Source of the DNA: an uncultured Eubacteriaceae bacterium
GTDB lineage: Bacteria > Bacillota > Clostridia > Peptostreptococcales > Anaerovoracaceae
DNA length: 51,986 bases
NCBI GenBank assembly: GCA_903789635.1
Contig: CAIFEY010000018.1
Span: 1-51,986, forward strand
Reading direction: 5' to 3'
The position numbers and the translations under genes are program-made. The notes beneath the pieces are model-generated. The model saw only the letters and a program-made list of their open reading frames with translations, was not told where the DNA came from and searched no databases. This document shows positions 1 through 51,986 of this stretch, one piece after another (the first letter of the stretch is position 1; every line of letters starts with the position of its first letter).

Positions 1-72
1 GATGAGCGATGGCTCTTTTTTTATTCACTTTTACACCATTATATGGACGTGACCACTCCTTCTGCCTGCATC

Positions 73-560
73 ACCAATTGGATACTGTATACCCTCACCA
101 TCAGCCCCCCGTATTCGAACAATTCAGTATCCCGAAGGGCCAAAGCCTTGCCCGGAGGGCTGCGCGGCGCCGCACATCACCAGCAACTCGGCGCCGCCGC
201 GCCCTCGGCGCGCCTCTCACAGCTTAAAGGGCGCGCCGAACAATCGAGGGAACTGGCCGAGAGCACGCAGGCCAGTTCCTACCTTCGGCCGGCCCGCAAA
301 TCAAGCAAAAAGCGGTCGGCCGACTATCCCGTTTACGAACGAATGTGAGTAAACGGTAACCTTGCCGCGCAACGCGCGGCAACTACGATAGGAGGATACG
401 AAGCAAACCTGCTGAGCATCCTCACACCAACTTTGACACTCCTGGAACGCGGTCGACACCCGCAGACCGCGTTCCAACCATAAATATAATAACAGCCACC
501 GGACAAGCCGCGCCCTCAGTTTTACTATCGCTTATCGCAGCGGCGCCCGGGCGACCGCCT
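73..560 (+). repeat. Multi-hairpin element family 1, copy A
   Basis: This is a non-coding chain of hairpins. Reading 5'-3', the stems are P1 206-214/230-238, P2 249-258/270-279, P3 286-291/317-322 (imperfect), P4 329-336/349-356, P5 364-370/374-380 (3-nt loop), P6 392-397/418-423 and P7 444-454/465-475 (11 bp, perfect). The linkers TACCTTC, GGTAACCTT, AACTACGATAGG and CACCAACTTTGACACTCC recur in the other copies with few changes, while the P4, P6 and P7 stems are different sequences there. The left part (73-320) is nearly identical to 1392-1663. No open frame here has a ribosome site or a recognisable product. I infer a structured RNA or a foldback DNA element; its function is unknown. Confidence 0.75.
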
Positions 561-599
561 ATGTCAACTGCCCAATCCTGCAACACAATTTCAGGCAGT

Positions 600-930
600 C
601 GCACCGGCGCCCCATGCGCGGTCTACGACCAGCGGCTATGGGCATATCGAAATTGCCGCGAGCAGATGTTGAAGGTAGAACTCGCTCAGCGCAGGGCTTC
701 GCGAGTTCTTCAATTTTAGCGAAGGTCACCGTTTGCGTGCGATGCCCGCAAACGGATTGTCTCTATCGGAGAGAACACGTCCTCCTCCGTCGTCCGTGTT
801 CTTCCGATTGTTTCGCCGCGCGCCTTAAAACTGCAGGGGCGCGCGGCGAGCGACCCGCCGATTTTCCGGATGACTTCTCACGAAAAACCCGTCCGTAAAT
901 TCCAGCCTCCGGGCACGGTGGGCCTGGAAG
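600..930 (-). repeat. Multi-hairpin element family 1, copy B (internally deleted, inverted)
   Basis: This copy lies on the minus strand, facing copy A. On plus coordinates its stems are P1 814-824/838-848 (11 bp), P2 772-779/795-802, a P6 equivalent 729-737/747-755 (9 bp) and P7 677-685/701-709 (9 bp). The P7 loop read on the minus strand, GAAGCCCTGCGCTGA, is the same as in copy F, although the stem bases differ completely. P3 to P5 are missing, so this appears to be a shortened copy. No coding potential is seen. Confidence 0.7.
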
Positions 931-1391
931 GCTAAATTGCTTCTGTCAATCGAAAATCAAGCTGATCTTATGAAGAATTTGAAAAACGTTCAGTCAATAA
1001 TTTTCAGTGAGCAAAATATGAAAAATTGTACATCGATCTGTACACAAAAACACGTCCCCAGCGCCTCCCCGCGTACAGCCGCCGTGCCCAGAGCGCGAAT
1101 ATGGCATCACAAGATGACATAATTGTATAATTACCAGACTCGTTTACCACGAAGTCAATAATCCATATGCGATTACACCCGTTTATGACGCCGATACTCA
1201 TTATCATTAATCAGATTGAGCTCAACCGTTCCGAATTCGCTGATCTTTTTAAAATAACATAATTAATTTTTTAACATTCCCGAGATCGGGATTCTTCACA
1301 GTCTGACAAAACGTCATGGGTGGTTTTGACTGCAAATAGGCCATCATCTCCATGTTGCATAGTCGCGCTTTCCTAATTTCTCTACCCGTGC

Positions 1392-1880
1392 CACCAGTTG
1401 GATACTGTATACCCTCGCCATCAGCCTCCGTAATCGAACAATCCAGTATCCCGAAGGGCCAAAGCCTTGTCCGGAGGGCAGCGCGGCGGCACACATCACC
1501 AGCAACTCGGCGCCGCACATCACCAGCAACTCGGCGCCGCCGCGCCCTCGGCGCGCCTCTCACAGCTTAAAGGGCGCGCCGAACAATCAAGGGAACTGGC
1601 CGAGCACGCGCAGGCCAGTTCCTACCTTCGGCCGGCCCGCAAATCAAGCAAAAAGCGGCCGGCCGCTCGATCAAGGAGAATGCGAAACCGGGAGCGCCAG
1701 CGACACGGTTGAGTCATTCTCCCACCTTGCCGCACGAAGTGCGGCAAAGACAATTGGAGGATTCGATGGTGGCGCAGCTGCGACAGCATTGAATCCTCTC
1801 ACCTACTTTGACAATCCCGATTCCGAGCCTCGCCGAAGAATCGGCAACATTTTCCCCCGCCCCGCGCAGCGGCCATAACA
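1392..1880 (+). repeat. Multi-hairpin element family 1, copy C
   Basis: The stems are P1 1549-1557/1573-1581, P2 1592-1601/1613-1622, P3 1629-1637/1657-1665, P4 1675-1682/1715-1722, P5 1729-1735/1739-1745 (3-nt loop), P6 1757-1764/1791-1798 and P7 1817-1823/1838-1844. The linkers CCACCTT, AAAGACAATTGG and TCACCTACTTTGACAATCC match copies A, D and F. The first 270 bases duplicate copy A, and a 23-bp segment beginning CACATCACCAGCAACTCGG is tandemly doubled at about 1493-1538. After P7 the tail reads CAACATTTTCC, which corresponds to TACCATTTTCC in copy F. Confidence 0.75.
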
Positions 1881-1925
1881 CCCCGGCTCCCATCACACGC
1901 ACACAGCCTCGACCACCCTTCCAGC

Positions 1926-2141
1926 CGCGACCAACCGCAATCCCCGCCAACAAAAAAAACAAAAACACGGGCACCATCAGCGAGCGTTTCCGCAGTGACA
2001 GTGACAATTCTGCGAGGAACGAGAGCAGGATTTCGTTGGAGCTGCACTCCTCTTAGTGCAGCTCCCGAAATCCAATGAGTTCCGAGCAAAGAATTGTCTG
2101 TCACGAGGACCTAGCGAGCGGAGGGCGCCCGTGTTTACTCC
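1926..2141. repeat. Foldback repeat 1 (about 180-bp hairpin centred near 2051)
   Basis: Nested inverted repeats surround an 8-nt loop at about 2048-2055. From the inside out the pairs are GGAGCTGCAC/GTGCAGCTCC, GGATTTCG/CGAAATCC, GGAAC/GTTCC, GACAATTC/GAATTGTC, GTGACA/TGTCAC and CACGGGC/GCCCGTG. The flank ATCCCCGCC-A-C followed by an A-rich run is repeated at 2225 and 2466. In the related hairpin at 2673-2782 the innermost stem changes one C-G pair to T-A on both sides, which is a compensatory change. Confidence 0.75.
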
Positions 2142-2224
2142 GCAGTGACATCAATAATTCGCTTCCGAGCTCCGCCGAGGAAGCGTACCTCTTCCCTTAA
2201 ACATCCCCGACCTTCCTTTATCGC

Positions 2225-2400
2225 CTCGACTAATCACGATCCCCGCCTACCAAAAAAACAAAAACACGGCCGCCATCAGCTCACGGCTATCGGACCTTCA
2301 CAGCTCCCAAAACACGGGCACCCCCAGCAATCGAATTACGGACGCATAAGGCTCCCAAAATATGGATGCCCGAAGCAAGCGACTCCGCAGTGACAGTTTC
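2225..2400. repeat. Direct repeat of the left arm of the large foldback
   Basis: This segment is a close direct copy of 2466-2683. Shared tracts include the ACCAATCACGATCCCCGCC-like start (from about 2225), the A-rich tract, CATCAGCTCACGGCTATCGG, CACAGCTCCCAAAACACGGG, the TACGGACGCATAA stretch and CCCGAAGCAAGCGACTCCGC. It has no matching right arm of its own, so it looks like a duplicated or orphaned arm. Frames that cross it have no start context and are not called. Confidence 0.7.
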
Positions 2401-2499
2401 AATTCCGCGAAGAACGAAATCCTACCGCTTCCCTCAAATCGCCGCCCCCTCCTTTACCGCCCCGACCAATCACGATCCCCGCCTACCAAAAAAAACAAA

Positions 2500-2972
2500 A
2501 AAACGCCCGCCATCAGCTCACGGCTCCGCTTTACAAGATATACAAAAACACAGGCGCCATCAGCTCACGGCTATCGGACCTTCACAGCTCCCAAAACACG
2601 GGCACCCCCAGCAATCGAATTACGGACGCATAAAGCTCCCAAAACACGGGTGCCCGAAGCAAGCGACTCCGCAGTGACAGTGACAATTCTACGAGGAACG
2701 AGAGCAGGATTTCGTTGGAGTTGCACTCCTTTTAGTGCAACTCCCGAAATCCAATGAGTTCCGAGCAAAGAATTGTCTGTCACGAGGACTTAGCGCGCTT
2801 CGGGCACCTGTGTTTCCCTGGGAGCTTACATCGTCCGTATTCCATGAGCTGATGGTGCCCGTGTTTCCCTGGGAGCTGCGTTGTCCGTATTCCGTGAGCT
2901 TATGGTACCTGTGTTTCCGTGTATACACTTGCCAAGCGCGGAGACCTGGTGAGCTGATGAACCCGTGTTTTC
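2500..2972. repeat. Large imperfect inverted repeat (about 470-bp foldback)
   Basis: The two arms pair over most of their length around a centre near 2729. Matching blocks are GTTGCAC/GTGCAAC at the apex, AAACACGGGTGCCCGAAGC (2641-2659) with GCTTCGGGCACC and TGTGTTT (2796-2814), GCTCCC 2635-2640 with GGGAGC 2819-2824, TACGGACG 2621-2628 with CGTCCGTA 2831-2838, ACACGGGCACC 2596-2606 with GGTGCCCGTGT 2853-2863, AGCTCACGG near 2562 with CCGTGAGCT near 2892, CTCCGC 2524-2529 with GCGGAG 2938-2943, and CATCAGCTCAC 2511-2521 with GTGAGCTGATG 2949-2959. Internal loops and indels separate the blocks. No transposase is encoded. Confidence 0.8.
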
Positions 2973-2996
2973 AAAGTCCCATTATCGTTGTATAAT
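2968..2996 (+). promoter_or_regulatory. Probable promoter of the CorA-like gene
   Basis: A perfect TATAAT lies at 2991-2996, with a weak -35 candidate TTTTCA at 2968-2973 (17-bp spacing). It sits about 47 bases upstream of the start codon. The -35 candidate falls in the last bases of the large foldback, so the foldback could influence transcription. Confidence 0.5.
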
Positions 2997-3043
2997 GTCT
3001 ATTAGTTCGGAATTTCACCCCCCGCAGAAGGAGAGGCAGCACG

Positions 3044-3823
3044 ATGATTAAGGTCTTTAATGCAAAAGAGAAAAATGAATTTGCAGATCTGGCGGACACG
3101 CCGGAGGTCAGGGAAGTCCGAGACAGCCGTGACTATGCGGTCCGCGTCGGGAAGAAGGCGTACCTGATCACCTTCCACTATATCAACCGGCGGCGCGTCA
3201 CGCTTTATGCGGACATGGACCAGTGCTGCGTCATGACGGATTCGCTGAACCTGAGGCAGGCGGCGGCGAACATCAGCGGCAGGAACGGGATCCATGAGGC
3301 GAATTTGTTTTTGCAGAGGATCTCCAAGAACGACATGTACGACCTGCAGAACCTTGAGCGCGACGTGCAGTCGCTGGAGGACCGGCTGTTCGCGGAGAAG
3401 ACGCCTAGCCGCGGCGGCATCGACGAGATCCGAAAGCTGCGCCGTGAGATCCTGCGCCGCAAGCGCTACTACGAGCTGATGGAGTTCATCACCGACGAGC
3501 TCGCCGAGATGGACAACGACTTCAACTTCGTCAGCAAGAAGTTCGACCGCCTCTACAAGGTCATCCTCCGCACCCAGGAGTTCGCCGAGGAAGTGCGCGA
3601 GGCCTACCAGTCCCAGGTCGACATCCAGCAGAACAACACCATGAAATTCCTGACCATCATCACCACCATCTTCATGCCTCTGCAGCTGATCACCGGCTGG
3701 TACGGCATGAACCTGAAGATGCCCGAGGTCCACTGGCAGTACGGCTATTTGTTCGTCATCGGCCTCAGCATCACGATCAGCTCCGTGATGATCTGGATCT
3801 GCAAGAAAATGAAGTGGTTTTAA
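3044..3823 (+). CDS. corA: CorA-family magnesium/divalent cation transporter
   Basis: The product is 259 aa, somewhat short for CorA (usually about 310-370). The N-terminal cytoplasmic domain is compact. A long helical segment follows (about residues 90-195). Two C-terminal membrane helices come last: about 202-220 (FLTIITTIFMPLQLITGWY) and about 234-252. The family signature GMN ends the first helix (YGMNL, about 221-223), and a basic tail (KKMKW) follows the second. CorA proteins form pentameric channels that admit Mg2+ and sometimes Co2+ or Ni2+. The start ATG is preceded by an AAGGAGAGG ribosome site. The gene stands alone, between the foldback repeat and a terminator. The ion specificity cannot be read from the sequence. 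Confidence 0.85.
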   Translation: MIKVFNAKEKNEFADLADTPEVREVRDSRDYAVRVGKKAYLITFHYINRRRVTLYADMDQCCVMTDSLNLRQAAANISGRNGIHEANLFLQRISKNDMYDLQNLERDVQSLEDRLFAEKTPSRGGIDEIRKLRREILRRKRYYELMEFITDELAEMDNDFNFVSKKFDRLYKVILRTQEFAEEVREAYQSQVDIQQNNTMKFLTIITTIFMPLQLITGWYGMNLKMPEVHWQYGYLFVIGLSITISSVMIWICKKMKWF

Positions 3824-3874
3824 TAAGTCATTAATTCCTTACGTCGCTTTCGACAAAATTTAAACTTCACGCAT

Positions 3875-3911
3875 AAAAAATCTCCGCTGGTATGCCGCGG
3901 AGGTTTTTTTG
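3875..3911 (+). terminator. Rho-independent terminator after corA
   Basis: CTCCGC and GCGGAG form a stem with a 9-nt loop, followed by a run of seven T. A-residues on the other side could let it work weakly on the minus strand for the phosphatase gene. Confidence 0.8.
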
Positions 3912-3988
3912 TCATATTGTCTTTGCGTCTTTGCCTAATTGTCTTTGCCGAATTGATCATTACTGTTTATTGCTGCATTGCTGTTCTT

Positions 3989-4597
3989 CTACTTCTGCTC
4001 TTTCGGCTGTAGTTTAATCGGCTCGCCGTAGCGCCCGCCTACGATCGGACAGTGGAAAATCGCGCAGTTGTCGATCGGCAGGTGCCAAATCTCATTGCCC
4101 GGCTTCGCCTCGCCTTTCATCCAGCCGAACATGGCCCGGATCGCGACGCCGTGGCTGACGACCAGGATGGTTTCCTGGTCCTTCGACTTTGTCAGCAGAT
4201 CGGTCAAAAAACTCCCTGCCCTCGCAGTCACCTCGGACAGCGGCTCGATCCCTGCCGGCGGATCCACGTGCACCGGGTCCATCAGGAACTTCTTCATGCC
4301 CGGGCCCATCTCCTCGTAGGTCTTTCCGTCGAGCTCGCCGTAGTCGATCTCGATGACGCGGTCGTCGGTCAGGAACTCGGTGCGCGGAACGCCCGTCGCC
4401 AGCTCCGCCGTCTCGCGCGTGCGGTCGAGCGAGCTCGTGATAATCCGGTCAAACGTCAGCCCGTGTGCCCTGAGGACCTGCGCTGCGGCCTTTGCCTGCG
4501 CCCGGCCCGTGTCATTCAGCGGACAGTCGATGTGCCCCTGCATCTTTCCCGCAACGTTCATGTCCGACTGCCCGTGCCGCATGATGTACAGTTCCAT
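3989..4597 (-). CDS. Histidine phosphatase family protein (phosphoglycerate mutase-like)
   Basis: The product is 202 aa. The N-terminal MRHGQSDMN motif (residues 6-14) is the RHG signature, whose His accepts the phosphoryl group. A second catalytic His lies in VVSHGVAIR (about 146-154), and an Arg follows RIITSSLDRTRETAE (about 50-64) as in the family. Members dephosphorylate sugar phosphates, cobalamin precursors or nucleotides, or act as mutases. Nothing in the neighbourhood fixes the substrate. The ribosome site GGGGGAAG precedes the ATG. It is a single gene convergent with corA. 2,3-bisphosphoglycerate-independent or CobC-like roles are both possible. Confidence 0.85.
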   Translation of the reverse strand: MELYIMRHGQSDMNVAGKMQGHIDCPLNDTGRAQAKAAAQVLRAHGLTFDRIITSSLDRTRETAELATGVPRTEFLTDDRVIEIDYGELDGKTYEEMGPGMKKFLMDPVHVDPPAGIEPLSEVTARAGSFLTDLLTKSKDQETILVVSHGVAIRAMFGWMKGEAKPGNEIWHLPIDNCAIFHCPIVGGRYGEPIKLQPKEQK

Positions 4598-4852
4598 AAT
4601 TCTTCCCCCTGCTCTTCCTTACTAAAATCTCAATTTAAATCTCAGATTCCAACGCCCCGCCGCCGACGCGGCTGCCTGGGCTCCATAATAACGTGTAATT
4701 GAACACATAACTTCTGTCAAAATCACTGTGGTTAAAGTATACCATCATCCGCGCCTGCTTTGCACCCTTTCCTGTGTATCGTTTTCCTGTGCATAAAAAA
4801 ATACGTTGAATTCTCTGTCAAACAGGTCTATAATTGAATCAGTTAAAGATCT

Positions 4853-4928
4853 GGGGATATAGCTCAGCTGGGAGAGCGACGGACTCGCAGCTCGTAGGTC
4901 AGGGGTTCGATCCCCCTTATCTCCACCA
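4853..4928 (+). tRNA. tRNA-Ala (anticodon CGC)
   Basis: A 76-nt cloverleaf can be drawn. The acceptor stem is 4853-4859 with 4918-4924, with the G3-U70 wobble that marks alanine tRNAs. The D stem is GCTC/GAGC, the anticodon CGC is at 4886-4888 after U33, and the T arm is AGGGG-TTCGATC-CCCCT. The CCA end is encoded (4926-4928). The anticodon stem has one A-C mismatch next to the loop (4883/4891). It reads GCG, in keeping with the high G+C genome. Confidence 0.93.
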
Positions 4929-4934
4929 GATACA

Positions 4935-4966
4935 AGCGGACTGAAACATTTCGGTCCGTTTTTCTT
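4935..4966 (+). terminator. Terminator after the tRNA gene
   Basis: CGGAC (4937-4941) pairs with GTCCG (4954-4958), followed by TTTTTCTTTTTC. It lies seven bases past the CCA end. Confidence 0.8.
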
Positions 4967-5001
4967 TTTCATTTTACTATACACTGTGATTTTTTTGATT
5001 C

Positions 5002-5045
5002 AGAGAACGGGTCGACGCCTGGCGCGATCGCCCGTTCTCTTTTTT
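5002..5045 (+). terminator. Strong hairpin with T run upstream of the TetR gene
   Basis: AGAGAACGGG (5002-5011) pairs perfectly with CCCGTTCTCT (5031-5040) and is followed by TTTTT. It probably insulates the TetR operon from read-through out of the tRNA region. Confidence 0.7.
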
Positions 5046-5058
5046 CGGTCATTTTTAT

Positions 5059-5099
5059 TGACTTTATTCATTGACTTTAGTCATTTAAATGCATATACT
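5059..5099 (+). promoter_or_regulatory. Promoter with overlapping TetR-type operator
   Basis: A good sigma-A promoter is present: TTGACT at 5071-5076, 17 bp, and TATACT at 5094-5099. The palindrome TGACTTTAGTCA (5072-5083) covers the -35 box, and a related half-site TTGACTTTATTCA lies just upstream (5059-5070). The placement fits repression of its own operon by the downstream TetR protein. The promoter is seen directly; the operator assignment is inferred. Confidence 0.65.
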
Positions 5100-5119
5100 T
5101 AATTCCAGGAGGTGCAGAG

Positions 5120-5740
5120 ATGGGAAAAAGACAGGAGGCCGCGATGGCGACCCGCCAGAAGATCGTCGAGGCCATGCGGGCGCTGCTCCGTGAGAAGCCG
5201 GCGGACCGCATCAACATTGAGGAAATCACCGAGCGCGCGGGCGTCGCCAAAGGCTCGTTCTACACGCATTTCAAGCGCAAGGAGGACGTCATTTCCGTGG
5301 TCGCGATGGACGCCTATAACGCGGCAAAGGAAACCGCGGCAGGCTATTCCGGCTCCATTGCGGAGAAAATCAGCAGTTACCTGCGCGATTCCGCGAAGAT
5401 CATCACCGGAAACACCCTGCAGATCGCACAGAACTGGATGAAGAGCGTCGCAGCGCCCCTGTCCGGCGAGGATGGCGGCATCGAGAAGTATCGTTTCGAT
5501 TACGGGAATATTTTGTCCCTGCTGCAGCAGGCAGCGGAAAACGGCGAGCTCCGCCCTGACACCCCCGCCAAGACGCTCACCCAGAGCATCATGAACAGCT
5601 ATTACGGCGCGGTCATTTCCTGGTGCATCACGCGCGGGGAGGCCGATCTCACCGCCGGCATCGAGGATTACTGCACCCGCGAGCTTCCCCTGCTCATCGA
5701 ACACGCAGGACGCCCTCAGAACACCGAAGGAGGAGAATAA
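5120..5740 (+). CDS. TetR/AcrR family transcriptional regulator
   Basis: The product is 206 aa. The N-terminal helix-turn-helix is typical of TetR (about residues 10-60: ...INIEEITERAGVAKGSFYTHFKRKEDV), with the recognition-helix pattern GVAKGSFYTHF. The rest is an all-helical ligand and dimerisation domain with no recognisable specificity. The start follows GGAGGTGCAGAG. The stop codon overlaps the start of the downstream dehydrogenase by one base (TAATG), so the two are translationally coupled. A palindrome lies over the -35 box of the promoter. It most likely represses its own operon and responds to a small molecule handled by the partner enzyme; the inducer is unknown. Confidence 0.9.
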   Translation: MGKRQEAAMATRQKIVEAMRALLREKPADRINIEEITERAGVAKGSFYTHFKRKEDVISVVAMDAYNAAKETAAGYSGSIAEKISSYLRDSAKIITGNTLQIAQNWMKSVAAPLSGEDGGIEKYRFDYGNILSLLQQAAENGELRPDTPAKTLTQSIMNSYYGAVISWCITRGEADLTAGIEDYCTRELPLLIEHAGRPQNTEGGE

Positions 5741-6396
5741 TGTCAAAGAAAACCATTATCGTTATCGGCGCCGGCAAAGGCAACGGCAACGCCATCGCAC
5801 GGGAGTTCGCCTCCCACGATTTCCGCGTCGTCCTGATGTCCCGCGACAAAGACCACCTGGACGCATACAAGAAGGAATTTGATGCAGAAGGCATCGAAAC
5901 CTACGTCCACACCGCCGACGCCGCCAAACCGGAAACCATCGTCTCCGCGATCGAGGACACCGTCAAAGGACTCGGCACCCCGGACGTCCTCGTCTACAAC
6001 GTCGGCATCACCACCCCGGACGGCGATCGCCGGATCGACAGCAAGCTCCTGCTCGAGCGCTACCAGATCGACTGCGCCTCCGGCTGGGACGCTGCCATGA
6101 CTGTCGCCACCGACGAATTCGCAGCTAAACACGGCGCGATCCTGTTTACCGGCGGCGGATTCGCAAAAACCTTCCAGCCGATCCCGACCCTGAAGCCCCT
6201 CTGCATCGACAAGGCCGCCCAAAACGCCATGAACATCGTCCTCCACGACGCGTTCGCCCCGCGCGGCATCTTTGTCGGCAGCATCCTGGTCAGCGGCGTC
6301 GTCCAGCCCGGCGACCCGAAGTACGACCCCGCCCTCGTCGCCAGGCAGTTCTGGAACATGTACACCGCCCGCACGGAGTACCAGATCGCGTACTAG
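5740..6396 (+). CDS. Atypical short-chain dehydrogenase/reductase-like protein
   Basis: The product is 218 aa with a Rossmann fold. The nucleotide-binding glycine motif is GAGKGNGNAIA near residue 10, and the NVG motif (YNVGITT, about 87-93) stands where SDRs have NAG. The usual catalytic YxxxK is altered: the equivalent stretch reads LCIDK, with Leu in place of Tyr and the Lys kept, and the preceding Ser position lies in FTGGGF. The start ATG at 5740 overlaps the TetR stop and has an AGGAGGAG ribosome site; frames opening further upstream lack this. It may bind NAD(P) without classical SDR catalysis, or may use a different acid. It is co-expressed with, and presumably controlled by, the TetR regulator. 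Confidence 0.8.
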   Translation: MSKKTIIVIGAGKGNGNAIAREFASHDFRVVLMSRDKDHLDAYKKEFDAEGIETYVHTADAAKPETIVSAIEDTVKGLGTPDVLVYNVGITTPDGDRRIDSKLLLERYQIDCASGWDAAMTVATDEFAAKHGAILFTGGGFAKTFQPIPTLKPLCIDKAAQNAMNIVLHDAFAPRGIFVGSILVSGVVQPGDPKYDPALVARQFWNMYTARTEYQIAY

Positions 6397-6426
6397 GGGA
6401 TTGTCCGATCGTTTTCAGCGCATAGA

Positions 6427-6456
6427 AAAGAGGCTGCTTTGTCACAGCCTCTTTTT
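6427..6456. terminator. Bidirectional terminator between the SDR and dipeptidase genes
   Basis: AGAGGCTG pairs with CAGCCTCT across an 8-nt loop. A-rich sequence precedes the hairpin and TTTTT follows it, so it can serve both converging genes. Confidence 0.85.
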
Positions 6457-6491
6457 CATCCTATTATAATCACCGATTGTCTGCGTGATCA

Positions 6492-7979
6492 CTACGCGTC
6501 CGATCTCGCATACTTGTTCTTCATGCCCATGCTCGCCGCGAACAGGACCTCGTCCATGAGGCCGTCGGTTTTGTCTTCCGTGAAGTCGGAGATTTCCTGG
6601 TTTGCGGACTCGAGGAAGCGGTGGAGTGCTGCGCCTTCCGGCTTCTCCTGGAGGTACTTCTCGTCGGTGGCGTGGAGCCATGCGTGCGACTTGTAGGCGA
6701 TCGTGTTGCGGTACTGCTCGATCGTGTTGACGCAGTCCTGGTAGTGGGCGTCTGCGAGCGCCGCGATCAGGCGGTTGGTCCAGTAGAAGTTTCTGGTGGA
6801 GACCTTCTCCGTGACCTCGCTGAAGTATGCCGGCGTCGTCTCGACGTTCGTGTAGAACGGCACGAAAGCGTTGAATGCGCAGGATCCGAACGTTACCCAC
6901 TGGATGCACTGGATTTCCTTTGGCATATATGGGCGGATCTGCGTCAGCGAAAGGACAGAGTTTCGGTTAATTCCGATCGGGCGGAATTTTCTTCTCCACT
7001 CCTCCGGGCCGTAGCCGCCGTAAGGGTCGTACTGCGTGTTCTGGTAGTAGCCGGACATGGTGTACTTGATGTCCTCGATGTTGATCTTGTGCTCAGGCTG
7101 CAGGCACCACGGCAGGTCGTCGGACATCGGCGTGAACTCCGCGTCCTCGCCGTCCCAGATGAACGTGTTCGGGTTCAGGTAGCGCTCGATGAACCATGCC
7201 CTCGGCGTGTTGTACGTGTGGTCCGAGTCGTCGCGGCTTCCGAATGCTGCGCGGCTGTCGAAGTCCGTGCACTCGCGCAGGTTTTCGTAGTCCTTCTCGT
7301 CGTCGAGTGTGCGGTCGAGGTGGTATTTTTCGACAAAGTCGATCATATCTGCAGAACACATGTTTTCTTTCTGTTCACCGTATGCGTCGACAAAGTCGAA
7401 GGAGTCAATTCCCATCTGGTTCGGCATGACGACGTAGCAGTCGTCCGGAACGCGCTTGGCGATCCAGTGATGGCCGCCGATCGTCTCCAGCCACCAAATC
7501 TCATTGACGTCCTGGAATCCGATCGCGTTGAACTCGTACGTTCCGTACTCCTCCAGGATCTTTCCGAGGCGCTCCACGCCTTCCCTCGCCGTATGAATGT
7601 ACGGCAGAACAAGCGTCGGCATGTCCTCTTCCCCAATGCCGTCAACCGCAATTGGGTCCGCTCCCTGGACCGTCGGATTTGTCGTTATCGTCTCCGTGGC
7701 CGTCATCGAGACGTTCGCCGCGTTGATTCCGCCCTGGCCCCAGATTCCTCCGGCAACCTGCACCGCGTCCGGCGTCTCCGTGTACGGCATCGGATCATCC
7801 GGCAGATCGATCTCAAAAGCCGAATTCACCGACTTATAGTGCCTTGGCTGGTCCTCCGGCATGACGACCACGAACTTCTTGGCCGTAAAGCAGTCCGACC
7901 CCGAATCGTCGTCCCTCGCCATCAGCGTGGATCCATCGTATGATGCGTTTTTGCCAACCAAAATTGTTGTGCAGCCCAT
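6492..7979 (-). CDS. pepD: C69-family dipeptidase
   Basis: The product is 495 aa and belongs to the peptidase family U34/C69, whose members are N-terminal nucleophile hydrolases that cleave dipeptides. The start MGCTTILVGKNAS places the nucleophile Cys at residue 3 and is followed by the family stretch DGSTLMARDDDSG. I chose the ATG at 7979 because GAGGAGGT lies seven bases upstream; an in-frame ATG at 8006 has no ribosome site. Later family segments include EIWWLETIGGHHWIAKRVPD and NVSMTATET. In homologues the residues before the Cys are removed during maturation. No signal peptide is visible, so a cytoplasmic location is likely. It is a single-gene unit with a shared terminator downstream. 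Confidence 0.9.
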   Translation of the reverse strand: MGCTTILVGKNASYDGSTLMARDDDSGSDCFTAKKFVVVMPEDQPRHYKSVNSAFEIDLPDDPMPYTETPDAVQVAGGIWGQGGINAANVSMTATETITTNPTVQGADPIAVDGIGEEDMPTLVLPYIHTAREGVERLGKILEEYGTYEFNAIGFQDVNEIWWLETIGGHHWIAKRVPDDCYVVMPNQMGIDSFDFVDAYGEQKENMCSADMIDFVEKYHLDRTLDDEKDYENLRECTDFDSRAAFGSRDDSDHTYNTPRAWFIERYLNPNTFIWDGEDAEFTPMSDDLPWCLQPEHKINIEDIKYTMSGYYQNTQYDPYGGYGPEEWRRKFRPIGINRNSVLSLTQIRPYMPKEIQCIQWVTFGSCAFNAFVPFYTNVETTPAYFSEVTEKVSTRNFYWTNRLIAALADAHYQDCVNTIEQYRNTIAYKSHAWLHATDEKYLQEKPEGAALHRFLESANQEISDFTEDKTDGLMDEVLFAASMGMKNKYARSDA

Positions 7980-8224
7980 TTCACTTACCTCCTCGTAACG
8001 AGTCATTATTTACCGTTTACAGCGAACCCCGCGCTCACCCGCTTGACCGCAGGCATCCCGCGGCTCGCCTGACTGCGAACCTATTGTTCGCTCGCTGATT
8101 CAAGGATACACCATTCTGAAAATTATCTCAACAGCTATGTGGCGTTGCACTTTGTACACATGCCCGCGCCCGCGCATCTCCGCTATTCCATTCGCGCACA
8201 TCTTTTCAAGACCCCGTCCGCAGT

Positions 8225-8682
8225 CCACAGGCGAGGGCACATGCATTTCCCGAACACGTGCTTCGCAAGAATTCGGGAAACGCACATGGTCTCCCCCTTC
8301 AGTTGCGGGCGCCAGCACGATGCGTACGTACAATTCCCAGGGATTGCGCGGGCGGCCGCGTGAGGAAAGGCCGCGGATATTGGCCAAGGCAGCGCATGTG
8401 CCCTCACCCATCAGATGCGGACGGGGGTGATAATGTGCGCGAACGGATTATTGCGCGCGGGCGGGCAATGGTAAAAGTGTAATGCCACTGCGCGGGATCG
8501 CGCGGGCGGCCGCGTGAGAGAAACCCGCGGATACTGGTCAAGGCAGCGCATGTGCCCTCACCCATCAAATGCGGGCGGGATTGATATTGTGCGCGCCTGG
8601 CTTAGGCTGCGCTGGCGCGGGCAATGGTAATAAGGCAGCGCCGCAGCGCAGGATTGCGTGGGCGGCCGCGTGAGGGAAGGGA
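8225..8682 (-). repeat. Tandem G+C-rich repeat, about 154-bp period
   Basis: The segment beginning GCGCGGGCGGCCGCGTGAG occurs at 8346, 8500 and (partial) 8656. The first two units share long tracts such as AAGGCAGCGCATGTGCCCTC and ACCCATCA-ATGCGG. Read on the minus strand each unit contains TTACCATTGCCCGC, a variant of the TACCATTTTCC linker that follows P7 in family 1, so this looks like an amplified tail of copy D. A further hairpin pairs TTTCCCGAA with TTCGGGAAA (about 8244-8281). 7980-8224 holds no recognisable feature beyond short G+C-rich palindromes. Confidence 0.7.
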
Positions 8683-8910
8683 AATGGTAGATCCCGCTCG
8701 GCGCAAGGCCTCCCGAGATCTGCGATTGTCGAAGAAGGTGAGAGAATCCTCCGCTGATCGCGTCGGATTCTCCTATTATATTTGCCGCCCTGCGGGCGGT
8801 AGGGTCGCCGATTCATCACGTTCGTTCTGAATCGGGATCTGGCGCCGTGCCGGAAGAAGGACAAGCACGGCGAAGGTTACCGTTTACTCGCTTCGCTCGT
8901 AAACGGGATC
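8683..8910 (-). repeat. Multi-hairpin element family 1, copy D
   Basis: Stems on plus coordinates, in minus-strand order, are 8880-8887/8899-8906, 8844-8850/8865-8871, 8808-8814/8829-8835, P5 8785-8790/8794-8799 (3-nt loop), P6 8742-8749/8765-8772 and P7 8689-8693/8717-8721. Minus-strand linkers GGTAACCTTC, TCACCTTCTTCGACAATCGC and TACCATTTCCC match copies A, C and F. The P7 loop GGGAGGCCTTGCGCCGAGCG differs from copy F's at a few bases. Confidence 0.75.
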
Positions 8911-8942
8911 TAGCGGCCGCCTGTAATATTGGGCCTCGCGGC

Positions 8943-9340
8943 CGATTGAAGAAACCCGGCTTCGCTGACGCTGACGCCGGGTTTCTTCAATTATTGCGCG
9001 GGCCACCGTCCGACCCGCCCTAACCTGATCATGCGGGTCGGACAGTCGCCCGCGCAGGGGCGGTCCGGCGATTTTTATGCCAATGATCGCCCGACCGCGT
9101 GTGGAATCGGTTGAAATCGTGCTGCGCAGTATGCTCGCACGATTTCTGTGATTTTTTCGCCGCGCGCCTTACACGCTGGAATGGCGCGCGGCGAGGGCCC
9201 GCCAGCCCATTTGAAAGCTGGGGTTGGGGCCGCGGGCAGGTCGCGGCAGATGAAAATTTAATATGCCGCGACCTAAGGTGGTAACTCGACCTCAGGAATT
9301 CGACCGAGTTCCCTCGGTGGTTTCCCCCGCACACTAAAGA
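8943..9340 (-). repeat. Hairpin chain continuing copy D (element E)
   Basis: Successive hairpins include ATTGAAGAAACCCGGC with its perfect 16-bp complement (about 8945-8990), GTCCGACCCGC/GCGGGTCGGAC (about 9008-9043), CGGTC-GGCGAT/ATCGCC-GACCG (9061-9097), P2 9113-9122/9137-9146, P1 9158-9168/9183-9193 (11 bp) and AGGTCGCGGCA/TGCCGCGACCT (about 9238-9273). P1 and P2 have the same order and the same loop features as copies A, B, C and G: a TAAG near the P1 3' arm, and GAGC...GCA in the P2 loop. No frame here has coding signals. Confidence 0.7.
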
Positions 9341-9399
9341 AAACTGGAAAAAGGCGCACGGGGGGAGTTTTAGTATACTGTATGTACGACAAGTTCCAG

Positions 9400-10316
9400 T
9401 TATTACCATTCCTGCCGGCTATATTTTAATTATTACTGTGAACCGAAGAGTCTTCAATTTTTTCCGGCCATAGTTCATATTTTTCATGGTACCGAAATTC
9501 ACAGGACGGCCCACCCGCTCGAGGGCAGCGGGATTTCGGCTATTATTCAATTGTAGAAGATAGCCGAAATTCTAATAGACACAGCGATCATATTGTCAGC
9601 TTTACTGTTCAGATCGACCAGTTGTATCCCGGATTTATCCGGGATTACTGCGATCAGCGCCCGCTCGTGCGCACTTTTCTCGCCTTCGAGCGCGGGGTGA
9701 TTCGGCTTGAGATCATATTTTACAAATAGCCGGCGGTGTATACACGAGTTTCGGCTGACCGAGAAATTTGATTTATAGCCGGCGGCGGGGCGGCCCATGC
9801 CGGACGACTGGACAACAGAAATGAGAAGGAATGCACGCGCACCCTGGTCATCCCGACGAGATGTCGACCACGGTGATATCTGAATATCAGATTTGCATTC
9901 GCAGCATTGATAACACTGGATGACACTGCGGCATTCCGGTATGCCGGAGCAGCGGCGTACCAGTTGCCACCTCCCTCTCTTGCTGAGTTATCACTGGCAT
10001 ACAGAATGCAATTCTACAATGGTCATTAATCACCCAACAAAATTTTGTATACTTCCGGAAAATCGTAAAAGCCCATCTGCAATAAATTCCGCCGCCGACG
10101 CTTAGTATTTTTGAAATATCGCAGATTTAAAGAAGAGTCATCGCCGGCGGCGAGCGGCCCCGGTACGTCCGTGACGGCTATATTGCTATCATCATCCGTC
10201 ATGTAATCATGCAGATTACATATATGTTCGGTAACAAGAGCGAATCCATCTATTTCCCGAAGTTTTTATTACTCACCCAGTCCATGTTATCAGTATTCAC
10301 ATGCCATGTATACACT
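9400..10316. repeat. Gene-free stretch with further hairpins and short repeats
   Basis: No gene is supported. Perfect or near-perfect hairpins include CCCGCT/AGCGGG (about 9514-9531), ATTTCGGCTA/TAGCCGAAAT (9533-9570), ATCCCGGA/TCCGGGAT with a 4-nt loop (9626-9645) and CCCGCTCG/CGAGCG-GGG (about 9660-9696). TAGCCGGCGG occurs twice (9728 and 9775). GCxGATTTAAAGAAG near 10120 and CTTCCGGAAAATCG near 10050 have related copies at 10400-10470. The G+C level is lower than in copies A to F. Confidence 0.55.
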
Positions 10317-11110
10317 TGGATCCTGTATACCCCGATTTTCCCTCGAAAACAGCCGGAATCAAACGAACCAAATCGATTACAACGCCCTTCAAATCCGCCA
10401 TTTTACGATTTTCCGGAACCAAATTCGTCAACTTCCGGGAATATGGATTATTGCGGATTTAAAGAAGTATTTTGTATACATCCGTCGTCTCCTTCCGCAC
10501 ATTATAGTGTTCCAGTATGCGGGGCCGCCCGCGCCGCCCCTTACGCCCATCCAGGCGGCGCTACGGCCCGGCAGGCGACAGCACCTTGGAGCCTGCGGGC
10601 CGGATCAAAGGAATCCGCGAGCCCCGCCAAGCGGATTCCTACCTTCGCCATGCGTTTCCAGCTTTATCAGCACGGCGCCGCGGTCTGTCAGCCATTCAAC
10701 TCATAAAAGCTGACGGACCGCCACCGCGCCCGGGCGACGTTCCGAACCGCAGTACAGAATTAAGATCGGTTCGGACGGTCGCCCGGCGCTGCAATCAGGA
10801 GAACACGACCAAGCGGGAGAGTTCTCCCACCTTCGGCCGGCCGCCGCCCCTTCAGAAAAGCAGCCGGCCGCTCGATCAAGGAGAATACGAAACCCGCCGC
10901 GCAAGCGGCGAGGTTGAGTATTCTCTCACCTTGCCGCCCGCAGGGCGGCAAAGACAATCCCGCTTCAGAGCAGCGCCGATGAAGCGGCGACCTTCTTTGA
11001 CAATCAGTGAAGCCGGGAAGCCCTGCGCTGAGCGGCTTCTACCATTTTCCTCTCCGCGCAGCGGACCACCCCAGTATCGCCGCCCCTCACATCACGCACG
11101 CGGCGCCGCG
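10317..11110 (+). repeat. Multi-hairpin element family 1, copy F
   Basis: This is the most complete copy after C. The stems are P1 10730-10738/10778-10786 (plus inner CCGAACCG/CGGTTCGG), P2 10798-10804/10821-10827, P3 10835-10841/10863-10869, P4 10881-10888/10918-10925, P5 10933-10939/10943-10949, P6 10960-10966/10981-10987 and P7 11009-11014/11034-11039. The linkers are CCACCTTC, GCTCGATCAAGG, TCACCTT, AAAGACAATCC, CGACCTTCTTTGACAATCA and TACCATTTTCC. It begins with GGATCCTGTATACC (10318-10331), related to GGATACTGTATACC in copies A and C. An extra hairpin GGAATCCGC/GCGGATTCC lies near 10609-10638. 11111-11242 is G+C-rich with no recognisable gene. Confidence 0.75.
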
Positions 11111-11242
11111 GTCCGGCGCTCCTCAGCTTCCAATCGCCCGACCGCTCCCAGTCGCGTGCCCGCCCCGGTATCCCGGAGGGCCTCTCCTTTGCCCGGCGGG
11201 CCGCCGCCCCCTCACCCCCATTGAAGAATCCCCCGCACGCCA

Positions 11243-11286
11243 AAAACCGCCCGCTTACGCAGACATCTGTGCAAGCGGGCGGTTTT
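11243..11286. terminator. Terminator after ppdK (end of the housekeeping operon)
   Basis: AAAACCGCCCGCTT (11243-11256) pairs perfectly over 14 bp with AAGCGGGCGGTTTT (11273-11286). On the minus strand, the direction of ppdK, it ends in TTTTT. It can also act on the plus strand for element F. Confidence 0.9.
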
Positions 11287-11303
11287 ATATTCTGGCGCTC
11301 GGG

Positions 11304-13946
11304 TTACTCTTCTTTGCCGTTCCCTAATCGGATCGCCGCCTGGGCCGCCGCGAGGCGCGCGACGGGCACGCGGAACGGGGAGCAGGAGACGTAGTTCATG
11401 CCGAGCTCGTGGAAGAACTCGACGCTGCGCTGGTCGCCGGTCTGGGCGCCGCAGACGCCTAAGCGGAGGTTCGGCTTGACCTTGCGGCCTAAGGTGATGG
11501 CGCGCTCCATGACTTTGCCGACGCCGTCGCGGTCGATGGTCTTGAACGGGTCGTCCGGGAAGATGCCCTGGTCCATGTACTCGCTGATCAGGCCGGCGGT
11601 GTCGTTTCTGGAGAGGCCGTACATCATCTGGGTCAGGTCGTTGGTGCCGAAAGAGAAGGTGTCGACGCTTCCGGCGAGGGCGTCCGCGCGCATGCAGGCA
11701 CGCGGGACCTCGAGCATGGTGCCGATGCGGTACTCGATCGTGTGGCCGGCGTCCTTCATGATGCGGTCAGCGGTCTTCTTTACGAGGTCCTTGACGCGGT
11801 TGAGCTCGTGGACGGAGATGACGAGCGGGATGATGATCTCCAGGTCGACCTGGCGCCCCATCTTCTCCTCGGCCTCGATCGCGGCGGAGATGATCGCCTC
11901 CGTCTGCATGACCGTGAGCTCCGGGTGCATGATGCAGAGACGGCAGCCGCGCTGGCCCAGCATCGGGTTCGTCTCCCTGAGGGCGTCTGCTTTTTGTCTG
12001 ACGCCGAAGAGGGAGAGGCCCTCCTCCTTGGCGAAGTCCTCGAGGTCGGCGTCGCTCTCCGGCAGAAAGTCCTGCAGCGGCAGGTCGAGCAGGCGCACGC
12101 TGACCGGCAGGCCCTCCATGATCGTGAAGATGTCGAAGAAGTCGGAGCGCTGGATGCGCTTGATCTCCTCCATGGCCTCCTGCTTCTCCTCCGGGTCCTG
12201 CGTCAGGAGCATTTTTTGGATCTGGCGGAGGCGGCTGCCCTGATAGAACATGTGTTCACTGCGGCAAAGTCCGATGCCCTCAGCACCGAAGTCCGCGCCC
12301 TGCTGGGCTTCCTCCGGGGTGTTGGCGTTGGTCCTGACCTTCATCGTTCGGAACTCGTCGGCCCATCCCATGATCTTTCCGAAGTCGCCGGAGAGGTCCG
12401 GCGGGATCATGCGGATCTGGCCTTCGTAGACGCAGCCTTTGAAGCCGTTGATCGAGATGTACTCACCTCTGTAGTAGGTCTGCTCGCCGGCGCGCATGCT
12501 GTTCAGGTCGTCCGCGATCTCGATGTCGTCGCCGACCGAGGTCACGCAGGCCTTGCCCATCGCCCTGGCCGCGCCGGACGCGTGGGAGGTGATCCCGCCG
12601 CGCTGGGTCACGATGCCGGAGGACGCGTAAATTCCGGAGAGGTCGTCGGCGTCGGTCTCCTTCTGGACCAGAATGACCGGCTCGCCGATCTGGTGGAGCT
12701 GGAGTGCCTGCTCCGGGCTGAACACCAGTCTGCCGCAGGCGCAGCCAGGCGATGCCTCGATGCCCTGAGCGATCGTGACCGCCTCTTCCTCCTGCTCCGG
12801 GTCGAACCTCGGGGCGAGCAGGTTCTCGATGAAGACCGGGTCGATTCTTAAGACCGCGGTCTTGCGGTCGATCAGCTCCTCCTTCACGAGGTCGACTGCC
12901 GTCTTGACCGCAGCCTGGGCGGTGCGCCTGCCGCGGCGCGTCTGCAGGATGTAGAGCTTGCCCTGCTGCACCGTGAACTCCGCGTACTGCAGGTCGCGGT
13001 ACTGACGCTCCAGAATCTCGCAGATGTGCTTCAGGCGTTCGTAGGCCTCAGGGAAGGCGGCCTGCATGATGCTGAGGTCGAGCGGGCTGCGGATGCCCTT
13101 CTGCATCTCGCTGCCCTTGGCGTCGATCAAAAACTCGCCGTACAGGCGTTTTTGGCCGCTGGACGGGTCCCTCGTCAGGACGATGCCGGTCCCGCTGCTG
13201 CTGCCGGCGTTTCCGTAGACCATGGCCTGCACCGTGACGGCGATTCCGGGCTCGTCCGGGATCTGGTGCATCTTCCTGTACGCGATGACGTCCGGCGCCA
13301 TCCACTCCTTCAGGATCGCGATCATGCCCTCTTCCAGCTGCTCGAGCGGATCCTCCGGGAACGGGCTCCCCGTCTCCTCGACGATCAGTCTGCGGTAGGA
13401 AACCTCGAGAGCCTGCAGGTCCTCCAGCGACAGGCGGTCGCCGTCCTGCGCGCCGGCCTCGCGGCGCTTCTCCTGATTCAACGCCAAAAAGCGGTCCTCA
13501 TCAATTCCGAGAACGATGCTGCTGTACGATGAGAGAAAGTCCAGCATGTTCCGGAGCGCAAACCGCCTGTCCCCGGTCATGCGTTCCAGGGCACCGACCG
13601 TGTCCCGGTTCAGACCGAGGTTCAGGATCGTCTTCAGTGTCCCGTTCATCGCCTTGGGAGCGCCGCCCCTGACCGCGACGAGAAGCGGGTTCTCCGAGTC
13701 GCCGAGACGTTTTCCCATGACATTTTCCAGCTCCGCGACCTTGGCGCAGATCTCCGCGTGGACGGCGGGGTCGAGTTTCCCCCCGTTCTCGTAAAACCTG
13801 GTGCACGCCTCCGTACTGACCGTAAAGCCGAACGGGACCGGAATGCCGATCTTCATCATTTCTGCGAGATTGGCACCCTTTTCGCCGAGAAGATCCGTCA
13901 TGTCGCTGGATCCTTCATTTAAGGAGTAGACAAACTTCTTATCCAA
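11304..13946 (-). CDS. ppdK: Divergent pyruvate, phosphate dikinase-like protein
   Basis: The product is 880 aa, the usual PPDK length, with all domains: N-terminal ATP-grasp (1-340), the swivelling phosphohistidine domain, and the C-terminal PEP/pyruvate barrel. The phosphocarrier His is present (RGGITSHASGAARAMG), as are the metal ligands (MLEVPRA, GTNDLTQ) and the catalytic Cys (GVCGAQTGD). Several near-invariant motifs are changed. VRSGAxxSMPGMMDT has become VRGGAPKAMNGTLKT, QGEDVVAG has become KGSEMQKG, LDPPLHEF has become LDLPLQDF, and CGEHGGD has become CGAQTGD. It may be a paralogue with altered or regulatory function. Translation starts at TTG (13946), with GTGAGG upstream. It is the last gene of the rpsU-to-glyQS series, separated from glyQS by a possible attenuating hairpin. 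Confidence 0.85.
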   Translation of the reverse strand: MDKKFVYSLNEGSSDMTDLLGEKGANLAEMMKIGIPVPFGFTVSTEACTRFYENGGKLDPAVHAEICAKVAELENVMGKRLGDSENPLLVAVRGGAPKAMNGTLKTILNLGLNRDTVGALERMTGDRRFALRNMLDFLSSYSSIVLGIDEDRFLALNQEKRREAGAQDGDRLSLEDLQALEVSYRRLIVEETGSPFPEDPLEQLEEGMIAILKEWMAPDVIAYRKMHQIPDEPGIAVTVQAMVYGNAGSSSGTGIVLTRDPSSGQKRLYGEFLIDAKGSEMQKGIRSPLDLSIMQAAFPEAYERLKHICEILERQYRDLQYAEFTVQQGKLYILQTRRGRRTAQAAVKTAVDLVKEELIDRKTAVLRIDPVFIENLLAPRFDPEQEEEAVTIAQGIEASPGCACGRLVFSPEQALQLHQIGEPVILVQKETDADDLSGIYASSGIVTQRGGITSHASGAARAMGKACVTSVGDDIEIADDLNSMRAGEQTYYRGEYISINGFKGCVYEGQIRMIPPDLSGDFGKIMGWADEFRTMKVRTNANTPEEAQQGADFGAEGIGLCRSEHMFYQGSRLRQIQKMLLTQDPEEKQEAMEEIKRIQRSDFFDIFTIMEGLPVSVRLLDLPLQDFLPESDADLEDFAKEEGLSLFGVRQKADALRETNPMLGQRGCRLCIMHPELTVMQTEAIISAAIEAEEKMGRQVDLEIIIPLVISVHELNRVKDLVKKTADRIMKDAGHTIEYRIGTMLEVPRACMRADALAGSVDTFSFGTNDLTQMMYGLSRNDTAGLISEYMDQGIFPDDPFKTIDRDGVGKVMERAITLGRKVKPNLRLGVCGAQTGDQRSVEFFHELGMNYVSCSPFRVPVARLAAAQAAIRLGNGKEE

Positions 13947-14087
13947 ACTAAAGCCTCACTGCACCGCCGCGAAATCAGGGCGCCGGGGAGGACCGCCTGT
14001 TCCTCCCGCTTCTGCAATCCTCTGGTCGTCCGATCTTCCATCTTCCGATCAGCGTCAACGCCCCGAAAACCCGCATGGCGGATCCCC

Positions 14088-14118
14088 AAAAGCGGCATGG
14101 AATCCCACTGCCGCTTTT
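14088..14118 (-). terminator. Hairpin between glyQS and ppdK
   Basis: AAAAGCGGC (14088-14096) pairs perfectly with GCCGCTTTT (14110-14118). On the minus strand only four T follow within the stem, so this is a weak terminator or attenuator that would reduce ppdK expression relative to glyQS. Confidence 0.55.
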
Positions 14119-14135
14119 GTATACTTACCGATTAA

Positions 14136-15545
14136 TTAAAAAACCATTTTCTCTTCAATGTAGCTGCGAACGTCTGCGATCGGCAGTCTTACCTGCTCCA
14201 TCGTATCTCTGTCGCGGATTGTGACGCAGCCGTCCTCGGCCGTGTCGAAGTCGACGCAGATGCAGAACGGCGTTCCGATCTCGTCCTGACGTCTGTAACG
14301 CTTTCCGATCGATCCAGTGACGTCGTAGTCTACGCTGAAGTACTTGGACAGCTCCTCTGCGATCGGCTCTGCCTGGTCGCCAAGCTTCTTCGCAAGCGGC
14401 AGTACGGCAGCCTTGAACGGTGCCAGCGCCGGATGGAAGTGCATGACGGTGCGGACGTCCTTCTTACCATTGTCACTCTCCAGCTCCTGCTCCTCGTACG
14501 CGTCGACCAGGAATGCCAGCGTCGCACGGTCAGCACCGACGGAAGGCTCGATGCAGTACGGGATGAAGGACTGCTTGTCCTTGCCCTCTCCCTCCGTGTA
14601 CGTCATCTCCTCTTCGGAGAACTCCGTGTGGCGGCTCAGGTCGAAGTCCGTACGGTCAGCGATGCCCCAGAGCTCGCCCCAGCCGAACGGGAACAGATAC
14701 TCGATGTCCGTCGTCATGGAGCTGTAGTGAGACAGCTCTTCCTTAGAGTGGTCTCTCAAGCGCAGGTTCTCATCCCTGATGCCGAGGTTGACCAGGAAGT
14801 TGTGCGCGTACTCTCTCCAGTACTTGAACCACTCCGGATCCTCTCCCGGCCTGCAGAAGAACTCGAGCTCCATCTGCTCGAACTCTCTCGTGCGGAACGT
14901 GAAGTTGCCCGGCGTGATCTCGTTTCTGAACGCCTTTCCGATCTGTGCGATTCCGAACGGCAGCTTCTTTCTGGTCGTTCTCTGTACGTTCTTGAAGTTG
15001 ACGAAGATTCCCTGGGCAGTCTCCGGGCGCAGATAGATCTGGGAGGTCGTGTCCTCCGTGACGCCCTGGAAGGTCTTGAACATCAGGTTGAACTGGCGGA
15101 TCGGCGTGAACTCCTTGGAGCCGCAGTCCGGACACGTAATTCCGTGCTCCTTGATGTACTCCTCCATCTTCTCGTTCGGCCAGCCGTCGACGATGATCTC
15201 CGGCAGGTTGTTGTTGAAGACGTACTCCTCGATCAGCTTGTCCGCACGCCATCTCGCATGGCACTGCTTGCAGTCGATCAGCGGGTCGCTGAATCCGCCG
15301 ACGTGTCCGGATGCTTCCCAGACTTTCGGATTCATCAGGATCGCCGCGTCGAGTCCGACGTTGTACTTGCTCTCCTGTACGAACTTCTTCCACCATGCCT
15401 TCTTGACGTTGTTCTTCAGCTCAACTCCCAGAGGGCCGTAATCCCATGTGTTAGCGAGTCCGCCGTAAATCGCGGAACCCGGGTAGACGAATCCTCTGTT
15501 CTTCGCCAAAGCTACAATTTTCTCCATTGTGACTTCACTGCTCAT
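14136..15545 (-). CDS. glyQS: Glycyl-tRNA synthetase, single-chain class II type
   Basis: The product is 469 aa from the ATG at 15545 ([19 protein letters not shown]). It charges tRNA-Gly as an alpha2 enzyme. It opens with the family segment [20 protein letters not shown], followed by class II motif 2 ([20 protein letters not shown]) and motif 3 with GADRA ([17 protein letters not shown]). A C-terminal anticodon-binding domain follows (about 360-469, beginning [15 protein letters not shown]). CKQCHA and CPDCGS in the insertion could bind zinc. A TTG three codons upstream is in frame, but the ATG fits the family better. No T-box leader is visible in the 100 bases upstream, which contain only a short GATGCCG/CGGCATC hairpin (15593-15619). 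Confidence 0.95.
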
Positions 15546-15646
15546 ATTTCCCAACTTTCTAAACTCTGAATAAATCTTTCTCTATGCATACAGATGCCGA
15601 ACTCCCAGAGCCCGGCATCATGCAGTCTTGATAATTTTTCCCCGTC

Positions 15647-16447
15647 TTACTCGGTACGGGTCTCCGTGTCGTCTGCCGGCGTCTCAGCAGGTGCCTCTTC
15701 AGCGGCCTCTTCCGTCTGCGCAGCAGGTGCTTCGTCTGCAGGTTCCTCGGACTTTGTCTCCTCGGACGCTGTCTCTGCGGTCTCTGCCTCCGGCGCAGCC
15801 TCAGCCTCTTCAGACTCAGCTGCCTCGGCGGCGTCAGCAGTCTCCATGCTGTCGTCGCGGAACCACTCCTCGTCGAACTCCTCTTCCTCGATGAATGGCT
15901 CCTCGACGTCGTCTCCTGCGCCCTTGACCTTATCCATCATCTCGGAAACGCTGCTGGACATGGTCTCCATGACTTCCGGCGCCCTCTCCTTGACCGTCTG
16001 TGCGGCCCTGGTTCCGGCCTCTACGGCGCTCTCCGCGAACTCCTCGGCCTTGTCGCTCAGGCTGATGATCTCCCCGTCGTCCTTGACCAGGTCGATCGTA
16101 CACTTGAATCCGAATGCGGCCAGAACGCCGAGCAGAACGCCCCACGGCGCGATGACGACGCCCAGGATTCCTGCGTTCAGCGGCAGGTTCAGGACGACGT
16201 TTCCGTTGTTTCTGACGACGATCTTAGAGATGTTTCCGCGCTGCACGATCTCCTTGACCTTGTCCATCAAAGCGGTGCCCTTGGCCCCGATCTTTCTGGT
16301 GGAGGTCATGTCATCGATGTTCTCCTCGATGGCTACGATCGCGTCGACGACGTTTCCGTCCGCTTTCTCCAGCGCTTCCTTAGCTTCCTTATACGTTACG
16401 CCTGTTCTGTCCTTGACAAGCTCAATCTTTTCCAGTGTAATCCCCAT
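15647..16447 (-). CDS. DUF4342-like protein with UBA-like N-terminus and acidic tail
   Basis: The product is 266 aa. The N-terminus (about 1-45, LEKIELVKDRTGVTYKEAKEAL...) resembles a UBA/TS-N helical domain. A DUF4342-type domain follows (about 50-125) and includes the hydrophobic, possibly membrane-associated stretch LPLNAGILGVVIAPWGVLLG. Residues about 130-180 are helical, and the last 85 residues are almost entirely Glu, Ala, Asp and Ser. A ribosome site AAAGG precedes the ATG. The start lies inside the end of recO (26-base overlap), so the two are coupled. The function is unknown. Its place between recO and glyQS is where B. subtilis has no such gene. Confidence 0.7.
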   Translation of the reverse strand: MGITLEKIELVKDRTGVTYKEAKEALEKADGNVVDAIVAIEENIDDMTSTRKIGAKGTALMDKVKEIVQRGNISKIVVRNNGNVVLNLPLNAGILGVVIAPWGVLLGVLAAFGFKCTIDLVKDDGEIISLSDKAEEFAESAVEAGTRAAQTVKERAPEVMETMSSSVSEMMDKVKGAGDDVEEPFIEEEEFDEEWFRDDSMETADAAEAAESEEAEAAPEAETAETASEETKSEEPADEAPAAQTEEAAEEAPAETPADDTETRTE

Positions 16448-17345
16448 GTTTCGACCTTTCTGCAGTCATCCGCTCCTCCTCTAAAAAGCCCTCGCTCTTC
16501 AGCTTCCGGATATCCAGATGAACTGCCATATACTGCCTTACGATGTCCTGGATCCGCCTCGCCGTATCCTCGTTCAGTGCGGCATTCCGGAACTTCTCCA
16601 GGTTATGGTTCATAAAATACTCTATGGTTTTAATAATACCAAAATCCACCTTATAAAGCAAACCGTCTGGACGCTTTTCCGCGAGAGATCTCGCGTAATG
16701 CGAACCGTCCTGGCGATTATTCGCGAGAGATCTCGCGTAATGCGAACCGTCTGGGCGCTCATTCGCGAGAGATCTCGCGTTATGCAGCCTTTCCGTGAGT
16801 TTCCTCGCGCAGTTGTCGCAGATCAGCCCGCCCTCGGGGACGCTGAACCAGTTCAGGTCCTCTGTTTTCCCGCAGCACATGCAGCGGGACAGGTCAGCGC
16901 GCACTCCCATCTCGTCCAGCAGGCGGATCTCGTAGGCGATCAGCAGGGTCAGGTGCTTCTCCTTCCGCTCCGTGAGCAGGTCCAGGTAGGACTGCAGCAG
17001 GCGGAAGACCTCCGGGACCGGCACGTTCTCGGACACGACGCGGTCGGTCAGCTCCAGAGCGTAGGAAGCGAACAGGTATTTCTCCACGTCCTCGCCCAGG
17101 GCGTAGTGCGTCTTCTCGATGTCCGCGTGGAGGAGGTCGTAGGAGCTGCGCCTCGGCAGGATTCTGGCGCGGATCTCGGAAAACGGCGGGGTGTTTTCTG
17201 CCTTGGTCCGTCCTCCCTTTGTCTGCACCCACATGCCCGCGCTGATCTTCCCGTAGCGGTCCGTCAGGAGCACGACCATCTTGCGCCCGTTCGCGATCGG
17301 AAACTGCCGAAGGACGATGGCAGGCACCGTGACATTGCCGGCCAT
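16422..17345 (-). CDS. recO: DNA repair protein RecO with an internal 14-residue repeat
   Basis: The product is 307 aa; RecO is usually about 240-260. RecO helps load RecA on SSB-coated DNA with RecF and RecR. The N-terminal OB fold spans about 1-80 (VPAIVLRQFPIANGRKMVVLLTD...). The helical domain carries a zinc ribbon with Cys155, 157, 158, 176 and 179. Just after the ribbon, residues 189-231 consist of three copies of a 14-residue repeat (ARSLANNRQDGSHY type), encoded by a 42-bp direct repeat with an internal inverted repeat. The C-terminal helices resume afterwards. The ribosome site AGAGGTAGGCAGG precedes the ATG. It lies 8 bases after era and overlaps the next gene. Confidence 0.9.
   Translation of the reverse strand: MAGNVTVPAIVLRQFPIANGRKMVVLLTDRYGKISAGMWVQTKGGRTKAENTPPFSEIRARILPRRSSYDLLHADIEKTHYALGEDVEKYLFASYALELTDRVVSENVPVPEVFRLLQSYLDLLTERKEKHLTLLIAYEIRLLDEMGVRADLSRCMCCGKTEDLNWFSVPEGGLICDNCARKLTERLHNARSLANERPDGSHYARSLANNRQDGSHYARSLAEKRPDGLLYKVDFGIIKTIEYFMNHNLEKFRNAALNEDTARRIQDIVRQYMAVHLDIRKLKSEGFLEEERMTAERSKHGDYTGKD
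16660..16789. repeat. In-frame 42-bp palindromic repeat, three copies, inside recO
   Basis: The units start near 16660, 16703 and 16745. Each contains CGCGAGAGATCTCGCG, that is CGCGAGA and TCTCGCG around two bases, followed by TAATGCG (TTATGCA in the third copy). The period of 42 keeps the recO frame and yields 14-residue peptide repeats. Confidence 0.85.
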
Positions 17346-17353
17346 TTCCCTGC

Positions 17354-18268
17354 CTACCTCTGCTTCTCGATGTAGCCGAGCTCGGTCAGCGCCGACCGGG
17401 AATCTCTCCAGCCCTCGCGGACCTTGACCCAGAGCTCCAGGTAGATCTTGATGCCGAGCAGCGCCTCCAGCTCCTCGCGCGCGGCCTTGCCGACGCCCTT
17501 AAGCTTCTTGCCGCCCTTGCCGATGATGATGCCCTTATGCGTCTTCTTCTCGCAGTAGATGACCGCGCCGATCCGGATGATGTTCTTCTCCTCCTTGAAC
17601 GACTCGACCTCGACCGCGATGCCGTGCGGTACCTCTTCATTCAGGTACATCAGGGCCTTCTCGCGGATGACCTCGCTGACCAGGAAGCGCTCGGTGTAAT
17701 CGGTTACCATGTCATCAGGAAAATACATCGGGCCTTCCTGCAGGCTGTCCTCGATGTACTGCTTGAGCTCCGGCACGTTGTCGCCGCGCAGAGCGCTCGT
17801 CCCGTAGATCTCCTTGAACATGCCGGTCTCCTCGAACTGCTTGTACAGCTCCAGGTACTCCTCCGGCTGCATCTGGTCCGTCTTGTTGATCACGAGGACC
17901 TTAGGCGTCTTGACGTTCTTAAGCATCTCGAGGATGTGCTCGTTTCCGTGGCCCTTCATCGAGTGCGCGTCGATCAGGAACAGGATCAGGTCGACCTCAG
18001 ACAGCGTTCCGATCGCCATCTCATCCATCGCCTCGCCCAGCTTGTTCCTGCTCTTGTGGATGCCCGGGGTGTCGACAAAGACCATCTGCACGCCCTCATC
18101 GCCCTCGCCGTTCGTCCCCGGCTTTCTCGTGTAGATGCCGCGGATGCTGTTCCTTGTCGTCTGCGGCTTGTCCGCCGTGATCGCAATCTTCTCGCCTAAA
18201 ATCGCGTTCATCAGCGTCGACTTTCCCACGTTAGGCCTTCCCACAATTCCAATAAATCCTGATTTCAC
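17354..18268 (-). CDS. era: GTPase Era
   Basis: The product is 304 aa, the normal length. Era is an essential GTPase that binds the 3' end of 16S rRNA and aids 30S maturation. The GTPase motifs are G1 GRPNVGKST (about 10-18), G3 DTPGIHK (about 65-71), G4 NKTD (about 127-130) and G5 TSALRGDN. The C-terminal KH domain has the GxxG loop in IIIGKGGKKLKGVG. Translation starts with GTG at 18268, with GAGGTAG five bases upstream. About 200 non-coding bases separate it from cdd. Confidence 0.97.
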   Translation of the reverse strand: MKSGFIGIVGRPNVGKSTLMNAILGEKIAITADKPQTTRNSIRGIYTRKPGTNGEGDEGVQMVFVDTPGIHKSRNKLGEAMDEMAIGTLSEVDLILFLIDAHSMKGHGNEHILEMLKNVKTPKVLVINKTDQMQPEEYLELYKQFEETGMFKEIYGTSALRGDNVPELKQYIEDSLQEGPMYFPDDMVTDYTERFLVSEVIREKALMYLNEEVPHGIAVEVESFKEEKNIIRIGAVIYCEKKTHKGIIIGKGGKKLKGVGKAAREELEALLGIKIYLELWVKVREGWRDSRSALTELGYIEKQR

Positions 18269-18467
18269 TTTCTACCTCACTTTAAAATTTTTCTTTATTT
18301 CGTATTTCTCGTATTTCACTTCGTATTTCGTAATTCGGTGGATTTCGGCATTCCGGCGCATTTCGGCATTCCGGCGCTTTCCGCTGCACTCCCGATGCTT
18401 CTCGGCATTGTTCCCACCGCCTCTTCTCGCTGCTTCTGCCCGCTGCTTCGGCTGTTCTCTCCACCCG
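18269..18467. repeat. Non-coding gap between cdd and era with short repeats
   Basis: GCATTTCGGCATTCCGGC is repeated twice near 18340-18380, and TTTCGTATTTC-like units recur at 18297-18330. No gene is seen. It lies within an otherwise tightly packed operon and could hold an internal promoter or processing site. Confidence 0.45.
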
Positions 18468-18863
18468 TTATGCCTTAGGGAGGACAAAGTCAGAAGGGAG
18501 CAGCTCACACAGCTTCCTCGCCGTCAAATGCTCCTCGTCCTTCCCGTAGATGACCGCCAGATCCCGCGAGAACTCGCTGAAAAACTGCCGGCAGATCCCG
18601 CACATGGACGCCTCACCGTCCGGCGACGCGACCGCGAGCGCCTTAAACTCCCGGCACCCCTGCGTCACGGCCGCCGTCCCCGCGGACCGTTCCGCGCAGA
18701 TCCCCGCCGGGTACGACGCGTTCTCCACGTTCACCCCGGTAAAAATCCTTCCATCTTCAGCCAGCAGCGCCGCGCCGACGTGGAAGCCCGAGTACGGCGC
18801 GTACGCCCTCCGGCTCGCCTCCATCGCCCTGCGGAACAGGGCCTTCTGTTCTTCCTGCGTCAT
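18468..18863 (-). CDS. cdd: Cytidine deaminase
   Basis: The product is 131 aa, the size of the tetrameric enzyme. It hydrolyses cytidine and deoxycytidine to uridine forms in pyrimidine salvage. Zinc and catalytic motifs are NVENASYPAGICAERSA (His replaced by Cys as usual, Glu in CAER) and MCGICRQFF, where the family usually has PCGxCRQ; here Met replaces Pro. The ribosome site GGAGGCG precedes the ATG. It sits directly after ybeY, as in many Firmicutes; dgkA, common at this point, is absent. Confidence 0.93.
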   Translation of the reverse strand: MTQEEQKALFRRAMEASRRAYAPYSGFHVGAALLAEDGRIFTGVNVENASYPAGICAERSAGTAAVTQGCREFKALAVASPDGEASMCGICRQFFSEFSRDLAVIYGKDEEHLTARKLCELLPSDFVLPKA

Positions 18864-18876
18864 CGGAATCGCCTCC

Positions 18877-19362
18877 TTAATCCTCTATATGGTCCGTGCG
18901 CCGCGGGATCCCGAGCTCGTCCATGATCTCCTCTTCACGGGCGCGCATGACGGCCTTCTCGTCTTCCTGCATGTGGTCGTAGCCGAGCAGGTGCAGGATG
19001 CTGTGCACGAACAGGTAGATCAGCTCCCGCTCGAACGAGTGGCCGAACTCCTCCGCCTGCTGCTGCGCGCGCTCCCTGCAGATCACGACGTCGCCTAACT
19101 CGCAGGCGCCGATCATATCGATCATCTCGCGGATCTCATCCGGGTCCTCCTGCTGCGGGAACGACAGCACGTCGGTGACGCGGTCGACCCCGCGGTACTC
19201 GCGGTTCAGCTCGTGGATCTCCTCAGAAGAGACAAAGCTCACACTGACCCCACAGCACTCTTCGTCCAGGCCTTCCTTCTGCACGCAGAGGTCTGCCGCC
19301 TTGCTCATCGTCTCGAGGAGGTCCTCCGTGACCTGATTCTCCTGGTCAAAATAGATCTGCAT
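18877..19362 (-). CDS. ybeY: Endoribonuclease YbeY (rRNA maturation factor)
   Basis: The product is 161 aa. YbeY is a zinc-dependent RNase for rRNA 3' processing and ribosome quality control. The zinc triad lies in HSILHLLGYDH (about 115-125). The preceding strand has LNREYRGVDRVTDVLSFP, a hallmark of the family. The start is ATG with GGAGGCGGCC just upstream, immediately after phoH, the normal gene order. Confidence 0.96.
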   Translation of the reverse strand: MQIYFDQENQVTEDLLETMSKAADLCVQKEGLDEECCGVSVSFVSSEEIHELNREYRGVDRVTDVLSFPQQEDPDEIREMIDMIGACELGDVVICRERAQQQAEEFGHSFERELIYLFVHSILHLLGYDHMQEDEKAVMRAREEEIMDELGIPRRTDHIED

Positions 19363-19371
19363 GGCCGCCTC

Positions 19372-20535
19372 CTATCTCTCGTCTCTGGTTTCCGGGTGAC
19401 GGTGGTAGTAGGCGTCGTAGGCCTTGATGATCCGCTTGACCATCTCGTGGCGGACGACGTCGACGTCCTTCAGGTAGCAGAAGTCGATCCCCTTCACGCC
19501 CTTCAGGATGTGCCCGGCGTCGATCAGGCCGCTCTTCTTTCCCCTCGGCAGGTCGATCTGGGTGACGTCACCGGTGATGACCATGCGGGAGCCGAATCCC
19601 ATTCTGGTCAGGAACATCTTCATCTGCTCCCTCGTCGTGTTCTGCGCCTCGTCCAGGATGATAAACGCGTCGTCCAGCGTCCTTCCTCGCATGTAGGCGA
19701 GCGGGACGACCTCGATGATCTCCTTCTCCTGCAGGGAGATCGCCTTCTCGCGTCCCAGAACGTCGTACAGAGCGTCGTACAGCGGGCGCAGGTACGGATC
19801 CACCTTCTCCTGCAGGTCGCCCGGCAGGAATCCGAGATTCTCCCCGGCCTCGACGGCAGGGCGGGTGAGGATGATTTTCTGGACATCCTTTGCCTTGAGG
19901 GCCGTGCAGGCCATCGCGACGGCGATGTAGGTCTTTCCGGTTCCGGCAGGCCCGATTGCGAACGTGACGTCGCGCTTCTTCATGCTCTCCACGTACTTCT
20001 TCTGGCCGATCGTCTTAGGCTTGATCGGCTTTCCCTTGGTCGTGAAGCAGATGATGTCGGACGAGACGTTGTTCTCCGAGTAGGAGACGCCCTGCGTCTT
20101 CAGCTGGATCACGTAGTTGACCTTCTGCGCGTCCAGCAGCTCCTTACGCTCGATCATCGCCACGAGCTCCTCCAGGATTCCCACGGCGAGCTGCGTGCCT
20201 TCCTCGTCCTGCCCCTTGACGAGCAGACTGTCGCCCCTCTGCAGGATCTGCGCCGACGTCGCCTCGCGGATCAGCTGGATGTTGTAGTCCATGTTCCCGA
20301 AAAGCTCCTCGCGGTCCAGATCGTCCGGGACCTCGACGCGCGTGAACCCGCTGGAACGGCTCCCCGCCTCCGCGGGCTTACTCCCGCCCGCGGCGCTTTC
20401 TGCCTCTGCCTGTGTCTGTCCCTCTGTCTGAACCTCTGCCTGCTCCATCGCTGCCCCCGCAGCGCCTGAAACGTCCTCCGCGGCCATGAACGCGGCCCGG
20501 CGGACGTACTGATGAAATCCTGTGTTTCTGATCAA
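19372..20535 (-). CDS. phoH: PhoH family ATPase with a low-complexity N-terminal extension
   Basis: The product is 387 aa if translation begins at the TTG at 20535 (AGGAGAAG lies ten bases upstream); the usual length is about 320. The core begins near residue 65 (TRVEVPDDLDREELFGN). Walker A is GPAGTGKTYIAVAMA, Walker B includes AFIILDEAQNTT, and SRMVITGDVTQIDLP follows. PhoH proteins are ATPases linked to RNA metabolism and phosphate stress. Residues 18-62 are rich in Ala, Glu, Gln and Ser. Internal ATG codons at residues 17 and 30 are alternative starts. It is the upstream partner of ybeY. Confidence 0.9.
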   Translation of the reverse strand: MIRNTGFHQYVRRAAFMAAEDVSGAAGAAMEQAEVQTEGQTQAEAESAAGGSKPAEAGSRSSGFTRVEVPDDLDREELFGNMDYNIQLIREATSAQILQRGDSLLVKGQDEEGTQLAVGILEELVAMIERKELLDAQKVNYVIQLKTQGVSYSENNVSSDIICFTTKGKPIKPKTIGQKKYVESMKKRDVTFAIGPAGTGKTYIAVAMACTALKAKDVQKIILTRPAVEAGENLGFLPGDLQEKVDPYLRPLYDALYDVLGREKAISLQEKEIIEVVPLAYMRGRTLDDAFIILDEAQNTTREQMKMFLTRMGFGSRMVITGDVTQIDLPRGKKSGLIDAGHILKGVKGIDFCYLKDVDVVRHEMVKRIIKAYDAYYHRHPETRDER

Positions 20536-20868
20536 ATTATCTCTTCTCCTGTTCTCTGTTCATCATGATCATTCTGCCGCCGCTGAAATCTCAGCCTGAG
20601 GCGGCGCTCCGGTTATCCCCGCCGGAAATCGACAAGCGAGCCGACGCATGCGCACAGCTCTGATTGTCTCGCATGCTCCGATTGTCTCGCAAATCTCGGC
20701 TTGGCCCGCAGCGCGGCGCGGGACACTGTCATATCTCGGCGGAAAATATTTATACCCTTTATTGTATCCTATCGAACCTCTTCTGTGTGACCAATCCCGG
20801 CGATTTCCCTTAAAAATACGAAAAAAAGACCAGGCATCGGTCTTATCCGTTGCCCGGTCCTTAACGTT
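20536..20868 (-). terminator. Intergenic region with the rpsU-yqeY terminator
   Basis: GACC-GGGCA and TGCC-GGTC form a stem at 20828-20859, followed on the minus strand by seven T (20821-20827), so rpsU-yqeY ends here. Upstream of phoH lie a GCCGCC/GGCGGC hairpin (about 20577-20606), two copies of GATTGTCTCGCA (20661 and 20680) and, on the minus strand, TATAAA near 20746-20752 as a possible -10 for the phoH operon. No gene is seen. Confidence 0.75.
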
Positions 20869-21321
20869 CTACTCTTCAGAAAGAAACTCTGTTACAACTT
20901 CGCGAACCTCATTGCCGTCTGCGCGGCCCTTCAGCTCTTTCATCGTGCAGCCCATCAGTCTGCCCATGCTCTTCTTAGATTTCTCGATGTTCTGCGCTGC
21001 GGCAAGCTTTTCCACTTCCGCGCGAATCTCATCTTTGGAAAGCATCTTAGGAAGATATCGCTCAAGAACTTCGATTTCCTGGTTATATGCATCTTTCAGG
21101 TCTGTTCTTCCTGCTTTTTCAAAATCAGCGAGGGCATCTTTACGCATCTTCACCTGCTTCTGCAGGATCTGAACGATGCCTTGATCATCCAGTTCTTCTC
21201 GATTGTCAATCTCATACTGCTTGATCGCAGCTCTAGCCATACTGATCGTGTTCCTGGCGACGTTGTCATGTGCCTTCATAGCCTGCTTGAAGTCGTCCAT
21301 CAGTTGTTCTTTTAAGCCCAT
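20869..21321 (-). CDS. yqeY: GatB/YqeY family protein
   Basis: The product is 150 aa. It has the YqeY fold: an N-terminal helical part (MGLKEQLMDDFKQAMKAHDN...) and the C-terminal QueT-like domain shared with the tail of GatB (SKKSMGRLMGCTMKELKGRADGNEVREVVTEFL). YqeY is often encoded right after rpsU, as here. Its role is not established; an effect on amidotransferase or tRNA-related functions has been proposed from the GatB similarity. The start ATG has GAGGTGAG upstream. Confidence 0.92.
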   Translation of the reverse strand: MGLKEQLMDDFKQAMKAHDNVARNTISMARAAIKQYEIDNREELDDQGIVQILQKQVKMRKDALADFEKAGRTDLKDAYNQEIEVLERYLPKMLSKDEIRAEVEKLAAAQNIEKSKKSMGRLMGCTMKELKGRADGNEVREVVTEFLSEE

Positions 21322-21359
21322 TCTCTCACCTCGATTCAGTCGATCAGGCGCTTAAAAAA

Positions 21360-21539
21360 CTAATACTTTCTAGCCTTTTTTCTTGCAGCTTCAGACTTTT
21401 TCTTTCTCTTTACGCTCGGCTTCTCGTAGTGCTCTCTCTTTCTGACCTCTGCCATGACGCCGTCTCTTGCGCATGATCTCTTGAATCTCTTCAGAGCGCT
21501 CTCCAAGCTTTCATTTTCTCTTACGAATACCTGTGCCAT
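21360..21539 (-). CDS. rpsU: Ribosomal protein bS21
   Basis: The product is 59 aa: [19 protein letters not shown] at the N-terminus and a lysine- and arginine-rich tail ([16 protein letters not shown]). bS21 belongs to the 30S platform and assists initiation. I chose the ATG at 21539 with GGGAGGTGAAT upstream; a longer in-frame opening to 21881 is not supported. It is the first gene of the rpsU-yqeY unit. Confidence 0.97.
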
Positions 21540-21604
21540 TCTCGATTCACCTCCCGCCATTTTATAATTAAAGCAGTGAACAGCACGTGCAATAACACTA
21601 TAAT

Positions 21605-21633
21605 AGTATACTATCACGGCATGTTCTTTACAA
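21605..21633 (-). promoter_or_regulatory. Promoter of rpsU-yqeY
   Basis: On the minus strand, TTGTAA (plus 21628-21633), a 17-bp spacer and TATACT (plus 21605-21610) form a good sigma-A promoter about 65 bases before the rpsU ATG. Confidence 0.75.
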
Positions 21634-21849
21634 GCATTTTTTGAATGCGCCAAACGTATACACGCCCCGTCCGCCCCGGCGCAATCATCGAAAAAATACA
21701 GCGATTCCCACACATCAATGCTATAATAGAGTTTAACAGCAGGTCCCTTAGGTCTTTCCAGGCGCATTTCCTTTGTCCCAGGCAAAGCCCGCGCGGACCC
21801 GCAATCAACTGATCTGCCGTTCACCCGGCGGAAGAAAGGAGCAACGCAC

Positions 21850-22191
21850 ATGTCAGACTGTTTATTCTGCGGCATCGCCAACCACGAGATTCCATCAGAA
21901 ATCGTCTACGAAGACGATAAAATCTGCGTCTATAAAGATATCTCACCGCAGGCACCTGTCCACGTCCTGATGATCCCTAAGAAGCACATCGCTTCCTTGG
22001 ACGACGTCACCGACGACGACAAAGACCTCCTGGGCTACATGCTTCTCAAGGTCAAGGACATCGTCAAGCTGATGGGCATCACCGACGGCTACCGCGTAGT
22101 CAGCAACAACGGCGACGACGCCCAGCAGACCGTCAAGCACATCCACCTGCACATCCTCGGCAAGCGCAAGTTCACCTGGCCACCAGGCTAA
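21850..22191 (+). CDS. HIT family nucleotide-binding hydrolase
   Basis: The product is 113 aa. HIT proteins of the Hint branch hydrolyse AMP-lysine-like phosphoramidates and related nucleotides. The N-terminus [20 protein letters not shown] and the closing triad HIHLHIL (HxHxH, about 98-104) are typical. The CxxC near the start may bind zinc. The ribosome site AAAGGAG precedes the ATG. It is transcribed alone, divergently from rpsU. Confidence 0.94.
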
Positions 22192-22578
22192 AGCGCGGCG
22201 GCGGCGAACCCGCAGCACCGCGCGGCACCGCATTGCGTAAGCCCGCGCCCGCGCAGCTCTAAGCCCGCGCAGATGCCAGCCGCAGCCTGACTGACAGGCG
22301 CGGCGCGGAATAACGTGAAGCCGAGCCCGCGCGCGTAATCAGGACATCACCACGCGGCGCGGCAGGGACGGCATGGGCAGCGCGGTAAACACTGCGGCTC
22401 GGCTGCCGGAAGTGCTGCGGCAATGCTCACAATGCTTATAATGTGAAGGAACGGGACCGCCAAAGTCGGAGTGACGATGGCGGCCCCGTTTTCCTATGGG
22501 CGTCCGCTCTTTCTGATGATCATATCATCCTGCGGACATGCCATACTGCGGGCGGTTCTTACTTTCACTGGGGCGGCG
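22192..22578. other. Gene-free G+C-rich stretch after the HIT gene
   Basis: The only clear structure is the hairpin GGGACCGCC/GGCGGCCCC near 22454-22488, without a convincing T run on the plus strand. The rest shows GCGC-rich tracts without repeats long enough to classify. Confidence 0.5.
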
Positions 22579-22700
22579 GGCATGGCAAACTGGCGTACAG
22601 GTCAGTTCGAATTTTCATGCGGCGGCGGGCATGCCAAACTTCCTGCAGGTCGGTTCCATCTTTTATGCGGGAGTGCGGGCATGTCAAACAGTGTTGTAGT
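22579..22700 (+). repeat. Degenerate tandem repeat of about 50 bp
   Basis: CGGGCATGxCAAAC recurs at about 22578, 22628 and 22676. The first two units also share CAGGTCxGTTCxATxTTTxATGCGG. The units are imperfect, and no spacers or conserved short repeats of CRISPR type are present. Confidence 0.6.
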
Positions 22701-22720
22701 AATAGATGAATATAGCGCGA

Positions 22721-22900
22721 ATCGCCTATTTGCGATATACAATGCAAACGTCATTGCAACGATTCCGAGATTATAAAAAAGGAGGATGGTAAAATCGCCT
22801 ATTCGCGATATACAATATAATTGTAATTGCAATGATTCGTGGATTATATTAAGTGGGATTATATAGGCTGGGTTAATATCGTCTATTTGCGATATACGAT
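22721..22900 (+). repeat. Three copies of an ATCGCCTATTTGCGATATACAA-type repeat
   Basis: The repeat occurs at about 22721, 22794 and 22878. Each contains a small hairpin with arms ATCGC and GCGAT (ATCGT in the third copy), followed by ATATAC. Between the first two copies the following 30 bases are also related (ATTGCAAxGATTC). Confidence 0.65.
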
Positions 22901-22933
22901 TGATTGCGCCGCCGCGACGATTTGAGCTTGAAT

Positions 22934-23282
22934 GGAACGGCGGCGGCCGCCTATTTTCGGAATCTCTCCCTAGTAATTGTCGCTTTCCGAATGTTAAATT
23001 TTTAACTCGGAATTGAGTCCTTATTTATTGAGATTCCGAAACCGCCGCCCTCCGTTCCCTGCATTATCATTCAACATTGTCATTATATCAGCGGATTCGA
23101 CGTCATTTTTGCTATAACATCAAGGAAAATCACTCGCCGCTCCGACTGCAGACATGGAAATGGGTCCATTCAGCGCTCACATTGTACAGATATGAACACA
23201 ATACGAGCGCTCGTCCGATTGAGCGCGCCTGCGGCGGCGGCGAAAAGTCGGAAAACCGTTTTCAATCGACGAGGTTTCCGAC
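22934..23282 (+). repeat. Hairpin element family 2, copy 1
   Basis: The first part is a long nested hairpin. GGAACGG-CGGCGG (22934-22946) pairs with CCGCCG...CCGTTCC (23042-23058), TTTCGGAATCTC (22955-22966) pairs perfectly with 23030-23041, TTCCGA (22985-22990) with TCGGAA (23007-23012), and GTTAA with TTAAC at the tip (22993-23006). A spaced region follows. Next come a hairpin with arms GCGCTC/GAGCGC (23173-23178/23205-23210) whose loop begins ACATTGTAC, and a hairpin GTCGGAAA/TTTCCGAC (23247-23254/23275-23282). The same order occurs at 51596-51922 with different stem bases. Confidence 0.7.
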
Positions 23283-23370
23283 ATTTCCTCTGAACACTTC
23301 GGAATCTGCCCTAAGGTGCTGCCTTTTCCTAACCGGGACCGGCTGAGGGATGTCGGCGCCGCCTGTTTAG

Positions 23371-23455
23371 TTGGGAAATCCCCCTTCTTTTTTCTTGGTT
23401 CCAAACCGGGCTTCGATTTCTTGGGAAAGAAGGAGGCAAGATGACTATTTCCCAA
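23371..23455. repeat. Nested hairpin related to family 2
   Basis: TTGGGAAAT (23371-23379) pairs with ATTTCCCAA (23447-23455), and inside it CCTTCTTT (23383-23390) pairs with AAAGAAGG (23426-23433). The outer arm resembles TTGGGAATT of 23673 and TTGGGAATTTG of 51596. A second hairpin, AAAGGC-ATAGC with GCTAT-GCCTTT, lies at about 23502-23543. Confidence 0.6.
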
Positions 23456-23672
23456 GTATTCATCACGGCCATTCGCTGCGGCCGGCCGTCTGATCATAAA
23501 GAAAGGCCATAGCCGCATCAAGCTTGGTACAGCTATAGCCTTTATGCCATCTAATTATCAGTCTTCATCGATTACTAGTTATTAATAAACGCCAATTTCC
23601 ACACATCGCTCATCACTCATGAGCATCGGCAGACGAATCGACCAATATCCTCTGCTTGAACGGCGCCGGATT

Positions 23673-23756
23673 TTGGGAATTCCTCTAAAAGACCGCCAAA
23701 TTCCCAGTTAATAATTTAACATTTGGAAAGCAGTCCTTTTCACGCCAAATTCCCAA
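23673..23756 (-). repeat. Nested hairpin with GTTAA...TTAAC core (family 2 fragment)
   Basis: TTGGGAATT (23673-23681) pairs with AATTCCCAA (23748-23756). Inside, CCAAAT pairs with ATTTGG, and GTTAA (23707-23711) with TTAAC (23716-23720). On the minus strand the core reads ATGTTAAATTATTAACTGGG, the same as at 51631-51649. Confidence 0.65.
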
Positions 23757-23842
23757 GTGTGATAGCGTTAGTGCTGTCTCTCCAGTACTGCCGTGCCTTG
23801 TCCGGCGCCGCCCTCTCAACCCGAGTTTGTATCGAGACCAGC

Positions 23843-23935
23843 AGCGCCCTCATTATTGCTATCGCACATCGCAGCGGCGCCCTCGTTATTGCTATCACTC
23901 ATCGCAGCGGCGCCCTCATTCCTGCTATCACGCGT
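23843..23935 (+). repeat. 30-bp tandem repeat, three copies
   Basis: The unit GGCGCCCTCxTTATTGCTATC is followed by xCxCATCGCAGC, with imperfect copies at about 23843, 23873 and 23903. A single related unit, CGCGCCCTCAGTTTTACTATC followed by GCAGCGGCGCCC, lies in copy A at about 511-548. Confidence 0.7.
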
Positions 23936-23973
23936 CACTCGTCATCGCGGCACTTATTTTTTGCGCCGCGCAC

Positions 23974-24131
23974 TCGGCGCGCTCCCTTACATTTGAGGGC
24001 GCGCCGAAACAATGGAGGGAACTGGCCGAGCGTTCGCAGGCCAGTTCCTTCCACCCTTCGCGCCGGCCTGCGGTCGCCGCAATCAAACAGGAGCATCCGC
24101 GGTCGCAAACACGATTCTGCAGATGCTCCTG
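23974..24131 (+). repeat. Multi-hairpin element family 1, copy G (partial)
   Basis: The stems are P1 23974-23982/23999-24007, P2 24018-24027/24039-24048 (same stem as A and C but with a changed loop) and P4 24088-24097/24122-24131 (CAGGAGCATC and complement, different from all other copies). The linkers GAAACAATGG and ATCAAACAGG correspond to GAACAATCGAGG and GATCAAGG elsewhere. It ends just downstream of mtaB. Confidence 0.65.
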
Positions 24132-24202
24132 ATTATCGTTATCTTCGGCGCGCCTCATTTATCTGAAGCGGCGCGCCTCCTGCTTCTAAAGGTCCGGCGC
24201 CG

Positions 24203-25843
24203 CTATTCCACAACCTCGCCCAGCATGCCGTCCCGGTACGGGCGCACCAGGCGCACGCGGACGAACTCGTTGAACATGGACGGGTCGCCGCGGAAATAGG
24301 TGCGGATGTAGTTGTCGGTGTAGCCGGTCACCCACTGCGTGCCGCGGGAAAGAGCGTCGGCGGAGAGAGCGTTGATCGCGGCTCGGTCGGCGGCGGAAGC
24401 CGGGGCGGCTGCGGATGTGCTGTCTGCCGCCGCCGCGCCCAATGCATCAGCCGATGCTGCGCCTTCTGGCTGGGAGATGGCCTTTGCCGACGGGGAAGCG
24501 GATGACGCCGAGGCATCAGATGCCGACGGGGAAGCGGATGCCGACGGGATATCGACTGCCGACGGGGAAGCGGACAGGTCGTTCTCCATGCCCTGGGATT
24601 CGCCGGTGATCGGGTCCTGGGCGAACTCCTCGACCAGGACGGTGCGGGTGTCGCCGATGCAGGAGGTGAAGAAGGCGTCTGCGGCCCGGCGGGCGGTCTC
24701 GATCAGGCGGCGGGAGCGGGAGGCTTTGATGGTGCCGTCGATCTGGTCAGGTCGCTCGGCGGCCGGGGTGCCGGTGCGCTGGGAGTACTTGAAGACGTGG
24801 GTCTTGCAGAAGGAGAGGCGCGTCGTGATGTCCTCGCTGCCCTGGAAGTCCTCCTCCGTCTCGCCCGGGAAGCCGACGATGATGTCCGTCGAGAGGCCGT
24901 AGTGCGGGTCGAACGCGCGGAGCTCGTCCGCGATCGCGAGGAATTCGCTGCGGGTGTAGCCGCGGTTCATCGCCTTCAGCACGTTGTCCGAGCCGCTCTG
25001 CAGCGCGAGGTGGAGGTGGTGGCAGAGTTTTTCGTACGGGAAGAGCTTCTTGACGTAGTCGGCGTCGATGACGGTCGGCTCGAGGGAGCTCAGGCGGATG
25101 CGGAATTCGCCCGGGATGCTGTTCAGCTCGCCGATCAGCTCCGCGGCGCCGTCGTAGCCCAGGTCGCGGCCGTAGTAGGCCGTGTTGATGCCCGTCAGGA
25201 CGATTTCCTTGTAGCCCTTGGAAATAAGGCGCTCGACCTCCTCGCGGATTTCCTCCTTGCGACGGCTCCTGATCGTGCCGCGCGCGTAAGGAATGATGCA
25301 GTACGTACAAAAATGCGTGCACCCCTCCTGGATCTTGATGAACGCGCGGGTTCTGCCCTCCATGCCGGTGATTTCGCCGAGTTCCTCGTAAGTGGTGAGC
25401 TCGTCGTAGGATCTGACGGCAGAGAGTACATCAGGTGCGGAAGGTTCGGCGTCCGCGTGGTTTTTGTCCCCGGCACCGTCTCTGGCACTGTCTCTGTCCC
25501 TTGCGGCAAAGTATTCCTGGACAAGCGGAAGAACGGCGTGCTTCTCATCGGTTCCGGCGACGATCTGGACGCCCTCGATCTCCGCGACCTCATCCGGCTT
25601 GATCTGCGCGTAGCAGCCCGTGACCGCGACGACGGCGGCCGGGTTGACCTTTCGGCACCTCCTGATGAACTGGCGGGATTTTCTGTCCGCGAGGTTAGTC
25701 ACCGTGCACGTGTTGACAACGTAGACGTCGGCCGCCTCCTCCTCATCCACGATCGTGAATCCCGCCTTGGCGAACTGCTCCTTCATGGATTCCGTTTCGT
25801 ACTGATTGACTTTGCATCCGAGTGTGTGAAATGCTGCTTTCAT
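24203..25843 (-). CDS. mtaB: tRNA t6A37 methylthiotransferase MtaB with a low-complexity insertion
   Basis: The product is 546 aa; the family is usually about 430-450. MtaB is a radical-SAM enzyme that converts t6A at position 37 of tRNAs to ms2t6A. The N-terminal cluster-binding Cys are in TLGCKVNQYE, NTCTVT and VTGCYAQ. The radical-SAM motif is CTHFCTYC (CxxxCxxC). The C-terminal TRAM domain starts at TVLVEEF but is split by about 85 residues rich in Ala, Ser, Pro and Asp (about 415-500, with ASPSASA-type repeats) before it resumes with WVTGYTDNYIRTYFRG. A smaller Asp/Ala-rich insertion lies near residues 118-140. The start ATG has GAGGGAACG upstream. Confidence 0.92.
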   Translation of the reverse strand: MKAAFHTLGCKVNQYETESMKEQFAKAGFTIVDEEEAADVYVVNTCTVTNLADRKSRQFIRRCRKVNPAAVVAVTGCYAQIKPDEVAEIEGVQIVAGTDEKHAVLPLVQEYFAARDRDSARDGAGDKNHADAEPSAPDVLSAVRSYDELTTYEELGEITGMEGRTRAFIKIQEGCTHFCTYCIIPYARGTIRSRRKEEIREEVERLISKGYKEIVLTGINTAYYGRDLGYDGAAELIGELNSIPGEFRIRLSSLEPTVIDADYVKKLFPYEKLCHHLHLALQSGSDNVLKAMNRGYTRSEFLAIADELRAFDPHYGLSTDIIVGFPGETEEDFQGSEDITTRLSFCKTHVFKYSQRTGTPAAERPDQIDGTIKASRSRRLIETARRAADAFFTSCIGDTRTVLVEEFAQDPITGESQGMENDLSASPSAVDIPSASASPSASDASASSASPSAKAISQPEGAASADALGAAAADSTSAAAPASAADRAAINALSADALSRGTQWVTGYTDNYIRTYFRGDPSMFNEFVRVRLVRPYRDGMLGEVVE

Positions 25844-26162
25844 ACTATCTTCGTTCCCTCTCTGTTCCTTCTCCGTTCTCCAATAAAACCAATATTACAA
25901 CAACACTATATTTCAGCACCGTAACTGTAATTTTAAACGCGCATCATCGCGTCGCCGCGCAGTTTTTCTGACCAGGGGCGAATTCCGACCGCAGCCGAAA
26001 CTGCGCCGCGCCGCCGCGCAGTTTCGGAATTAGCGCGTTCCAAATGGATTTTACGAACGCCCGACTGCCGCGGCTTCCCGTTCAGGCCTGCCGCGAAGGC
26101 GCAGAATCCGAATCGCGCGTCCGAATCGCGGGCGCGGCTCAGTGCGGCGCTGCGGGCCTTGC
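25844..26162. other. Gap between prmA and mtaB with a structured inverted repeat
   Basis: CGAAACTGCGC pairs perfectly with GCGCAGTTTCG (about 25995-26027), and the flanking AATTC/GAATT extends the stem. The gap is 320 bases inside a likely two-gene unit and could hold a terminator plus a separate mtaB promoter. No gene is seen. Confidence 0.5.
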
Positions 26163-27137
26163 CTACTTGCCCGGCTTCTCAAACACCATCGCGCACCACC
26201 CGCCCTTCTCCTTGAGCTCGATCATGCGCAGGCCTGCCTCGGTGACGGCCTCCTGGACCATCATTTCCTTCTCTGTGAGGATGCCGGAGGCGATGAACGT
26301 GCCGCCTGCGGTCAGGTGGGCGGCGATGCCCTTGGACAGCAGACAGATCAGCTCGGCCATCAGGTTTCCGACGATCAGGTCGGCCTCGTAGTCGATGCCC
26401 TTGGTCAGGTCGCCGAACTCGGCGCGGGCGACGGATTCACAGCGGTTCTTCTCGATGTTCTCCTGCGCGACGCGGACGGCGTCCTCGTCGACGTCGACGC
26501 CCAGGACCTCGCCGGCACCCAAGAGGGTCGCGGCGATCGCGAGGATTCCGGAGCCCGTGCCCGCGTCGAGGATGCGGGTGCCCGGCTTCAGGTACTTCTC
26601 GAGCAGGTTCAGGCACATCGAGGTGGTCTCGTGCGTTCCCGTTCCGAACGCCATGCCCGGGTCGATGGATATGATCTTCTCGCCGTCCTGCGGCTCGTAG
26701 TTCTCCCAGCTCGGGCAGATGACCAGGTGCTCGCTGACGTGGAACGGCTTGAAGTAGGCCTTCCACTTGTCCTTCCAGTCGGCGTCGTCGCGGATCTCCT
26801 CCGTGACCTTCATCGTGCCCAGGTCGACGTCAGGGCCGTAGAAGCCCGCCTTAACGTCCGCTGTGACTTTTGCAATCACCTGCTTCATCAGGTCCGCCTG
26901 GCGGCGTCCCTCCTCGCCTTCCGGAAAATAGGAGGATACACGCGGTGCCTCTTCCATCTTATGGACGACGCTGTCTTCAATGTAATCCCATTCATAAGAT
27001 TCTTTCTTGTTCATGATTTCTTCTACGTCGCGCGGGTCGCTGACTTCCGTGTCGCTGATTCCGGCGGCGTCAAGCGCTGCAGTCAGCAGTTCGATGCCGG
27101 TTTCGGATGTTTCGCAGCTGATCTCAATATACCTCAA
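26163..27137 (-). CDS. prmA: Ribosomal protein L11 methyltransferase
   Basis: The product is 324 aa. PrmA trimethylates uL11 using S-adenosylmethionine. An N-terminal substrate-recognition domain (about 1-110) precedes the class I methyltransferase domain with motif I LDAGTGSGILAIAA, motif II DVDEDAV and the NLMAE segment. It also contains IDPGMAFGTGTHETT, which is diagnostic for PrmA. Translation starts at TTG (27137) with AAAGGAGC seven bases upstream. It is divergent from carD. Confidence 0.94.
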   Translation of the reverse strand: MRYIEISCETSETGIELLTAALDAAGISDTEVSDPRDVEEIMNKKESYEWDYIEDSVVHKMEEAPRVSSYFPEGEEGRRQADLMKQVIAKVTADVKAGFYGPDVDLGTMKVTEEIRDDADWKDKWKAYFKPFHVSEHLVICPSWENYEPQDGEKIISIDPGMAFGTGTHETTSMCLNLLEKYLKPGTRILDAGTGSGILAIAATLLGAGEVLGVDVDEDAVRVAQENIEKNRCESVARAEFGDLTKGIDYEADLIVGNLMAELICLLSKGIAAHLTAGGTFIASGILTEKEMMVQEAVTEAGLRMIELKEKGGWCAMVFEKPGK

Positions 27138-27316
27138 TGGATGCTCCTTTCCGAGAATTACTCCCTTGTGCAGGTGTTTTTTGTCAAAAGCAAATGACCA
27201 AATATTTTCCTATCTCGTTTTTCTTATCGTCACTATAAGCAACATATTTTATCACCACTCGAAATATTTGTATAGTACTTTTTTAGATACATTCTGTTTT
27301 TAGCTGTCAAAATGTG

Positions 27317-27333
27317 GTATACTTTTAGTATAC
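27317..27333 (+). promoter_or_regulatory. -10 box inside an inverted repeat upstream of carD
   Basis: GTATAC-TTTTA-GTATAC spans 27317-27333 and includes TATACT (27318-27323), a likely -10 box. The -35 region is poor, so a transcription factor or CarD itself may be needed. The repeat could be an operator. Confidence 0.5.
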
Positions 27334-27386
27334 ACAAGAAAAACCATTGAAATTACAATATATTGAAGAAAGGGGTTGGTCGTTGG

Positions 27387-27917
27387 ATGTATCAGGTAGG
27401 CGACCTGATCATGTATGGAGGAACGGGTGTCTGTGAAGTCAAAGAGATCACGAGACCCGATTTCGGAGGCACGCAGGTAGATCAGGATTATTATATTCTC
27501 CAGCCTCTGTACCAGAATGGAACGATTTACGCGCCGGTGAACAACTCGAAGGTCTTCAGCAGGCCGGTCATCTCCGCCAAGGAGGCCGATGAGCTGATTT
27601 CCATCATGCCGGAAGTACATACAGAGATCTATAAGAGCAGCAGTACACAGCAGCTCACCAAACACTATCAATCGGTCATCGACACGCATAAAACTGTCGA
27701 CCTCGTCCGCCTTGCAAAATCTATTCATAAGAAGATGGATGCCGCGCACAAGCAGAACCGTCACCTCGGGCAGATCGATAAGAAATTTATGAAGCGCGCT
27801 GAGGAGCTCCTTTACGGGGAGCTCGCCGCCGCGCTGGACATTCCAAGAGACGACATTTCAACCTATATCCAGGAACGTCTGGATGGTAAGAATGTAAGCC
27901 CGGACACCGAGCAGTAA
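27387..27917 (+). CDS. CarD family transcriptional regulator
   Basis: The product is 176 aa from the ATG at 27387 (MYQVGDLIMYGGTGVCEVKEI). The N-terminal CarD/TRCF Tudor-like domain (about 1-60) contacts the RNA polymerase beta subunit. The helical C-terminal domain binds DNA at promoters. The upstream TTG at 27363 is rejected because GAAAGGGG fits as the ribosome site for the ATG and because family members begin at MxxVGD. In Clostridia these proteins tune housekeeping promoters. It is a single gene followed by a terminator. Confidence 0.9.
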   Translation: MYQVGDLIMYGGTGVCEVKEITRPDFGGTQVDQDYYILQPLYQNGTIYAPVNNSKVFSRPVISAKEADELISIMPEVHTEIYKSSSTQQLTKHYQSVIDTHKTVDLVRLAKSIHKKMDAAHKQNRHLGQIDKKFMKRAEELLYGELAAALDIPRDDISTYIQERLDGKNVSPDTEQ

Positions 27918-27984
27918 TGCAGGGTACCGGGCAGAGAATCCGTCCGCGGACCGCTGAACATACCAGCCCGCGGGCGGTCCCCCT

Positions 27985-28024
27985 CGCCGACGAAGGACAG
28001 CATTCCTTCCGCCGGTTTTTTTAT
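27985..28024 (+). terminator. Terminator region after carD
   Basis: GAAGGA (27992-27997) pairs with TCCTTC (28004-28009), followed by GCCGG and a T-rich run. An upstream hairpin GGACCGC/GCGGTCC (about 27949-27980) may assist. 28025-28338 is otherwise gene-free and becomes A+T-rich towards the next gene. Confidence 0.65.
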
Positions 28025-28338
28025 TTTTTGTGTTTGGACAAAATCGCCGACCTGCCTCCACACCACCTTCCCTGCTGCGTGACGGACGGCGCACCGCGGC
28101 GGCCGGTCAGTCGGCGTTTCCCAGCATTCCAACCGCCGCAGCGGCCTCACAGCCGGCGAACCTCTGCCGTTCCTCATATAGAGACACTCTATAACATTAC
28201 CGCCGCCGCTTTCCTTTCACTTCAACATCATTCAACACGAATCAACCTAATCTAACTTAATCATCCGTTCTCTAATGCTCTAAACTATTCTAGCTCTAGC
28301 TCAATATTTTATTTTTATATACTTATATTATTAATTTA

Positions 28339-30111
28339 TTATTCTCCTCGAATACCTTTAATAATCCTCTTCATCATCGACACCCGCCCAAACGGCGTGA
28401 TGAGGTACCACCCGTCGGTGTACGGCGCGATGTCTCTCGCGATCTTCACGGACAGCTCGACCCCGAGATCCTCCGCCTCAGACTTATTGAGCCCGCGGTA
28501 CCGCTCGATGATCTCCGGCGCAACGCTGATGCCGCTGATCTCCGCGTCCATGAAGCGCGCGTTCCTCTCGCTGACGACCGGGATGACGCCGCCTAAGATA
28601 TATGCACTGTGGGCGCCGGAAAGCTCCGCACGCGCGAGTTTCAGGTTTTCTAGCGCTTCTTCGCTCAGCACCGGCTGGGTGAGGAATCCGATCATCCCGC
28701 GCTCGACCTTCTCCCTGGCGCGGTCGAGTTCGACCCGGAAGTTTCTCGCGTTCAGGTTCAGGGCGCCGAAGACGTGGAACGGCACCGGCAGCTCGGTCCT
28801 GCCGAGGCCGTTGATGAACGAGGCCATCTTGCGCGAGTTGAACTGGAACACGCTCTTCACCTCGTCCCTCTCCGCTGTCGGGATCGGGTCGCCGGTCACG
28901 ACCAGGACGTTCCTCACGCCGACCGCGCTGAGGCCAAGGAGCAGGCCCTTGGTCGCGTTCAGGTTCCGGTCGCGGCAGGTCATGTGCGGGAGCGCTTCCA
29001 TGCCGAGGTCAGAACGGATCTTGCAGGCGAGCAGCGAGGAGTCCATGCGGGCGCGCGCGACCGGGCAGTCCGCGATCGTCACGATGTCGGTGCCCGCGAC
29101 GCCGAGCTCAGCCGCGCCCGCCATGTATTTCAGCAGGTTGGTGTCCGCCGGCGGGTCGAGCTCGACCGCGATGACCCGCTCTCCCTCGCGCAGTTTCTTC
29201 CAAAACGGGCTGTCATCAGGGTCCCTTCGCTCCGCCCTAGCCTCGGTGTGCTTTGCCGCAGGGGTGAACCCGCCGCGCAGCAGGGCCCTCTTCACCGCCT
29301 CGATGTGACGCGGGGTCGTTCCGCAGCAGCCGCCCAGGATCTTCACCCCGTCCGCCGCGAGCTGCGCCATGCCGTCGCCGAAGTACACCGGGTCGCTGTC
29401 GTAAAACGTCCGGTTGTCGATCACGGTCGGAAATCCCGCGTTCGGCATGATGGACAAAGGCAGGTCCGGCCACGTCATCTCACTGAGCTGCCGGCTCATC
29501 TGGCGCACGCCGATGACGCAGTTCAGGCCGACGGAATCGAACAGCCCCGCCTCCGCCGCCTCGCGGATCAGCTCGCTCCCGAACTGGCCGTCGCGCGTGT
29601 AGCCGTCCGGCAGAACCGCGAACGAGACCATGATGAACGGGTCCTCGACGTTTTTGCGGATGAACTTTGCCGCCTCCTTAAGGCCGTCCAGCGATGCGAG
29701 CGTCTCGAACAAGAAGTTCTGCGCGCCAAGCCCGATGAACTGCCGGCAGACCCAGATGTATTCCTGCACCGCCTCCTCCGGGCTCAGACCCGTCACCGGG
29801 CCGATATCCGCGAAGACCTCCGCCTTGAACGGCTCCGCGGCCTTCTCCGCGAGCTCCCACGACGCGTGGATGACCCGCTCGCACTGCGATTCCTCGTAGA
29901 TCGTCCGGTTTGCGGCAAAGGTATTGGTCTTGATCGCCTGCGCACCTGCCTCGAGGTATTCGCGGTGGATCGCGGAGACGAGGAGCGGCTTGCTTATCGA
30001 CGCGAGCTCGCAGCCCTGCCCCGACGTGTGCTCGCGCGCCGAGATGTACGTGCCCATGCCGCCGTCGAACAGCAGGGTGCCCTCCTGCAGCAGTTTTTTC
30101 ACTCGATTCAT
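28339..30111 (-). CDS. Bifunctional homocysteine S-methyltransferase / methylenetetrahydrofolate reductase
   Basis: The product is 590 aa. The N-terminal homocysteine methyltransferase domain (about 1-290) has FDGGMGTYI, IKTNTFAANR and the zinc Cys pair GGCCGTTPRHIEA, with the third Cys in LNCVIG. The C-terminal domain (about 310-590) is MTHFR-like (AVELDPPADTNLLKYM, VTGDPIPT). This YitJ-type fusion makes methyl-THF and may supply the methyl group for methionine. I chose the ATG at 30111 because AAGGAGG lies just upstream; codons before it lack a ribosome site. It is downstream of metH on the same strand. Confidence 0.92.
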   Translation of the reverse strand: MNRVKKLLQEGTLLFDGGMGTYISAREHTSGQGCELASISKPLLVSAIHREYLEAGAQAIKTNTFAANRTIYEESQCERVIHASWELAEKAAEPFKAEVFADIGPVTGLSPEEAVQEYIWVCRQFIGLGAQNFLFETLASLDGLKEAAKFIRKNVEDPFIMVSFAVLPDGYTRDGQFGSELIREAAEAGLFDSVGLNCVIGVRQMSRQLSEMTWPDLPLSIMPNAGFPTVIDNRTFYDSDPVYFGDGMAQLAADGVKILGGCCGTTPRHIEAVKRALLRGGFTPAAKHTEARAERRDPDDSPFWKKLREGERVIAVELDPPADTNLLKYMAGAAELGVAGTDIVTIADCPVARARMDSSLLACKIRSDLGMEALPHMTCRDRNLNATKGLLLGLSAVGVRNVLVVTGDPIPTAERDEVKSVFQFNSRKMASFINGLGRTELPVPFHVFGALNLNARNFRVELDRAREKVERGMIGFLTQPVLSEEALENLKLARAELSGAHSAYILGGVIPVVSERNARFMDAEISGISVAPEIIERYRGLNKSEAEDLGVELSVKIARDIAPYTDGWYLITPFGRVSMMKRIIKGIRGE

Positions 30112-30188
30112 GTGTTCCTCCTTATTACCGAAACCTAATCCCATTCCCAGAATTTCTGATCGGTATTCTGATCGTTGTAATCGATAAT

Positions 30189-30312
30189 CGCCTGACCGCG
30201 GTCCGAACCGTATTCTGCTCCGAAAAGTTCGGACAGATCTTTCATAAGCGGCCGCGGTCCGAACCCTGGTCTAATCCGATAATCCGAACTTTACAGACGC
30301 CGCGGTCAGGCG
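30189..30312. repeat. Nested inverted repeat between metH and the MTHFR fusion gene
   Basis: CGCCTGACCGCGG (30189-30201) pairs perfectly with CCGCGGTCAGGCG (30300-30312). Inside, GTCCGAAC (30201-30208) pairs with GTTCGGAC (30227-30234), and CGCGGTCCGAACC occurs twice. It may be a processing site or attenuator, or a copy of the hairpin chains found elsewhere. No SAM riboswitch consensus is visible. Confidence 0.6.
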
Positions 30313-30318
30313 CTGATT

Positions 30319-32949
30319 CTAGCCAAGCACCGCCTTCGCCGCGTCTGCGGACGCCTTGGCGTCCGGGACGTAGAAGTCCGCGCCCATCTCGTCGGCGTAT
30401 TCCCTGGTCATGACGGCGCCGCCGACCATGATCTTACAGTCGTGCCCCGAGGCGCGCAGGGCGTCGATGGTCCGGCGCATGTTGGCGACGGTCGTGGTCA
30501 TCAGCGCGGACAGCCCGATCAGCGGCACGTCCTGCTCGACCGCGGTGTCGACAACCTTCTGGACCGGGACATCGCGGCCTAAGTCGATGACCTGGTACCC
30601 GTAGATCTCCAAAACGACTTTGACGATGTTCTTTCCGATGTCGTGAGTGTCGCCCTCGACGGTCGCGACGATGATCTTCCCCTTGCTGACGGACGCGCCG
30701 CCCTCGGAAATCTGTGCCTTAATGTAGTCCAGGCCCGCGCAGGCGGCGTCAGCGGCGTTGATCAGCTGCGGCAGGAACAGGATCTGTTTCTCGTACTGGT
30801 CGCCGACGATGTCGAGCGCCGGGATGATCATCTCGTTGATGATCGTCATGCCGTCCATCGTCTTCATGAGCTCGACCGTGAGATCGCGCGTTTCCTTTTT
30901 CAGGCCCTTCAGGATCGCCCGCGCAATTCTGTCCTTAGGGCCGTTTTCCGGGGCCGCAGAGGCTGAATTTGAGCTTCCTGTAGGCATTTCGGCGGCAAAG
31001 TCACTGCCGGTACCAGCGGATGCGGCTGCACCTGATGGGCTGACTGCGGCGGTTCCCGCGGCATCGGCGCAGTCAGTTTCCCCAGCTGTGTTTCCTAAGC
31101 CGGCGGTTTGGGAGCACTGCGGCCTGCCGGCAGGTAAGTCGGGTGCTTGAGAAGCGGCGGGAGCCGCTTGTTTTTGCCGCGCGGGATCCGCCATGCGCTC
31201 GATGTAGCCCATGCAGTTCTCGTCCTGGCCGGAGAGGGCGCGGAAGGCCGCAACCGCGTCCATGATCGGCCGGCTGTTCGGGTTGATGATCGGGAAGTCC
31301 AGACCGCAGTACAGAGCCTGGGTCAGGAAGCTCTCGGTCACGTGGGTGCGCTCCGGCAGGCCGAATGAGATGTTGCTGACGCCGAGCGCGGTGTGCAGGC
31401 GGAGCTCGTTCGTCACGCGGCGGACCGCGTCGAGTGTCTCCATCGCCTGGCTCTGCTGAGCGGAGACGGTCAGGGTCAGGCAGTCGATGATCAGGTCCTC
31501 CGCCGGGATGCCGTGCTCCTCGCAGGCCTTGAGAATATTTCCCGCGATCCTGATGCGGTCGTCCGCGGTTTCTGGCAGCCCGCCCTTGTCCATCGTGAGG
31601 CCGATGACGGCGGCGCCGTATTTCTTGACGATCGGGAGGATCTGCGCCTGGCGCTCCGGCTCGCCGTTGACCGAGTTCACGATCGCGCGGCCGTTCACCG
31701 CACGCAGGCCCGCCTCGACCGCTTCAGGCTCGGGCGAGTCGATCTGAAGAGGGATCGAGACGACGCTCTGGACCGCCTCGACGACCTCTCGCATCAGCTC
31801 CGCCTCGTCCATGCCCGGCACGCCGACGTTGATGTCGAGGATCTCTGCCCCGGCGTCCTGCTCGGCGATCGCAGTCTCCATGACATAGTCCATGTCGTGC
31901 TCCCGGAGCGCCTGCTGGAACCGCTTCTTCCCGGTCGGGTTGATCCGCTCGCCGACGACGTGAACGGTCCCGTCGAACTCTGCCATCCTGCCCGCGGCGC
32001 AGACACCGCGCCTTCCCGCGCGGGTCCTCACCCGAGCAAGCCTGTCCGGCCTCTTCACGCCCGCGAACTCCTCCGCAAGCAGCCTCGTGAACTCCGCGGT
32101 CGTCCCGCAGCATCCGCCGACGGCGCTGACCCCGAGTTCCTTATACGGCGCCATCTGTGCGGCAAATTTCACCGCATCAATCGCATACTCGCCGGTCCTT
32201 GGGTCCGGGAGGCCGGCGTTCGGCTTGACGATCAGCGGAAGGTCGGTCCAGTCCCGCATCTCCTTGATCAGCGGATAGATCTCCTCCGGCCCGAGCGAGC
32301 AGTTGATGCCGATCGCATCGACCCCGAGCGCGGTCAAAGTCTGCGCCGCGCAGGCGACGGACGCGCCCAGGAACGTCCTGCCGTTCTCCTCGAACGTCAT
32401 CGTGACCCAGACCGGAAGGCTCGTGTTCTCCTTCACCGCGAGCACGCCCGCCTTGGCCTCATACAGGTCGGTCAGCGTCTCCAGGACGGCCAGGTCGGCG
32501 CCCGCCTGTTCGCCTGCGACCGCCTCTTCCTTAAAGATGTCGTACGCCTCATCGAACCGCAGTGTGCCCAGCGGATACAGCAGCTCGCCGATCGGGCCGA
32601 TGTCCAGCGCGACCTTAACCCTGCCTGCGTCCAAACCGGCATCCGATGCGCCTGCAGAAGCTTGTCCTGCGGCCTGATCTGCAGCCTGTTCCGCCGCCCG
32701 GAGCGCCGTCCTAACGTTCGCACGGATGACCTCCGCCGGCGCGTGCGAGGTCCCCTCGAGCTTCCTTCTGTTCGCGCCGAACGTGCACGCGTAGAGCACC
32801 CGGCTCCCGGCGTCGATGTAGTCCCGGTGAATCGCTTCCAGGATTTCCGGGTGCTGCATCGCGAAGACCTCCGGGTTCTCGCCCGTCCTAAGTCCCCTCC
32901 GCTGCAGCTCCGTTCCCATTCCCCCATCCAGGATGATGACCTGATCCAT
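30319..32949 (-). CDS. metH: Cobalamin-dependent methionine synthase lacking the reactivation domain
   Basis: The product is 876 aa. The domains in order are: homocysteine-binding (about 1-300; LDGGMGTELQRRG, INCSLGPEE, zinc Cys in GGCCGTTAEF); pterin-binding (about 330-590; HVVGERINPTGKKRF); a low-complexity Ala/Ser/Gly linker (about 590-670); the helical cap; and the B12 domain with GDTHDIGKNIV, whose His ligates cobalt. The C-terminal AdoMet-binding activation domain of E. coli MetH is absent and is encoded by the upstream gene. The start ATG at 32949 follows GAGGGGGAGAG. It catalyses methyl transfer from methyl-THF to homocysteine. Confidence 0.94.
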   Translation of the reverse strand: MDQVIILDGGMGTELQRRGLRTGENPEVFAMQHPEILEAIHRDYIDAGSRVLYACTFGANRRKLEGTSHAPAEVIRANVRTALRAAEQAADQAAGQASAGASDAGLDAGRVKVALDIGPIGELLYPLGTLRFDEAYDIFKEEAVAGEQAGADLAVLETLTDLYEAKAGVLAVKENTSLPVWVTMTFEENGRTFLGASVACAAQTLTALGVDAIGINCSLGPEEIYPLIKEMRDWTDLPLIVKPNAGLPDPRTGEYAIDAVKFAAQMAPYKELGVSAVGGCCGTTAEFTRLLAEEFAGVKRPDRLARVRTRAGRRGVCAAGRMAEFDGTVHVVGERINPTGKKRFQQALREHDMDYVMETAIAEQDAGAEILDINVGVPGMDEAELMREVVEAVQSVVSIPLQIDSPEPEAVEAGLRAVNGRAIVNSVNGEPERQAQILPIVKKYGAAVIGLTMDKGGLPETADDRIRIAGNILKACEEHGIPAEDLIIDCLTLTVSAQQSQAMETLDAVRRVTNELRLHTALGVSNISFGLPERTHVTESFLTQALYCGLDFPIINPNSRPIMDAVAAFRALSGQDENCMGYIERMADPARQKQAAPAASQAPDLPAGRPQCSQTAGLGNTAGETDCADAAGTAAVSPSGAAASAGTGSDFAAEMPTGSSNSASAAPENGPKDRIARAILKGLKKETRDLTVELMKTMDGMTIINEMIIPALDIVGDQYEKQILFLPQLINAADAACAGLDYIKAQISEGGASVSKGKIIVATVEGDTHDIGKNIVKVVLEIYGYQVIDLGRDVPVQKVVDTAVEQDVPLIGLSALMTTTVANMRRTIDALRASGHDCKIMVGGAVMTREYADEMGADFYVPDAKASADAAKAVLG

Positions 32950-33185
32950 TTTTCTCTCCCCCTCATCGTTCTTCATGGTAAATATTCTCGTACTTTCCGA
33001 CCTTCGATTTTCCGAAATCGGTTCCCGCGCAATCGCGTTCGATAATCATGATTACCTATTATATATATGGAACAAATTTATATTTTCTAACGCTCCTCGA
33101 GGCAGTGCAGCGGTCTATCGCTGCCAGTGTCCATTATCGGACCGTGATGTTTTTCTGCTGCTTCTCACACGGCGCGTCACTGCGC

Positions 33186-33863
33186 TTACAGCGGCTCCCC
33201 CGTGCACGTCACGCCGCGGCGGCGGAACTGGCAGTGCAGGAACATCGGGCAGTTCTCGCAGCCCTTGCCGCGCATCTTGAGCGGGTGATCGGCGATGCCC
33301 ATGATCGCCATGACCGACTTGCGCGGGATCATCAGGTGCGTCGGGCTCTGCGTGACCCCGATGCGGCGCTCGACGTCGAGCAGGGCGCAGAAGTCGCGGT
33401 TCTCCTCGAACGGCAGGTCGCCGTAGCCCGGGCTGAAGCGGTCGGATAGATAGAGGCCCTGTTTCTCGACCTCTGCCCGGAGGTCCTGCTCAAAGTTATT
33501 ACAGACGTTCTCGACCGCCGTGCTCGCGCACGCGTCCATAATCAGCGCGTCCGCCATGCTCTTCACCTCGCTCTTCATCAGGAGCCGCTCGACCATTGCG
33601 CCGATCGTCGCGCCGAGCAGCACGACCTCGCTGCAGTTCGCGAGCAGATCGGCCATGTCGCTCCCGGCCAGGGTCAGCCCCTCGACGTGATTTTCGACGA
33701 CCGGAAGCTGCTTCCAGACGATTCTGGGGACAGCCGCGCGCTCAACCTCCGCGATGCACCGCTCGATCTGCGTCCGCAGCGACGGGTCGATCTCCTGCCC
33801 GCGGTAGCCCAGGTATTTCAGTATTTCGTTCTCGTTCAGTTCGGTCAGTCTCGCGGACAGCAT
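33186..33863 (-). CDS. Methionine synthase activation domain protein (free-standing)
   Basis: The product is 225 aa. The motif RFSPGYGDLPFEENRDF (about 148-164) is the AdoMet-binding RxxPGYG signature of the MetH activation domain. IGVTQSPTHLMIPRKSVMAI follows, as in that domain. Cys-rich NCPMFLHCQF near the C-terminus is typical of the stand-alone anaerobe version. It should reductively remethylate inactive cob(II)alamin on the MetH encoded 236 bases downstream. I chose the ATG at 33863 with AGAAGGGAAACG upstream; an in-frame ATG 54 bases earlier has no ribosome site. Confidence 0.92.
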   Translation of the reverse strand: MLSARLTELNENEILKYLGYRGQEIDPSLRTQIERCIAEVERAAVPRIVWKQLPVVENHVEGLTLAGSDMADLLANCSEVVLLGATIGAMVERLLMKSEVKSMADALIMDACASTAVENVCNNFEQDLRAEVEKQGLYLSDRFSPGYGDLPFEENRDFCALLDVERRIGVTQSPTHLMIPRKSVMAIMGIADHPLKMRGKGCENCPMFLHCQFRRRGVTCTGEPL

Positions 33864-34067
33864 CGTTTCCCTTCTTTCTCTTTTTCTATATGCTTTTCTA
33901 TAAGCCTGCGCTTCCATTTTCTGCCATTGTAATTATTCGACGGCGCATCGCCGGCTGGGTGCCGGTTTATCGGCATATTTTCAGCATATAATGGCCTTAT
34001 TCCCGGCGCAGGGGTAAAATTATGCTCCGGTGCCCAGGTGCTCAGAAATCTTACAGCCATTATAGCA
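33864..34067 (-). promoter_or_regulatory. Promoter and about 190-nt leader of the methionine operon
   Basis: On the minus strand an extended -10 box TGCTATAAT lies at 34059-34067. The leader that follows can form several G+C-rich stems, for example GCCGATAAACCGGC, CCGGCACCCAGCCGG, and CATATTTTCAGCATAT near 33972-33990. It does not match SAM-I, cobalamin or T-box consensus motifs that I could recognise, so a riboswitch is only a possibility. Confidence 0.45.
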
Positions 34068-34072
34068 AAAGA

Positions 34073-34119
34073 AAAGGACCCCTGCCGTGATTTTTTGTCG
34101 TTTCACAGCAAAAGTCCTC
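34073..34119 (-). terminator. Terminator after the hydrogenase gene
   Basis: On the minus strand AGGAC-TTTT-GCTGTGA pairs with TCACGGC-AGG-GGTCCT (plus 34075-34118) and is followed by TTTCTTTT. It lies directly before the promoter of the methionine operon. Confidence 0.75.
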
Positions 34120-34163
34120 TCTAAAATTTATTTCTTTACACAATTACCGGATTGTATGAGCGG

Positions 34164-35669
34164 CTACTCGTGCAGCTGCTCGTCCTGCTTCTCGCTCTCC
34201 TTCAGCGGGTCGTACAGCGGGTGCTCCCTGAAGCGGGAGAAACCGGACAGGTCGAACTTTTCCAGGTTCTCCAGTATGGAGCGGCTGTCGGCTTTGTCCA
34301 GGATCTCTTTCCTCGTGTGGAGCGCCTTAGGGCTGTCGTCCATGCTGCTCGGTCCGTGGAAACATCCGCCCTCACAGCACATGCCCTCGATAAACTCCTC
34401 CGGGAGCTTGCCGGCGCCGGCCAGGAGCAGGGTCTTCTTCAGCTCTGCGCCTCCGCTGACCTTCGCCACCTTCAGGTCGCTGTCCTTACCGATCTCCTTC
34501 AGGTACTCCAGGCAGGATCCGGAAACGCCGCCGGACGTCGCGTACTTTTTTCCGAACACGCTGGACTCCTGGTAAACGTCCTCGACCGGCTCGAGCTTGA
34601 CGTCCTTAGCCTGCATAATCGCCGCGATCTCGTCGTAGATCAGCGCGTAGTCCGCATTTCCCTCAATCTGCTGGTCGACGATCTCGGATTTCTTTGCCAC
34701 GCAAGGGCCGATGAACACGACGACGCAGCCCGGGTGACGGGCCTTGAGGTAGCGGGAGATCTCGCACATCGGGCTGACGGCCGTGGAGACCGAGTCCCTG
34801 AGCTTAGGGTAGTGGCGGACGATCATGTTGACGAAGCCAGGGCAGCAGGACGTCGTCCTCATCTCCCCCTTCTCCGCTGCTTCTGCCCATTCCTCCGCCT
34901 CCGCGGACGTCGTCAGGTCTGCGCCCAGGCCGACCTCGACGAAGTCGGTGAACCCGATCTCCTTCATCGCCTTCTTCCAGGACGCCATGTTGATGTCCTT
35001 TCCGAACTGCCCCTCGGTCGCCGGTGCGGCTACCGCGTAGACTTCCTTATCCGACTTGATCGCCTCGATGACCGGGACGATGGAATCCTTGCTTCCGATC
35101 GCCGCGAACGGACAGTGGTGGATGCACTGGCCGCAGCGGATGCACTTCTCCTCGTCGATGACGGAAAGTCCGTTCTCGTCGTACGTCAGCGCGTTGACCG
35201 GGCAGCTCGCCTTGCACGGGCGCTTCATGTGCACGATCGCGTTGTACGGACATGATCTCGCGCACATGCCGCACTCCTTGCACTTGTTCGGGTCGATCTG
35301 CGAACGCTCCTTGCCCGGGTGGATTGCGTCGAATCTGCAGCTCTTGACGCAGGACTTGCCGACGCAGTTCTGGCAGTTGTCCGTGACGACGTAGCTGGAG
35401 ATCGGGCAGTCCGCGCAGGCCGCCTCGATGACCTGGATGATGTTGCCGTTGTCCTCCGGTCCCGGTGCCTTTCCGAGCGCCAGGCGCACCCTGCCCCTGA
35501 CGATCTCTCTCTCCTTATACACGCAGCATCTCCAGTGCGGAATTGTGCCCGGGATGATCTTCTGCGGAATGAACTCCGCCTTCTCCTCCAGCTCGCCCGC
35601 AAAAGCGAGTTTGGCAACCTCGCACATGACGTCACGCTTCAGTCCCAAAATACTCTCGTCTGCACGCAT
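34164..35669 (-). CDS. [FeFe] hydrogenase, probable group B type
   Basis: The product is 501 aa. The N-terminal half has Cys-rich ferredoxin-like segments (CADCPISSY, CQNCVGKSC, CKECGMCARSCPYNA, CIRCGQCIHHCPFAA) that would hold [4Fe-4S] clusters. The H-cluster motifs are L1 TTSCCPGFVN, L2 IGPCVAKKSE and L3 EGMCCEGGCFHG. L2 with IGPC rather than MPC and L1 with PGF rather than PGW point to the group B monomeric class rather than classical HydA. It probably exchanges electrons with ferredoxin during fermentation. I chose the ATG at 35669 because GGAGG sits five bases upstream; an ATG four codons earlier overlaps that site. It is a single gene. Confidence 0.9.
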   Translation of the reverse strand: MRADESILGLKRDVMCEVAKLAFAGELEEKAEFIPQKIIPGTIPHWRCCVYKEREIVRGRVRLALGKAPGPEDNGNIIQVIEAACADCPISSYVVTDNCQNCVGKSCVKSCRFDAIHPGKERSQIDPNKCKECGMCARSCPYNAIVHMKRPCKASCPVNALTYDENGLSVIDEEKCIRCGQCIHHCPFAAIGSKDSIVPVIEAIKSDKEVYAVAAPATEGQFGKDINMASWKKAMKEIGFTDFVEVGLGADLTTSAEAEEWAEAAEKGEMRTTSCCPGFVNMIVRHYPKLRDSVSTAVSPMCEISRYLKARHPGCVVVFIGPCVAKKSEIVDQQIEGNADYALIYDEIAAIMQAKDVKLEPVEDVYQESSVFGKKYATSGGVSGSCLEYLKEIGKDSDLKVAKVSGGAELKKTLLLAGAGKLPEEFIEGMCCEGGCFHGPSSMDDSPKALHTRKEILDKADSRSILENLEKFDLSGFSRFREHPLYDPLKESEKQDEQLHE

Positions 35670-35690
35670 AATTTCCTCCATATCTAAAAC

Positions 35691-35704
35691 GGTATACAGT
35701 ATCC
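35691..35704 (-). promoter_or_regulatory. GGATACTGTATACC motif upstream of the hydrogenase
   Basis: The same 14 bases occur at 80-93 and 1400-1413, at the start of family 1 copies A and C, and with one change at 10318-10331 in copy F. It could be a promoter part (TATACC) or a protein-binding site. A possible promoter TTGAAG-17-TACATT lies further upstream on the minus strand. Confidence 0.35.
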
Positions 35705-35812
35705 TTAAATATCTGTCATCATCGTAACAATCTTTACCTGCAATGTACAGGTCTAAAAAGTAATCTTCAAGTTCTTTTTTTTGACCAATGTTAATTTATT
35801 GACAAATACAAC

Positions 35813-35879
35813 AAACGGCGGATTTCCTATGGTTTCGGGCATCATTTTCGTGTTTCGAAACCATATTTTTCCGCCGTTT
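35813..35879 (-). terminator. Two-step hairpin ending the aromatic operon
   Basis: AAACGGCGGA (35813-35822) pairs with TCCGCCGTTT (35870-35879), and inside it ATGGTTTCG (35829-35837) pairs with CGAAACCAT (35856-35864). The T run after it on the minus strand is weak (TTTGTTGTATTTG). It lies between the flavoprotein and hydrogenase genes. The rest of 35670-36009 has no gene. Confidence 0.6.
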
Positions 35880-36009
35880 TTCGTATTGATAGATTCGATT
35901 TTTACCGCATGCGATGTGTGTATTTTCTATTGATTTGCGGGCGATCGCGGGTCCGCTTTCAAACGTATTTACTCCGTCAATCCGGGAAGTTTTTTAATCA
36001 TGTTCAGGT

Positions 36010-37638
36010 TTATAATGTGCTCCCCGCCGTCCAGCCGGTCGACCACGCGATCTGCAGGTTGTACCCGCCCGTCTCCGCGTCCAGGTCCAGCACCTCCCCG
36101 GCGAACTTCAGCCCCGCGCACTTCCTTGACGCCATCGTCTTCCCGTCGATCTCCTGCGTGCGGACGCCGCCCTGCGTGATCACTGCCTCCCGGAACCCCC
36201 TGGTCCCGCTGACGTTCAGCTCCAGCGCGTGCAGATTCTCGAGCAGCCTTCCCCGCTCCTTCTTCTTCAGCACGCCGACCTCCCCGTCCGGATCGACGCC
36301 GCTCCTCTTCATCAGGGCCTCAGCCGCCGCCGACGGGATCCCGGTAAACCCAAGGTTCTTCATCTTCTTATGCGGCGAACTCTTCTGCGCGGCGAGCAGG
36401 TACGCCTCCGTCTCCTCGCGCGTCTCCCCCGGCAAAAAATCCAGGATCAGCCGAATCTTCCCTCCTGCTGGATTCTGTTCAGATCCAGGATCCCGGGCGT
36501 TTCTGCCGTCCGCGGCGCTTTCGGCGTCCTTAGCCTGTTGATCTGCCTTCTGATTCGCTGCCTCCAGCAGCGAAAAATAGCTGGACAGGTTCAGCACCGC
36601 CGGGCCGCTCAGACCGTAGTGGGTGATCATCAGCGGGCCAGTCTTCTCGGCGCCCTTCTTCTTTGCCTTTCCGCCTTTAACGCCAGCGCCCGGCTTCGCC
36701 TGGATGCGGACGTGCGGGAACGCGACGCCCTGCAGCCCGCTGAGGTCCTCTTCGGTCTTGACCGGCACGAGCGCCGGGCGGCACGGGACGATCCGGTGGC
36801 CGCAGTCCTTGGCGAGCCGGTAGCCGTCGCCGTCCGACCCCAGGGCGGGCGCCGCAAGGCCGCCCGTCGTCACGATGACCCAGTCCGCATAGAGCTTTTC
36901 GCCGTCCTCCGTGACGACGCCGACGCAGCGTGGGATATTCGGTTTTTTGCCGCGGGGACCCTTTCCTGAACTCGGCTCCGCGGCCCCTGCTGCCCGTTCT
37001 GTACGGCTGACTGAAGCGTCCTCGGCTTCGCCCTCGGACGCCGGATTATCGATCAGCAGCCCTAATACCCGGCAGGAGCACCGAATGCGGACGTGCGCCC
37101 GCCGCAGCAGAACAAGCAGCGCCTCCCTGACGTCCTCCGCACGGTCGGACGCAGGGAAGACCCTGCCTCCCTCTTCCATCTTGGTTTTCAGGCCCGCCTC
37201 GGCGAGCAGGTCGAGCAGGCCTCTGTTCGTGAACGCGCTGAACGCGTGGTACAGGAACTTCGGATTGGAGACGACGTGCCCGCGCACGTCCTCCATGCTT
37301 CCGAGATCCGTCCCGTTCGTCACGTTGCACCTTCCGTTTCCCGTGATCAGGAGCTTCCTCCCGAGCCCTGGGTTCCGTTCGAGCAGGGTTACCTTATGGC
37401 CTGACCGGCCGGCCGCGATCGCCGCCATCATGCCCGACGGTCCCCCGCCGACCACGATTACCGTTCCATTCATATTATTGCCGCCAGCCGCGTCACGGGA
37501 TCCATCAAAGGCGCCCGTCCCGCGGGACTTTTTCGGCCTGGACAGGACGGACTTTGTCCCATCCCCATGCATACCCTCAACCTTATGAAAGGATCCATCG
37601 CTCATCGCAATAGATCCTTTCTCGTTTATATATCTCAT
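36010..37638 (-). CDS. HI0933-like flavoprotein (NAD(P)/FAD-dependent oxidoreductase)
   Basis: The product is 542 aa from the ATG that overlaps the pheA stop (TGATG). The FAD-binding core starts near residue 57 (GTVIVVGGGPSGMMAAIAAG). It is followed by GRKLLITGNGRCNVTN, the family hallmark, and VIVTTGGLAAPALGSDGDGY. The HI0933/YhiN/BaiN family includes enzymes of disputed function; bile-acid reductases are members. The first 56 residues are not part of the domain; an internal ATG at residue 12 with GAAAGGATC upstream, or the one at residue 56, may be the true start. Two low-complexity insertions break the core. It is the last gene of the aro operon, without an obvious biosynthetic role there. 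Confidence 0.85.
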   Translation of the reverse strand: MRYINEKGSIAMSDGSFHKVEGMHGDGTKSVLSRPKKSRGTGAFDGSRDAAGGNNMNGTVIVVGGGPSGMMAAIAAGRSGHKVTLLERNPGLGRKLLITGNGRCNVTNGTDLGSMEDVRGHVVSNPKFLYHAFSAFTNRGLLDLLAEAGLKTKMEEGGRVFPASDRAEDVREALLVLLRRAHVRIRCSCRVLGLLIDNPASEGEAEDASVSRTERAAGAAEPSSGKGPRGKKPNIPRCVGVVTEDGEKLYADWVIVTTGGLAAPALGSDGDGYRLAKDCGHRIVPCRPALVPVKTEEDLSGLQGVAFPHVRIQAKPGAGVKGGKAKKKGAEKTGPLMITHYGLSGPAVLNLSSYFSLLEAANQKADQQAKDAESAADGRNARDPGSEQNPAGGKIRLILDFLPGETREETEAYLLAAQKSSPHKKMKNLGFTGIPSAAAEALMKRSGVDPDGEVGVLKKKERGRLLENLHALELNVSGTRGFREAVITQGGVRTQEIDGKTMASRKCAGLKFAGEVLDLDAETGGYNLQIAWSTGWTAGSTL

Positions 37639-38777
37639 CAATATTCTTTATAACTCCCCAGATATCTAAATTCCAGGCTCATCTCCTGCAGCTGGTCGAT
37701 CATCCGCGCGAACGCCTCCGAGTAGACCGACTCCTCGATGTCGAAGTAGAACATGAACTCGAACTCGCGGCTAGGCAGCGGGCGGCTCTCGAGCTTCAGG
37801 AGGTTGATTCCCATCGCGTTGAAGCGTGCCATCGCCTGGTAGAGCGAGCCCGGCTCGTGGCGCAGGACGATCATGATGCTCGTCCGGTCGGCGCCCGGGT
37901 AGATCTCGAGGTCCTTCGCGATGCAGATGAACCTGGTGTAGTTGTTGTCGCGGTCCTGGACGGATTCCTCCAGGCACTCAAGGCCGTAGAGCTCGCCGTT
38001 CTCGAGCGATCCAATCGCCGCCGCGTCCTTTCTGCCGGACTGCGCGACCATCCTGGCCGCCTCCGCGGTGTTCTCACAGACGTGCAGCGTCGCCATCGGG
38101 AAGTGCTTCAGGTAGTCCTCGCACTGCTGCAGCGCCTGCTCGTGCGAGTAGATGTCGCGGATGTCCTCCTTATTCGTGCCGGCGTTCGCCAGCAGGCAGT
38201 GGTCGATCCGAACGCGCATGCTGCGGACGATGTGGAAGTGGTATTCCTGCATCAGGTCGTACACCTGGTTGACCGAGCCCGCCGTGCTGTTCTCGATCGG
38301 CAGGACCCCGTAGTGACAAAGCCCGGCGTCGATCGCCGCGAACACGCCCCTGAAGTTCTTCATGTACATGATGACCGGCATCTTGAACATTTTATCACAT
38401 GCGAGCTGCGAATAGGCACCCTGAACGCCCTGGCACGCGACCGCCGGCGCATCCGGGAACGTCTTAGGCGTGTCCTGGATCGCCGCCATGATCTGCTCGC
38501 CGAGCGGCGACTTCTTCTTCATCACCTGCGCCTGGTGATCCCTGCTCATCTCCATGATGGAGGAGAACAGCATCCGGTTGTAGTACGCGAGGTCCGGGGA
38601 CGACATCTCCTGGATGCGGTCCAGGAGGCTTCTCTCCCTCACCGGGTCCAGGATCCTGAGCCCGTTCTCCTGCTTGTACTCCGCGATCTTCTCCGCTGTG
38701 CGCATCCGCTCCTCCAGCTTCTCCACCAGCTCGTGATCGATAGCATCAATTCTTGCTCTATAGTCATCAATTTTCAT
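37638..38777 (-). CDS. pheA: Bifunctional chorismate mutase / prephenate dehydratase
   Basis: The product is 379 aa. The N-terminal AroQ-type mutase domain spans about 1-85 (RARIDAIDHELVEKLEERM...), the prephenate dehydratase domain about 105-285 (ACQGVQGAYSQLACDKMF, LPIENSTAGSVNQVYDL, NNYTRFICI), and the C-terminal ACT domain about 295-379 (GINLLKLESRPLPSREFEFMFYFD), with the ESRP motif that binds Phe for feedback control. It leads to phenylpyruvate. It is part of the aro operon. Confidence 0.96.
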   Translation of the reverse strand: MKIDDYRARIDAIDHELVEKLEERMRTAEKIAEYKQENGLRILDPVRERSLLDRIQEMSSPDLAYYNRMLFSSIMEMSRDHQAQVMKKKSPLGEQIMAAIQDTPKTFPDAPAVACQGVQGAYSQLACDKMFKMPVIMYMKNFRGVFAAIDAGLCHYGVLPIENSTAGSVNQVYDLMQEYHFHIVRSMRVRIDHCLLANAGTNKEDIRDIYSHEQALQQCEDYLKHFPMATLHVCENTAEAARMVAQSGRKDAAAIGSLENGELYGLECLEESVQDRDNNYTRFICIAKDLEIYPGADRTSIMIVLRHEPGSLYQAMARFNAMGINLLKLESRPLPSREFEFMFYFDIEESVYSEAFARMIDQLQEMSLEFRYLGSYKEY

Positions 38778-38799
38778 TTTGTCTTAGTCTCCTCTGAAA

Positions 38800-39801
38800 T
38801 TAAATCAAGTCATTCGGCTGCATCAGATTGAGGAGAGCCAGAGCTGCGGCAGATTCCACGCACGGCAGCGCGCGGGGCACGATGCACGGGTCGTGACGGC
38901 CGTGAACCTCGAGGACGGCATTCTCGCCCTTAGACCAGCTGATGCTGTCCTGCTTCCTCGGGATCGACGACGTCGGCTTGAACGCGCAGCGGAACACGAT
39001 GTCCATGCCGCTCGTTATGCCGCCCAGGATTCCGCCGCTGTTGTTCGACTTGGTCCTGATCTTCCCGTCCTCGTCGTAATAGAACGGGTCGTTGTCCTGA
39101 CTTCCGCGCATCTTAGCGACGGCGAACCCGGCACCGAACTCGATGCCCTTCACCGCCGGGATCGCGAACACCGTCTGCGCGATGGCATTCTCCACCCCGT
39201 CAAACATCGGATCGCCCAGCCCCGCCGGCACGCCGGTCACTCTGCACTCCACAATTCCGCCGACCGAGTCCAGATCCATCCTGGCCCGATCGATCTCTCC
39301 AAACGGATCTTCCTTATTTCCGCCGATCTCTATGATCCGCGCGTCGATTTCCACGCCCTTCCGCTTCAGGATCTGCTTGAAGATCCCGCCCGCGATGCAC
39401 AGCGGTGCGGTCAGCCTTCCCGAGAAATGGCCGCCTCCCCGGACGTCCTCATATCCTCTGAATTTGATATGCGCCGTCAGGTCCGCATGGCCCGGCCGCG
39501 GAACGTCCCGGATGTTGTCGTAGTCGTTCGACCTCGTGTTGGTGTTTCGGATGATCGCGGTGAGCGGTGCCCCGCACGTCACGTCATCGACCAGCCCGCT
39601 GATAAACTCCGGCTTGTCCGCCTCTTTTCTCGGTGTAGAATATCGACTCAGTCCCGGAGCCCGGCGGTTCATAAATCGCTGGAGCTCCTCCCGGTTGATC
39701 CGGATGCCCGCCGGAAGCCCATCGATCGTCACGCCGATCGCCTCCGAGTGAGACTGCCCAAAGATCGATATCCTCACCCATTTTCCGTATAATGAAGACA
39801 T
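38800..39801 (-). CDS. aroC: Chorismate synthase
   Basis: The product is 333 aa, slightly short for the family (about 350-390). It forms chorismate from EPSP using reduced FMN. The N-terminal signature has FGQSHSEAIGV where most enzymes have GESHG. Later motifs are RPGHADLTAHIKF, YEDVRGGGHFSGR, GNKEDPFG and SNNSGGILGGITSG. The ribosome site AAGGGAAATG precedes the ATG. It lies 22 bases from pheA. Confidence 0.96.
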   Translation of the reverse strand: MSSLYGKWVRISIFGQSHSEAIGVTIDGLPAGIRINREELQRFMNRRAPGLSRYSTPRKEADKPEFISGLVDDVTCGAPLTAIIRNTNTRSNDYDNIRDVPRPGHADLTAHIKFRGYEDVRGGGHFSGRLTAPLCIAGGIFKQILKRKGVEIDARIIEIGGNKEDPFGEIDRARMDLDSVGGIVECRVTGVPAGLGDPMFDGVENAIAQTVFAIPAVKGIEFGAGFAVAKMRGSQDNDPFYYDEDGKIRTKSNNSGGILGGITSGMDIVFRCAFKPTSSIPRKQDSISWSKGENAVLEVHGRHDPCIVPRALPCVESAAALALLNLMQPNDLI

Positions 39802-40002
39802 CTGTCATTTCCCTTCGTGTTTTATTGTGATTTTGTTAACGATTTTCTCAGGTTTTGCAGGAAATTCATTCCCCCGATTCTATCGATTTATCGTAAGGTT
39901 TCCGCGGTCCGTCCGACTTTCTATCCTCGGACAAAAACCACTCCTCAAGGCCCCACCGGTCCTGCTGAACATCTGCTCAGCCTCCCGGCCAGAACGTTGT
40001 CC

Positions 40003-41214
40003 TTACTCACGCACGACGTTTCCCGCAAGGTCCGCATTTTCCATCTCCCGGAAGAATCCCGGGTACGACTTGGACACCGCGTCCGAGCCGGTGATCGTCA
40101 CCTTATCACGGCATCCGAGCGAGGCCGCCGCGGCAGCCATCACGATGCGGTGGTCGCGGAATCCGTCGACCTGTCCGCCTCTGAGCAGCTCACCCGCGCT
40201 TCCGGTGACGGTGAGCCCGTCCGGCCGCTCTTCTACGGTTCCTCCGATCGAGCCGATCAGCGCCGCCGTCGAATCCAGCCGGTCGCTCTCCTTCAGGCGA
40301 AGCCGCTGCGCGTTCGAGATGATCGTCGTCCCCTTCGCGAACGCCGCGAGGACCGCGAGCTCCGGCACGAGGTCCGGGATATTGCCTGCGTCGATCTCGA
40401 TCGCCTTCAGCTTACCCCGTGACGGGCGGACGAGCACGGAATGGCCCTCCGCCTTCACGTCCGCGCCGAATGCATCGAGAAGTTCCAGGATCGCGGCGTC
40501 GCCCTGCGCCGTGTCCGTCTCAAGGCCTTTCACGCGGATCTCCTCCTCGCCGAGCGCGCCCATCGTCATCCAGAACGCCGCGTTCGACCAGTCCCCCTCG
40601 ATCCGGTATTCCTCCGGGGGCTGGTACTGCTGGTTTCCCGGGATGTCGATCCTGCCGCCGCGTATGGTGATCTGAATGCCGAAGCGCCGCAGTGTGCGCA
40701 GCGTCATCTTCACGTAGCCGGCCGACTGAAGATGCCCCGGGATCGCGATGACGCTGTCTCCATCTAACAGCGGCAGCGCGAACATCAGCCCGCTGATATA
40801 CTGCGAGGAGACGTTGCCGGGGATCAGGAACAGACCCGGCGTCAGCCGCCCTTCGATCGTAAGAGGCACGCTCCCCTGGCTGCTCAGTGTGCAGCCGTGC
40901 TCGATCAGCGCCTCGTAAAGCGGCGAGAGCGGCCTCCTGCCGAGCCGCCCCTCCGGGAAGAACTCTCCCCGGACGCCAAGCGCCGCGGCGACCGGCAGCA
41001 GGAACCTTAAGGTCGACCCGCTCTCCCCGCACTTAAGCTGCGCCGGCTCCCCGGTCCGCTGCGCTTCCCGGAGAGCCTCCATGCACGCCTTGGTCGCCTC
41101 GATGTCGTCCGAGGTTCCTTCCCCGGTGATCTTACACGGGCGGTCGGAGAGCATCGCACAGATCCACGCCCTGTGCGCGTCCGATTTACTTGCTGTAATC
41201 GTGATTTCCCTCAT
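40003..41214 (-). CDS. aroA: 3-phosphoshikimate 1-carboxyvinyltransferase (EPSP synthase)
   Basis: The product is 403 aa, somewhat shorter than E. coli AroA (427). It joins shikimate-3-phosphate and phosphoenolpyruvate. The PEP- and substrate-binding segments are ASKSDAHRAW near the N-terminus, CGESGSTLRFLLPVAAALG, LGRRPLSPL, SSQYISGLMFALPLL, GDWSNAAFW, IPDLVPELAVLAAFA, LRLKESDRL and GFRDHRIVMA. SKSDAHR and the short form suggest a clostridial-type (class II-like) enzyme. The 200 bases between it and aroC are non-coding. Confidence 0.95.
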   Translation of the reverse strand: MREITITASKSDAHRAWICAMLSDRPCKITGEGTSDDIEATKACMEALREAQRTGEPAQLKCGESGSTLRFLLPVAAALGVRGEFFPEGRLGRRPLSPLYEALIEHGCTLSSQGSVPLTIEGRLTPGLFLIPGNVSSQYISGLMFALPLLDGDSVIAIPGHLQSAGYVKMTLRTLRRFGIQITIRGGRIDIPGNQQYQPPEEYRIEGDWSNAAFWMTMGALGEEEIRVKGLETDTAQGDAAILELLDAFGADVKAEGHSVLVRPSRGKLKAIEIDAGNIPDLVPELAVLAAFAKGTTIISNAQRLRLKESDRLDSTAALIGSIGGTVEERPDGLTVTGSAGELLRGGQVDGFRDHRIVMAAAAASLGCRDKVTITGSDAVSKSYPGFFREMENADLAGNVVRE

Positions 41215-41429
41215 CGTTGTCCTCTCCCTTTACTAATCCGTATTTTCGCGATTTTCGTGTTATTTTGTCCACGATTGTGCTTATTCCTACACCTATCATA
41301 CCGCGAAACGCCGCCCGTTTGTTCTTATTTTCATACAAAATTTAAATTTTTATGCCTTATCCGCTTCTTTTTAAGATTCGGAAATACCTTAGAAACGATT
41401 CCCGGCATCCATCAGGCTTTCGAAAGCAG

Positions 41430-42470
41430 TTACGCGTTTTCTTTGTCCATATTTTCTTTGTCTATAACTGGCCTGCCGGATTCCAAAAGCCCCCTCAGCT
41501 CGCTGACCGGCACCGTCCGCCGGACGCATCTGCCGACGGATTCCGGCACCACGAGGTCGATCGAATCCTTCTCGCGCTTCTTGTCGGAGCACATCGCGCC
41601 AAAGAGCTCCGCGTCGCCGTACGGGACGCGAAGGTCGAACCCGTAGGCCTTCAGCAGGCCGTGCAGCTCGTCGAACGCGTCGGCGCCGCACCAGCCCTGC
41701 TCGGCCGCGATCGCCGTGATGAAGTTCATGCCCTTCGCCACGGAGAGCCCGTGGCTGAAGCCGTAATCGCTGCACTTCTCGATCGCGTGGCCGATCGTGT
41801 GCCCGAAGTTCAGGAGGTGCCGCACGCCGTAGTCGAACTCGTCCTCCTCGACGAACCTGCGCTTGATCGCGACGCAGCGCCCGACGATAGTTTCCAGATT
41901 CTTCCATGCCGCGTCGACATCCTTGAGTCGGTCAAATAATTCCCGGTCCGCGATCATCCCGTACTTGATGACCTCCGCCATCCCGTCCAGCAGGGTCTGC
42001 TGCGGGAGCGAACTCAGCAGCTCCGCGTCCTGCAGCACGAGCTCCGGCTGGTGGAACGCGCCGGCGAGGTTCTTTCCCTCCGGCAGGTTGATCGCCGTCT
42101 TGCCGCCGACGGAGGAGTCGACCGCCGCGAGCAGCGTCGTCGGCACCTGGATGACCCGGATGCCGCGGAGGTACGTCGCCGCCGTGAACCCGGCCAGGTC
42201 GCCGACCATGCCGCCGCCTAGCGCCACAACCCCGTCACTGCGCGTCAGCGGGATGTCCGCGAGGCCGCTCAAGAGCTTCAGGTACACGCGCCCGCTCTTC
42301 GATTCCTCGCCGGACGGGACCGTGAACGTGTACACGTCGAACCCCGCGTCCTGCAGCGACCTGCAGCACGCCGGCAGGTACTTAGGCCCCACGTTCTCGT
42401 CCGTGATCACCGCGAGCTTTCCGCCGTCCTGTATTTCTCTGACCCGCCTGCCGATTTCTTCCAGCTTCAT
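41430..42470 (-). CDS. aroB: 3-dehydroquinate synthase
   Basis: The product is 346 aa. It cyclises DAHP to 3-dehydroquinate with NAD+ and a metal ion. The motifs are VITDENVGPKYL, VVALGGGMVGDLAGF, QVPTTLLAAVDSSVGGKTAIN and the metal-binding His segment LLNFGHTIGHAIE. I chose the ATG at 42470 with GGAGGAACAGG just upstream; the frame opens further back, but without support. It is followed after about 215 non-coding bases by aroA. Confidence 0.96.
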   Translation of the reverse strand: MKLEEIGRRVREIQDGGKLAVITDENVGPKYLPACCRSLQDAGFDVYTFTVPSGEESKSGRVYLKLLSGLADIPLTRSDGVVALGGGMVGDLAGFTAATYLRGIRVIQVPTTLLAAVDSSVGGKTAINLPEGKNLAGAFHQPELVLQDAELLSSLPQQTLLDGMAEVIKYGMIADRELFDRLKDVDAAWKNLETIVGRCVAIKRRFVEEDEFDYGVRHLLNFGHTIGHAIEKCSDYGFSHGLSVAKGMNFITAIAAEQGWCGADAFDELHGLLKAYGFDLRVPYGDAELFGAMCSDKKREKDSIDLVVPESVGRCVRRTVPVSELRGLLESGRPVIDKENMDKENA

Positions 42471-42540
42471 CCTGTTCCTCCAAAAAAACTCTGATTCAAT
42501 ATTTCTCTTTTTCCGCGGCGCCAGCGCCCAGAGTCCTGGG

Positions 42541-43398
42541 TTACTGCGCCGCCTCAACGAGGAATTCCTTCTCCTCGCGGCCCTCGGCCAGCAGGTCGTT
42601 TAACTCCTGCGTGTCGCCCTTTGCCAGCGCGTTCCTGTATTTCTGCAGCTCCCCCATCAGCTTGTCGAGCTTGTCCAGGACGTTGTCGCGGTTCTCCATC
42701 AGGAGGTCCGTCCAGACGTTCTCGTTCAGGTAAGCGACTCTCGTCATGTCGCTGAAGCTTCCGCCCGCGACGCCCGCCTCTTCACGGATGCCGCTGTCAC
42801 ACTTCACGAACGAGCTCGACACCAGGTGGGAGAGCTGCGACGTAAAGGCGATGACTTCATCATGCTCCTCCGGCGTCATGACCGAGAAGCGCGAGAAACC
42901 GGCCATCTTCAGCACGTCCTTGACGCGGGTCATCAGGCGCAGGTTGTTCCTGTCCCTGCTGCTCGGCACGACCGCGCAGACCGCTCCGGCGAACATGTCC
43001 TCCTCGCTGTACTTGAATCCCCAGGCCTCGCTTCCCGCCATCGGGTGGGTGCTGACAAAGGTAATGCCTTCCGTCTCTTCGAGCCGGAAGCCGATCTCAC
43101 AGAGCCTGCGCTTGACGCCGCAGCAGTCCATGATGATCGGCTGCTTATCCAGCGATCCGATCGTCTTCGCGTGGTCCATGAGCCACTGCTCCGCCGCGCG
43201 CGGCGGGATGGCCAGGAAGACGAAGTCGCAGTCGGCGACGCTGCCTTCCGTCAGCACCTCGTCGCAGCTTCCCTGCATCTGTACGAACTGAAGGGTCAGC
43301 GGCTGCACATCATAGCCGTAGACCTTCGCGCCGGATGCCTTCAATGCTCTTGCTAAAGATCCCCCGATAAGTCCCAGTCCTACGATTCCAACCTTCAT
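42541..43398 (-). CDS. tyrA: Prephenate dehydrogenase
   Basis: The product is 285 aa. The N-terminal NAD-binding fold begins MKVGIVGLGLIGGSLARAL. HPMAGSEAWGF (about 117-127) is the substrate-binding signature. The helical dimerisation domain makes up the rest. No ACT domain is present, so Tyr feedback on this enzyme would need another route; operon attenuation could supply control. The ATG at 43398 has AAAGGAGAAC upstream; earlier in-frame codons lack a site. Confidence 0.95.
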   Translation of the reverse strand: MKVGIVGLGLIGGSLARALKASGAKVYGYDVQPLTLQFVQMQGSCDEVLTEGSVADCDFVFLAIPPRAAEQWLMDHAKTIGSLDKQPIIMDCCGVKRRLCEIGFRLEETEGITFVSTHPMAGSEAWGFKYSEEDMFAGAVCAVVPSSRDRNNLRLMTRVKDVLKMAGFSRFSVMTPEEHDEVIAFTSQLSHLVSSSFVKCDSGIREEAGVAGGSFSDMTRVAYLNENVWTDLLMENRDNVLDKLDKLMGELQKYRNALAKGDTQELNDLLAEGREEKEFLVEAAQ

Positions 43399-43632
43399 TT
43401 TGTTCTCCTTTCCTTCCGTCCGGATGCCCCGAACCTCTTTCGGATGCTGTGATTCCAATACAGGCCTTCCGAATTTCTGCACCGTTTCCCGCGGCGCCTT
43501 ATTTATCCTTATTTTCTTCTTATTATATTAATCGTTTATTGATTTGGTATTTCGTGTTCTATGTACCCGCGGGCATCCCTCCCGTTTCCGGTAGGATCGC
43601 TCTCCAGGCGCCGCCTGCGATGCGGCTTCCGG

Positions 43633-44640
43633 TTATTCTTCGAGCGCAGCTTTTCTTACGCGCATCACTGCCTTCATCGTGTCGTCGAACATGTCCGGCG
43701 TCTGCGACTGTGCGCCGTCGCAGAGTGCCTTTGCCGGGTTGTTGTGGACCTCGATCATCAGTCCGTCTGCCCCGCAGGCTGCCGCCGCCATCGCCATCGG
43801 GCGGACAAAGTTTCTGCGGCCCGTCGCATGGCTCGGATCGACGACGACCGGAAGGTGGCTCATCTCATGCAGCGCGATGACCGCGGAGAGGTCCAGCGTG
43901 TTCCTCGTGTACGACTCGAACGTGCGGATTCCCCTCTCGCAGAGGATGACCTTCTCGTTTCCGCCGGCCATGATGTACTCGGCGCTCATCAGCAGCTCCT
44001 CCAGCGTGTTCGCGAGTCCCCTCTTCAGCAGGATCGGCTTGTCCAGCTTGCCGAGCGCCTTCAGGAGCTCAAAGTTCTGCATGTTCCTCGCGCCGACCTG
44101 AATCACGTCGATGTTCTCGAACAGCGGAATGTGGTTCTCGTTCATGATCTCGGATACGATCGGAAGTCCTGTTGCCTCCTTCGCCTTCTCCAGGAGCTCG
44201 AGCCCCTCGGCGCGCTTTCCCTGGAACGAGTAAGGCGAGGTTCTCGGCTTGAACGCGCCTCCCCGCAGGAGAGTTGCCCCTGCGGCCTTGACTCTCTTGG
44301 CCACCTCGACGATCTGCTCCTCCGACTCGACCGAGCACGGGCCCGCGATCACCGCGAAGTTGCCGCCGCCGATCTTGGCCCCTCCGACGTCGATGACCGT
44401 GTCCTCAGGATGGAACTTCCTGTTCGACTTCTTATACGGCTCTGTCACACGTTTTACATCCTGTACGATGTCGAGCATGGAGAGCATGTCGACGTCGATC
44501 TGGCTGACGTCCCCGACCAGCCCGATGATGGTCTGGTAGGTTCCCTCAGAGATGTCGGCCTTGACGCCCTGCTGCTCCAGCCATTCGACGAGCTGTGCCT
44601 GCTGGTCCTTCGATGTTTCGTGCTTCAGTACTACGATCAT
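43633..44640 (-). CDS. aroF: 3-deoxy-7-phosphoheptulonate synthase (type I beta, with N-terminal ferredoxin-like domain)
   Basis: The product is 335 aa. It condenses PEP and erythrose-4-phosphate as the first shikimate step. Residues 1-70 (MIVVLKHETSKDQQAQLVEWL...) form the regulatory ferredoxin-like domain of the Thermotoga type, which binds Phe or Tyr. The barrel carries IAGPCSVESEEQ, RGGAFKPRTSPYSFQG, QVGARNMQNFELLKA, LLKRG and VVVDPSHATGRR. The start ATG at 44640 has GGGGAGG upstream. It is the first enzyme gene after the attenuator, so the whole operon is set by Phe/Tyr supply. Confidence 0.96.
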   Translation of the reverse strand: MIVVLKHETSKDQQAQLVEWLEQQGVKADISEGTYQTIIGLVGDVSQIDVDMLSMLDIVQDVKRVTEPYKKSNRKFHPEDTVIDVGGAKIGGGNFAVIAGPCSVESEEQIVEVAKRVKAAGATLLRGGAFKPRTSPYSFQGKRAEGLELLEKAKEATGLPIVSEIMNENHIPLFENIDVIQVGARNMQNFELLKALGKLDKPILLKRGLANTLEELLMSAEYIMAGGNEKVILCERGIRTFESYTRNTLDLSAVIALHEMSHLPVVVDPSHATGRRNFVRPMAMAAAACGADGLMIEVHNNPAKALCDGAQSQTPDMFDDTMKAVMRVRKAALEE

Positions 44641-44744
44641 GTTTTCCTCCCCGGCACGCTGCCGTGCCTGCCTTAAATAATTTTCCGCCTGTAATCTGCG
44701 GAACGCTCTCCGTCTTCTGTTCCGCTGGCCCGCGGCCGTATCCA

Positions 44745-44775
44745 TAAAAATAACCCCGCAGGCTTGCTGCGGGGT
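44745..44775 (-). terminator. Attenuator terminator of the aro operon
   Basis: On the minus strand CCCCGCAG (plus 44767-44774) pairs with CTGCGGGG (plus 44754-44761) and is followed by TTATTTTTA. It lies between the leader peptide and aroF. Its 5' arm contains GCAGCAA, which can instead pair with TTGCTGC inside the leader-peptide region (plus 44848-44854), giving an antiterminator. Confidence 0.85.
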
Positions 44776-44834
44776 GTTAATCTCGTTCAGTCGATGAATC
44801 CGTTCGTCTGAGATGAGAATATTCCGTTGATCAC

Positions 44835-44924
44835 CTACTCGGTGACTGCAGCAAAACAGCTTTTTCTTTTATTAAAGAAAAAGTAGTAATAATAATATTC
44901 TGCTGCAAAGTAGACGTTTCTCAT
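44835..44924 (-). CDS. Aromatic leader peptide (Tyr/Phe attenuation)
   Basis: The product is 29 aa: MRNVYFAAE, then YYYYYFFF, then NKRKSCFAAVTE. Five Tyr codons and three Phe codons in a row are the hallmark of a ribosome-stalling leader. AAAGGA lies upstream of the ATG at 44924. TGCAGCA early in the leader can pair with TGCTGCA near its end, competing with the antiterminator. When charged tRNA-Tyr or tRNA-Phe is scarce, a stalled ribosome would cover the first segment and let the antiterminator form, so aroF and the following genes are transcribed. The peptide itself has no expected function. Confidence 0.9.
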   Translation of the reverse strand: MRNVYFAAEYYYYYFFFNKRKSCFAAVTE

Positions 44925-44967
44925 CGCTGTAGATTCCTTTCTCAAACTTAGTCTTTACGACACTGCT

Positions 44968-44996
44968 AGATTAACACTTTTACACAGGAAAGTCCA
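44968..44996 (-). promoter_or_regulatory. Promoter of the aro operon
   Basis: On the minus strand TGGACT (plus 44991-44996), 17 bp and TAATCT (plus 44968-44973) form a promoter about 44 bases upstream of the leader-peptide start. Confidence 0.65.
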
Positions 44997-45060
44997 GTAA
45001 CTTTCACAAATTATTTTTGTTTTTTTGTCTGTAAACTACAAACAACCGCCGTATCTATTG

Positions 45061-45098
45061 TATAATATCTTGACAAAACGCCTGGCTTGCGTTTCAAT
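45061..45098 (+). promoter_or_regulatory. Possible hisD promoter
   Basis: TTGACA at 45070-45075 is followed, after 17 bp, by a weak -10 TTCAAT (45093-45098). A perfect TATAAT also lies at 45061-45066 but has no matching -35. Either could drive hisD. Confidence 0.35.
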
Positions 45099-45145
45099 AG
45101 TATTCGTATTCACGCATTAAAGCGTTAAAGTAAAGGGGAAGAACA

Positions 45146-46411
45146 ATGGAAATCATAAAGGAATCAAAACAGCGCACCGCACAGGACCGCCGCGACGTCC
45201 GGAATGCGGTCTCCGCGATCATCGACGACGTCATCGACAGCGGCGACGAGGCCCTGCGCAAATACTGCGGGAAGTTTGACGACAACCACCGCGAAAGCTT
45301 CCGCATCAGTAAGGAAGAGATCCGCGAGGCGTACGAATCCCTGACCGACCAGGAGCTCGCCGACCTCAAGGCCGCGCACGCGAACATCAAGGCCTTCGCC
45401 GCGGCGCAGCGCGGCATGGTCACCGAGATCCACGATTTCCGCCCGCAGGAGGGCATCTCGCTGAGCGACCGCGTGATTCCGGTCGGCTCCTGCCTCTGCT
45501 ACGTCCCTGGCGGCCGCTTCCCGCTCTACTCGAGCGCCCTGATGCTGATCACCCCGGCCAAGGAGGCAGGCGTACAGCGCGTCGTCTCCTGCTCCCCGGT
45601 CATGCGCGGCACCGATAAGATGAACCCGAAGACCCTGGTCGCGATGGACCTCGCAGGCGCGGACGAGATCTATGCGGTCTCCGGCGCGCAGGCCGTCGCC
45701 GCCTTCGCCTACGGCACGGACAGCATCCGCCCGGTCGACATGATCGTCGGCCCGGGAAACCAGTACGTCGCGGAGGCCAAGCGCCAATGCTACGGCCAGG
45801 TCGGCATCGACTTTGTCGCCGGCCCGAGCGAGGTCCTGATCGTCGCGGACAAAGACGCAGCGCCGGACATCATAGCAGCCGACCTGCTGGCCCAGTCCGA
45901 GCACGACCCGAACGCCAAGGGCATCCTGCTGACCGACAGCGACGAGCTGGGACGCGCCGTCCTGCAGGCGGTCGAGGACGAGCTGAAGGTCCTGCCGGAG
46001 GAGAATCACGCAAATGCGTCCGCGTCCTGGCGCGACTACGGCGAGATCGTCCTGCTGGACAGCCTGGAGGAGGCCGTCCCGATCGCGAACGACATCGCCC
46101 CGGAGCATCTGGAGCTCAACGTCGCCGACCCTGACGCGATCTTCGAGAAGTTCGTGAACTACGGCTCGATGTTCATCGGCGGCAACACGGCCGAGGTGTT
46201 CGGCGACTACGCGTCCGGCACCAACCACACCCTGCCGACCATGCGCGCGGCCCGCTACACCGGCGGCGTCTGGACCGGCATGTTCCTGAAGGTCTGCACC
46301 CACCAGAGCATGACCCGTGCCGGCGCAGCGTCCATCGCCCCGCTGACCGCCCGCCTCGCCAGGGGCGAGGGCCTCGAGGGCCACGCGATCGCGGCTGACA
46401 AGCGCAAGTAA
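45146..46411 (+). CDS. hisD: Histidinol dehydrogenase
   Basis: The product is 421 aa, the usual length. It oxidises L-histidinol to histidine in two NAD+-dependent steps. The motifs are [16 protein letters not shown], the [13 protein letters not shown] segment, and zinc ligands Gln and His in [11 protein letters not shown], Asp in [13 protein letters not shown] and the C-terminal His in [12 protein letters not shown]. The ribosome site AAAGGGGAAG precedes the ATG. It stands alone, without other his genes, divergent from the aro operon. Aldehyde dehydrogenase activity on other substrates cannot be excluded, but all catalytic residues look standard. Confidence 0.95.
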
Positions 46412-46615
46412 CCGGCGATCGGCCCATGCCGCATGCGGCGTGCCGGGCGGGCGTCCGGACATACGGGAGCCATTGATCAGTATTCGATCGACATCCGATC
46501 ATGCGAGCCCGAATTTCACCCGCCCCTTTTACTTCACCGCGCGAAAGTAAAACAATTGTAAATTGTATTTAACAACAAATTTAAGAAAGTTTTTTCAACC
46601 AACGCACAAAAACGC
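46412..46615. other. Gap after hisD
   Basis: CCGGC/GCCGG arms around 46411-46445 form a G+C-rich hairpin without a T run, and GGGCGGGCG near 46447 can pair with a CGCCC tract near 46521. No gene is seen. Confidence 0.4.
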
Positions 46616-46644
46616 TTGATTATTTTCTGTCGCACGGTTATACT
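46616..46644 (+). promoter_or_regulatory. Strong promoter of a putative small RNA
   Basis: TTGATT (46616-46621), a 17-bp spacer and TATACT (46639-46644) form a near-consensus promoter with no gene start downstream. Confidence 0.75.
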
Positions 46645-46650
46645 ATTTTC

Positions 46651-46812
46651 TAACACCGGCAGAGATGCCGGGCGTTCCAGTCGCGTTTTCCGCCGCAAGC
46701 CGCGGGAAGCACGCAGCGGCTTCTGCGTAGTCGTCTGGAACCTCCTGTTTACTAAAGAATCAAAATGCAATCGAAAGAGGAGCGACGCCGTGAGGCGGTC
46801 CGCTCCTTTTTC
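46651..46812 (+). ncRNA. Putative small RNA of about 160 nt with its own promoter and terminator
   Basis: Downstream of the promoter the transcript would contain CCGGC/GCCGG (hairpin 1), a longer branched stem closed by GTTCCAG/CTGGAAC with CGCAG...CTGCG inside, a single-stranded A-rich stretch (CTAAAGAATCAAAATGCAAT), and a terminator AGGAGCG/CGCTCCT (46778-46807) with TTTTT. No ribosome site or credible reading frame is present. It does not look like 6S, SRP or tmRNA. The function is unknown. Confidence 0.6.
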
Positions 46813-47004
46813 GTTGCCGATTTTATGATCGTGATTATTCTATTACAGTTCCAGTTCGCAGGACGGGCGCCGCCTCGCCGCGCGCCTCAGGCAGGCAGCC
46901 TGTCGTTGCGGTATTCCACGGCTCCGGCGCGCCCGACCTGACGCGGCGCAGGGCCGCGGACCTGCGCGGCGGCGCGTTCCCGCGTCCTTCCTTTGAACTC
47001 TTCG

Positions 47005-50000
47005 CTAGAAATCCTCGTTCAAGAGGTCGAGCAGGTCGTCGCGCGTGATCACGCCGCTGCCCGTGCCCTCGGTGTTCAGGATGTCCTCCGCGAGCTGCTT
47101 CTTGACGTCCTGCATCTCCACGATCCGCTCCTCGATTGTGTTCTTCATGATCAGCTTGTAGACCGTGACCTTGCGCTTCTGGCCGATGCGGTACGCGCGG
47201 TCGGTCGCCTGGTTCTGGACGGCCAGGTTCCACCACGGGTCGTAGTGAATGACGACGTCCGCGCCCGTCAGGTTCAGCCCCGTGCCGCCCGCGCGCAGCG
47301 AGATCAGGAACACCGGTGTGTCCTCCTCGTTGAAGCGCTCGACCAGCTCCAGGCGCTCGAGCTTGGGCGTCTTTCCGACGATCTTGTAGTAGTCGATCCC
47401 GCGGTCCTTCAGGTCCTTCTCGAGCAGATCCAGCATCGAGACGAACTGCGAGAAGACCAGAATCTTATGTCCCTGCTCGGCGGCGCTCTCGATCAGCTCG
47501 ACGCAGGCCTCGCGCTTGGCCGAGCCGCCGTCGTAGTCCTCGTAGCAGAGCGACGGGTCGCAGCAGATCTGGCGGATCTGCGTAAGCGCGGCAAAGATCT
47601 GGAAGCGGTTCTTCTGGAACTCCTTCGCGTCCTGCGTCGCAAGCTTGTTCCGCATCTCCTGCACCTTGGCCTGGTAGAGCTCACGCTGCTTGTCCTCCAT
47701 CAGCGAGTAGTGGATCTCCTCCAGCTTGTCCGGCAGGTCCTTCAGCACGTCCTGCTTGAAGCGGCGCAGGATGAACGGCGTGACCATGTTCTTCAGCCGC
47801 TCCATCGTGTCGTCGTCGTGGTGCAGGACGATCGGCTTCTCGAACTGGTTCCGGAACGTCTCGTATCGGTACAGGAAGCCCGGCATCAGGTAGTCGAAGA
47901 TGCTCCAGAGCTCGCTGAGCCTGTTCTCGATCGGCGTTCCGGTCAGCGCAAACCTGGTCGTGCTGCTGATGATCTTGACCGACTTGGACGCAGAGGTCGT
48001 GTGGTTCTTGATGTACTGCGCCTCGTCGATGATCTCGTAGCGGAACTGAATCCCCTCGTACTCCACGATGTCGCGCTTCAGCAGGTCGTAGGACGTGATC
48101 AGGACGTCGTAATCCTGCGCCTTCTTGATCTTCTGCGCGCGCTCCGGGGACGTTCCCGTGACCGTGCAGACCTTCAGCTCAGGCGCGAACTTCTCGATCT
48201 CCGCCTGCCAGTTGTAGACCAGGGACGCCGGCGAGATGACCAGCGAGACGTTGTGATCCTGCTCCTCGTTCTTTGTCGCAAGCAGAACCGCGATCACCTG
48301 CACCGTCTTTCCCAGGCCCATATCGTCCGCCAAAATCCCCCCGAACCCGTACCGATCCAGGGTCCTCAGCCATCGGTATCCAACTTTCTGGTAGCGGCGG
48401 AGGACGTTTTTCAGGCTGTCAGGGACGATGAAGTCGGCATCGTCGATGGTTTTGAATGCCTTGACGAGTTCCTTGAATTTCCGGTCGCGGTCCGCCTCGA
48501 TGTCGCCCGACTCCTCGAGCATCTTCTCGATGTAGAGCGTCCGGTACGCCGGGATCTTGGTATTCCCCTCGACGAACTCCTTAGGGGTCATCTGCAGAGA
48601 CTCCATGATGTCGCTCAGGTGCTGGAACTTCTCCTCGTCGAGGTTGATGAAGCTGCCGTCCTTCATGCGGTAGAAGCGGCGCTTCTCCTGGTACTGCTGC
48701 AGGATCTCGGTCAGCTCCTCGCGGCTCATGTCGCCCTCGACGTCAAGGTCCAGGAGCCTTCCCTCGGTCAGCTGGACGCCGATCCTCACCGGCGTGTGGC
48801 GGTGGATCTGGATGCGCTGGAAGCGCGCGGTCGCGTTGACCTCGCCGATCTCCATCAGCTGCTCGAGCCCGGCCGACATGAAGCGGTAGACGGCGTTGGA
48901 ATTGGAGCCGCAGGAGAGCTGCGTGCCCTCGTCCGTCGTCTCCGGGAAGTAGCGCCTGAGCTCGCTGAGCACGCGCGTCTCGCGCTCGTGATCGCGCTTA
49001 GGGTCCGCGCCCGCTCCCATGCCCAGTCCGGCGGAAGCGCCCGCGCCGAGGCCCTTCCCCTGCATCTCCAGCAGGTCGTGCTGCTCGTCCCCGTAGACGC
49101 TGACCGCGCGGCAGGTGACGTCCTGCCCCGGCGCGTCGAGGTAGAAGATGAACTCCGGAAGCGGCGGCAGAAGGGCTCTGATCTCCTCCTCGTCCTCGAT
49201 CTCGACCGTCGCATAACGGCGGATCCACGGCAGGATGTCGTACATCAGCATGCCGAGGTTGTCGCGGCCGAAGACGAGGCGGAAGTTCCGTCTCTCGCCC
49301 GTATACCGCAGGCTCTTCCAGAACGGCTCCATGGCCTCGACGGCCTCCAGCGAGATTCTCCTAAGGTGGTGTGTTCCGAAGCGATAGGCGAATTTTTGTC
49401 CCTTAAAGAACTCCGGGCAGGCGCCCTCCATACGGACGGCCTGAATGCTGCCCCTGGCCGACCTGGCCGGGCTGATCAGGATCTGCATGTGCAGGTCGCC
49501 CGTGTCCGGCGAGATCCGATACTTCTCCCCGCCGTAGACCTTATACTCGAACGAATCGCCCTTCAGCATGCGGTAAAACTCGTCGAGGTTGGCGCCGTAG
49601 AGCGGGAGATAGGACTTGTTCGTGTCGACCTCCCAGCCGCTGTCCGCCGCCGCCCTGAGCTGCCTCACGATCTGGTGCACGAACTTGTAGTACTCCAGCC
49701 CGCGCGAAGTGAAGCGGTCGTCGCCGAGCAGGAACTCCGTCCTGGTGCCGAACCGCATCGTCCTGTGCTGCTCCGTCGCCGTGCAGAACTCGTCCAGATT
49801 CTTAATCTTGTACTTCCTGCTGCTCCCGACGCGCATCATCAGCTGCAAGTCGCCGTTCTTCTGCATGACGTAAGGCTCCAGCTCGAGCGGCTCCTGGTTC
49901 AGCAGCAGCTGGCTCTCCTCCGCGGTCCGCTCCTGACGTGAGTGCGCCTGCAGGTAGCCCTCCCGGAAGTTCCGCATCAGCCGGTTCGCGATACTGTTCG

Positions 50001-50463
50001 TCGCGTCGCCCGGGTTGTGGTCGTAGAGGTAGCTGCCGAGCAGGTACACCATCGCCGCCATGTGCGGGCAGACCCCGTCGCTGAACACCCGGTCGGAGAA
50101 GTACGAGCTCATGCAGTGATCCTCGTAGCAGTCCATCTCCGTGATCGTATCCTGAGAGAACCACACGACGATCTGCTCGTCCCGCCTCCTGCCGTGAATG
50201 ATGCCCGTCGCGCGGCCCGTCTGCGTGTCCGGATCCGAATACGTGATGTCGTACTCGACCCTCACACCCACGAGCTCGACCTCCTGCTCCCGCGCCAGCT
50301 GAATCCCGTAATTCCAGTTCACCAGCGGAATCTCCAGCTTCCTCAGCATCGTCGGGTAGTCGAAGTAGCGGTACTTGTCGCTGAACAGCTTCTCCAGGCT
50401 CTGGTACACGCTCTCCGGGATCGTCTTCACCTCGTCGTATTGCCTGTTCTTATCTTCTTCCAC
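47005..50463 (-). CDS. SNF2 family DEAD/DEAH-box helicase with N-terminal SWIM-like and associated domains
   Basis: The product is 1152 aa. The N-terminal part has a Cys/His cluster (CYEDHC...DGVCPHMAAMVYLL, about 112-142) like a SWIM zinc finger. The bacterial SNF2-associated domain follows. The two RecA-like lobes occupy about 700-1150: Walker A LADDMGLGKTVQVIAV, DEAQ box EIIDEAQYIKN, SALTGTPIE-type motif FALTGTPIENRLSELWS, motif V LRAGGTGLNL and motif VI QATDRAYRIGQ. Such proteins translocate on DNA or RNA and remodel bound proteins. A Gly/Ala-rich insertion lies near residues 478-495. Translation starts with GTG at 50463, GGGAG six bases upstream. A long open frame on the other strand is a codon-bias shadow. 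Confidence 0.92.
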   Translation of the reverse strand: MEEDKNRQYDEVKTIPESVYQSLEKLFSDKYRYFDYPTMLRKLEIPLVNWNYGIQLAREQEVELVGVRVEYDITYSDPDTQTGRATGIIHGRRRDEQIVVWFSQDTITEMDCYEDHCMSSYFSDRVFSDGVCPHMAAMVYLLGSYLYDHNPGDATNSIANRLMRNFREGYLQAHSRQERTAEESQLLLNQEPLELEPYVMQKNGDLQLMMRVGSSRKYKIKNLDEFCTATEQHRTMRFGTRTEFLLGDDRFTSRGLEYYKFVHQIVRQLRAAADSGWEVDTNKSYLPLYGANLDEFYRMLKGDSFEYKVYGGEKYRISPDTGDLHMQILISPARSARGSIQAVRMEGACPEFFKGQKFAYRFGTHHLRRISLEAVEAMEPFWKSLRYTGERRNFRLVFGRDNLGMLMYDILPWIRRYATVEIEDEEEIRALLPPLPEFIFYLDAPGQDVTCRAVSVYGDEQHDLLEMQGKGLGAGASAGLGMGAGADPKRDHERETRVLSELRRYFPETTDEGTQLSCGSNSNAVYRFMSAGLEQLMEIGEVNATARFQRIQIHRHTPVRIGVQLTEGRLLDLDVEGDMSREELTEILQQYQEKRRFYRMKDGSFINLDEEKFQHLSDIMESLQMTPKEFVEGNTKIPAYRTLYIEKMLEESGDIEADRDRKFKELVKAFKTIDDADFIVPDSLKNVLRRYQKVGYRWLRTLDRYGFGGILADDMGLGKTVQVIAVLLATKNEEQDHNVSLVISPASLVYNWQAEIEKFAPELKVCTVTGTSPERAQKIKKAQDYDVLITSYDLLKRDIVEYEGIQFRYEIIDEAQYIKNHTTSASKSVKIISSTTRFALTGTPIENRLSELWSIFDYLMPGFLYRYETFRNQFEKPIVLHHDDDTMERLKNMVTPFILRRFKQDVLKDLPDKLEEIHYSLMEDKQRELYQAKVQEMRNKLATQDAKEFQKNRFQIFAALTQIRQICCDPSLCYEDYDGGSAKREACVELIESAAEQGHKILVFSQFVSMLDLLEKDLKDRGIDYYKIVGKTPKLERLELVERFNEEDTPVFLISLRAGGTGLNLTGADVVIHYDPWWNLAVQNQATDRAYRIGQKRKVTVYKLIMKNTIEERIVEMQDVKKQLAEDILNTEGTGSGVITRDDLLDLLNEDF

Positions 50464-51028
50464 GCCAGTCTCCCTTTCGCAATTCTATCGCAGTCCGCAG
50501 GGGCTTCCCCTGGTGCCCGCCGTTCCTTCCTCTGTCGGTCTTCGTCTGGTTTTGGTCGGTTTCCGCCGGCATCTGCCGTTTCCCTCCGGCCGTCCCCGTC
50601 CGCTCCCTTTCCCTCGCCAAAAATCCCAGCCTTCCCTTCACACCAGACTCCCCTGCCGAAAATTAGCCATTCCTTTTATTATACACTGCACGCAATAAAT
50701 TATAAATAATTCCCGCCCTGAAAAAAATAATCTGCTATACTGTTTACGGTTACGGAAATCGGATCGAGCGATGCCCGCGGCGGCGCAGGCAAACGACGCG
50801 CGGCGCAAAGCCGCAGCACACTGCCGCAACAGCACGCTCTGAACAAGACCGCGCCTGCTGCACTGCGTGCAGGCATAGACCGCGCCGCCGCATCACAGCG
50901 CAGGCATAGACCACACCGCAGTATCGCAGCGCCGTCACCGCCCCGGCACCGGAGAGACTCAGTCCCGGCGCCCCTGCGGCCCGGATTTCCGCAAAAAAGC
51001 AGTTATATGAAGGGAGCAACAAAAAGCC
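50464..51028. other. Intergenic region between the SNF2 and HD-domain genes
   Basis: The first 200 bases are pyrimidine-rich on the plus strand. A minus-strand TATAAT near 50678-50683 may serve the SNF2 gene and a plus-strand TATACT near 50736-50741 the HD gene; both lack good -35 boxes. GCAGGCATAGACC-C-CCGC is directly repeated at 50869-50888 and 50900-50919. No gene is seen. Confidence 0.45.
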
Positions 51029-51526
51029 ATGAACAGACCAGATGAACGTCTCCTGCTCGCCATGATCAAATACGACGAGGGAGACCCGCAGCGCATCCAG
51101 CACTTAATCAAAGTATACACATTCGCCACACTGATCGCAGGACGCGAGGGCATCGACCCGAACGAGAAGCACGTCCTCGAGACCGCGGCAATCGTCCACG
51201 ATATCGGCATCCACGTCAGTGAAGAGAAGTACGGCTCCAGCAGCGGAAAATACCAGGAGCAGGAGGGCCCGGCCGAGGCCGAAAAACTCCTCCGCGAGGT
51301 CGGCGGCTACTCCGAGGACCAGATCGCCCGCGTGAAGTACCTCGTCGCCCACCACCACACCTACGATGAGATCGACGGCGACGACTACCAAATCCTGGTC
51401 GAGGCCGACTTCCTCGTCAACATCTACGAGGACAACCTTGACGACGCCACCGTCGCCCGCGTCCGCGACACCATCTTCCGCACCGAGACCGGCCGCCAGA
51501 TCCTGGACGACATGTTCAAGAAATAG
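51029..51526 (+). CDS. HD domain phosphohydrolase
   Basis: The product is 165 aa. The HD motif lies in ETAAIVHDIGIH (about 51-62), with the preceding His in RIQHLIKVYTFA and the downstream VAHHHTYDEIDGDDYQILVEADFLVN supplying further metal ligands. Small HD proteins of this form act on nucleotides or other phosphorylated metabolites; the substrate is not evident. GAAGGGAGC lies about 13 bases before the ATG, a long spacing. It is followed by a GCCGAGCG/CGCTCGGC hairpin (51544-51562) with only a weak T run. Confidence 0.87.
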   Translation: MNRPDERLLLAMIKYDEGDPQRIQHLIKVYTFATLIAGREGIDPNEKHVLETAAIVHDIGIHVSEEKYGSSSGKYQEQEGPAEAEKLLREVGGYSEDQIARVKYLVAHHHTYDEIDGDDYQILVEADFLVNIYEDNLDDATVARVRDTIFRTETGRQILDDMFKK

Positions 51527-51540
51527 GAACCCACCCCAAC

Positions 51541-51986
51541 CCCGCCGAGCGCAGCGCTCGGCGAGGTTTCTGCTGCGGCGCGCCGGCCGCCCATCTTGGG
51601 AATTTGCCCAAAAAATTTTCATTTTCACAATGTTAAATTATTAACTGGGAATTAGGCCTCTACGTATCGAATTTCCAAAAATATGGATCTCCATTCTCCA
51701 CGTTACATTTTTACGCGGTCAATAAATACGTATCTTCGACGGCATTTAGGCTATGATTTCATGGACAATCACCCATATCATCACCCGTGGACATGAAAAT
51801 CCGCCCACATTGTACGTCTATGTGAACAACATGGGCGGTTTCGGCTTGAGCTGGACTCGAGCGGAGCGGCAGCGGCGGCGCAGTGTTGGGATTATCGTGC
51901 TTGACCCGGGGTTCTTCCCAACTTATGAGAGATGATATGATCACCCTAAAGTAGACAGCAAAAAGATCGAAATCTACTTTAGGGGG
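51541..51986 (+). repeat. Hairpin element family 2, copy 2, running off the window
   Basis: TTGGGAATTTG (51596-51606) pairs with CGAATTTCCAA (51668-51678) over 11 pairs including two G-U. The core GTTAA (51632-51636) pairs with TTAAC (51641-51645). Then comes a hairpin CCGCCCA/TGGGCGG (51801-51807/51832-51838) with the ACATTGTAC loop start, and GTTGGGA/TCCCAAC (51885-51891/51916-51922). A last hairpin pairs CCCTAAAGTAGA (51944-51955) with its perfect complement (51973-51984) at the window edge. The order matches 22934-23282, but the stems differ in sequence. Confidence 0.7.

Follow-up and report, generated by a model that had tools for sequence, protein, structure and literature searches.

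Rows of short hairpins, whose stems differ while their linkers recur, occupy several kilobases of the 51,986-nt window, the whole stretch of DNA analysed here from an uncultured Eubacteriaceae bacterium. The locus raises the question of what kind of element these rows belong to, and whether their shape rather than their sequence is kept.

Hairpin arrays as arms of a larger repeat

In the 1-kb bins that begin at 1, 1001, 8001, 9001 and 10001, the hairpin-chain scores were 66, 43, 43, 49 and 56, respectively, against means of 6.7–10.7 (sd 3.7–5.7) in 20 single-base shuffles per bin. Most other bins of the window were close to their own shuffles; those starting at 2001, 23001, 27001, 30001 and 44001 scored 23–26 versus 6–10 in shuffles. 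The recurring multi-hairpin element proposed in the initial annotation is therefore real, and the stems and conserved linkers named there were found in the window. Its arrays comprise 5 to 14 hairpins each (stem of 7 bp or more), far above shuffles. The initial annotation, supported in part as a whole, had missed that these copies (A to G) belong as arms to larger repeats, built around a conserved centre, and lie in opposite orientations: the copies are present, A, C and F on the plus and B and D/E on the minus strand, and not all in one orientation. A full copy consists of an AT-rich centre of about 500 nt between two outward-facing arms, each a row of short hairpins, and dozens of such gene-free repeats are dispersed in the one genome.

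The conserved centre of element 1 (860..1330; 42% GC versus 59% for the window), seen in a 29-locus alignment, had convincing matches in a DNA search only in its own genome. Its left arm is array B (586..849, minus-strand fold) and its right arm array C (1400..1844, plus strand, nine hairpins). Array A (80..476, plus strand) holds eight hairpins with stems of at least 7 bp. At the contig start, a 53-nt sequence (2..54) recurs unchanged, in reverse complement, at the end of contig C59, where the match falls inside the centre of another copy; it is probably an insertion-sequence end. A tail at 1962..2971 consists of palindromic modules with inverted AACACGGGC(A/G)CC ends. These modules resemble MITEs with inverted ends, and six of the 14 tail ends listed coincide with the edge of a listed ORF.

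The second element has array D/E (8742 to about 9400, minus strand) as its left and array F (10531..11039, plus strand) as its right arm. A module at 9398..9790 shares 70–80% identity with loci L020, L021, L022, L023, L026 and L117, and its counterparts in the two loci checked (L022 and L023) lie among left arrays. A second type of AT-rich sequence (9996..10525, 43% GC) is 65% identical to positions 9081–9611 of locus L018, which likewise have a minus array on one side and a plus array on the other; it may act as the centre of this element. Array G (23946..24177) is partial, with the first hairpins of the series only, and was assigned to the plus strand solely because it resembles A and C, with no linker vote. 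The shared order P1 to P7 described earlier is clear for A, C and F only; G carries the first two hairpins and then others.

The centre core AACATAATTAATTTTTTAACATT (1256..1278, plus strand, in element 1) occurs at 29 places in the genome with up to three mismatches (reversed control: 0), and the alignment of the 29 loci demonstrates conservation of the centre between otherwise diverged copies. Hairpin clusters, ranging from 4 to 23 hairpins across copies, were found to the left of the centre in 22 of the 29 loci, to the right in 14 and on both sides in 11. Linker motifs favoured the minus strand in 15 left arms and the plus strand in one (none in six), and the plus strand in 12 right arms (none in two). 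The arms are co-linear across loci, and hairpin types turn up again in different slots. The arrays are mostly located between longer ORFs, many internal to contigs and some at contig ends. Genes around the copies were tandem in 12, divergent in five and convergent in two of 19 cases, as judged with a crude ORF picker, so that no claim is made from these counts. No target-site duplications were established. The genome also contains a third family of repeats, about 480 bp long.

A coding centre was rejected, as no ORF is kept across the 29 loci. From the conserved ATG the frame is open for 3–52 codons, except for 100 in L093 and 152 in L090, the latter read from another start; the script picked a different start in a few loci. 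The test covered the centre only, and there it also speaks against a protein-coding mobile element.

The G-poor linkers alternate between two types, (C/T)ACCTT(C) and GACAATC/GATCAAG; the linker CACCTTCTTTGACAATC was found at 14 places genome-wide with up to two mismatches (reversed control: 0). The copies share their linkers and loop ends to a greater extent than their stems: 239 different stems occurred among 343 hairpins (39 oriented arrays of 45). The earlier description of the stems as unrelated between copies captures this variety and is nevertheless too strong, as GGAACTGGCC is common to A, C and G, and GGAGAATG/GGAGAATAC to C and F.

Covariation and polarity of the folded strand

The covarying unit P5+P6 is located at 357..442 in array A (plus strand; R1, 82.4 bits), 1722..1817 in array C (plus; 91.6 bits), 8723..8807 in array D (minus; 90.5 bits) and 10926..11006 in array F (plus; 71.8 bits). 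Among 21 copies, 94.6% of 336 cells were paired, with 52 both-sided pair changes versus 0 one-sided and a covariation score of 0.390 versus 0.103 when shuffled (sd 0.017). Forty of the 52 changes fell in P6; the 12 in P5 count for less, as the copies had been picked with a complementary P5 pair, and the 13 further pair types were not above shuffles (14.0). In 32 copies found by and fitted to the model, 97.2% of 505 cells were paired, with 83 both-sided versus three one-sided changes and a score of 0.453 versus 0.113 when shuffled (sd 0.014; best slid control 0.098). P4 was omitted from the count because the hairpin occupying it differs between copies. These tests compare copies within one genome, with shuffles and slid partners as nulls; the proposed covariation exceeds both, as expected of a structured RNA. 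For hairpins taken as homologous on the basis of loop and linkers alone, 94 comparisons of interior pairs gave 29 Watson–Crick double changes, where independence predicts about two, and 57 non-Watson–Crick cells.

The loops support folding of the outward strand. When arrays were oriented solely by their position with respect to the centre, the 245 loops of 8 nt or more included 42 GA..GA (30 in left and 12 in right arms), 0 TC..TC and 203 others; orientation by the linkers instead gave 49, 1 and 214. Linkers oriented by position contained 10.7% G versus 30.7% C, and 22 G.T pairs stood against seven A.C (p=0.004). Polarity and G.T excess speak against cruciforms or copy-correction and do not separate RNA from single-stranded DNA. 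Choosing the strand by folding energy gave a result against the outward strand: with RNA energies it was less stable than its complement and more stable in only nine of 27 arrays (p=0.0007), and with DNA energies the two did not differ. C(GNA)G triloops are special for DNA hairpins; they made up 19 of the 27 three-base loops, many of them homologous copies of one slot. Promoter- or terminator-like sites were not above shuffles in two of three elements, and the third had three promoter-like sites versus 1.4 expected. Given the covariation and the support for strand-specific folding, the initial proposal of a folded RNA or single-stranded DNA stands.

Relatives and known systems

At gathering scores, Rfam recognised only a tRNA-Ala in the whole window and no array, in agreement with the initial view that no known RNA class is involved. 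At E<=1 nothing was found in 1–3000, and only below-gathering Thr_leader and miRNA matches in 8000–11300. The linker pattern matched 48 of 81 genomes (its own included), nearly all with two mismatches, and the reversed control gave matches as well; among the relatives' loci, 19 were scored and six inspected (including the top-scoring L043), none with these linkers and hairpins. The exact centre core had 0 matches in genome_contigs and viral_contigs, where the own or very near genomes are perhaps absent. The centre DNA matched its own genome and 13 others among 296 of the family, the latter at E 0.002–0.009 over 20–50 nt; these loci were taken as chance without being read.

R1 matched its own genome and 14 others among 349 of the family at E<=0.01. 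None of the 11 loci examined, some viewed at the locus middle rather than at the match, was an array of the element's kind: nine lay within ORFs of at least 80 aa (the exceptions being L208 and L210), and L217 (G003) showed five loose hairpins within a 237-aa ORF. At E<=1e-4, R1 matched only its own genome among 297 of the order, and among 398 of the phylum also G563 (9.2e-5), rejected as it lies within a 616-aa ORF without an array; the three genome draws overlap. Blastn of the element found no match in phages or plasmids, and the P5 pattern had 0 matches in viral contigs. Seven same-genus genomes (704,575 bases) contained four clusters of five or more hairpins, all rejected: two in L231 belong to a tandem repeat (about 91 nt) whose stems are identical, that in L232 a tandem repeat of about 188 nt and that in L051 a nested palindrome. 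A looser rule (four or more hairpins, wider gaps) gave 13 clusters in the first 400,000 congener bases, two being runs of N; none of nine inspected was of the element's kind. Arbitrarily placed stretches of the own genome (140,000 bases) had no cluster under the strict rule and, in L122 and L123, two looser-rule clusters each of up to seven hairpins, those in L123 falling on the 480-bp repeat. The homologues anticipated in other Clostridia thus did not appear, with no convincing relative in the genomes searched and hence no cross-species conservation.

The own genome (97.86% complete) had 0 matches to the Y1 transposase family PF01797 (control: five of 14 known genomes) and to the reverse transcriptase family PF00078 (control: three of 14); without a reverse transcriptase, a retroelement, group II intron or retron was rejected. 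The text available to a literature search held no description of such an element. Integron attC sites have free stem sequence and retained structure, as do the present arms, whose linkers, however, are by eye unlike inverse core sites and whose hairpins enclose no gene cassettes. Telomere palindromes of linear Streptomyces replicons likewise form hairpin rows with GNA-type loops; in contrast, many arrays here are internal, dispersed and between ORFs rather than terminal. REP elements act as folded single-stranded DNA and have stems conserved in sequence. REP/BIME and REPIN elements with their RAYT (TnpA-REP), in the portions of the sources available, share the high-copy, palindromic, non-autonomous and composite nature of the repeat (PMC3116915, PMC8266576, PMC2817692). 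Here, in contrast, stems vary in place of a conserved palindrome, different hairpins form long rows with constant linkers around a 500-nt centre, and no Y1 (RAYT) transposase was found. Large ornate bacterial RNAs (ROOL, GOLLD and OLE), as far as the available text describes them, are similarly long, non-coding and multi-helix (PMC12286853), whereas the present arms lack an Rfam match, resemble linear beads on a string and occur as divergent pairs in dozens of copies per genome. Bacterial stem-loop families are also repeated intergenic sequences able to fold (PMC2267715); in the part available they seem to be single stem-loops, while the present repeat is a two-array composite.

Nature of the element

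Beside the observed copies, order, covariation, outward polarity and centre without a kept ORF, our preferred reading goes further and falls a little short of even confidence: a species-specific, high-copy, gene-free, non-autonomous composite repeat whose arms would function in folded, single-stranded form, most probably as divergent RNAs. Two divergent putative RNAs would most likely be made from the centre. Each linker–hairpin unit may offer the same partner a docking site, repeated along the arm; stem sequence would then be unconstrained, whereas pairing, the G.A step and linkers would be kept. The copies would have spread as whole non-autonomous units, as the many diverged copies with a shared order suggest. 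The folding energies, the C(GNA)G triloops, the promoter- and terminator-like sites at shuffle level in two of three elements, the number of further pair types and the lack of relatives weigh against this reading.

An unlikely alternative of some weight is folded single-stranded DNA, which would be exposed while the DNA replicates or is transferred from the centre, and whose shape a transposase, relaxase or priming protein would recognise: by reasoning, the outward polarity corresponds to the lagging-strand template at forks moving away from the centre, the triloops and G.T tolerance also fit DNA, and the many copies and the tail ends at ORF edges are signs of mobility. Against it, PF01797, the one transposase or relaxase family searched, had no match in the 97.86%-complete genome, and with two arms there is no single lagging-strand orientation. 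The MITE-like tails, the 480-bp family and the location mainly between longer ORFs would suit a graveyard of ordinary MITE/BIME-like palindromes piled up intergenically, with arrays of no function as such; we hold this improbable, since random nesting does not give co-linear, covarying arms with a conserved centre. Slightly less credible still is pairing as a by-product of template switching (quasipalindrome correction) or hairpin-cassette swapping, without selection on a folded strand. The scarcity of one-sided standard-pair changes (0 of 336 cells; 3 of 505) and the same hairpin types in different slots agree with it, yet correction is strand-symmetric and the loop and G.T counts (42:0; 22:7) are not, one-sided changes are common in the looser comparison (57 cells versus 29 double changes), and conserved linkers and order are left unexplained.

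It is possible, if on balance doubtful, that the preferred composite repeat represents a new class of element: dispersed, gene-free and bidirectional, giving two divergent giant beads-on-a-string RNAs or two exposed folded DNA strands, with dozens of copies per genome, selection on pairing, tandem G.A step and short linkers, drifting stem sequence, and an origin or acquisition in a single species. Bacterial genomes are usually regarded as compact. The present species harbours dozens of non-coding units, each on the kilobase scale, that show strong structural covariation within one genome and for which no relatives were found. Since dozens of diverged copies provide an internal alignment, it is directly testable whether shape, not sequence, is copied and kept, the shape-selected molecule being RNA or single-stranded DNA. 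The case is also a warning that orphan families of this kind are missed by cross-species RNA searches.

Composition and layout of the repeats

The window is contig C18 of a genome of 2.64 Mb (77 contigs, 97.86% complete), and the nearest named relatives of one of its proteins come from the MAGs 'Bacillota bacterium' (55%) and 'Clostridiales bacterium' (54%). Chains of hairpins occupy positions 80-476 (array A, plus strand), 586-849 (B, minus), 1400-1844 (C, plus), 8742 to about 9400 (D/E, minus) and 10531-11039 (F, plus), with a partial copy (G) at 23946-24177. Perfect inverted repeats were found mechanically, chained without overlap and scored per kilobase. The kilobases starting at 1, 1001, 8001, 9001 and 10001 scored 66, 43, 43, 49 and 56, against means of 6.7-10.7 (sd 3.7-5.7) for 20 single-base shuffles of each, which bears out the multi-hairpin element of the initial annotation, here as part of a larger repeat. 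The linker pattern CACCTTCTTTGACAATC (up to two mismatches) matched the genome 14 times and its reversed control never, and hairpin chains of the same kind were found at these linker sites. The window and element-bearing stretches (180,853 bases) contained 45 clusters of at least four hairpins. Under a stricter rule (at least five hairpins, short gaps), 32 clusters were detected in 340,026 bases of element loci and none in 140,000 bases of arbitrarily placed stretches of the same genome, where a few clusters do appear under the loose rule.

The arrays are the arms of larger repeats with a conserved, AT-rich centre. In element 1 the centre spans window positions about 860-1330 and has 42% GC, compared with 58.7% for the window; the average of 29 loci is also 42%. 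The centre core AACATAATTAATTTTTTAACATT occurs 29 times in the genome with at most three mismatches (control: 0). Most copies of the centre are alignable over several hundred bases, a few are far more diverged, and no ORF conserved among the copies was found in it. Clusters of at least three hairpins lie to the left of 22 of the 29 centre loci, to the right of 14 and on both sides of 11, several loci being truncated by contig ends; loci L070, L084 and L090 carry no cluster and L079 only one within the centre. At the 22 loci with a left cluster, linker motifs favour minus in 15 and plus in one (L069), with none in six; at the 14 with a right cluster they favour plus in 12, with none in two. Since the motifs favour minus on the left and plus on the right, the arms point outward from the centre. 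Array B, the centre and array C are one element; D/E (minus) and F (plus) probably form the two arms of another, whose centre is of a different type. Window 9996-10525 (43% GC) is 65% identical to positions 9081-9611 of another locus (L018), likewise flanked by minus and plus arrays, and a module at 9398-9790 recurs in six fetched loci with 70-80% identity.

Beyond the right arm follows a tail made up of palindromic modules whose inverted ends read AACACGGGC(A/G)CC. Palindromes of ~170 nt (GACAATTC..GGATTTCG..GGAGCTGCACT..) with inverted AACACGGGC ends are located at 1962-2136, 2248-2417, 2532-2701 and 2641-2815. These modules are MITE-like, with many copies across the fetched stretches, and the tail ends at the edge of a listed ORF in 6 of 14 ends examined. 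The longest repeat stretches reach 3,558 bases. A 53-nt sequence at window 2-54 adjoins the start of array A and also ends contig C59 (end of L026) within the centre of another copy, the flanks differing; it is probably the end of an insertion sequence whose presence in copies of the element interrupted the assembly there. Long G and C runs within an element copy at a contig end (L025, near 12300) are likely an assembly or sequencing artefact. At L107 (6036 and 12328) and L108 (8706) the centre core is present, the surroundings are little alike and few or no hairpins are nearby; the core alone may have a role of its own.

Linker-hairpin units and covariation

Two linker types alternate in the arms, (C/T)ACCTT(C) and (AAA/TTT)GACAATC or GATCAAG. 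The hairpin slot P5 has the form CCGC-N-C NNN G-N'-GCGG, with all four pairs seen at N (C-G 16, A-T 9, G-C 5 and T-A 1, in the 31 of 32 copies with letters there). Slot P6 holds several unrelated stems, complementary within each copy. Loops with GA at both ends beside a C-G pair (C|GA..GA) were present in 51 of 343 oriented hairpins, a pattern which we take to be that of tandem sheared G.A pairs.

The stem covariation proposed initially is confirmed, against shuffles and slid partners, among own-genome copies, which share descent, so that the counts are not independent events. In an alignment of 21 copies (A1), 94.6% of 336 cells in P5 and P6 were paired, with 52 both-sided and no one-sided changes, and the covariation score was 0.390 versus 0.103 (sd 0.017) in shuffles and at most 0.192 with slid partners; further pair types (13 versus 14.0) did not exceed shuffles. 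As these copies were picked by a P5 pattern that demanded a complementary variable pair, P6 is the fair part of A1 and accounts for 40 of the 52 changes; P4 was excluded from the count. RNAalifold, run unconstrained on A1, recovered P5 and most of P6. A covariance model of the P5+P6 unit (R1) retrieved 32 copies at E<=1e-8 from 492,012 bases (the window and 30 fetched stretches). In the resulting alignment, which is fitted to the model, 97.2% of 505 cells were paired, with 83 both-sided (64 in P6) versus three one-sided changes and a score of 0.453 versus 0.113 (sd 0.014) when shuffled and at most 0.098 when slid. In a further test with the stems left unconstrained, homologous hairpins were matched by loop and linkers only; a pair was discarded when its arms differed at more positions than the stem is long. 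The interior pairs of 94 unique comparisons comprised 572 unchanged, 29 Watson-Crick double changes, 22 G.T, 7 A.C and 28 other mismatches; about two Watson-Crick double changes are predicted under independence if each base changes at a rate of about 0.09, the value given by the same counts.

Distribution and affiliation

The arrays had no match in Rfam, in agreement with the initial statement that no known RNA class was recognised; a scan of 8000-11300 at E<=1 returned only below-gathering Thr_leader and miRNA matches. Phages and plasmids gave no match to the element, viral contigs none to two exact patterns, and the exact centre core was absent from genome_contigs. The search of related genomes suggested earlier yielded no convincing relative. 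A DNA search with the centre in 296 family genomes was convincing in the own genome only; 13 others matched at E 0.002-0.009 over 20-50 nt and were taken as chance on these values. With R1, under Infernal's stricter filters and at E<=1e-4, the own genome alone was found among 297 order genomes, and among 398 phylum genomes it was joined by one 24-bit match within a 616-aa ORF. In the family, R1 under the same filters gave matches at E up to 0.01 in 14 genomes besides the own one; 11 of these loci were fetched and the matches then rejected. No comparable array was found in a congener sample (704,575 bases, seven genomes). Based on these searches, the repeat family is, as far as could be seen, an orphan of its species. 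Of the features that define REP/BIME elements, those tested are lacking, and we file it as a dispersed palindromic non-coding repeat; that it forms a new class is, in our judgement, possible and less likely than not.

Other repeats were observed as well. A third dispersed family of about 480 bp in the own genome (L017 13296-13781; L113, L115, L123 with two copies, L023, L022 and L112) has copies 68-82% identical and a GCCATTTTCCCA hairpin near one end. In a congener (G006), L231 10335-10960 is built of units of about 91 nt in tandem, in which GCGGAAC hairpins recur and the arms are GATTTTTC/GAAAAATC; its stems are identical, unlike those of the window arrays. In the same genome, L232 15997-16431 holds an about 188-nt tandem repeat between two long ORFs, with several hairpins (CATCGGC..GCCGATG, GCGGATGC gga GCATCCGC). 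In another congener (G008), six hairpins with long perfect stems at L051 4189-4414 lie partly within a larger inverted repeat (AATTAGTGTCTGC..GCAGACACTAATT).

Strand polarity and putative mode of action

Strand symmetry would be the expectation for a double-stranded cruciform or for copying by template switching. With arrays oriented by their linkers, loop ends were GA..GA in 49 hairpins, TC..TC in one and other in 214. Because this orientation uses G-poor motifs, it was repeated by side of the centre alone, giving 42 (30 left, 12 right), 0 and 203. Linkers contain 10.7% G versus 30.7% C by side of centre (11.4% and 32.8% by linker orientation), and G.T exceeds A.C by 22:7 (p=0.004 against one half). 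Divergent transcription and lagging-strand exposure are both compatible with the outward polarity. Folding energies computed for RNA speak against the outward strand, which is the stabler of the two in 9 of 27 arrays (p=0.0007); computed for DNA, they show no preference (15 of 27, p=0.24). Of 27 three-base loops, 19 are C(GNA)G, a type found in DNA hairpins of high stability, but most of these come from one homologous slot. Promoter- and terminator-like scans of three elements showed no clear rise above shuffles; the best promoter-like site was a minus-strand TTGACA-17-GATAAT in the centre at L025. RNA is preferred over DNA as the folded strand of the arms, a choice that we infer from two points: the elements are arranged like a divergent transcription unit, and a search of the own genome for a Y1 transposase gave no match.

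The family consists of repeated units with a conserved centre in which no ORF is kept, covarying stems, conserved linkers and strand polarity. The arms may act in the form of folded single strands, which would probably be RNAs transcribed from the centre outward, and the copies may have spread as non-autonomous units. Each linker-hairpin unit would represent one putative binding module, and an arm would therefore act as a multivalent docking string. Multi-hairpin sponge RNAs are an analogue for this working principle; membership among them is not claimed for the repeat family.
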